This document shows positions 1-32,078 of a stretch of 32,078 bases of DNA, in pieces (within the stretch, counting starts at the first letter, position 1; every line of letters begins with the position of its first letter). A program made the translations under genes and the position numbers. The notes under the pieces are model-generated. The model was given only the letters and a program-made list of their open reading frames with translations, was not told where the DNA came from and ran no database searches. The DNA is from a virus: positions 1-32,078 of the IMG/VR virus record IMGVR_UViG_3300025168_000359; one strand, written 5' to 3'.

Positions 1-230
1 CTGGCATAGAGTTATTTGCTTTGATGGTTAAGAAAGGAGATGACACGTTTCAACTTAAAGGATTCATGCTTGCCGATGAGTTAGCTAAAGAAGAAAGATT
101 CGGTAGAGCAGGTGGTAAGCTAAGACGGGCAGCTTACGTAGCTACTCAAGATGAATTGTACAACTACAAGGAGGCAATAGAGCGGTTAAAGTATAGAGAA
201 AGAAAAGTAAAGAAAGTTGTTGACACCTGA
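1..230 (+). CDS. 3' end of an unidentified phage gene (5' end outside the window)
   Basis: The reading frame is open from the first complete codon (position 3) to the TGA at 228-230. An in-frame ATG exists at 24, but the open codons before it and the lack of a Shine-Dalgarno sequence there suggest this is the C-terminal part of a longer protein. The visible roughly 75 residues are charged and helical-looking, with a very basic end (YRERKVKKVV). I do not recognise the family. Its position just before an ssDNA-binding protein gene suggests an early or replication gene, but this is inference from context only. The last codons overlap the -35 box of the promoter predicted for the next gene. Confidence 0.6.
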   Translation, partial: GIELFALMVKKGDDTFQLKGFMLADELAKEERFGRAGGKLRRAAYVATQDELYNYKEAIERLKYRERKVKKVVDT

Positions 231-248
231 TAGGTGTTAGTTTAAAGT
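220..248 (+). promoter_or_regulatory. Predicted sigma70-type promoter for the ssDNA-binding protein gene
   Basis: A perfect TTGACA (220-225) is followed by a 17-nt spacer and TAAAGT (243-248, 4 of 6 matches to TATAAT). This predicts a start near 255, giving a leader of about 50 nt before the ATG at 304. The same box/spacer design recurs upstream of the hsp20 gene at 6294. Both read as host-polymerase promoters. No experimental support is available from sequence. Confidence 0.5.
223..237. repeat. Perfect 6-bp inverted repeat inside the promoter spacer
   Basis: ACACCT (223-228) and AGGTGT (232-237) form a perfect inverted repeat with a 3-nt centre, and it can be extended with G-T wobble and T-A pairs. 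It overlaps the -35 box and lies wholly upstream of the -10. It could be an operator half-site pair or a short RNA hairpin ending the upstream transcript. No T-run follows, so an intrinsic terminator is unlikely. Confidence 0.35.
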
Positions 249-266
249 ACGAAAATAAATTATCAA

Positions 267-282
267 GCCACAATAGAGTGGC
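267..282 (+). other. 5'-UTR stem-loop upstream of the ssDNA-binding protein gene
   Basis: GCCAC (267-271) pairs with GTGGC (278-282) around a 6-nt loop, a few nucleotides downstream of the predicted transcription start. It is followed closely by a strong AAAGGAG ribosome binding site (289-295). The position suits an mRNA-stabilising 5' hairpin. A matching arrangement precedes hsp20. Confidence 0.4.
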
Positions 283-303
283 ACAACCAAAGGAGAATAT
301 ACT

Positions 304-777
304 ATGGACGTAAATATTATTTCTGGTAAAGCATACTGGGCAAGCATCACGGCACCTAACACTACCTATGAACCTGTATGGTGTGTGGATGTATGTTTGG
401 ATGAAGACTCTAAGAAGAAAGTTGAAAGCTTGGGTCTTGCTGTTCAGAATAAAGGTGATGACCGTGGAGACTTTGTTAAGATCAAACGCAAGGTCAATAA
501 GAAAGACGGTTCAGTTCGTCCATCACCTGTGATTAGAGATTCCCAAAACAATACTTGGGATGGTAACCTTGTAGGTAATGGTAGTCTAGTTAATGTTAAG
601 TTTACTACTTATGATTGGACCTACGCTGGTAAGAGTGGGGTAGCATCAGACTTGATGGGAGTACAGGTAGTTGATCTAGTACCCTTTGGAGGTGACGGGT
701 CAAACTTTGATACCGTTGATGGTGGCTATACTGTAGGTACACAACAACAAGAAGAAGGAGAAGAAGTACCGTTCTAA
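304..777 (+). CDS. Single-stranded DNA-binding protein, T7 gp2.5-like
   Basis: This 157-aa protein is predicted to coat and protect ssDNA during phage replication and recombination. It has the features of the gp2.5 group seen in many podoviruses: an OB-fold-sized body with a lysine-rich central strand region (FVKIKRKVNKKDGS, about residues 58-71), a GNGSLVNVKF strand near residue 97, and an acidic, glutamate-rich tail ending in a phenylalanine (EEGEEVPF). In gp2.5 the acidic tail with its final aromatic residue contacts the polymerase and helicase. The ATG follows an AAAGGAG site 8 nt upstream and a predicted sigma70 promoter and leader hairpin, suggesting strong expression. The family assignment rests on motif and architecture, not alignment. 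Confidence 0.72.
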   Translation: MDVNIISGKAYWASITAPNTTYEPVWCVDVCLDEDSKKKVESLGLAVQNKGDDRGDFVKIKRKVNKKDGSVRPSPVIRDSQNNTWDGNLVGNGSLVNVKFTTYDWTYAGKSGVASDLMGVQVVDLVPFGGDGSNFDTVDGGYTVGTQQQEEGEEVPF

Positions 778-792
778 GTAGTTACACTAGGG

Positions 793-838
793 TCTGCTAC
801 TCTCATTAAAGCCTATCGTTAATGAGACTATGGGCAGA
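793..838 (+). other. Long stem-loop in the leader of the gmd gene (possible structured RNA)
   Basis: TCTCATTAA (801-809) pairs perfectly with TTAATGAGA (819-827) around a 9-nt loop. An outer helix TCTGC (793-797) / GCAGA (834-838) can enclose it. The loop contains CCTAT (812-816), complementary to ATAGG (884-888), which overlaps the ribosome binding site of the next gene, so a pseudoknot is conceivable. No T-run follows directly. It does not match a riboswitch class I can name. Confidence 0.4.
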
Positions 839-842
839 ATTT

Positions 843-873
843 ATAACAGGTGTGGAGAGGGACTGTTATTTTG
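843..873 (+). terminator. Weak terminator-like hairpin between ssb and gmd
   Basis: ATAACAG (843-849) pairs with CTGTTAT (863-869), with a 13-nt purine-rich loop, and is followed by TTTG (870-873). The stem is AT-rich and the T-run is short, so it may only attenuate transcription between the highly expressed ssDNA-binding protein gene and the gmd gene. Confidence 0.35.
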
Positions 874-895
874 TTAATTCACAATAGGAATACAA

Positions 896-1927
896 ATGAA
901 TAAAGCTTTAATTATTGGAGGTTCAGGCCAAGATGGTTTTTACCTTAGTGGATTTCTTTTAGAGCAAGGCTATCATGTTCATTCTCTTGTTCGTAGATCG
1001 TCAGTAAATAACTTTGCAAGAATAGATCAACTAGAAAGTAAAGTAAATTTCCATACATCTTATGGAGATTTGACTGACGCTTCAGGATTACTTAGGGTAA
1101 TTAAAGAAGTACAGCCTACAGAAATTTATAACTTAGGTGCACAGTCTGATGTAAGAATATCATTTGATATACCAGAGTATACAGGAGATGTAGATGGACT
1201 AGGTACTACCCGTTTGCTTGAGTGTATTAGAACTTTAGGGATGATTGATACCTGTAAGTTCTATCAAGCATCTACATCAGAACTGTATGGTAAGGCACAA
1301 GAAGTACCACAGACAGAGACTACTCCCTTCTACCCTCGCAGTCCCTATGGAATAGCTAAACAGTATAGTTATTGGATGGTAAAGAATTACCGTGAAGCTT
1401 ATGGATTGTATGGTTGTAATGGTATTCTATTTAACCATGAGTCTCCAATGAGAGGAGATAATTTTGTTACGCAGAAGATCGTTAAGGGTATCATAGATAT
1501 CATGTATGGTAAGAAAGAATGTCTTACAGTAGGTAACCTTAATGCCCAACGTGATTGGGGACATGCTGCTGATTATGTAGAAGGCATGTGGCTTATGATG
1601 CAACAAGATAAACCTGACGATTATATTCTTGCTACTGGTAAGGTGCATTCAATTAAAGAATTAATTGAGTATGGATTTAATAAATATCTTGGTGTTCAAT
1701 TACAGTGGGAAGAGGAAGGAGTTAATGAAATAGGGTTTGACATTAAAGAAAACTCAGAGTATAAAGGTATTCTAGTTAATTGTAGTCCTGAGTTTTATCG
1801 TCCAACAGAAGTTGATATATTGCTGGGTGATCCTACTAAGGCAGAGAAAGAACTAGGATGGGAAAGGGAATATTCTTTCCACGATTTGATTGATGAAATG
1901 TTTGAGTATCAACTAGAAAGGAATTAA
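896..1927 (+). CDS. gmd: GDP-mannose 4,6-dehydratase
   Basis: This enzyme converts GDP-D-mannose to GDP-4-keto-6-deoxymannose, the precursor of GDP-fucose, GDP-rhamnose and GDP-perosamine. The 343-residue protein is an extended short-chain dehydrogenase of the usual GMD length. It has a Rossmann NADP-binding start with GGSGQDG at residues 8-14, the RRSS stretch at 33-36, the catalytic TSE at 127-129, and Tyr151/Lys155 in a YGIAK motif. The FVTQKI and RDWGHAADYVEGMW segments are typical of GMD. No reductase or aminotransferase that would complete a deoxysugar is visible next to it, so the host or another phage gene must take over. With the glycosyltransferases at 6878-9899 it points to modification of a surface or virion glycan. 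An AGGAA site lies about 8 nt upstream. The family assignment is secure; the role in infection is inferred. Confidence 0.92.
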   Translation: MNKALIIGGSGQDGFYLSGFLLEQGYHVHSLVRRSSVNNFARIDQLESKVNFHTSYGDLTDASGLLRVIKEVQPTEIYNLGAQSDVRISFDIPEYTGDVDGLGTTRLLECIRTLGMIDTCKFYQASTSELYGKAQEVPQTETTPFYPRSPYGIAKQYSYWMVKNYREAYGLYGCNGILFNHESPMRGDNFVTQKIVKGIIDIMYGKKECLTVGNLNAQRDWGHAADYVEGMWLMMQQDKPDDYILATGKVHSIKELIEYGFNKYLGVQLQWEEEGVNEIGFDIKENSEYKGILVNCSPEFYRPTEVDILLGDPTKAEKELGWEREYSFHDLIDEMFEYQLERN

Positions 1928-1932
1928 AGTTA

Positions 1933-2133
1933 ATGACTACTGATCAAAAAATTCTTCGTGCTTTGCAGAAGCGGATGCGTGTTACTCGTAAGACTGCTAT
2001 CCAACGTGGATGGGCAGAGAATCTTACAGCATCTATTGCATCCCTTCGCAAACGTGGTTATGAGATTGATACAGTTACGGCTAAGACACCGGAAGGTGAA
2101 AGCTATACTCGCTATCGTTTGAACGAAGCTTAA
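1933..2133 (+). CDS. Small helix-turn-helix protein (HTH_39-like)
   Basis: This 66-aa protein consists almost entirely of a winged-helix-like domain: an initial helix (QKILRALQKR), a TRKTAIQRGW turn-helix, a probable recognition helix ending in SLRKRGYEI, and a C-terminal strand pair with TPEGESYTRYRL. This pattern resembles the small phage and prophage HTH_39 domain proteins. It is likely a DNA-binding protein, perhaps a regulator, but its target is unknown. It begins 6 nt after the gmd stop codon and lies 13 nt before the exonuclease gene, so it belongs to the same transcript. Confidence 0.65.
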   Translation: MTTDQKILRALQKRMRVTRKTAIQRGWAENLTASIASLRKRGYEIDTVTAKTPEGESYTRYRLNEA

Positions 2134-2146
2134 AGGAATAGACAGA

Positions 2147-3007
2147 ATGAGTAATAAAAAAATAGATACATTGGTAGAAGATATATACTCCCTCTTTACT
2201 TCAGAAGAAAAAGTAGATATATCCCAAGATGATCTAGCTGTTCTAGCAGAAGAGATTACTCGTTCTGTCTCCTTTGCCCTTACTGAAAGCCGTAAGAAAA
2301 AGAAAACTTTAAGGCTGTCTCTTATTGGTCAACCAGATAGAAAGATTTGGTACAACTTAAATAAGGAGGACAAAGAAGACGGAGAAGGCTTGAAAGGAAA
2401 TGACTACATAAAATTCTTGTACGGTAATATCCTTGAGAGTCTTCTCGTATTCTTGTGTAAGGCAGCAGGACATCCAGTTACAGATCAACAGAAAGAATTA
2501 AAGATTGAAGGTATTGTAGGACATCAAGATGCTAGGGTAGATGATATGCTGGTAGATTTTAAGAGTGCTTCCAGTTTCTCCTTTAAGAAGTTTAAGGAAG
2601 GTGCTATATTTACGGACGATCCGTTTGGTTACATCGCACAACTATCTGCTTACGCTCACGCTAACAAGGTAAAAGAAGCAGGGTTTGTAGTTATAGATAA
2701 ATCCAGTGGAGAGATAGCCTACTGTCCTGTCCATCATATGGAGATGATAAATGCAGAGGAAAGAATCAACCACCTCAAGAAGATGGTTAAGTCTCCTATC
2801 CTACCTGATAGGTGCTATGATGATATTCCTGACGGCAAGTCTGGCAATCGTCGTCTTGCTGTTGGCTGTAATTTTTGTGAGCATAAACGTGACTGCTGGT
2901 CTGATGCTAACGATGGTGCAGGGTTACGAGAATTTAAATACTCGAACGGTTCAAAGTTCTTAACGCACGTAGAACGCACACCTGATGTAGAAGAACTATA
3001 TGCCTGA
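2147..3007 (+). CDS. PD-(D/E)XK exonuclease, RecB/Cas4-like, with a cysteine cluster
   Basis: The 286-aa protein carries the RecB-family nuclease motifs in order: Glu97 in the NILES helix, GHQDA with Asp128, the DFK motif (Asp137, Lys139), and QLSAY (Gln165, Tyr169), the Q-x-x-x-Y motif typical of this family. Four cysteines near the C terminus (223, 241, 244, 250, the last three in GCNFCEHKRDC) suggest an iron-sulfur or zinc site as in Cas4 and AddB nucleases. In T7-like phages lacking a gp6 homologue such proteins probably act as the DNA exonuclease for recombination and host DNA breakdown. Its stop overlaps the start of the endonuclease I gene by 8 nt, supporting a joint role in DNA processing. 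No Cas1/Cas2 or repeat array is nearby, so a CRISPR role is unlikely. Confidence 0.8.
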   Translation: MSNKKIDTLVEDIYSLFTSEEKVDISQDDLAVLAEEITRSVSFALTESRKKKKTLRLSLIGQPDRKIWYNLNKEDKEDGEGLKGNDYIKFLYGNILESLLVFLCKAAGHPVTDQQKELKIEGIVGHQDARVDDMLVDFKSASSFSFKKFKEGAIFTDDPFGYIAQLSAYAHANKVKEAGFVVIDKSSGEIAYCPVHHMEMINAEERINHLKKMVKSPILPDRCYDDIPDGKSGNRRLAVGCNFCEHKRDCWSDANDGAGLREFKYSNGSKFLTHVERTPDVEELYA

Positions 3008-3449
3008 GAAATATAGGTCAGGTAGCGAAAGAACTACAGCAGAATATCTAAGAAGCGTAAAGGTTAAGTATGAGTTTGAACCGTACTACATTCCTTATAT
3101 GTGGATTGAATCTAAAAGATACTTACCTGACTTTATCCTACCGTCAGGTATAATCTTAGAAGTTAAAGGTAGGTTCACATTAGAAGATAGAAAGAAACAT
3201 TTGTTTCTAAGAGAATCTAATCCTGATCTTGATGTGCGGTTTGTATTTGATAGGCCAGCAAGCAAGCTATACAAAAGGAGTAAAACAACTTATGCAGATT
3301 GGTGTAACAAACATGGATTTAAATATTGTAAATTATCAGATGGTTTACCTGACAGTTGGTTAAATGATAAAAAAAGAAAACCTTCTGGTAGAGTTAGAAA
3401 AGCTAGTAGAAAATCAAAAGGCACCGCCGCAACAACTCTTGTTTCTTAG
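3000..3449 (+). CDS. T7 endonuclease I-like Holliday junction resolvase
   Basis: This is a junction-resolving endonuclease that cleaves branched DNA, trimming recombination intermediates before packaging and helping to degrade host DNA. At 149 aa it matches the length of T7 gp3. The catalytic set is intact: Glu10 in SGSER, Asp44 in LPDFILPSG, and Glu54 and Lys56 in LEVKG, equivalent to T7 Glu20, Asp55, Glu65 and Lys67. DRKKHLFLRE, DVRFVFD and KLYKRSKTTY also follow the T7 protein closely. The C terminus is a basic tail. Its ATG lies inside the end of the exonuclease gene, and its last 86 nt overlap the next gene in another frame. Confidence 0.93.
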   Translation: MPEKYRSGSERTTAEYLRSVKVKYEFEPYYIPYMWIESKRYLPDFILPSGIILEVKGRFTLEDRKKHLFLRESNPDLDVRFVFDRPASKLYKRSKTTYADWCNKHGFKYCKLSDGLPDSWLNDKKRKPSGRVRKASRKSKGTAATTLVS

Positions 3450-3705
3450 TGTACTATTACAGGCTATGCTAGATGCTACTAAGCCTGAACATAATAAAGA
3501 ATCACATGAGTCTATCGTCTCAAGAAACAATGCAAAGGCTTGGTTCTTTGCATCTGTAGGTGTAACTGCTGAAGATTTCTATACTGTATGTGACATAGCA
3601 GGAGTTGATCCTGACTATGTTCGTACCTTTGCCTACAAGGTAATCAAGTCTAAAGAAATTCTCTACGTAAGGAAAAGAATTAATGCCGTCCTCACATTTG
3701 ACTAG
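3364..3705 (+). CDS. Conserved phage protein of unknown function
   Basis: This 113-aa protein has no recognisable catalytic motif. Its second half (NAKAWFFASVGVTAEDFYTVCDIAGVDPDYV, given here in parts: NAKAWFF, then DFYTVCDIAGVDPDYV) looks like a small helical phage domain I have seen in hypothetical proteins of alphaproteobacterial phages. The start overlaps the endonuclease I gene by 86 nt. No strong ribosome binding site is visible at 3364, so translation may be coupled, and a start further downstream is possible but would remove most of the N-terminal helix. Function unknown. Confidence 0.6.
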   Translation: MIKKENLLVELEKLVENQKAPPQQLLFLSVLLQAMLDATKPEHNKESHESIVSRNNAKAWFFASVGVTAEDFYTVCDIAGVDPDYVRTFAYKVIKSKEILYVRKRINAVLTFD

Positions 3706-3715
3706 GAGTAAAAAG

Positions 3716-4030
3716 ATGGATAGAGACACAGAGATTGCACAGATGTATGCATCACTTCCTAATTTTAAATTTGATGAAGGAGACTATGTAGATGAGGTAC
3801 ATGAGTATGTTACGTCTACATATAAGGAACACTATGCAAAAGGTAAGTACCAAGCCACTGATGTAATACTAGATAGCGGCCACGGTGAAGGCTTTGTAAT
3901 GGGTAACATCTTAAAATACTGGAAGAGATACGGTAACAAAGAAGGTAAGAATAGGAAGGACTTGTTAAAGATTATTCACTATGCCATAATCATGCTTTAT
4001 GTACATGATCATATTAACAAAGGAGTTTAG
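3716..4030 (+). CDS. DUF3310 domain protein
   Basis: I start this 104-aa protein at the ATG at 3716 rather than the in-frame ATG at 3683, because AGGAG (3705-3709) lies just upstream and the shorter start avoids overlapping the previous gene. Residues 44-94 carry the DUF3310 pattern: a GFVMGNILKYWKRYG helix (59-73) and DLLKIIHYAI (82-91). This small domain is widespread in phages and often sits among nucleotide metabolism genes. It has been called a nucleotide kinase-like protein, but no kinase motif is visible here. It lies 3 nt before the ribonucleotide reductase gene, consistent with a nucleotide-related role. Confidence 0.7.
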   Translation: MDRDTEIAQMYASLPNFKFDEGDYVDEVHEYVTSTYKEHYAKGKYQATDVILDSGHGEGFVMGNILKYWKRYGNKEGKNRKDLLKIIHYAIIMLYVHDHINKGV

Positions 4031-4033
4031 TAT

Positions 4034-5719
4034 ATGCCCACCTTTCGCTCTAATGAAAACCCTATGTTCCGTTCTAAGTTTAGTGAGGACATATTCAAAC
4101 ATAAGTATGCTCATCATGGTTGTGAGACATGGGCAAGCCTAGCGTCTGTACTGGTAGAAGATGTTTGTTCTCCTCAGTTAAAGCAGGATGAGATAGATCA
4201 GCTTAAAGAATATATCACTGATCTAAAATTTATTCCCGGTGGCAGGTACTTATACTATGCGGGTAGACCTAACAAGTTCTTTAATAATTGTTATCTTCTG
4301 AAGGCAGAGGAAGATACACGTGAAGATTGGGCAGACCTGTCATGGAAGAGTGAGTCATGTCTGATGACAGGTGGTGGTATTGGTGTAGATTATTCTGTAT
4401 ACCGTGAGGAAGGTAGGGTGTTGTCAGGTACGGGTGGTCTTTCCTCTGGTCCTATACCTAAGATGCTAATGATCAACGAAATTGGCCGAAGGGTCATGCA
4501 GGGTGGTAGTCGTAGGTCAGCTATCTATGCCAGTATGAATTGGAAACATGCAGACATTGATAAGTTTCTTACTAGTAAAAACTGGTATGAGATGCCTGTT
4601 GGTAGCACAGGTTTTACTATTGGTCAGGTTAAGGAACAAGACTTTAACTTTATTGCTCCATTAGATATGACTAACATTAGTGTTAACTATGATACAGAGT
4701 GGTTACTTAATTATTGGGAGACAGGAGATGTTGGGACTACTTTTAAGCAGAATGTACAACAAGCCTTACGTACCGCTGAACCGGGATTTTCTTTTAACTT
4801 CTTTGATAAAGAAAATGAAACGCTACGTAATGCATGTACTGAAGTTACTTCGGAAAATGATTCAGATGTTTGTAACTTAGGTTCAGTCAACCTTGGAAGG
4901 GTAGATACTCTAAAAGAGTTTAAAGATATTGTTCACTTAGCTACTAAGTTTCTTATGTGTGGTACTCTTAAAGCGAAGCTACCTTATGATAAAGTTTATA
5001 AAGTACGAGAGAAGAATCGTAGGCTTGGTCTAGGTCTAATGGGTATGCATGAGTGGTTGATTAAGCGAGGTTCTAAGTATGAAGTTACTGATGAACTACA
5101 CCAATGGTTAGGAGTTTACAAAGGAGTGACTGATGATACTTCTAAAAAGACTGCTGATGAAATGAATATCAGTAGTCCAGTAGCTAACCGTGCCATTGCA
5201 CCTACAGGAAGCATTGGTATTCTTGCAGGTACAAGCACAGGAGTAGAACCAATCTTTGCTGTATCATATAAGCGTAGGTATTTAAAGGGTGGTACACGCT
5301 GGCACTACCAGTATGTAGTAGATAGTGCAGCGCAGGAGTTGATTGATCTTTATGATACTAAACCAGATAACATTGAGTCTGCTCTTGATCTTGCAGAGGA
5401 TTACAAAAGACGTATGAAGTTCCAAGCTGACGTTCAAGACTATGTAGATATGTCCATCTCCTCTACTATTAATCTACCGTCATGGGGAAGTAAGCTGAAC
5501 AATGAAGATACTGTTGTGGACTTTACTAATACTCTTGCCTCTTACGCACATCGCTTACGTGGCTTTACTGTATACCCTGATTCATGTCGTGGTGGGCAAC
5601 CACTAACATCTGTACCTTATAAGGAAGCTGTTGCTAAGTTAGGCGAAGAGTTTGAAGAAGGTCTTGAGACACATGATATTTGTGATATCACAGGACATGG
5701 TGGGAGTTGTGGAGTATAA
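4034..5719 (+). CDS. Class II (adenosylcobalamin-dependent) ribonucleoside reductase
   Basis: This enzyme reduces ribonucleotides to deoxyribonucleotides for phage DNA synthesis. The 561-aa protein has the expected catalytic residues: Cys86 in FNNCYLL and Cys280 in VCNLGSVNL as the redox pair, and Asn266, Cys268 and Glu270 in NACTE for the thiyl radical site. It also has the APTGSIGILAGTSTGVEP nucleotide-phosphate loop (389-406) and a C-terminal cysteine pair (550 and 559) for re-reduction. No R2 radical-generating subunit or glycyl-radical site is present. With the NrdJ-like sequence this points to class II, meaning it would need B12 from the host. It is compact compared with bacterial NrdJ. 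A good GGAG site lies 8 nt upstream, and the stop codon overlaps the next start. Confidence 0.88.
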   Translation: MPTFRSNENPMFRSKFSEDIFKHKYAHHGCETWASLASVLVEDVCSPQLKQDEIDQLKEYITDLKFIPGGRYLYYAGRPNKFFNNCYLLKAEEDTREDWADLSWKSESCLMTGGGIGVDYSVYREEGRVLSGTGGLSSGPIPKMLMINEIGRRVMQGGSRRSAIYASMNWKHADIDKFLTSKNWYEMPVGSTGFTIGQVKEQDFNFIAPLDMTNISVNYDTEWLLNYWETGDVGTTFKQNVQQALRTAEPGFSFNFFDKENETLRNACTEVTSENDSDVCNLGSVNLGRVDTLKEFKDIVHLATKFLMCGTLKAKLPYDKVYKVREKNRRLGLGLMGMHEWLIKRGSKYEVTDELHQWLGVYKGVTDDTSKKTADEMNISSPVANRAIAPTGSIGILAGTSTGVEPIFAVSYKRRYLKGGTRWHYQYVVDSAAQELIDLYDTKPDNIESALDLAEDYKRRMKFQADVQDYVDMSISSTINLPSWGSKLNNEDTVVDFTNTLASYAHRLRGFTVYPDSCRGGQPLTSVPYKEAVAKLGEEFEEGLETHDICDITGHGGSCGV

Positions 5720-6285
5720 TGCATACCTATTGTTGTTATAAAGAAGAACTTCCTATTGAACTATGTAAGGGATTAGTGAACATAGGGAGAGAATTAAATA
5801 AAGAAGAGGCGAAAGTCTTTAAAGAAGGTGATGATATTAAGATGCAGGAAGTTAGGAATAATAAAATAGCATGGTTAGAAAATCCTGAACTGACTAGTAT
5901 CCTTCAGTTGTATGTAGAGAAAGCTAACGAAGAAGCAGGATGGAACTTTAATGTAAATTGTTTTGAAACTCCTCAAGTTTCTTTCTATGGTAAAGGACAG
6001 TTCTATGATTGGCATATGGATACAGGAGTAGAATTACCCTCTGATCCTTTTGTAAGAAAGTTGTCTGTCAGCATTACCTTAGAAGATACTTTTAAAGGAG
6101 GAGACTTTCAGGTACAGGATTGGGTACATCCGCAAGCTAGTAAAAAATTCTCTACCCTCAAGGACATGAGGAAGGCAGGTAGCATCGCTGTCTTTCCTTC
6201 CTTTATGTTTCATAGAGTAACCAAAGTAAAAGAAGGTGAACGATCTTCTTTGGTCTGTTGGTTCAGAGGAGAAAAGTTTACTTAA
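5719..6285 (+). CDS. 2-oxoglutarate/Fe(II)-dependent dioxygenase
   Basis: The chosen ATG (5719) overlaps the reductase stop as TAATG and has GGAG 4 nt upstream; this gives 188 aa. The double-stranded beta-helix motifs are clear: His99 and Asp101 in YDWHMDTG, a distal His165 in MFHRV, and Arg175 in GERSSLVCWFRG for 2-oxoglutarate binding. FKGGDFQV is the usual strand between them. This layout resembles PiuC and prolyl-4-hydroxylase-like enzymes, which are common in marine phages with unknown substrates. Translational coupling to the reductase suggests coordinated expression but does not identify the substrate. Nucleic acid, protein or sugar hydroxylation are all possible. Confidence 0.85.
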   Translation: MHTYCCYKEELPIELCKGLVNIGRELNKEEAKVFKEGDDIKMQEVRNNKIAWLENPELTSILQLYVEKANEEAGWNFNVNCFETPQVSFYGKGQFYDWHMDTGVELPSDPFVRKLSVSITLEDTFKGGDFQVQDWVHPQASKKFSTLKDMRKAGSIAVFPSFMFHRVTKVKEGERSSLVCWFRGEKFT

Positions 6286-6293
6286 TTTTTTTC

Positions 6294-6322
6294 TTGACAA
6301 CTATTTTATAATGTAGTAGTAT
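6294..6322 (+). promoter_or_regulatory. Predicted sigma70-type promoter for hsp20
   Basis: A perfect TTGACA (6294-6299) is followed by a 17-nt spacer and TAGTAT (6317-6322). A perfect TATAAT also occurs inside the spacer (6307-6312) but sits only 7 nt from TTGACA, so it would need another -35. Either choice predicts a start between about 6319 and 6330, just at or before the leader hairpin. The boxes follow directly after the dioxygenase stop codon. Confidence 0.6.
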
Positions 6323-6327
6323 GTGCA

Positions 6328-6351
6328 AGGTACGACCAATGTGGTGTACCT
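6328..6351 (+). other. 5'-end stem-loop in the hsp20 leader
   Basis: AGGTAC (6328-6333) pairs with GTACCT (6346-6351), and after a single bulged G the inner ACCA (6335-6338) pairs with TGGT (6342-6345) around ATG. The hairpin begins almost at the predicted transcription start. It does not contain the AAAGGAG ribosome binding site (6368-6374), so it looks like an mRNA-stabilising structure more than a heat-sensing one. Confidence 0.5.
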
Positions 6352-6380
6352 AATTAACTCGCTTAACAAAGGAGACTATA

Positions 6381-6815
6381 ATGAATTTAAAAACTACAAA
6401 AGATTATGTATCTTATCTAAATCAAAACTCTAATACAATTCAAGACTATATGTTAGGGTTTGCTATGAACGATATGTTCAAACGATTACCAAGTAATCTT
6501 GGTTCCTTTCCCCCACATGACTTAGAGAAAAAAGATACATTTTATAAGCTTACTCTAGCTGTTGCAGGATACTCTAAAGAGAATATAAATATTGAGTTGA
6601 AAGATAATCTCCTTACTGTTGAAGGAGATAGGGCAGGGAATAATAAAGAGGACTACGTGGTAACAGGCATTGCTGCACGTAAGTTTCGCAAATCCTTTTC
6701 CCTTTCTGATACAATGGAAGTAAGAGACGCTGATCTAAAGGACGGTCTTCTTACTATTACATTTGAAGAAGTTATACCTGAAAAAGAAAAACCTAAAGTA
6801 ATTGAGATAAAATAA
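6381..6815 (+). CDS. Small heat shock protein, Hsp20/alpha-crystallin family
   Basis: This is an ATP-independent holdase chaperone that binds unfolding proteins and assembles into oligomers. The 144-aa protein has a variable N-terminal region, then an alpha-crystallin domain from about residue 44. The signature strands are visible: YKLTLAVAGYSKENI (55-69), LLTVEGD, and the A-x-L-x-x-GLL motif (117-124, in ADLKDGLLTI). It ends with an I-x-I motif (Ile141-Glu-Ile143), which in this family docks on neighbouring subunits. Hsp20 genes are known from T4-like cyanophages. Here the gene has its own promoter, leader hairpin, strong AAAGGAG site and terminator, so it can be expressed independently. It probably protects host or virion proteins during infection. 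Confidence 0.93.
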   Translation: MNLKTTKDYVSYLNQNSNTIQDYMLGFAMNDMFKRLPSNLGSFPPHDLEKKDTFYKLTLAVAGYSKENINIELKDNLLTVEGDRAGNNKEDYVVTGIAARKFRKSFSLSDTMEVRDADLKDGLLTITFEEVIPEKEKPKVIEIK

Positions 6816-6826
6816 TTATAACACTA

Positions 6827-6858
6827 GGGGTGCATCAAAGTAAGATGCATCCCTTTTT
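6827..6858 (+). terminator. Rho-independent terminator after hsp20
   Basis: GGGGTGCATC (6827-6836) pairs with GATGCATCCC (6844-6853): ten pairs including one G-U wobble, with a 7-nt loop, followed by TTTTT (6854-6858). It lies 11 nt after the hsp20 stop codon. This is the clearest intrinsic terminator in the window. Confidence 0.88.
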
Positions 6859-6877
6859 ATAAGGATAAGAAACTAAG

Positions 6878-7615
6878 ATGAGTAGTATACCTACTGTATA
6901 TATAGGTTATGATCCTAAAGAAAAAGTTTACTGTGACGTTCTTGAGTACAGTATAAATAAACATGCCTCTTCTCCTGTTAACATTGTTAGACTAAAGCAG
7001 GATAGTGTTAGGCGTACAGGTTTGTACTGGAGAACTATGATAATTAAAGATGGTCAGCAGGTAGATTCATTTGATGAAAAACCTTTCTCAACTGAGTTTA
7101 GTTTTACACGTTTTCTTGTACCCTTTCTAAATGTACATCAAGGACATGCTTTATTTATGGACTGTGATATGTACATGAGAGATGATATAAATAAACTATT
7201 TAATCTCTTCTCTTATAGAGATTTTTCTGTAGCTTGTGTACATCATAAGTACCAGCCTAATGACAAATATAAAATGGATAACAAATTACAACAAACTTAT
7301 TTTAGAAAGAACTGGTCAAGCTTTATGTTATTTAATTGTGGTAATCCAGAACTAAATGAACTAACTATATCTGATGTAAACACTAATAGCGGAGGATGGT
7401 TACACGGTATGCATTGGGCAGAAAAAGTATCTAGCATATCTGAAGAATGGAACTGGCTTGATGGTCATTCGCATGAAGACGTTGATCCTAAGTGTGTGCA
7501 TTTTACAACAGGTGGACCAATGTTCAGGAACTGGGAAGGCAAGAGAGAAATAGATAATCACTATGCAAAAGAGTGGAACAAACTATATAAGGAAATGAGT
7601 GAACAATATGACTAA
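6878..7615 (+). CDS. Putative glycosyltransferase with DxD motif (GT-A fold)
   Basis: The 245-aa protein begins with a TVYIGYDPKE strand-turn and has a DCD metal-binding motif at residues 95-97 within HALFMDCDMYM. This is the arrangement of GT8-like, nucleotide-sugar-dependent enzymes. A second half with NCGNPELNEL and a final HFTTGGPMFRNW segment is also typical of GT-A enzymes that end in a metal-binding histidine (His208 is a candidate). The acceptor and sugar are unknown. It starts 20 nt after the hsp20 terminator with only a weak AGGA at about 14 nt, so it depends on read-through or an unseen promoter. It overlaps the following gene by 8 nt, making the two translationally coupled. Confidence 0.75.
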   Translation: MSSIPTVYIGYDPKEKVYCDVLEYSINKHASSPVNIVRLKQDSVRRTGLYWRTMIIKDGQQVDSFDEKPFSTEFSFTRFLVPFLNVHQGHALFMDCDMYMRDDINKLFNLFSYRDFSVACVHHKYQPNDKYKMDNKLQQTYFRKNWSSFMLFNCGNPELNELTISDVNTNSGGWLHGMHWAEKVSSISEEWNWLDGHSHEDVDPKCVHFTTGGPMFRNWEGKREIDNHYAKEWNKLYKEMSEQYD

Positions 7616-9899
7616 TTTTGTAACATCGTTTAGTGGACACAACTACAACACTTATGCTAAGAGTATGCTTGAGTCAGTAGTAGAACACTGGGAAGAAGAT
7701 TTAAAACTAGTAGCTTACTATGATTCATGTAGTGAAGAACAGATTGAAGAGTTTCCTAAGTCACCTCTTATTGAATACCGAGACTTAGATTTAGTAGAGG
7801 ATCGTACTAATTATCTTGAGCGTATGAAGCACCATGATGGTACAGAGAACGGTCAGATGGAATATAACTGGCGTATGGATGCACTGAAGTGGTGTCATAA
7901 AGTCTATGCCTTGACTGATTACTTCATGGAGATTTCTGAAGAAGAAGTTAAGGGCGGTTGGTTAATCTGGATGGATGCAGATGTCATTACTCATAACAAA
8001 CTTAATGAAGATACTCTCTTTAAAGCCTTTCCTAAAGACTCAGAGTTAGTACATCTAGGTAGAAAAGATATTGACTTTAGTGAGACAGGCTTCATTGGTT
8101 TTAATCTTGACTATCAAATGCCTCACTACTTTCTTGCAGACATTCGAGGATGCTATGACATTGGAGAAGTAATAGCATACCGTGAATGGACTGATGCGTT
8201 CATTATGACTAGGTTCATTAACATCTATGCAGCACATGGTATGAAGGTACATAACCTTACACCAGAAGCTAAAGGACTAGCTGTCTTTGAACAGTCTAAC
8301 CTCAATGAATTTATGATGCACTACAAAGGTAATCGTAAGAACGAAGTCATGTCTGAGCAAGGCTTTTCACAGGACGTAGTACTGCCTCGTTATGGACAGC
8401 TTGCTACTATGGTACGTGCTTATGAACCTGATCGGATTGTAGAGATTGGTACATGGAATGGTGGCAGGGCAATTGAGATGGCACTTGCTTCCTTTGAAAA
8501 GAGGGATGACTTTCACTACATTGGTTTTGATTTGTTTGAAGAAGCTACTAATGAAACCGATAAGCTTGAGTTAAATATTAAACAACACAATACTTACAAG
8601 GCAGTCTTTGATCGACTCACTGAGTTTGAAGAGAAGATGAAAGAGAATGGTAAAACATTTACCTTTAAACTACATAAGGGTAACTCCCGAGACACACTCA
8701 AGAAAGCTAAGAAAGAATTAAAGAAAGTTCCTTTTGCTTTTATTGATGGTGGTCATAGTGAAGATACAATCAAAAGTGATTACGATAATCTAAAACATAT
8801 CCCTGTCATTGTCTTCGATGACTTCTATTCTAAGGATGAGAATGGACATACTGTATCTCAAGAAAAGGTAGGAGTTAATAAGCTTATCCGTGACGAGATG
8901 GAAGGTAAGCGTATGCATGTGCTTCCATCTCAAGATAAAGTATCTGGTGGTGGTCTTGTACACCTAGCTGTACTGCTTAACAATGCAGACTTACCAGACA
9001 TTCCTATTGAACTAAGACGTATCCCTATTATCGTACATCCTAAAGACTGTGTACCTAAAGATGATATTGTTGAGAACATTAATGTTAATCTAAATCTTAT
9101 AGACAGTTGGGATAGTGTACAACAATACTACCCACATTCAGAAGCTGCTATCATTGTCTCTGGTGGATCGTCTATTGACTTTGATAAGCTGAAAGAACTA
9201 CAAGCAGAAACAAATGGTAAGATAATCTGTGTTAAGCATAGCTATCCTAAACTACTAGAGGCTGGCATAAAGCCTTGGGGTTGTGTTATACTTGATCCTC
9301 GTACTATTGAGGGTGAGAGTACACATGGTATAGTTCGTAAAAGTTTGTTTGAAACTATTGATCCTTCAACTAAATTCTTTATAGCATCTATGACAGAACC
9401 TTCTGTTACTAAATATATTTTAGAACGAACATCTAATGTATATGGATGGCACGCTTACTCTGAAGCTATTAAAAACAGAGTGAATAACAAAGAGGACTAT
9501 CCTGAAGAGGAACAGATACAGATAAGTGATGACGTAACCTTTGTTACTGGTGGTACTTGTGCAGCTATGCGAGCGATTGGTATGCTTCATATCTTTGGGT
9601 TTAGAAACTTTCATCTCTTTGGTTTTGATTGTTCTGTCCCTGAAGTATCTGAAGAAGAACAAAAAGAAACTCTCTTTGATGGTAAAACTAAGTACATGAA
9701 AGTAGAGATTAATGAAAAAGAATTTTGGACTACAGGAGAACTGTTAGCAATGGCACAAGATTGTGAACAGTTGTTTGATGCACCTCAAATAGATATGGGT
9801 GTAGAGTTTTATACTAAGTATGATACACTAGCTAACCAAGTCTATCTAACATCTCGACATGGTAATAAAACTTACTACGATAATACATTTAACTCTTAA
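7608..9899 (+). CDS. Tri-modular protein: glycosyltransferase, SAM methyltransferase, DUF115/MptE-like domain
   Basis: I use the ATG at 7608, which overlaps the previous stop (ATGACTAA); a GTG at 7599 is possible. The 763-aa protein reads as three units. Residues 1-235 form a GT-A-like glycosyltransferase with a DAD motif (123-125, in WMDADVITH). Residues about 255-455 form a class I methyltransferase of the Methyltransf_24 type, with VEIGTWNGG (278-286), FIDGGHSED (378-386) and VIVFDDF. Residues about 510-735 resemble DUF115/Maf-type proteins: AAIIVSGGSSIDFDKL (513-528), GIKPWGCVILDPRT and HLFGFDCS. DUF115 proteins include Maf factors that attach nonulosonic acids to flagellin. A role in building or attaching a methylated sugar is the natural inference. 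The target could be host envelope glycans or phage proteins. The fusion as a whole is unusual. Confidence 0.72.
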   Translation: MTNFVTSFSGHNYNTYAKSMLESVVEHWEEDLKLVAYYDSCSEEQIEEFPKSPLIEYRDLDLVEDRTNYLERMKHHDGTENGQMEYNWRMDALKWCHKVYALTDYFMEISEEEVKGGWLIWMDADVITHNKLNEDTLFKAFPKDSELVHLGRKDIDFSETGFIGFNLDYQMPHYFLADIRGCYDIGEVIAYREWTDAFIMTRFINIYAAHGMKVHNLTPEAKGLAVFEQSNLNEFMMHYKGNRKNEVMSEQGFSQDVVLPRYGQLATMVRAYEPDRIVEIGTWNGGRAIEMALASFEKRDDFHYIGFDLFEEATNETDKLELNIKQHNTYKAVFDRLTEFEEKMKENGKTFTFKLHKGNSRDTLKKAKKELKKVPFAFIDGGHSEDTIKSDYDNLKHIPVIVFDDFYSKDENGHTVSQEKVGVNKLIRDEMEGKRMHVLPSQDKVSGGGLVHLAVLLNNADLPDIPIELRRIPIIVHPKDCVPKDDIVENINVNLNLIDSWDSVQQYYPHSEAAIIVSGGSSIDFDKLKELQAETNGKIICVKHSYPKLLEAGIKPWGCVILDPRTIEGESTHGIVRKSLFETIDPSTKFFIASMTEPSVTKYILERTSNVYGWHAYSEAIKNRVNNKEDYPEEEQIQISDDVTFVTGGTCAAMRAIGMLHIFGFRNFHLFGFDCSVPEVSEEEQKETLFDGKTKYMKVEINEKEFWTTGELLAMAQDCEQLFDAPQIDMGVEFYTKYDTLANQVYLTSRHGNKTYYDNTFNS

Positions 9900-9914
9900 A
9901 GAAAGGAACTAATT

Positions 9915-10157
9915 ATGCTAGAAACTTTAACAAGTAATATTGAGATTGTCGTCTCTACCCTTACAGGTATTATTGCTATTGCTAGTATCTTTATTGCAGG
10001 TACGCCTACTCCTAATCCTGATTCTGCTCTAGGAAAAATATATAAGGTTGTAGAGCTACTCAGTCTTACAGTAGGCAAAGCAAAAGAAACAGGTAAGAAA
10101 GAAGTGGTAGTAGAAGAAGTACCTATTGTTAAAGGTAAGACTGTGAAAGTAAAATAA
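9915..10157 (+). CDS. Holin-like membrane protein
   Basis: This 80-aa protein has one strong hydrophobic segment (about residues 9-29, EIVVSTLTGIIAIASIFIAG), then TPTPNPDSALGKIYKVVELL, a pattern I associate with small phage holins. The tail is lysine- and valine-rich. It follows an AAGGA site and directly precedes the spanin genes, overlapping the Rz-like gene as TAATG. A holin would permeabilise the inner membrane to start lysis. A soluble endolysin gene is not visible next to it. The only muralytic domain in the window is in the virion protein at 19620-22490. Confidence 0.7.
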   Translation: MLETLTSNIEIVVSTLTGIIAIASIFIAGTPTPNPDSALGKIYKVVELLSLTVGKAKETGKKEVVVEEVPIVKGKTVKVK

Positions 10158-10378
10158 TGTTGTCTTTAGTTTCTTCTATCATTAGTTTCTTAGGTAAGAT
10201 ACTACCCTTATTGTTTGCCTTCAAAGCAGGTAAGGATAATGCAGAGAAGAAAGAACTAGAAACTGCAGTAGACAATGCAAAGGAAAGAAATAAAATTGAA
10301 AACAAAGTTGACAAGCTTTCTGATGGTGATGTTTCTAAGCAGTTGCGGAAGCGTTGGAGGAGAGGCGGCATTCTGTAG
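10157..10378 (+). CDS. Rz: Inner-membrane spanin, Rz-like
   Basis: The 73-aa protein starts with a membrane anchor (about residues 3-22, LSLVSSIISFLGKILPLLFA). A charged, heptad-like helix follows (about 24-57, KDNAEKKELETAVDNAKER and beyond), and the end is basic (RKRWRRGG). This is the expected plan of an i-spanin, which spans the periplasm with an outer-membrane lipoprotein partner to fuse the two membranes in the last step of lysis. The partner gene overlaps its second half in the +1 frame. It is short compared with lambda Rz, as is common in podoviruses. Confidence 0.72.
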   Translation: MLSLVSSIISFLGKILPLLFAFKAGKDNAEKKELETAVDNAKERNKIENKVDKLSDGDVSKQLRKRWRRGGIL

Positions 10379-10481
10379 TTGGTCATTCCCAATTCTAATC
10401 AGTGATGCTGACTCTCTCTCCAACGAAACTGCTAGACAAGTACTAAGCCATAATCTTACATGGGAAAAATTCTGTGACTAA
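10275..10481 (+). CDS. Rz1: Outer-membrane spanin lipoprotein, Rz1-like
   Basis: This 68-aa product overlaps the Rz-like gene by 104 nt in a different frame. It has a lysine-rich N terminus, a hydrophobic stretch LTSFLMVMFL, and a lipobox LSSC with Cys24 as the lipidated residue. The mature part carries a CSWSFPILIS segment and SNETARQVLSHNLTWEKFC, a pattern seen in Rz1-like proteins of alphaproteobacterial phages. The nested arrangement with an i-spanin gene makes the assignment convincing. The stop (TAA, 10479-10481) overlaps the GTG start of terS by 8 nt. Confidence 0.75.
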   Translation: MQRKEIKLKTKLTSFLMVMFLSSCGSVGGEAAFCSWSFPILISDADSLSNETARQVLSHNLTWEKFCD

Positions 10482-10917
10482 AGAATTAAATCTTAAACAA
10501 GAAAAGTTTTGCCAAGCATACGTCCTGTATAGGAATGCTACTGAGTCAGCTAAGATTGCTGGTTACTCTGATGTGTCTGCACATACACAAGGGCATAGGC
10601 TAGTACAGCGTAATGATATACAGGAAAGAATTGAAGAGTTAGAAAAAGAATTAGAAACTAATATTGATGTCATCACTGAGATTGAGAATCAATATACTTA
10701 TGCTAAAAATAATGGACATACCAACAGTGCAATTAAAGCTTTGGAAGTTTTGTCTAAGATTAGAACATCTAGAGATGACGAAGTTCCTAAATCAATTGTA
10801 GAATTAGAGGATGAGATAGTAAGGAGTTTAGAAATACTAGGTGAAGAAAGATCATCTAAGATTTTTCTACAATGTGACTGGTTTAAGGAAGAACAAGAAG
10901 AAATTGAAGCCGTATAA
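10474..10917 (+). CDS. terS: Terminase small subunit
   Basis: The protein recognises phage DNA and recruits the large terminase for packaging. The 147-aa sequence starts with a GTG inside the Rz1 gene. Residues 5-55 follow the Terminase_2 pattern: LNLKQEKFCQAYVLYRNAT, then AKIAGYSDVSAHTQGHRL, a helix-turn-helix, and IQERIEELEKEL. A helical oligomerisation region and an acidic C-terminal end (EEQEEIEAV) come next. In T7 the holin, small terminase and spanins are also adjacent, with the large terminase soon after. Here the large subunit is missing from this position, because the next gene is on the opposite strand. Confidence 0.85.
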   Translation: MTKELNLKQEKFCQAYVLYRNATESAKIAGYSDVSAHTQGHRLVQRNDIQERIEELEKELETNIDVITEIENQYTYAKNNGHTNSAIKALEVLSKIRTSRDDEVPKSIVELEDEIVRSLEILGEERSSKIFLQCDWFKEEQEEIEAV

Positions 10918-11000
10918 AGACCCGTGAGTAGGGTTAAAGATAGGCTTGGCTACCCTTACCCCAAAAATATACTACTTCTTCTGTGTGGTCTTCCTAGAGG

Positions 11001-11035
11001 CTTATGGAGGCATTGGCCTGTAAGGTGACGTTTTT
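11001..11035. terminator. Possible terminator in the convergent terS/tail junction
   Basis: In the 142-nt gap between the converging transcription units, CTTA (11001-11004) and AGGC (11008-11011) can pair with GCCT (11016-11019) and TAAG (11021-11024), leaving a small internal loop. TTTTT follows at 11031-11035, 6 nt beyond the stem. The fit is mediocre and applies mainly to + strand transcripts. No strong - strand terminator is apparent in the gap. Confidence 0.3.
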
Positions 11036-11059
11036 AAGTATAAAAATAGAACAATCAGG

Positions 11060-11428
11060 TCAATCTTCGTTTTCTGTATAGTCCTTCTCCTTTGGTACAG
11101 GCGGATGTTTTCCATTATGCATGTGCTGTATAGATTTCACTTCTTCTTGAAGCTTGATTATTTGAGCATGTACTATTCCCTTACGTTTATATTCTTTAGC
11201 TAAGTTATCGGGACTAAGAATATTAGAAAGTACACTAATCTGACTACGTAAAACAGCTACATTATTTTCTACTACATCCTGTTCTCTATTCAATTCATCT
11301 ACGTAATCTTTTATCTCTTGTTGTGTTGACTTCAATGCAGTTACCTGTGCACGTACTAATGCCCATGCACCTGACAGAGAGGCAACTACTGCACCTACTT
11401 GAAATAAAAACTGTGCATCCATTTCCAT
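11060..11428 (-). CDS. Membrane-anchored coiled-coil protein
   Basis: The 122-aa protein has an N-terminal hydrophobic stretch (about residues 7-27, FLFQVGAVVASLSGAWALVRA). Predicted helices with heptad-like spacing follow (STQQEIKDYVDELNREQ, about 34-50, and a further one about 85-103), then a histidine/proline-rich hydrophilic tail. It is the last gene of the - strand unit and starts 2 nt after the preceding stop. The plan (anchor plus periplasmic coil) would fit a second spanin-like or lysis-regulating protein, or an ejection-associated membrane protein. No family is recognised, and an i-spanin assignment is less convincing than for 10157-10378. Confidence 0.6.
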   Translation of the reverse strand: MEMDAQFLFQVGAVVASLSGAWALVRAQVTALKSTQQEIKDYVDELNREQDVVENNVAVLRSQISVLSNILSPDNLAKEYKRKGIVHAQIIKLQEEVKSIQHMHNGKHPPVPKEKDYTENED

Positions 11429-11430
11429 AA

Positions 11431-14400
11431 TTAATTCACTATTCTATCTTTAAAATTTTCTAATCTTTCTTCCCAAGCATCTACAAATTCTTGTTTAATA
11501 TCTCTTGACATAGGTATGTTTCTAAGTAAAGGAATAAGATTAGAAATTTCTTTTGCTAACTTACGAGAGTCGTCACTTAAAACATAACTTCCTCCTGCCT
11601 CTGCTATATTTGCAAACTGACTAGCAGAAGGACCAAGAATACTTTCATAAAAATTTGATCCGTATTTTTCTGCACTTAATGCATCAAAAGGAACTGTTGC
11701 TACACCAAAAATATTTGAACGAAGAAGCGCCTCAATAATTTTTTCTTTGCCGTCTAACTGAGAAAAAGGACTATCATCTGCATCATCACCATATCTAATT
11801 TGATCACGTAATGCTTGCATTGCCATAGATACAGCAATGATTGAAGATAACGCAATAGTATATTTCATCATGTCTGCTGCAGGTATACGTCCCTTAGAAA
11901 GAGGAACAGCAATATCTCTCCATAATCTTGTGCCTACAGTATTACCAAATGTAGCAAGGAAACCTTTTAACTGTGCTGCCCAAGCAAGGTGAGGATTACT
12001 CATCCACAAAGGACGATTGACTGCATTCGGTGCCATAATAAATTCATCTACAGTTTTAGACATAGCTTGTCTAATAAGTTCAGGTGCACCTCTACCTTCA
12101 TACAAACCATTCGCCCAATCTTGTAAGGTGTCGTCCATTGGTTTTACTAAACCTTGAGCAGTAAGACGCTTACGAGCATTTGTAAACTCTTTAGTTTTAG
12201 GTGTATCAGAATCTTCATACCTACGAATAGTACGTAAGTCATCTCTCATCTGTAATCTAGCGGCTTGAAAAGCCATATCTCTACTGATCTGAGTAATAGT
12301 AGTAAGTAATGTTGCTCTAAAGAAAGCGTTACTTACCTTTCTTGAAACAGTTACTCCAGCAAGATCACCAAATCTTTCAGCAAGTGTGCCATCTAAACCT
12401 TGTACTATTCCTTGGAAGGCTTTCTCTGCTTCAGTCTTTGGTAACTTAGGAAAGACTTTTCTTAATCCATTTGCTAAAGCATTATAACCTGCTTGAGCAG
12501 ACCCAAACAAAGCATACTTAGGATTTATTCTTGATAGAATAATTAAAGGTTCAGACAATGCAGTTAAACCTACAAGAGGAAGTGTATAGATGTACTGTCC
12601 AGTTAGTGTCCATTTTTGAATCGCTTGAAGATTCTTATCTTTCAATGGTTGATACTTACCTTGAATAGCATTAAATAAAGACTCAACTCTATCTACCTCT
12701 GCTGCTGTAATATTATTTTCTTCTACTAATTTAGGTACTGTTTCTTGTATCACCTTTTTTAAATTCTGACTTTGAATTTTTTTATTTGAGTCTAACATAT
12801 AACGGTATAGAATACCCTCTACATCTGTCTCAATTAGACCTTCATCATACAGCCTATTACGAACACGATCTTGAAGTGTTCTTCCCATTTCAAATGATTC
12901 AGTATTAGAAGATACTCTTTTATCTGGAGTACGATAGTCATCTAAATTAAGTTTAATATCTTGTGGGTTATACATACCCTCATTGCTTTCAATATTTTCA
13001 GCTACAGAAGCAGAAGCTTGTTTAGTTAAACCTTCTTCTTGTAGTATACGTATTAATTTTCTTCTATTTAAAGGACCAGTTTTTATCATTGTAGGAAGAT
13101 AACCAGATATAAATTGCATATCTGATCCAGCATCTACTAATTCTTTATACTTTCCTGTAGCTGTAGGTTTATAAAGAACTTCTCCTATAAAAGGTTTTAA
13201 ATCTTTTTCTACAGTCTCAAATATTAGTGTCTCTTCTTGTGGAGATTGTCCTACTCTTTCTTCTAATTCAGACCTAGCCTGACTAACCCTACCTTTTACA
13301 GCTTCAAATACTCTTTGATCTACAAAGAATTGTCCAGTGTTAGGATTTATCTTACCAAAAGAAACTGACTGTTCTTGAGTAATTTCTGGATTCATTAATA
13401 ATTCTCTAACCATTGACCGTGTAATTTTAATAGAAGGCAAAGGTTTTCCTGTGTCTGGATCAAGTTCAGTAGTACCTAAAAACTCACGTATATTACGAGC
13501 AGCTTTCATAATATTTGGATCAGGATCAACGTCTACTTTATTTGTTAATACATCTGATAATCTCTTGTTAACTTTAGGAGATATAGCTTTTTGAAAGGGA
13601 AGTTTTACTGAGCGTCTAAGACTATCAAAAACTCCTACTAAACCTTCAATATTCTCACCTGTCTCCGGGTCTTGAAAGGTTTGTCTTGCATCCTTACCTA
13701 CAGCAGCACTTAATTTATCATAATAATTATCTAAAGAATTAACTAATCTGCCACCTTGTTCTCCACCTGTATCGAACAACCCACGCAAAGGAGAAATAGC
13801 TGATCTAAATGCTCCTCTTATTTTTTGAGAAGTGTTCATTCTTTTACCTTCACGTAAAGTACCAGTAAAAGATTCTACTTTAGCAATCTCATCATCATTA
13901 ACTAAATTTTCTAACTTAGTTATTTTTTCTTTTTCTTCTAATTCTTTTTCTGCTAAATCTCTTTTCATTCTACCAGAAACAAAGCTAGAACCTGCACCTA
14001 ATGTACCACCTGTAACTGAACCTAGTGCCGCTGCATCTATCAATCTTTTAGTAGCTATTTCCATATCATATGGCATAATACCTTTGTCAGCAGCTAAACC
14101 AGCAGCAGACATTTGTAGAAATTCTTGTGCGCCTTCTGTTACACCTTCACCTACAATTCCTTTTGCACTACCTTTAGCAATGTCTGAAGTAACTCTACCT
14201 GCACTTTCAACGGCAGCTTTAGCAGCAGATTTACCAACCTCATTAGCTAACTCATCCGTTATAGCTTTCTTACCAAACTGTTTAATAAGATTAGAAAGAA
14301 TAATTCCTGCTCCTACCCTATCTAAAAGACCAGAAGCCAGTCCTCCTACTAAACCAAATCTTCTTGCATCTTCTTCTGATGCATCTAACTTTTTAGCTTC

Positions 14401-14961
14401 TTCATAGATAGGTGCAGAAGCTATACCAGCGCCTACAGTAAGAGGAAGAACAAGTGCTACAGCACCAGTAACAACAGCAGGTGCGCCAGCCATAGCTACA
14501 GGAACTGCAGCTAGACCAGCAGCTACAGGTAGACCTACTGATCCTAAACCATCAGCTACCATATCTTTTAAAAGTAAACCACCACGGTCAAGAGCAGCAC
14601 CTACATCACCATCAGGACCATATGCTGCTTCAATCTCATCTAAGCCTGTAGTAAAGCTGGCTGTTCTTTGAGGTTGACCATGCATTGCAATATCAGCATC
14701 TTGTTTTATAGATGTACGTATTGCCCATTTTTCTAAATCTTCTAAACCAAATTCTTGAGCAAACAAACCAATACTATCAGCTATATTTTTTTCTGATTGT
14801 TGATAAGAACGTCCAAGTCTATTAGAAAAACTATCCACTTCTTCCGCAGAAACAACAGAAGGAGTTTCTTTGGAAAAAGATTGCGGATTTAATAAAGGCC
14901 TATCTGCAATTCCTAATCGTTCAGCTAAATTAGAAGAAGGTGGTGATAAAAGTTCTGACAC
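11431..14961 (-). CDS. Large internal virion (DNA ejection) protein
   Basis: At 1176 aa this is the second largest protein here and sits where T7 has its gp15/gp16 core proteins, at the end of the virion gene run. It has a strongly hydrophobic region at about residues 143-183 (SVGLPVAAGLAAVPVAMAGA is part of it), an amphipathic EGVTEGAQEFLQ helix, long charged helical stretches, and a second hydrophobic helix near the C terminus (YTIALSSIIAVSMAMQ). This mix resembles large polyvalent or ejection proteins that insert into the host envelope. I see no transglycosylase motif in it; that activity is in the protein at 19620. Its start overlaps the stop of the previous gene by 1 nt. The role is inferred from size, composition and position. 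Confidence 0.65.
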   Translation of the reverse strand: MSELLSPPSSNLAERLGIADRPLLNPQSFSKETPSVVSAEEVDSFSNRLGRSYQQSEKNIADSIGLFAQEFGLEDLEKWAIRTSIKQDADIAMHGQPQRTASFTTGLDEIEAAYGPDGDVGAALDRGGLLLKDMVADGLGSVGLPVAAGLAAVPVAMAGAPAVVTGAVALVLPLTVGAGIASAPIYEEAKKLDASEEDARRFGLVGGLASGLLDRVGAGIILSNLIKQFGKKAITDELANEVGKSAAKAAVESAGRVTSDIAKGSAKGIVGEGVTEGAQEFLQMSAAGLAADKGIMPYDMEIATKRLIDAAALGSVTGGTLGAGSSFVSGRMKRDLAEKELEEKEKITKLENLVNDDEIAKVESFTGTLREGKRMNTSQKIRGAFRSAISPLRGLFDTGGEQGGRLVNSLDNYYDKLSAAVGKDARQTFQDPETGENIEGLVGVFDSLRRSVKLPFQKAISPKVNKRLSDVLTNKVDVDPDPNIMKAARNIREFLGTTELDPDTGKPLPSIKITRSMVRELLMNPEITQEQSVSFGKINPNTGQFFVDQRVFEAVKGRVSQARSELEERVGQSPQEETLIFETVEKDLKPFIGEVLYKPTATGKYKELVDAGSDMQFISGYLPTMIKTGPLNRRKLIRILQEEGLTKQASASVAENIESNEGMYNPQDIKLNLDDYRTPDKRVSSNTESFEMGRTLQDRVRNRLYDEGLIETDVEGILYRYMLDSNKKIQSQNLKKVIQETVPKLVEENNITAAEVDRVESLFNAIQGKYQPLKDKNLQAIQKWTLTGQYIYTLPLVGLTALSEPLIILSRINPKYALFGSAQAGYNALANGLRKVFPKLPKTEAEKAFQGIVQGLDGTLAERFGDLAGVTVSRKVSNAFFRATLLTTITQISRDMAFQAARLQMRDDLRTIRRYEDSDTPKTKEFTNARKRLTAQGLVKPMDDTLQDWANGLYEGRGAPELIRQAMSKTVDEFIMAPNAVNRPLWMSNPHLAWAAQLKGFLATFGNTVGTRLWRDIAVPLSKGRIPAADMMKYTIALSSIIAVSMAMQALRDQIRYGDDADDSPFSQLDGKEKIIEALLRSNIFGVATVPFDALSAEKYGSNFYESILGPSASQFANIAEAGGSYVLSDDSRKLAKEISNLIPLLRNIPMSRDIKQEFVDAWEERLENFKDRIVN

Positions 14962-17900
14962 TAGTTTTCACCCATAGCTACTCTTATTGCTGCTTCAGTA
15001 GCCATAGCATCTCTTTTTGGTCCTATAATTCCTTCTTGTGATGCAGCGTAATATGCTGATTTAAAAGCTTGTCTTGGCGCTGCTTTTTTTAACTTATTAC
15101 TTCCTAAGAAAGGAATCATAGATTCAGTAAAAATACTTTTACCTTCATCTGACTCAAGATACTCTTTAGGAAATCTTTCTGGTTTAGTTGCATCATTATA
15201 ATATTTTATATAATTTTTCTCTCCATCTCTACCTGTCCAATTAGTTGCTGCGTTAGCTAAATCTAAGTTTAATTTTGATTTTCCTTCTGTAGCTTGTCGT
15301 TGCTCTTTAATTTGCTTTAACTGTAAGCTTAACAAGGAAGCATAATTTTTATCTTTAGTGTTAGCAATCATGCCTTTTATTTCCATCTCTTTAAGATCAA
15401 GACTTCTGTTTTTATAGTAATTATCAATTTGTTTATCAGTAAAATTCAACTCTTCTTTTAAATCTCTACGATCAAGAGAAGAAGCTTTCATCATTAATGA
15501 TCGTTGCTTATCATTAAGTTTAGATAGATTAGATACTAGTTTAGAATCTACAGCACCTTTACCAATAGCCTGAAGGAACGTCTGTCCTCCCGGTTGAGCA
15601 AGTATACTAAATCCTAAATTCATAAGTTCTAAGTATTTATCTTGATCTAATCCTTCTCTTAAATCCATCAAATCTTTTCTTTCTTGCTTAGTCATATCCT
15701 CCATCTTCGCCATAAGTTCTTCTTTCTTAGCGAAAGGATCAACCATAGAAATAACGTTAGTAAAATCTCCAGCTACTGGTTCAGTTGTATCTACTCCTAG
15801 AGATATAGCTTCTAATCTAGCTTGATCACCTATAGCTATAGGATCGCTATCTCTATCTCCTGTATCCATATCCATTGATACATCTTGTATTGTTTCTTGT
15901 TCAACAATTTTATCATCTGGACCTGTACTTTCATCCAAGCCAATAATATTTGTATTCTCCAAAACTTCTTCTGTAGGTTGTGTTGTAGTTTTCATACTCT
16001 GTGGAAGAGGTACAGTAGGCGAAGTTGGAACACGGCTTGGATCAAAACTAACACGATTAGGTCTTAGTTCTGATGACTGTCCACTTATAGCAGCATCGTC
16101 TGCTAATGCTTCAGGCTTATCTAAACTTTTTAAACGCCTTAATTCTTTGATTAAAGGAATTTGTCTTTCATCTATACTACTATAATCTTTATCTAGTTCT
16201 TGTAATCTTCCCGGCCTGTCTTCATCACGCTCACCAAAAGCATAATCCACTCCCTGACCAATCTTTTCTCCTACAACTGATAGTCTATTTAAAACTCCTT
16301 CTTCAGTAGGCATAATATTAAGGCCATAAGGCCGTCCTGTTTCAGATTCTAAACTTCTTATCATCTTATTTCTTTGCTCGACTGAAGGCAAGCTTCTTTG
16401 TATTTGACGCATATCGTCTGCTACATCTCTAGTTAAAGGTGTTCCCGGTTTTTCAAAAGAAGAAAGTTCAGAGTTTTTTGTTTCTTCTACTCCAGCAGGG
16501 AAAGGGTCTGGTAGTGCTAATGCCCGATGCATCGACCGTCTTCCTTCTTTTTGTACAGCTTTTCTTTTAGTTAACTCATCTGTTACCATTTTAATAGAAA
16601 AATTAGGATTGCCTGAAGCCTTAATTAATTCATCCATACTTAATCTTGAAATAATATCTTTCTGAGTACCATCAGAACTACCACCTCCTGTTTCACCACC
16701 AACAGCCAACCTAACTGTACCACCATTGGCTAAGTGTTTTAGTCCTAGTAATCCACCTTTCTTAAAACCAAATGATCCTACATTACCACCAAAGTTAGCT
16801 GGTTGTGCACCCATTCCCGGTGCAGTATTCATGCTGGCAAGCTTCTGTTGTCCTTGAGCAATAGCATTAGTTGCACCTAAAGCTAGTCCTTGAATTTGTT
16901 TTAGTTGTTCCTCTACAGTAGCTGCTTCTTGATTCTCTTGTTGACGAACAAACTGTTGACCTTGAGATAAAGGTTGACGTTCTACTTGAGTAAGAGGATC
17001 ATTCTGTGCACGTTCAGAGATAGCTTCTGTCTGGCTTTCTAGTACAGTTCCACCAGCAGGAAGACCGCCTTCTGCTAGACCAACCAAGCCACCTTGAGCA
17101 TTACCACCAAATGCTTTAAATGCTCCTAATCCAGCAGCGCCTAGACCTGCAGCTTGAGAAAGAAATGATGGTGCAGGTTGTTGACTAGATGCTCGTTGTA
17201 ATGTACTAGCAGGAATAGGTTGTGCATAACCACGAACAATAGACTGATAGTCTTGCAAAGTACGTTCAGGAAATGACCTACCAATTTCAAATTCTTGTGC
17301 AGCAATATCTATACCTGCTTGACCTAATGCTTGTTTCTGTGCACCTACAGCCTCAAGTCCAGTAATTTCACGTAGGCGTTGTCCCGGTACTTGTGAACCT
17401 AATCCCATAAACTGTGCGCCAGCCTGTCGTTCACGCTCACGCTGTTGTTGTAGTCGTGCCTGTGCATCTTCAAATGCAGCAGCTTGACCACGTGCTTGAA
17501 TATCTCCTAACCTTTGTTGTAGATTACGTGCTTGTTCTGCTTCAAGGATAGCATGACGAGAACCACCAAAACCACCAGCTTGAACAGCAGAGGCACCTAT
17601 GTTCTGAGTCTCTACATCACCTTGCCGTAAAGCTTCTCTGGTTTGTACATCTATTACATTCTGCATAAAGGGATTCATTAATTCATTTACAGATTCAGAG
17701 GTAGGTGCTTGTGCACTAGAGGCAGTTAAACCTGTAGCAAGATCATAGAATGGTTGTCCTGCTCCTTGAAGGTCTTTAATACCTTGAAAAGCAGTTAGTT
17801 GCTCTTCAGTAAAGTCAGAAAGTCGTGGACCTTGAAAAGGAACATAACCTTCTTCTTCTCTACGTTCTTGAATAGCTCTAGATTTCTCAAGAATATCAGT

Positions 17901-18188
17901 GATAAAAGGTTTAAGTTCATCAGGGATAGTGGCTTGTTGAGTAACAGTAGATGTAGCCGGGGGAGGAGGAGGAGGTGAACCACCACCACCAAACTGCACA
18001 AGATTAGTATTAGGATTAATTGTTCCTGAACCACCCATTGCACGTAAGACTGCCATCTCTTGCTTATTAACATGAGCAAGTTCTGTATCACCATCAATAC
18101 CTTTGCAAGCTAAGTCTTCATACAAAGTATTATACAGGCAAATCTTATCTGCAATTGTAAGTTCACTAACTAATTTATTCAAGTCCAT
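14961..18188 (-). CDS. Internal virion protein with NPxT motif and Gly-rich linkers
   Basis: The 1075-aa protein is started at the ATG at 18188; a GTG 3 nt earlier overlaps the previous stop. Residues about 34-66 carry GDTELAHVNKQEMAVL followed by GGSGTINPNTNL, a motif also found in the 956-aa protein upstream. A polyproline run follows. An Ala/Gln/Arg-rich helical region (about 150-330) contains GGFGGSRHA. Two Gly-rich stretches then appear: QGGLVGLAEGG, and GGLLGLKHLANGG with RLAVGGE. The C-terminal half is charged and helical. No catalytic motif is seen. It is most likely a structural or ejected core protein comparable in position to T7 gp14-gp16, but no homologue is recognised with confidence. 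Confidence 0.62.
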   Translation of the reverse strand: MDLNKLVSELTIADKICLYNTLYEDLACKGIDGDTELAHVNKQEMAVLRAMGGSGTINPNTNLVQFGGGGSPPPPPPATSTVTQQATIPDELKPFITDILEKSRAIQERREEEGYVPFQGPRLSDFTEEQLTAFQGIKDLQGAGQPFYDLATGLTASSAQAPTSESVNELMNPFMQNVIDVQTREALRQGDVETQNIGASAVQAGGFGGSRHAILEAEQARNLQQRLGDIQARGQAAAFEDAQARLQQQRERERQAGAQFMGLGSQVPGQRLREITGLEAVGAQKQALGQAGIDIAAQEFEIGRSFPERTLQDYQSIVRGYAQPIPASTLQRASSQQPAPSFLSQAAGLGAAGLGAFKAFGGNAQGGLVGLAEGGLPAGGTVLESQTEAISERAQNDPLTQVERQPLSQGQQFVRQQENQEAATVEEQLKQIQGLALGATNAIAQGQQKLASMNTAPGMGAQPANFGGNVGSFGFKKGGLLGLKHLANGGTVRLAVGGETGGGSSDGTQKDIISRLSMDELIKASGNPNFSIKMVTDELTKRKAVQKEGRRSMHRALALPDPFPAGVEETKNSELSSFEKPGTPLTRDVADDMRQIQRSLPSVEQRNKMIRSLESETGRPYGLNIMPTEEGVLNRLSVVGEKIGQGVDYAFGERDEDRPGRLQELDKDYSSIDERQIPLIKELRRLKSLDKPEALADDAAISGQSSELRPNRVSFDPSRVPTSPTVPLPQSMKTTTQPTEEVLENTNIIGLDESTGPDDKIVEQETIQDVSMDMDTGDRDSDPIAIGDQARLEAISLGVDTTEPVAGDFTNVISMVDPFAKKEELMAKMEDMTKQERKDLMDLREGLDQDKYLELMNLGFSILAQPGGQTFLQAIGKGAVDSKLVSNLSKLNDKQRSLMMKASSLDRRDLKEELNFTDKQIDNYYKNRSLDLKEMEIKGMIANTKDKNYASLLSLQLKQIKEQRQATEGKSKLNLDLANAATNWTGRDGEKNYIKYYNDATKPERFPKEYLESDEGKSIFTESMIPFLGSNKLKKAAPRQAFKSAYYAASQEGIIGPKRDAMATEAAIRVAMGEN

Positions 18189-18190
18189 CA

Positions 18191-18619
18191 CTATATATCC
18201 CTTGTTATAACAGTGTAGTATTTTTTAAAGTTATATTTCTTAGTCATCTTTAACCAACCATCTCTAGCATAGCCTTCTATTCTTTTTATTCCTAACTCTC
18301 TTGCCCATTTAATTATAGGAGAGTCATCACTCATTCCGTAATCAAACCATTTCTTAATTGTATGTGGCTTAGTACCAATGAAAGGCATGGACAAAGCTTT
18401 AAAGTTAGGATACTCTAATATCTGAGTAATACATATTCCAAACATACCGTCTTCTTCATCTGCTGCTACCCACAATTGTTGTTGACCATGTATGAGTGAG
18501 TAGTATATGTCTTCTATATTTCTTTCTCCCATACTTCTATCTAATGGTTTTTGTATAAAATCTTTAATGTAAGGCCAAGTAACTTCTATGCAATTAGTTT
18601 CTATTTTTATTAAGTTCAT
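18191..18619 (-). CDS. Small GNAT-like / T7 gp13-like virion protein, copy 1
   Basis: The 142-aa protein is a paralogue of the product of 19182-19619. Shared positions include WPY, KPLDRS-x-GE, an I-E-x-IY segment, LW[IV], SPI and RDG[WF]. The alternation of short strands and helices, and a C-terminal RDGWLKMTKKYNFKKY, suggest a GNAT acetyltransferase-like fold, as also seen in T7 gp13, a small protein encoded next to the internal core genes. No acetyl-CoA binding loop is obvious, so it may be structural or an assembly factor. It is separated from its paralogue only by a proline-rich gene. Confidence 0.55.
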   Translation of the reverse strand: MNLIKIETNCIEVTWPYIKDFIQKPLDRSMGERNIEDIYYSLIHGQQQLWVAADEEDGMFGICITQILEYPNFKALSMPFIGTKPHTIKKWFDYGMSDDSPIIKWARELGIKRIEGYARDGWLKMTKKYNFKKYYTVITRDI

Positions 18620-18623
18620 TTAC

Positions 18624-19181
18624 TCAGTAGGGTAGCATTGGATTAGGCTGCATATTTATAGGAAGCTGATTAGTAATTTGCTCAGGGTTATTGTACGGAG
18701 TACGATTTTTACCTAGCGCAGGAGGGGCAGGACGCTGTTGCGGAACCACGGGTGGTAGTCCACCAACAAATGGTGGTGTCGGTGGAGTTTGACTAGTAAC
18801 ATTAGCAGTTCCCACACCCGGCATTTTTCCACCAGAAGGTGGAGGCATTCCCGGTCCTAGTATATCACTTTCATAAGTAGTATTAATTGGAGAAGGCGGC
18901 ATTGGTATCGGCGGCGGTGTAGGCATTCCTTGCATAGGTGGTCTAGTAGCTACCGCTGGCAAAGAGGAAGGAGGAGTAGGCACTGATGGTACAGGACTTG
19001 GAAGACCAGAAAAGCTAGGTGGTACAGCAGGTGCAGGAGAAGCACTAGGCGCACTCATAGGATTACCTGTCTTACCTCCTAGTCCATAATTATTAGCAGG
19101 AAAAGAACTAGGAGAAGACAACTGACCTTGTTGCTCCGCTGTTCTTGCTAACTGTGTACTACCTAACGATGACTGACCCAT
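18624..19181 (-). CDS. Proline-rich, probably disordered virion protein
   Basis: About a quarter of the 185 residues are proline, mixed with Gly, Ser, Ala and Thr in runs such as PTPPPIPMPPSP and GMPPPSGG. No hydrophobic core or known domain is visible, so the protein is expected to be intrinsically disordered. It is not a shadow ORF: it fits exactly between two paralogous genes (0-nt and 4-nt gaps) with its own ATG. A linker, scaffold or core-filling role in the virion is plausible but not shown. Confidence 0.65.
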   Translation of the reverse strand: MGQSSLGSTQLARTAEQQGQLSSPSSFPANNYGLGGKTGNPMSAPSASPAPAVPPSFSGLPSPVPSVPTPPSSLPAVATRPPMQGMPTPPPIPMPPSPINTTYESDILGPGMPPPSGGKMPGVGTANVTSQTPPTPPFVGGLPPVVPQQRPAPPALGKNRTPYNNPEQITNQLPINMQPNPMLPY

Positions 19182-19619
19182 TTACTTTTCCTCTAACATT
19201 TTGTTTAATACTGTAGCTGTTTTATTAAAACCATATTTACTTAATATCTTTACAAAACCATCTCGTACAATAGTTTCTATTCTAACACAATTTTGTTCTT
19301 TAGCATATTTTAGAATAGGAGAATCTTTATTCCAACATTTATCTACCCACTCTTTAACTTTAAACCCTTCACCACCTACTAAAATAATCTGATATACTTT
19401 TTGCATAGGATAAATTACAATCTGTGCAGTGCAGACTGTGATAATTTTATTATCTGTATCCTTTACAATCCATAAATCTTGATGTCCTTCTGCTAAATAA
19501 GAATATATATGTTCTACTTCCAGTTCACCAAAACTTCTATCTAAAGGTTTTTTAAGTAACTCTGATACATAAGGCCATATAAAAGGTACAAGGTCCGTGT
19601 CTATTTTAATAATTTTCAT
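19182..19619 (-). CDS. Small GNAT-like / T7 gp13-like virion protein, copy 2
   Basis: This 145-aa protein is paralogous to the product of 18191-18619 over its whole length. Examples are FIWPYVSELLKKPLDRSFGE against VTWPYIKDFIQKPLDRSMGE, and IVRDGFVKILSKYGFNK near the end. It is clearly diverged at many positions, so the duplication is not recent. The fold looks GNAT-like, with no certain CoA-binding loop. The gene directly abuts its neighbours on both sides, indicating one polycistronic unit with the internal virion genes. Confidence 0.55.
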   Translation of the reverse strand: MKIIKIDTDLVPFIWPYVSELLKKPLDRSFGELEVEHIYSYLAEGHQDLWIVKDTDNKIITVCTAQIVIYPMQKVYQIILVGGEGFKVKEWVDKCWNKDSPILKYAKEQNCVRIETIVRDGFVKILSKYGFNKTATVLNKMLEEK

Positions 19620-22490
19620 TTATACTAACTGTGATAGTCCTTGTTGTGGATTCATTTGTTTCTGTTGCTCAGGTGTACCAAAGGACTGTTGTCTAATACC
19701 CTTCATAAAATGATCTAGCTGCTCTGCTCCTGCATTGGAAGAACCATTACCTAACATAGCCACTACATCTGCAGGTATAACATATTCATCCCTACTTAGC
19801 AACGCTTTATCAGGATTGTTACCCTCTACTTCAAATAGTATTTCGTCGGACATACCATCACCTTGACCTATCACCTGTCCTTCATAGTATTGACCTGTGC
19901 TTCCTCCCTGTGCATAGTACTGACCAATCCCTCCTCCTGCTGACCGCTGAATAAAATTAGGAAGCAGTTGTTTAACTGTCTCTAATAATGAATCGGTAGA
20001 AGTTTTATCTCCTTCACTATCTACTTTCGCAGGATTAGGTATATCAGGTGAATCACTCAATGCTATTTGTTGACCAACATAAATTTTATCTTTATCAGAT
20101 ATTTCAGCTAAGTTAAAATTCATTAAATCATCTACAGATATGCCTGATTTAGAAGCTAGTGCGCTTAAAGTATCTCCTGACTGTACAGTATATTTTTTAT
20201 CTGAGCGAGTATCTTGCATACCTTCAGTAATTATTTCTTCTTGAGGCAAAGAAGCTAATCCAATATTTGGTGTAGTGGTTGTTGTACTTTCAGTAAAGAA
20301 TATTTTATTTGCTCTTTCTGCTGTAGGTTTATGTGTTTTACCTTTAGTATGATGGTACATACTATAAGCATCTACCATAGCTTGCTGATCACCCCCAGCA
20401 ATTTTACTTAAATACTTATCACTTCCTGTTTGTTTATTTATATTTCCAAAGAACAATTCTCGTTCTTGTTCAGGAGTTAAAGACAATATATTTTTTTCTA
20501 AATCTTTTGTACTCTTAGTGGAGTTTTTATTTAAAGTCCTTAACCATTCAGGAACATCCTGTTTCATATCTATATAAGAAGCTATGGTTCTATTCACAGC
20601 AGTTTTTACTGAACCATGCTTACCTTTTTTGGCATTAGGATTAACCTTAGTTAACCATTGGAAATTTCCTCTGGCACTGCTGTCTGGATTAATTCTCCCT
20701 CCCCCGCTTTCCACCTCTTCTGTTTTTTCAGCAAACTCTAAGAAAGGAGAGTAATCTTTTACATTTAGTCTTTTCATTATTGCTTGTAAAGATATAGGTA
20801 ATGAGGGCATTTGTTCTGGTTGCTCACCTATATTAAAATCGGAAATGCTCCTACCAGTACTATAACGAGGATAATTTGCATCTAGCATACCTCCTTCATT
20901 TAAACCTGTTAATCCAGTAGTTCCTTTTTGTTGTTCTTCTTTTTGCTTCTCTCCAGTAATCCTGTTCATTGCCATCATTAAACCTTTGGCAAAAGAATTA
21001 GCTTGTAGTCCTGTATCAGATGGAAGACCAGTAGGCGGTCCACCTTCACGTGGCATACCTCCTGTATTTAATCCTACTAAGCCACCTTGATTAACGAACC
21101 TATGTGGTGAGAAAGGTTGGAACTGTGTATCCCCTGCTCCACGTAGCATACGTTCTTGTATCTCTTCAAATGTTTCTGCTCTGGGTCTACCTCCTACTAA
21201 TGTTCTTTCTCTTGGAGTATAAGTAGAGAAGGTAGACTCTAAGTCTTCACTTTCTGGTGGGATATAAGGATCAGCAGTAAGCATTGCACCTGCTACAGGA
21301 AGACCTATACCCTTTGCCATTGCAGCAGGGTTGTTACCAAAAGCTTGGAACTTTTCTGCCATAGTAGCATCACCCGGAGTATAACCATAAGCAATTTGTT
21401 CTGATCTAGTTAATCCTTCTGCAGGAATTTTACCTTTAAAAAATTCATTAAAGCTACCCTGATCATAATATTCTCCCGGTTTAAACTTAGTTATCCCATC
21501 ACCTGTTAAATTTCTTGTACCTACTATCTGTTGGCGTGCTTCCGTCAAGGGGTTATTACTTAATACTGAATCAAAAGCATTAGGTTGATTAGCTATTCCT
21601 GTTGATTGCGAACCTATATAAGAAGATGGACCTTGGTATCCTGCATCAAAAACTGTAGGTGTTGCTTCTAGTGAAGGAAGTGAAGAATATTGTAAAGCAT
21701 TAGATAATGAACCTGCTCCTGTACTAGATACTCCTAAATTAGTAGCTTGTTGCACAGGAGTAGCAAAGTTAATAGAAGGCATTACACCTTCTGCTGCCAT
21801 ACTTTGCATTGCGGACGCACCTGATAATCCTGTTCCTGCTACAGTAGTAGCCATAGGAGCAGCTACCTGACCTGCTCCTGCAGCAATACTAGCTTCTGCT
21901 GCTATTCCGCCGCCACCACCAGCAAGACCTTCTGCACCAAAGGAAGGACCACCACCTGCAATAGCACCACCACCAAAAGTCATAAAGCCACTAAGTAGAG
22001 ATTGTTCTAAACTATTACCCATACCCATGCTAGTACCAAAGGTAGCTAAACCACCCAGACCTGCTGCCATCAATGGTGCCATTGTACCACCAGAGGCAAT
22101 CGTAACTGCAGTACCTACTAAAGCAGGAATTAAAGATTTAAAACTAAATGCTTCAGGTAATCCTGTATCGGGATTAACTGTTAACTGACCTAAAGAAGAT
22201 AAGCCTTGTAGTTCATCATCCCTAACATGAAGTAGATGTGTATCTCCAAACCTACCCTTTTCTTCTAACTCTTCTGCTATGTCAGCATAAGGAGGTTTTT
22301 CTGGTTGCAACATACCACCTTCTGCTCTACCTAATACAGGTAAACCAGTTTGAGGATTAAACCCTTGACCACGCATAGCCGTTATCTGTGCTGCTTCCAT
22401 AGGAGACATATGCATTAGTATAGGATTAGTAGGGTCTTTCATAGCTAGTAAGCGGGGTATACCCTGTTGTGGTGGTTGCATATAAGCCAT
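19620..22490 (-). CDS. Virion-associated peptidoglycan hydrolase: NPxTGLP motifs, transglycosylase-like and LysM domains
   Basis: The 956-aa protein is modular. Two copies of an H-x-x-x-x-E...NPxTGLP motif lie at about residues 27-51 and 82-112. A Gly/Ala-rich hydrophobic region follows (about 118-235), which could cross a membrane. Gly-rich linkers come next (QGGLVGLNTGG, GLTGLNEGG). A lysozyme/transglycosylase-like domain spans about 580-730, with candidate catalytic Glu594 in VESGGG and the nearby SSARGNFQW. A LysM domain lies at about 766-811 (YTVQSGDTLSALASKSG). The C-terminal module (874-932) has GQGDGMSDE and LSRDEYVIPADVVAMLGNGS, which I recognise as recurring in marine phage virion proteins. 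It probably makes a local hole in the cell wall during DNA entry. No separate endolysin is visible, so a lysis role cannot be excluded. Confidence 0.75.
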   Translation of the reverse strand: MAYMQPPQQGIPRLLAMKDPTNPILMHMSPMEAAQITAMRGQGFNPQTGLPVLGRAEGGMLQPEKPPYADIAEELEEKGRFGDTHLLHVRDDELQGLSSLGQLTVNPDTGLPEAFSFKSLIPALVGTAVTIASGGTMAPLMAAGLGGLATFGTSMGMGNSLEQSLLSGFMTFGGGAIAGGGPSFGAEGLAGGGGGIAAEASIAAGAGQVAAPMATTVAGTGLSGASAMQSMAAEGVMPSINFATPVQQATNLGVSSTGAGSLSNALQYSSLPSLEATPTVFDAGYQGPSSYIGSQSTGIANQPNAFDSVLSNNPLTEARQQIVGTRNLTGDGITKFKPGEYYDQGSFNEFFKGKIPAEGLTRSEQIAYGYTPGDATMAEKFQAFGNNPAAMAKGIGLPVAGAMLTADPYIPPESEDLESTFSTYTPRERTLVGGRPRAETFEEIQERMLRGAGDTQFQPFSPHRFVNQGGLVGLNTGGMPREGGPPTGLPSDTGLQANSFAKGLMMAMNRITGEKQKEEQQKGTTGLTGLNEGGMLDANYPRYSTGRSISDFNIGEQPEQMPSLPISLQAIMKRLNVKDYSPFLEFAEKTEEVESGGGRINPDSSARGNFQWLTKVNPNAKKGKHGSVKTAVNRTIASYIDMKQDVPEWLRTLNKNSTKSTKDLEKNILSLTPEQERELFFGNINKQTGSDKYLSKIAGGDQQAMVDAYSMYHHTKGKTHKPTAERANKIFFTESTTTTTPNIGLASLPQEEIITEGMQDTRSDKKYTVQSGDTLSALASKSGISVDDLMNFNLAEISDKDKIYVGQQIALSDSPDIPNPAKVDSEGDKTSTDSLLETVKQLLPNFIQRSAGGGIGQYYAQGGSTGQYYEGQVIGQGDGMSDEILFEVEGNNPDKALLSRDEYVIPADVVAMLGNGSSNAGAEQLDHFMKGIRQQSFGTPEQQKQMNPQQGLSQLV

Positions 22491-22703
22491 TTATAAAACT
22501 CTCTTTGGATTCATATAATTAGATTGTGCTAGTGTCATGTCTGCTTGCATGGTACTTTGATCATTATACAATGGTTGTTGCTTATTCACCATACCAGTAA
22601 TAGTAGTTGTATTACCAAAATAGTTAGGTTGCTCAGTTGCACCAGTATTCATATTCTCTAAGTAAGTATTATTTAATAAATCTTTATATGTTCTACTTGT
22701 CAT
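22491..22703 (-). CDS. Small virion-cluster protein of unknown function
   Basis: The 70-aa protein is polar, rich in Asn, Thr, Gln and Met (for example NTYLENMNTGATEQPNYFGN), without a hydrophobic core or known motif. It is kept as a gene because its start overlaps the previous stop by 1 nt and it abuts the next gene exactly. Such small proteins between head-tail and internal core genes are common in podoviruses. Function unknown. Confidence 0.6.
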   Translation of the reverse strand: MTSRTYKDLLNNTYLENMNTGATEQPNYFGNTTTITGMVNKQQPLYNDQSTMQADMTLAQSNYMNPKRVL

Positions 22704-22972
22704 TAGTTAAAGTCCACCCATCCTGTTCCACTCACAAATCCTCTAAACTTACCTGCACTTGCAGAGAATACTACATTGCCATTAGAAGGTCTTCCTATCG
22801 AAGCTACAGTAACTACTGTTAATATATTAGAAGCAGGTCTAGTATTCAATTCATTATCTCTTGTCTCTAACAAAAATTTTAATTCATCAGTATAAACTAT
22901 TAACTCTCTATAAAATCTTTGTAGTTCTTCTGGACGTAGTTCGCTGTAATCAGGTAAGTTAGGATAAAGCAT
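22703..22972 (-). CDS. Small virion protein with N-terminal helix and C-terminal beta part
   Basis: The 89-aa protein starts with a helical section (LRPEELQRFYRELIVYTDEL, residues about 12-31, continuing with charged residues). It ends in a beta-rich part (SASAGKFRGFVSGTGWVDF) of the type found in small trimeric or fibre-attached phage proteins. The pattern is familiar from marine phage contigs next to the tail or stabilisation protein gene, but I know of no function. It is coupled by 1-nt overlaps on both sides. Confidence 0.65.
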   Translation of the reverse strand: MLYPNLPDYSELRPEELQRFYRELIVYTDELKFLLETRDNELNTRPASNILTVVTVASIGRPSNGNVVFSASAGKFRGFVSGTGWVDFN

Positions 22973-24894
22973 TATCGCTTACCATCTGATTGTGCAGCAA
23001 GACGCACACTACCCCATCTCCATGATGTACCTAGAAGTCCTGTAGAGACTCGTACATTGCCTTGTCGTCCTCTTGCTCTAAAGTCTATCTTCTTAGTGTT
23101 ACGGTTAATGGTGAACGGTCCTACAGCTATTGTAGTGGCAGCAGGATATTCTTGTGTATTGATCTTAAACTGAAGAACACCAGTATCATTAAAAGCATAA
23201 TCAGGAATTAGTCTATTAACAAACATCATATCTTCACCATCTGCAATATCAAAGTCAGATGACTCAAGGAAAGAAGTAAGAGCAATTGACGTGTCTCCAG
23301 TAAATACTGAAGTAGGTTCATTTGCCCAGATGAACTGACCTGTGCTTGTGGGTACACTCACTGCAGGATCGCCACCTGCACCTGTACCTGATAACTCTCC
23401 TGTGGCTACAGTACTATCAAAAACATTACTGTCTGCAAATGTAGTATAAAATCCTGTACCATACGTCCAAGTATCTTCCATGTAATTATAAGTTACATAC
23501 GCATCAGGTTCAGAAGAATCTCCAGAAGGATACAGCCATATTATTTCGTGAAACTCAGAATTAATAGCTGCAAATACTTTGTCTTTATTTACTAAATTAA
23601 TATTATCATAAACAAACCTACGAACTGTACAATCTAGTTTACGTACTCTACCATCAAATGCATAGAAGTTATTCTCTCCCATCCAGAAAGATGCGCCATC
23701 TACAGCTACTGCTGCATGAGGACCAATGGCACCACAGTTGCTTCCTAAGAGTGTAAGACTAAAGATAAAGGGAGGACCAACAAACTGTAAAGCATACATA
23801 CCATTATCAGTAAAGATGTGAATTGCATTACGTCCTCGTATTGCACCTTCAATACGTGTACCTTCAATTAACTGTAGCTCTCCTGATGTAGAAGAAACTG
23901 ATGGTGTCCAGTTAGTAAAGTTTTCTTGATCAGACCAACGTACTAGTAACGGATTAAAGTCTCCAGTACCAAACTCATTAGTACCTAATGCTATGGCATG
24001 CCTGTCATTAGGAGATACTATAATACTGTTAATAGTAGAAGGACTAGTACTAACTATTGTTGCTCGTACAGGACTAGAACTAGCATCTGCATCCCAATGG
24101 AATAGCTGACTACCTCTACGTACAGCTAACATATCTTCACCCCAAGTATCTAATGACCATTGGGCAGCAAGGAAAGTAATGTTAGAAGATAGAGCAGGTC
24201 TACTCCAACCCCTACCTCCAGCTGCTGAAGCTAAACTTGTACCTGCGTTGTACACTCCTGCACCATAACCTAAACCTTGAATGTTATTTAGTTCTCCTTT
24301 AGGAATAAGAAAACCAAGTACTCCTTGACCACCTGTTTCCGTACTTGCTGCAGTGTTAAGAGTACTTACATAAAAGTGATTTAAGCCACTCGTAGATGCT
24401 ACTACATATACTGGACCGCCAAAAGAAGTAGCAGCAAAATTAGTACCTTGAGTAAAACCATTTAAAGAACAAGCCGAAAACTGAATAGCATCTCCTATAC
24501 TTGTGCCTGTATTATTTAGACTTACTTCAATTCGATTGCTTCCTACAGACGTAGCAAAGTTTCCCTGTGTTCCTAACGATCCTACAGAAACTATAGTAGT
24601 TAAAGGAGTAATGTCATAATTAACATCTCCTTGTAAAAGATATAGTCTTTGTTCTGTACCTACAGATAAAAGCTTTTGTGTGTTATCATTTGCCCATGTA
24701 AGTAAATCTCTACCTACACCATCAAAAGGTATAGCATGTTCTTTCTGATAACCTCTTAAATTTTCTGGTTTACCCCTCCTAAAGCGTACACGATCACCGT
24801 CAAACCAAGAACCTGACTCAGCATACTGAGTAGTCTCTCGGTGAAACCCCGGTTTAAAATCTAGTTTAAAAAATTTAGAAGATGTAGATGTCAT
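22972..24894 (-). CDS. P22 gp10-like packaged DNA stabilisation / tail protein
   Basis: The 640-aa protein has repeated Trp/Asp/Gly strand motifs typical of beta-propeller-like phage connector proteins: SWFDGDRVRFRRGKPE near the start, LLTWANDNTQKLLSVGTEQ, SPNDRHAIALG, LLVRWSDQENFTNWTP, IHIFTDNGMYALQF, and FWMGENNFYAFDGRVRKLDC. These resemble the phage stabilisation protein family of P22 gp10, which closes the portal after packaging. A T7 gp12-type tail nozzle is the alternative by position. It lies between the fibre genes and the internal core genes, as expected for either. The start is an ATG 3 nt after the preceding gene's stop codon. Confidence 0.65.
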   Translation of the reverse strand: MTSTSSKFFKLDFKPGFHRETTQYAESGSWFDGDRVRFRRGKPENLRGYQKEHAIPFDGVGRDLLTWANDNTQKLLSVGTEQRLYLLQGDVNYDITPLTTIVSVGSLGTQGNFATSVGSNRIEVSLNNTGTSIGDAIQFSACSLNGFTQGTNFAATSFGGPVYVVASTSGLNHFYVSTLNTAASTETGGQGVLGFLIPKGELNNIQGLGYGAGVYNAGTSLASAAGGRGWSRPALSSNITFLAAQWSLDTWGEDMLAVRRGSQLFHWDADASSSPVRATIVSTSPSTINSIIVSPNDRHAIALGTNEFGTGDFNPLLVRWSDQENFTNWTPSVSSTSGELQLIEGTRIEGAIRGRNAIHIFTDNGMYALQFVGPPFIFSLTLLGSNCGAIGPHAAVAVDGASFWMGENNFYAFDGRVRKLDCTVRRFVYDNINLVNKDKVFAAINSEFHEIIWLYPSGDSSEPDAYVTYNYMEDTWTYGTGFYTTFADSNVFDSTVATGELSGTGAGGDPAVSVPTSTGQFIWANEPTSVFTGDTSIALTSFLESSDFDIADGEDMMFVNRLIPDYAFNDTGVLQFKINTQEYPAATTIAVGPFTINRNTKKIDFRARGRQGNVRVSTGLLGTSWRWGSVRLAAQSDGKR

Positions 24895-24897
24895 TAA

Positions 24898-26022
24898 TTA
24901 TCGTCCAAAACTTTTAAGTACAACAGAATCTACAAGAGAAGTATCTCTTACATTATACACTAGTATATCTACTGCGCTAGTAGATGTACTTAGAACAGGA
25001 ACACTACCTGCAGGAAATTTATATGCTCCTCCAAATACCATAGTTCTTGATCCTGTACCATCTTGAATAAGATATATAGTTCCACCTTGTCCTGCTGTAG
25101 CATTAGAAGGATTTTGTAAAGTTACATTAGCGGTAAGAGTAACAGTAAAAGAATTATTAATTCCAAAGTCAGGGGTAATAGAAGTCGCACCTGATAAGGA
25201 AGTAGGAGTGTTAACAATTTTAGAAGCAAAGGTAGCTGATCCTACAAAAGTTTTATCTCCTATAATACTACTCGATACACTTACTCTTACATATCTAACA
25301 TCTGCGACAGATACTGGAGGAACAGAGGAGACACTAATTGTAGCAGTAAAGGTTAATCCTGCGTCATCTGCCAGAGTTACTGCAGTGCTGAGTATTATTT
25401 GAGTTACACTATTGACAGTACTAACTGTAGTGCCTTCTGGAATACCTACGCCGTGTACAGTTTGTCCAACAACAATTGTATCTGATACATTATCAACGTT
25501 GACGGTGGTGCTATCTGTAACTGCACCATTTACATCTGCAGTGGCTTGAGTAGAGATGTCAGAAAGATTTGCATCTGCTGCTGTACCTAAACTTAACCCT
25601 GTAGCATTAAGAGAAAAAACAGACACACCATCACAATAGATTAACTCACTCGAACCTACAGGAATAGCACGACCTGCTCCCCCTGTAGCCGCACTAGTTT
25701 TAACTGTAAGTGTTGAATCACTAACTCTAGTAGACTCATCGTTAATAATATAAATTTTAGACTTAGCAGGAATAATAACATTAGTATTAGCAGATACTGC
25801 ACCTGCAAATTTAAGAACAGCATTTCTTGATTGAACTATACTACCATCACCTAAAGGCAATACAACATCAGTTCCTCCAGTACAAACATGAACAGAAGTA
25901 TACCCTGCAATAGCTGTATCAATTAACTTAATAACATTATCATTAAGAATTGTACCCCATGTATTAGGATTGTCCCCATCTGTTTGAAGTTCTAATCTTA
26001 AATTGTCACTAAAAGTAGCCAT
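24898..26022 (-). CDS. Tail fibre protein with shared C-terminal module
   Basis: The 374-aa protein begins with MATFSDNLRLELQTDGDNP and NTWGTILNDNVIKLID, a conserved attachment-type start seen in many marine phage fibres. The middle is Thr/Val/Ser-rich beta sequence. The last roughly 95 residues (VTLQNPSNATAGQGGTIYLI and following) are related to the C terminus of the protein at the right edge of the window. Both contain a QDGTGSRT strand followed by PVLSTS-type sequence. It probably forms an elongated trimeric fibre or fibre-tip protein. Receptor unknown. Confidence 0.72.
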   Translation of the reverse strand: MATFSDNLRLELQTDGDNPNTWGTILNDNVIKLIDTAIAGYTSVHVCTGGTDVVLPLGDGSIVQSRNAVLKFAGAVSANTNVIIPAKSKIYIINDESTRVSDSTLTVKTSAATGGAGRAIPVGSSELIYCDGVSVFSLNATGLSLGTAADANLSDISTQATADVNGAVTDSTTVNVDNVSDTIVVGQTVHGVGIPEGTTVSTVNSVTQIILSTAVTLADDAGLTFTATISVSSVPPVSVADVRYVRVSVSSSIIGDKTFVGSATFASKIVNTPTSLSGATSITPDFGINNSFTVTLTANVTLQNPSNATAGQGGTIYLIQDGTGSRTMVFGGAYKFPAGSVPVLSTSTSAVDILVYNVRDTSLVDSVVLKSFGR

Positions 26023-26024
26023 TA

Positions 26025-26399
26025 TTAAATTCCTTTACTATTTTCTGGTGTTCCTGCGGCTATTATGTAACCTACCAACATCTTATCAGACGTAACTATC
26101 CTCATTATACAAGTTTCTACTTTATTATGATCTTTGTAACTTGTAATTACTTTATCAACTATAAATAACTTAGGTCGTCCTGTAAATCTAAAACAATCTT
26201 GAGACAATCTCTTTCTCATAACTTCACCAGCGTATGCTTCTCTACTTTTAGAATCTGCCATGGCTAGGTCCATAACATCTTTCTCTTCTTTACAGAAAAA
26301 GAAAGAAGCTACCTTGTCTCCCTTACTCCAGACTTCTTGTGCTGATATACAAGTGGGCAGTATTGTAAAACAGGCTATAAGAAATAGTTTGGCAAGCAT
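26025..26399 (-). CDS. Small secreted protein of unknown function
   Basis: I choose the ATG at 26399 rather than the in-frame one at 26441, because it falls 4 nt after the preceding gene's stop and puts a signal peptide at the very N terminus. MLAKLFLIACFTILPTCISA has a short basic start, a hydrophobic core and an A-x-A-like cleavage site before QEVW. The 124-aa product would have a mature part of about 104 residues with three cysteines and mixed charged and beta segments. No family is recognised. A periplasmic protein encoded within the tail module could act in lysis, superinfection exclusion or entry; nothing in the sequence decides. Confidence 0.6.
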   Translation of the reverse strand: MLAKLFLIACFTILPTCISAQEVWSKGDKVASFFFCKEEKDVMDLAMADSKSREAYAGEVMRKRLSQDCFRFTGRPKLFIVDKVITSYKDHNKVETCIMRIVTSDKMLVGYIIAAGTPENSKGI

Positions 26400-26403
26400 C
26401 TGA

Positions 26404-26958
26404 CTATTTACTTTCTCTAGGGTTTTTAGGCCATTCGTCAAACTCTGAAGCCTTCTTACCTGCGTCGAACATTGCTTCTGTAAAAACTGTCATAGCTTCA
26501 AGACCTGCAACATCTGACTTTGCATCTATGGAAGTTTCCAGAGCAGCAGCTTTTGCTCTAAGGTCTGTACGCCACTTGGCTAGGTCTGCTGGCTTGGCAG
26601 TTCCGTTGTCTTGTTCTCTGATCACAATCCAATCAGTTTGCTGTAAGGTACTTTGAAGAACAGAAGATACATGGTTCTTCATTGTATTCTTGATAGCATC
26701 TACATCTCTAGCAGTTTTTGATTTGGTGACAACAACTCTGTCTGCTTCTACCACAGGAGAAGACTCTGAAGAAGTGTAGAACATATTCTCTACACTACTG
26801 CCTTCATATACATAAGGTACAATACCCAGTGCCTTACGCTCTTCATCTGTCCATGCTCTGGTAAAGATTGAGACAGGATATTGAATGTCATTAAGTGTCA
26901 TTGGTTTAGGAGTGTTGATAATCTCTACCAACTGACTGCCCATAATTCTTGCCCACAT
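26404..26958 (-). CDS. Tail fibre assembly-like protein (DUF4376-like C-terminal part)
   Basis: The 184-aa protein starts MWARIMGSQLVEIINTPKPM, followed by NDIQYPVSIFTRAWTDEER, a beta-rich beginning common to small proteins next to marine phage fibre genes. Later, LQQTDWIVIREQDNG and PADLAKWRTDLRAKAA match the pattern (TDW-x-V-x-R...P-x-x-x-x-x-[WY]R) of DUF4376/fibre-assembly proteins. It most likely helps fold or attach a fibre, or caps it. The position directly after the giant fibre gene agrees. Confidence 0.65.
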   Translation of the reverse strand: MWARIMGSQLVEIINTPKPMTLNDIQYPVSIFTRAWTDEERKALGIVPYVYEGSSVENMFYTSSESSPVVEADRVVVTKSKTARDVDAIKNTMKNHVSSVLQSTLQQTDWIVIREQDNGTAKPADLAKWRTDLRAKAAALETSIDAKSDVAGLEAMTVFTEAMFDAGKKASEFDEWPKNPRESK

Positions 26959-26961
26959 AGT

Positions 26962-27033
26962 CTACTTTCCTTTCTTACATACAAACGTCTTGATAACGAA
27001 TGTTTTGTGACCGTCTATAGTTGTTAAGTTCAT
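26962..27033 (-). CDS. Possible 23-aa micro-ORF upstream of the fibre assembly gene
   Basis: ATG to TAG in the gap after the giant fibre gene encodes MNLTTIDGHKTFVIKTFVCK plus three residues. The strand-like, small composition is plausible for a phage micro-protein, and the stop lies 3 nt before the next start. Only an A-rich, weak ribosome binding region precedes it. It competes for the same DNA with the ORF at 26975-27070. Confidence 0.28.
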   Translation of the reverse strand: MNLTTIDGHKTFVIKTFVCKKGK

Positions 27034-27070
27034 GTGCTTTTTTCTTTCTACTAAATAACCTTTTAAACAT
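26975..27070 (-). CDS. Possible 31-aa basic micro-ORF
   Basis: ATG 3 nt after the giant fibre stop codon, with GGAAGG about 7 nt upstream. It encodes a very basic peptide starting MFKRLFSRKKK and ending in a second ATG-TAA. The ribosome binding site is better than that of the overlapping micro-ORF in another frame. Only conservation could tell which, if either, is real. Confidence 0.3.
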   Translation of the reverse strand: MFKRLFSRKKKAHELNNYRRSQNIRYQDVCM

Positions 27071-27073
27071 AAT

Positions 27074-30000
27074 TTACCTTCCATACACAGGAGGGAGTGT
27101 ACCGTTTCCTCCTATGTCTGCCATTGCAAAGTATAGGTATGTTCTTCCAGTAGCGTTAATTGTTCCACTATTTGATCTAAGTTTAATACCATCTGCTAAA
27201 AAATCAAAAGCAGGATTGTCTGTAAAGTTTGTACTGTGTGCTTCTTCAGCGGTGGTATCATTAGCTTCTAGTGTGCCTCCATTTAAACCTCCTGCTGTAG
27301 TAGTACCATTAAATGTATATCTTGCAGAATCAGAAACAAACCAATCATGTGAAGCATCTGAGACAGTAGTCTCCTTCACCATCCAGTAAGAAGGTTTAAA
27401 ACCTAACGACAAATAAGGACCATCGTCACTAGAATTACCAATGTAGCTTCCCACCTTACATACACCAGCAACTGATTTTAAACAGATTAAATTATAAGTT
27501 TTTGCTGAAGTATTAAAAGTACTTCCATTCATAGTAATTACAGTTGCATTAGGATCAGTATCTGCAAAATAACTATTAGGACCATTGTCAAAAAAAGCAT
27601 TAGTACTGGATAAAAAACCAAATCCATCTCCTGCTCTTGTAGTACTTTTTGTATACTCAGACCAAACTAAGCATTCTACAGCATAGTTTTGCCCTTTAAT
27701 AAGAATTAATTCTGGAGTGGAAGACAGGCCATGGCCTACTGTAGCACCTGCTCCTGTTCCTGTATAAGTTCCTATTGAAAAACCACCATGATCAGCAACA
27801 ATAGTAGTGCTTGGGTTTGATCCAGCAGGACTTGTTGTACTACCTGTTGTAGCAGAATCACCCACTAACCACTGCCATAAAACATATGACTCATTGGCAG
27901 TATTTACCTCTGCATCACTACCAACTTGCACACCTCTTTCGAGGAATCTTTGAACTGTATTGGCATTGAATACTTCTGCTGCTGCATCATTAGAATGCCA
28001 ATCATTACCCACACCTCTGACTCTATCAAATAGCATATGATTGTCAGCGGCATCTCTGTTCTTAATCCATGCCCAAGCTGTAATCTTAGATTGAGTGTCG
28101 TCTAGGTTGTCTTGGTTAATAGCTTTAAAGTCTGTAGGAGGTGCCAGAGTAAAGTTACCCCCTGCTGTGCTGGTGTGGTCTGTTACAGAGTTACCGTTCC
28201 AATCTCCAATATACTGACCAAAGTTTATAAAGCCAGTGCCTAGACTATTAGAAATAAATATACTGTATTCGTCAAATTGTAAATCAAATCCTCCTGTATT
28301 AGCAGCAGGACTTACACTTGTTTCATTGTTCCATGTAGTTGCACTGATGGTAGGATTACCTATCCACATCTTTTTATTATCCATATCCAACGCTATACCG
28401 TAAGGCACAAGGTCTGTATACCCTCCTGCATTGTTATTTATAATACCTCCAGAAGTAAGCTGTGTTACACCGCTGCCAGTACCTATTGATATATCATAAA
28501 CTTTATTTCCATAACTGCTGCCTACAATGTATGCTCTGATAGAACCTAATAAATTATCTGCATAACCAGTACTAGCATCTTTAGCAGCAGCTACAAAACT
28601 ACCATCTGTTATATATTGAGTAGGTATAATACCGTAGAATACTGTAGTGCCTCCAGCACCAAGTATGCTATCAAACTCTACCCACCACTTACCACTCTTT
28701 TGAGAAAATGCTGTGGAATACGATGTTTTATTTTGTTGACTAGCTACATTCGCTCCAACTACAGCAAGATTACCTTGTGAATAAGTTGTATTGCTATACC
28801 CATAAGTAGGATTAAGAGTGGCAAAGTTTTTAGTAGGTGTGTCTATAAATTTATCTGCTGATGTCCAAGTTCCAATCTCTGTTAGATTGTTAGAGTTTCC
28901 TGTTGAGTCACCAGCACCATTACCTGTTCCAAAGTTTCCACCATATGCTAGATAGAAACCTTGATCACCCAGCGTTAAACTAGAAATAGCTTTAGGCACC
29001 CACTTGTTAGTACTGGTGTCTAACTGTCCAAACGAGTCAGCACTTAGAAAGTCATCATCTAGGAAAATTGTTTCTGCAAGATAACCATCCCACTGATTTG
29101 CAGTAACACCATTATAACTACCTACAAACTGAGTAGCACCAGAATCCATATAACCTAGTTCAGAATCTGCACCTGTTGAAGGTAAATTAGTATCATCTCT
29201 ATTATCTGTTGCAAAGGACGTTACCTCTACACCATCAATGTACATTATTGCTCTGGCAGAAGCTGGGCTACCAATACCTGTGTTAACTTTAAGGACAAGG
29301 TTTCTCCATAAACCCCCACCTTTTAAATCAGCATTGGTCATTAATATAGTAGTTCCTTTATGCATAAAAACTATTTGACCACTGGCGTCCATCTGTAAAC
29401 TAAAACGATTGGTTGCAGTTGTGCCTGTATCAAAGAAAATAATATCATCATCAACATTACCTGTCTTATACCAAGTTGACCATGTTCCTTTCTTACCCCC
29501 AGAAGAAGAAGGAGTACCAATAGTTCTCTTTAATGCTCTTACTTCATCATGTTGGAACATTGCAGAGTTAGCTACATTAAAGACATCTGTAAACGGTACA
29601 AAGTCTCCTACTCTTTGACCTGTTCCATTACCTTCGTACAGAGTAGGTGCAAAGTAATCTATTCCTTGATAGGTAGGTGCTGTTAGGTTGGCTGTATTTA
29701 AAGATAAAAATCCAGCAGGTACTGCACCTAATTTAAAGTTTCCTCTTCCATTTTCGTCAGCATTTCCACCTGCGGTTTCATTTCCGTTAAATGTTCCGTT
29801 TCCACCAGCATTAAGAAATGGTTCTGGGACTGAACCTCCAACTCTGGTGGCAATAAAATAAGGACCTTTAGTTGCGTCCAGCGTAGTGTGTGGATTAGCC
29901 CCTGTGGCTGGGTTTCCAGAACTACCAAAACCACTTGAATCTCTAAACCAAAGCTTCCCAGTGTCAGCGTCAAAGGCCACACCGACTACGGCTGAAGCAC

Positions 30001-31111
30001 CGTTGGTCAAACCCAGAGAGCCAATCTCACCTCCATTGATTCGAACTATACCCGTTGTTGCAAGGTATGCACTGACGCTGCCAGAGCCAGTTCCTATGAT
30101 GGTGTCATCGTAGATATCGACATAGCCTTGACCAGAAGCAACAGCTGGACCTGTTTCGTTTGATCCTCCGTTACGTTGCTCCCAATACCATTTCCCGCTG
30201 CTCATCGGAATGGTAGATCGCATTCCAGCACCACCGATGTTAGTTACAACATAAGTATTTGCACCGTCATTAGTAGAGGTAAAGGCTGCATTAGCATCTA
30301 AAATATTATAAGTACTAAAGGTTAAACTAGGGGTACTATTGCTTTGATTAGAACTATCCATGCTTTCAGGTGTAAGATTATTAGCAGGGGTACTAATATC
30401 TAATCCTAAAGAACCAGAGTTAGAAAAGTCAAGACAGAAGCTATTCCCTGCTGCTGTAGTTGCAAGAGCAGCTATAGCAACATCTGACTTAGGGGTAAAC
30501 TCTGAACCATTAGTACCAAAGGTAAAGGCATCTAGGAAATCTGTAATAGCTACATCACCACCCTGTATTGACTGACCGTCTAGCATTATTGCTTGGGTAA
30601 CGTAGCCGTTTAAAAAAATATTTGTAGAATTGGAGCCAACACTTTGCGTAGTTGTGTTTGTAAAGCTAGTACCCCAAGTTCCTCTGTTATCGGCTGAAAA
30701 ACTAGTCACCTCTAGGCCATTGACAAACACTCTCCCCTTATCGGCAGCGGCTGCCTCGTCAAGTTTAAAACTTGCCAGAACATGATACCATCCAACGTCT
30801 CGGTATAGTGCAGTTGTCACTGCTGCCTGACCGTTGGCATACAGATACAATGCACCACCAGAAAACCAAATGCCAGAGTTATTTGAACCAGTTGATCCAG
30901 TTCCTAAACCCATCATGCCAACATCACCACTAAATTTTTGTAGTTGTATCCAACCTGCCATTACACATTCGGTGCTGCTATGACTTGATGTTGCTCTGGT
31001 TAATTCATCTGCAGAACCATCTAGCCAAACAGAGTTACCAATCAGAGTTGTGTCAAAAGGTGATGGACCTGTACTCTGTCCACCAAAAAGAAGATTATTA
31101 CTAAATACCAT
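27074..31111 (-). CDS. Giant tail fibre/spike with duplicated LamG-SPRY modules
   Basis: The 1345-aa protein is the largest in the window. Two tandem units can be read. LamG/concanavalin A-like domains occur at about residues 27-200 and 515-725; each contains an [IV]-[ND]-G-[LV]-EVTSF-x-[AT]-DNR strand. SPRY-like domains occur at about 265-460 (SGKWYWE, VGVAFDADTGKLWFRD) and 760-990 (SGKWWVE, YGIALDMDNKKMWIG). Each unit ends with a GNF-x-L segment followed by an NTANL or NQDNL sequence. The C-terminal region (about 1005-1345), with LWQWLVG, GHGLSSTPELILIKG and LGFKPSYWMVKE, resembles the DUF7483-type end of marine phage fibres. These are carbohydrate- or protein-binding folds, so it is the likely receptor-binding protein. 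Its start overlaps the previous stop as TAATG. Confidence 0.82.
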   Translation of the reverse strand: MVFSNNLLFGGQSTGPSPFDTTLIGNSVWLDGSADELTRATSSHSSTECVMAGWIQLQKFSGDVGMMGLGTGSTGSNNSGIWFSGGALYLYANGQAAVTTALYRDVGWYHVLASFKLDEAAAADKGRVFVNGLEVTSFSADNRGTWGTSFTNTTTQSVGSNSTNIFLNGYVTQAIMLDGQSIQGGDVAITDFLDAFTFGTNGSEFTPKSDVAIAALATTAAGNSFCLDFSNSGSLGLDISTPANNLTPESMDSSNQSNSTPSLTFSTYNILDANAAFTSTNDGANTYVVTNIGGAGMRSTIPMSSGKWYWEQRNGGSNETGPAVASGQGYVDIYDDTIIGTGSGSVSAYLATTGIVRINGGEIGSLGLTNGASAVVGVAFDADTGKLWFRDSSGFGSSGNPATGANPHTTLDATKGPYFIATRVGGSVPEPFLNAGGNGTFNGNETAGGNADENGRGNFKLGAVPAGFLSLNTANLTAPTYQGIDYFAPTLYEGNGTGQRVGDFVPFTDVFNVANSAMFQHDEVRALKRTIGTPSSSGGKKGTWSTWYKTGNVDDDIIFFDTGTTATNRFSLQMDASGQIVFMHKGTTILMTNADLKGGGLWRNLVLKVNTGIGSPASARAIMYIDGVEVTSFATDNRDDTNLPSTGADSELGYMDSGATQFVGSYNGVTANQWDGYLAETIFLDDDFLSADSFGQLDTSTNKWVPKAISSLTLGDQGFYLAYGGNFGTGNGAGDSTGNSNNLTEIGTWTSADKFIDTPTKNFATLNPTYGYSNTTYSQGNLAVVGANVASQQNKTSYSTAFSQKSGKWWVEFDSILGAGGTTVFYGIIPTQYITDGSFVAAAKDASTGYADNLLGSIRAYIVGSSYGNKVYDISIGTGSGVTQLTSGGIINNNAGGYTDLVPYGIALDMDNKKMWIGNPTISATTWNNETSVSPAANTGGFDLQFDEYSIFISNSLGTGFINFGQYIGDWNGNSVTDHTSTAGGNFTLAPPTDFKAINQDNLDDTQSKITAWAWIKNRDAADNHMLFDRVRGVGNDWHSNDAAAEVFNANTVQRFLERGVQVGSDAEVNTANESYVLWQWLVGDSATTGSTTSPAGSNPSTTIVADHGGFSIGTYTGTGAGATVGHGLSSTPELILIKGQNYAVECLVWSEYTKSTTRAGDGFGFLSSTNAFFDNGPNSYFADTDPNATVITMNGSTFNTSAKTYNLICLKSVAGVCKVGSYIGNSSDDGPYLSLGFKPSYWMVKETTVSDASHDWFVSDSARYTFNGTTTAGGLNGGTLEANDTTAEEAHSTNFTDNPAFDFLADGIKLRSNSGTINATGRTYLYFAMADIGGNGTLPPVYGR

Positions 31112-32078
31112 TACGCATATGCCTTTGTAAGAAGTGCTTGAATTGCTGTGCCACTCTGCACTATATAATCTAATCTGTCAATAGCCCCTGCAGCTGTAGA
31201 AAGCACAGGTGCAGTACCACCAGCAAATTTCCATATTGAATTATACGCCAATGTTCTGCTACCTGTTCCATCTTGAATAATAAAGATAGAACCTACTTGA
31301 CCTGCGTCAACATTACTCGGCGCACCCAAAGTTCTATTCCCTGCTAAAGTCAGTGTAAAGTTTTGTCCAGTGTCAAAGTTAGAGGCTACAGTGGCTGCAT
31401 CAGTAAGAGTTTTAACTGTTGATAAGGCTGGACCATCAACATGAAGTTTCTTGAGAGGAGTAGTAGTACCAATACCAACATTACCATCTGGGTCTATTGT
31501 CATCCGTATAGGAATATCAGTAGCTTCGCCCTCATCACCTTTTGTTGCGAAGTGTAACTTGCCCTTACTATTTCCTGCTGTTCTCTCATGGGTAATAGCA
31601 GCACCAACATTTGTATTTATTGCTGATAGGCCAAACCCTATACCTACAGCTTCTCCTGTGTCACTTGCTGGATTAAGTATTTTTTGTGCAAGATTTGAAA
31701 CATCAACATTAGTTCCTGACATAGCATTTAATTCTGTGTCAATATGAAACTCAGTTACTGGAGTAGCAGTACCAATACCTACATTACCACCAGCCAGAAT
31801 CGTCATTCTTTCTGTTGGTCCACTACCAGTTTTAAACCTTATATCACCAGCGTTATCATCAGACTTTGTATATATAATTAAATCTCGGGTATCTCCTTCC
31901 ATATGCATTCCCATATGGTAAACGGCATCATAATACATTCTAAAGTATTGATCATTGCCCCAAGCAGTATTTACATGACTTCTAAAATTGGCTTGACCAT
32001 TGTTAGCCATATCAAGTGTTAGGGCAGTGATAAAAGTACCACCGTCCTTACCAGCGAATTTAAGATTTGCATTGTCTA
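31111..32078 (-). CDS. Tail fibre-like protein with GNVGIGT repeats (5' end outside the window)
   Basis: The frame is open to the right edge. The ATG at 32010 is preceded by in-frame codons encoding KFAGKDGGTFITALTLD, so the true start lies beyond the window. The visible part has two GNVGIGT[AT]TP repeats, a signature of long phage fibre and adhesin shafts, each followed by a V/L-x-E/K-x-H-[IV]-D strand. The C-terminal roughly 85 residues (GSIFIIQDGTGSRTLAYNS and following) are related to the end of the fibre at 24898-26022. It is co-transcribed with the giant fibre downstream. Confidence 0.75.
   Translation of the reverse strand, partial: DNANLKFAGKDGGTFITALTLDMANNGQANFRSHVNTAWGNDQYFRMYYDAVYHMGMHMEGDTRDLIIYTKSDDNAGDIRFKTGSGPTERMTILAGGNVGIGTATPVTEFHIDTELNAMSGTNVDVSNLAQKILNPASDTGEAVGIGFGLSAINTNVGAAITHERTAGNSKGKLHFATKGDEGEATDIPIRMTIDPDGNVGIGTTTPLKKLHVDGPALSTVKTLTDAATVASNFDTGQNFTLTLAGNRTLGAPSNVDAGQVGSIFIIQDGTGSRTLAYNSIWKFAGGTAPVLSTAAGAIDRLDYIVQSGTAIQALLTKAYA

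Follow-up and report, generated by a model that had tools for sequence, protein, structure and literature searches.

The window analysed here, a stretch of 32,078 nucleotides comprising positions 1 to 32,078 of the IMG/VR virus record IMGVR_UViG_3300025168_000359, encodes on its + strand a three-module protein of 763 aa (7608..9899), in which a GT-A glycosyltransferase, an O-methyltransferase and a Maf-like transferase domain (D1, D2 and D3) follow one another in a single chain. We propose, with a probability of about 0.55, that this protein is a cytosolic glycan-assembly enzyme that acts together with the GT8-like enzyme encoded upstream, that its product is O-methylated, and that, most likely, a virion protein serves as the acceptor. 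Directly supported are the three enzyme-type folds, the invariant pairing with the GT8-like gene, the conserved DxD motif of D1, the conservation of D3 and the separable nature of the methylation module.

Translation of 7608-9899 yields a single open reading frame whose one stop is terminal; it contains every motif quoted in the preliminary description (DAD at residues 123-125, VEIGTWNGG at 278-286, FIDGGHSED at 378-386, VSGGSSIDF at 517-525 and FGFDCS at 671-676) and confirms all positions stated there. Only two domains of the window protein score above the curated Pfam cut-offs, Methyltransf_24 and PF01973, and residues 1-245 carry none. An AlphaFold2 model from 10 near-identical sequences was unusable (pLDDT 38.6) and was superseded by one built from 98 sequences, the other members being 40-89% identical to the window protein, with a mean pLDDT of 91 and a pTM of 0.56, so that the single domains are well defined and their mutual arrangement is not. 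A Foldseek search with the whole model, its rows given to domains by inference from molecule types and lengths, relates D1 to the GT-A domains of GT6 and GT8, D2 to O-methyltransferases (TomG and COMT among them), and the whole chain to the Maf structure 5mu5. The latter is also the top match in VIA-align (Z 19.4, 352 residues, model 254-752), spanning D2 and D3 with an rmsd of 15 that, given the model, we read as a two-domain hinge. A PDB search with the single protein sequence gave no match, and searches with profiles gave weak matches only, including 5mu5 at E 0.3 for D3. Domain search and whole-protein prediction thus returned three enzyme-type folds and not the unrelated folds that the preliminary description had allowed for. 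Because the Pfam matches exceed their cut-offs and relatives down to 40% identity keep both the open frame and the motifs, the pattern of modules goes beyond chance, and the claim that GT-A, methyltransferase and DUF115 domains occur in this order in one frame is borne out by Pfam, the structure model and the relatives.

These relatives come from eight scans of IMG/VR and one of GTDB, the best 80 matches of each scan being listed, and they number in the hundreds among the matches listed. The loci collected prior to the last scan include, among the matches listed, at least 202 distinct closed full-length proteins of 40-100% identity, 195 of them with the D1-D2-D3 architecture and seven with D1-D3. 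The fusion is therefore not rare, as calling it unusual would have implied; a further protein, A0A6J7X5Q0 (UniProt/BFVD), aligns over its full length at 30% identity. The same order is present in other viral contigs, and an assembly artefact is ruled out by its recurrence in 202 distinct full-length proteins. The carriers are uncultured, mostly marine tailed phages. GTDB returned a single match, in a Sneathiella MAG, on a contig that looks phage-like, and INPHARED contains no full-length relative, with tblastn of the protein finding only two D1 homologues there. Across the 202 proteins, 82 columns are at least 98.5% conserved (21 in D1, 11 in D2 and 50 in D3), making D3 the most conserved module. 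Compared with relatives that are 98% identical to it, one relative (L003:4301-6499) has two short in-frame gaps, one of about 11 residues near the N terminus and one of about 19 at 687-705.

D1 (7608..8342, +; residues 1 to about 245) is placed by the model, with a pLDDT mostly of 85-97 in the 98-sequence model and Foldseek matches to alpha-1,3-galactosyltransferase (GT6), LARGE1 and glycogenin (GT8). Its DAD (7974..7982, +), a DxD-type metal/nucleotide-sugar motif, lies directly C-terminal to strand 118-122 of the model, so that a GT-A fold and a DxD motif occur together. As modelled, D1 is a GT-A glycosyltransferase nearest to GT6 and GT8; the assignment rests on the structure model, Pfam giving D1 no above-cut-off match and no glycosyltransferase match, only DUF1647 at E 0.13, below cut-off. 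Of 201 relatives, 191 retain the DxD, and the other ten all read NTN. In the clade of L119 and L051 (7989-10334 in the latter), DAD has become NTN, the D2 metal site reads GNDN and D3 is still conserved; judged by these residues, both accessory active sites appear degraded. Free-standing homologues of D1 occur in the phages Mosig and MW202713.

D3 (8997..9896, +; residues about 464-763) belongs to PF01973, the MptE-like family formerly named DUF115, with a Pfam match at 488-678 of 61.3 bits (cut-off 34.6, E 1.3e-16), and the family is matched in all 17 relatives scanned. Its nearest solved fold is the flagellin glycosyltransferase Maf 5mu5, found with the whole-chain model in a match that spans D2 and D3; as regards the Maf C-terminal domain, the alignment stops at residue 502 of the 632-residue chain. 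Since PF01973 matches the Maf fold, the DUF115 domain, real as described, is on the model probably a second glycosyltransferase and not an accessory.

D2 (8343..8996, +; residues about 246-463) is a TylF/COMT-like SAM O-methyltransferase domain. Its Methyltransf_24 match covers 278-397 (37.2 bits against a cut-off of 26.3, E 6e-9) and includes the SAM-binding loop VEIGTWNGG (8439..8465, +), in which E279 and G281 are at least 98.5% conserved; Pfam match and loop together identify D2 as a class I SAM methyltransferase. In VIA-align, COMT, CalS11 and MycF match it with Z scores of about 15-17. The score for the TylF family PF05711, 18.2 bits, falls below the cut-off of 23, and D2, as modelled, would work like TylF without counting as a member of the family. 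One half of a putative metal site is contributed by D380 and H383 of FIDGGHSED (8739..8765, +), the second by D404-D405 (8817..8822, +). This quartet is intact in 127 of the 202 proteins, degenerate in 68 and deleted together with D2 in seven. On a tree built from the D1 and D3 columns, the intact or non-intact state of D2 changes nine times, at least seven of the changes being forced by well-supported branches, and deletion has two origins; some of the changes could be regains. The suggestion that the enzyme transfers and caps a sugar remains the best reading, but D2 has been inactivated or deleted in several lineages, and hence the capping step is optional.

In part of the family, the lost function seems to have been replaced. 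All 53 proteins whose D2 motif reads GDDN, GNDH or GNDN are directly followed by a gene for a free-standing methyltransferase of a Pfam family other than that of D2 (Methyltransf_23, best member E 3.8e-8). Among cases with enough downstream sequence, this gene follows none of the 108 proteins with intact D2 and none of the 18 other non-intact ones. The replacement cases are confined to one branch of 30 tree rows, which points to one event, and the replacement suggests that the methyl group on the product matters. In a separate case (L295:3591-5936), one in-frame stop within D2 parts D1-D2 from D3; a split of the gene is ruled out in favour of this single stop, which is either a nonsense mutation or a sequencing error.

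The GT8-like glycosyltransferase gene (6878..7615, +; 245 aa) is the conserved partner of the fusion. Its product matches PF01501 at E 0.0028, below cut-off, and has homologues in cultured phages. Because the ATG of the fusion at 7608 overlaps the end of this gene (stop at 7613-7615), the two are probably translationally coupled, to judge from the sequence. In a set of 105 distinct proteins, all 103 with upstream sequence have the GT8-like gene on that side (immediately adjacent in 90, within three ORFs in four, overlapping the fusion start in nine), and the other two contigs end there. The pairing is kept while the GDP-mannose 4,6-dehydratase (GMD), the 2OG oxygenase, HSP20 and the type of reductase vary among relatives. 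The reading of the fusion as one enzyme is to be amended here: the protein belongs to a conserved pair, with the GT8-like protein as the other member.

The remaining neighbourhood is looser. The terminase small subunit (10474..10917, +; phrog_51, E 4.9e-19) is the usual downstream landmark, seen in most relatives, and in the phage group of the window the gene pair sits beside it, outside the head/tail block, which counts against our proposal. GMD (896..1927, +; TIGR01472 above cut-off) is only loosely linked, being found in 11 of 35 related phage records; it is a possible source of donor sugar, and as an obligatory partner it is ruled out by this count. The ribonucleotide reductase gene of the window (4034-5719) is about 70% identical in DNA to those of roseophages CRP-3 and CRP-212, a hint, at the level of sequence, of an alphaproteobacterial host. 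Pelagiphage Mosig EXVC030M has adjacent homologues of D1 and the GT8-like protein beside two FkbM methyltransferases, with a sulfotransferase nearby, and in MW202713 the D1 homologue is flanked by a 'glycosyltransferase tibC' and a methyltransferase. Cyanophage S-SCSM2R (L400:4995-8520) carries a GT8-like homologue, two uncharacterised genes, KdsB, KdsA and then an amidinotransferase, an operon that, by its gene content, represents a possible phage pathway for a Kdo-type sugar.

Homologues of D3 occur in 78 ORFs outside the fusion family, 15 distinct ones standing alone. In 44 distinct closed proteins, the homologue is fused to the other methyltransferase family, the one otherwise encoded downstream, a convergence that we count in support of our proposal. 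In L442 it is fused to a sulfotransferase-like domain, and in L424, read from the sequence, it is joined to two GT-like stretches. The sulfotransferase-like part of the phage fusion (L442:320-1897) recurs at 38% identity next to a D3 homologue in a bacterium (L407:525-1223). Tblastn of D3 against 50,697 phage records gave no match, and we found nothing relevant in the literature on DUF115 or MptE-like domains in phages. Within three ORFs of 75 of the 78 homologues there are virion/structural or packaging genes; this adjacency is suggestive only, since structural genes abound in phage genomes and the count has no chance control. One locus (L417) has the order MCP-cluster protein (a relative of the major head protein), small ORF, D3, GT8-like, and another (L408) the order major head protein, virion structural protein, D3. 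The contig of the latter (G103 contig C88; also L411) is filed under an alphaproteobacterial genome, and its D3 gene is identical to that of an IMG/VR viral contig. In CcrColossus, a tail protein gene stands ahead of one for a PF01973-related 'sialyltransferase', and after two uncharacterised genes come a GT8-like gene and a methyltransferase, all within about 4 kb; the match of gp126 to PF01973 (E 1.5e-7) lies just below cut-off, and a profile comparison of D3 with this one sequence was not significant.

To account for these patterns, we propose that the GT8-like enzyme and D1 would add hexose-type residues from NDP-sugars, that D3 would extend the resulting short glycan by another residue, acting like Maf/sialyltransferase-like enzymes, and that D2 would O-methylate a sugar of the product, with donors drawn from the host or partly made through the phage GMD. 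The donor of D3 is plausibly a CMP-sugar such as CMP-Kdo, which a Clostridium Maf accepts (PMC11339370). It would be host-derived, because the phages have no recognisable CMP-sugar synthetase: PF02348 was absent from the 35 related phage records, its three matches all falling in the Sneathiella MAG. The acceptor, most likely a virion protein, is the weakest link of the proposal, and is favoured by the location of the D3 homologues and, by analogy, the precedent of mycobacteriophages.

In the main rival, the same assembly line would act on surface glycans of the host, either LPS/O-antigen or capsule, where it would alter the receptor and exclude other phages. We regard this as possible, at well under even odds. 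The presence of GMD in the window and in a minority of related records agrees with it, as do pelagiphage work in which phage glycosyltransferases are classed under lipopolysaccharide modification (PMC9599517) and, for the E. coli K15 capsule, a Maf-like ORF proposed to be the Kdo transferase (PMC7387560). However, most related records lack GMD, D3 homologues of other phages sit within virion gene blocks, and neither transport nor polymerase genes were recognised adjoining the pair. Slightly more tentative still is a specific form of the virion reading, in which a large group of uncultured phages would wear on capsid or tail a coat of a host-derived Kdo- or nonulosonate-type sugar, laid down by a Maf-like enzyme, optionally O-methylated and resembling the sugars of the host, with the Maf-like domain as a mobile core recombined with methyltransferase, sulfotransferase and GT modules.

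Phages also use glycosyltransferases on DNA, and a hypermodified base bearing sugar and methyl could be the product; the PHROG that matches D2 is labelled DNA methyltransferase, and a 2OG-Fe(II) oxygenase lies near the pair in the window. We consider this improbable, as many relatives have the pair but lack the oxygenase, the closest structures to D2 are small-molecule O-methyltransferases, and the flanking genes tested included no recognisable hydroxymethyl-nucleotide gene. Another reading would make D3, like archaeal MptE, from which PF01973 takes its name, a pterin diphosphokinase, and the fusion a metabolic enzyme unrelated to glycans. It is very improbable, given that the nearest solved fold is Maf and that several independent fusions join such domains to GT, methyltransferase and sulfotransferase partners.

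If glycan assembly on the virion is correct, a conserved gene pair serves glycan decoration in a widespread group of uncultured aquatic phages, and the methyl cap, with its natural losses and its replacement, parallels what is seen in the antigenic variants of chlorovirus A064R. This would offer an entry point to the role of virion sugars in ocean phages, and the natural fusions and splits form a set for dissecting Maf-like glycosyltransferases.

Among known systems, the full-length likeness is with A0A6J7X5Q0 of an uncultured Caudovirales phage, an uncharacterised protein annotated merely as a methyltransferase domain protein. The TylF, CalS11 and MycF sugar O-methyltransferases share the fold of D2 and may share its putative metal-binding residues, whereas the phage D2 lies inside a fusion and scores below the PF05711 cut-off. 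Maf flagellin glycosyltransferases share the Pfam family and fold of D3, the 5mu5 match extending over D2 as well, but the phage D3 shares its chain with a GT-A domain and with an O-methyltransferase whose metal site is putative, and has no flagellar context. In cluster O mycobacteriophages, an O-methyltransferase and three glycosyltransferases act on the capsid and tail tube (PMC11600133); an O-methyltransferase and several glycosyltransferases likewise share one cluster there, but as separate genes in phages of actinobacterial hosts, and the likeness drawn here is one of gene content. The nearest characterised analogue is A064R of chlorovirus PBCV-1, a single soluble viral protein of two GT domains and an O-methyltransferase that finishes the capsid glycan, with a methyl cap that is separable by mutation and lacking in natural variants (PMC9614988). 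The preliminary description knew of no characterised protein with the order found here, which stands insofar as A064R is GT-GT-MT and the phage protein GT-MT-PF01973, but A064R is a close logical precedent. It differs in that no PF01973 domain is reported there, leaving D3 without a counterpart, and in that its virus infects a eukaryotic alga. By analogy, then, the phage protein would resemble A064R in its logic, with a set of modules that is new.
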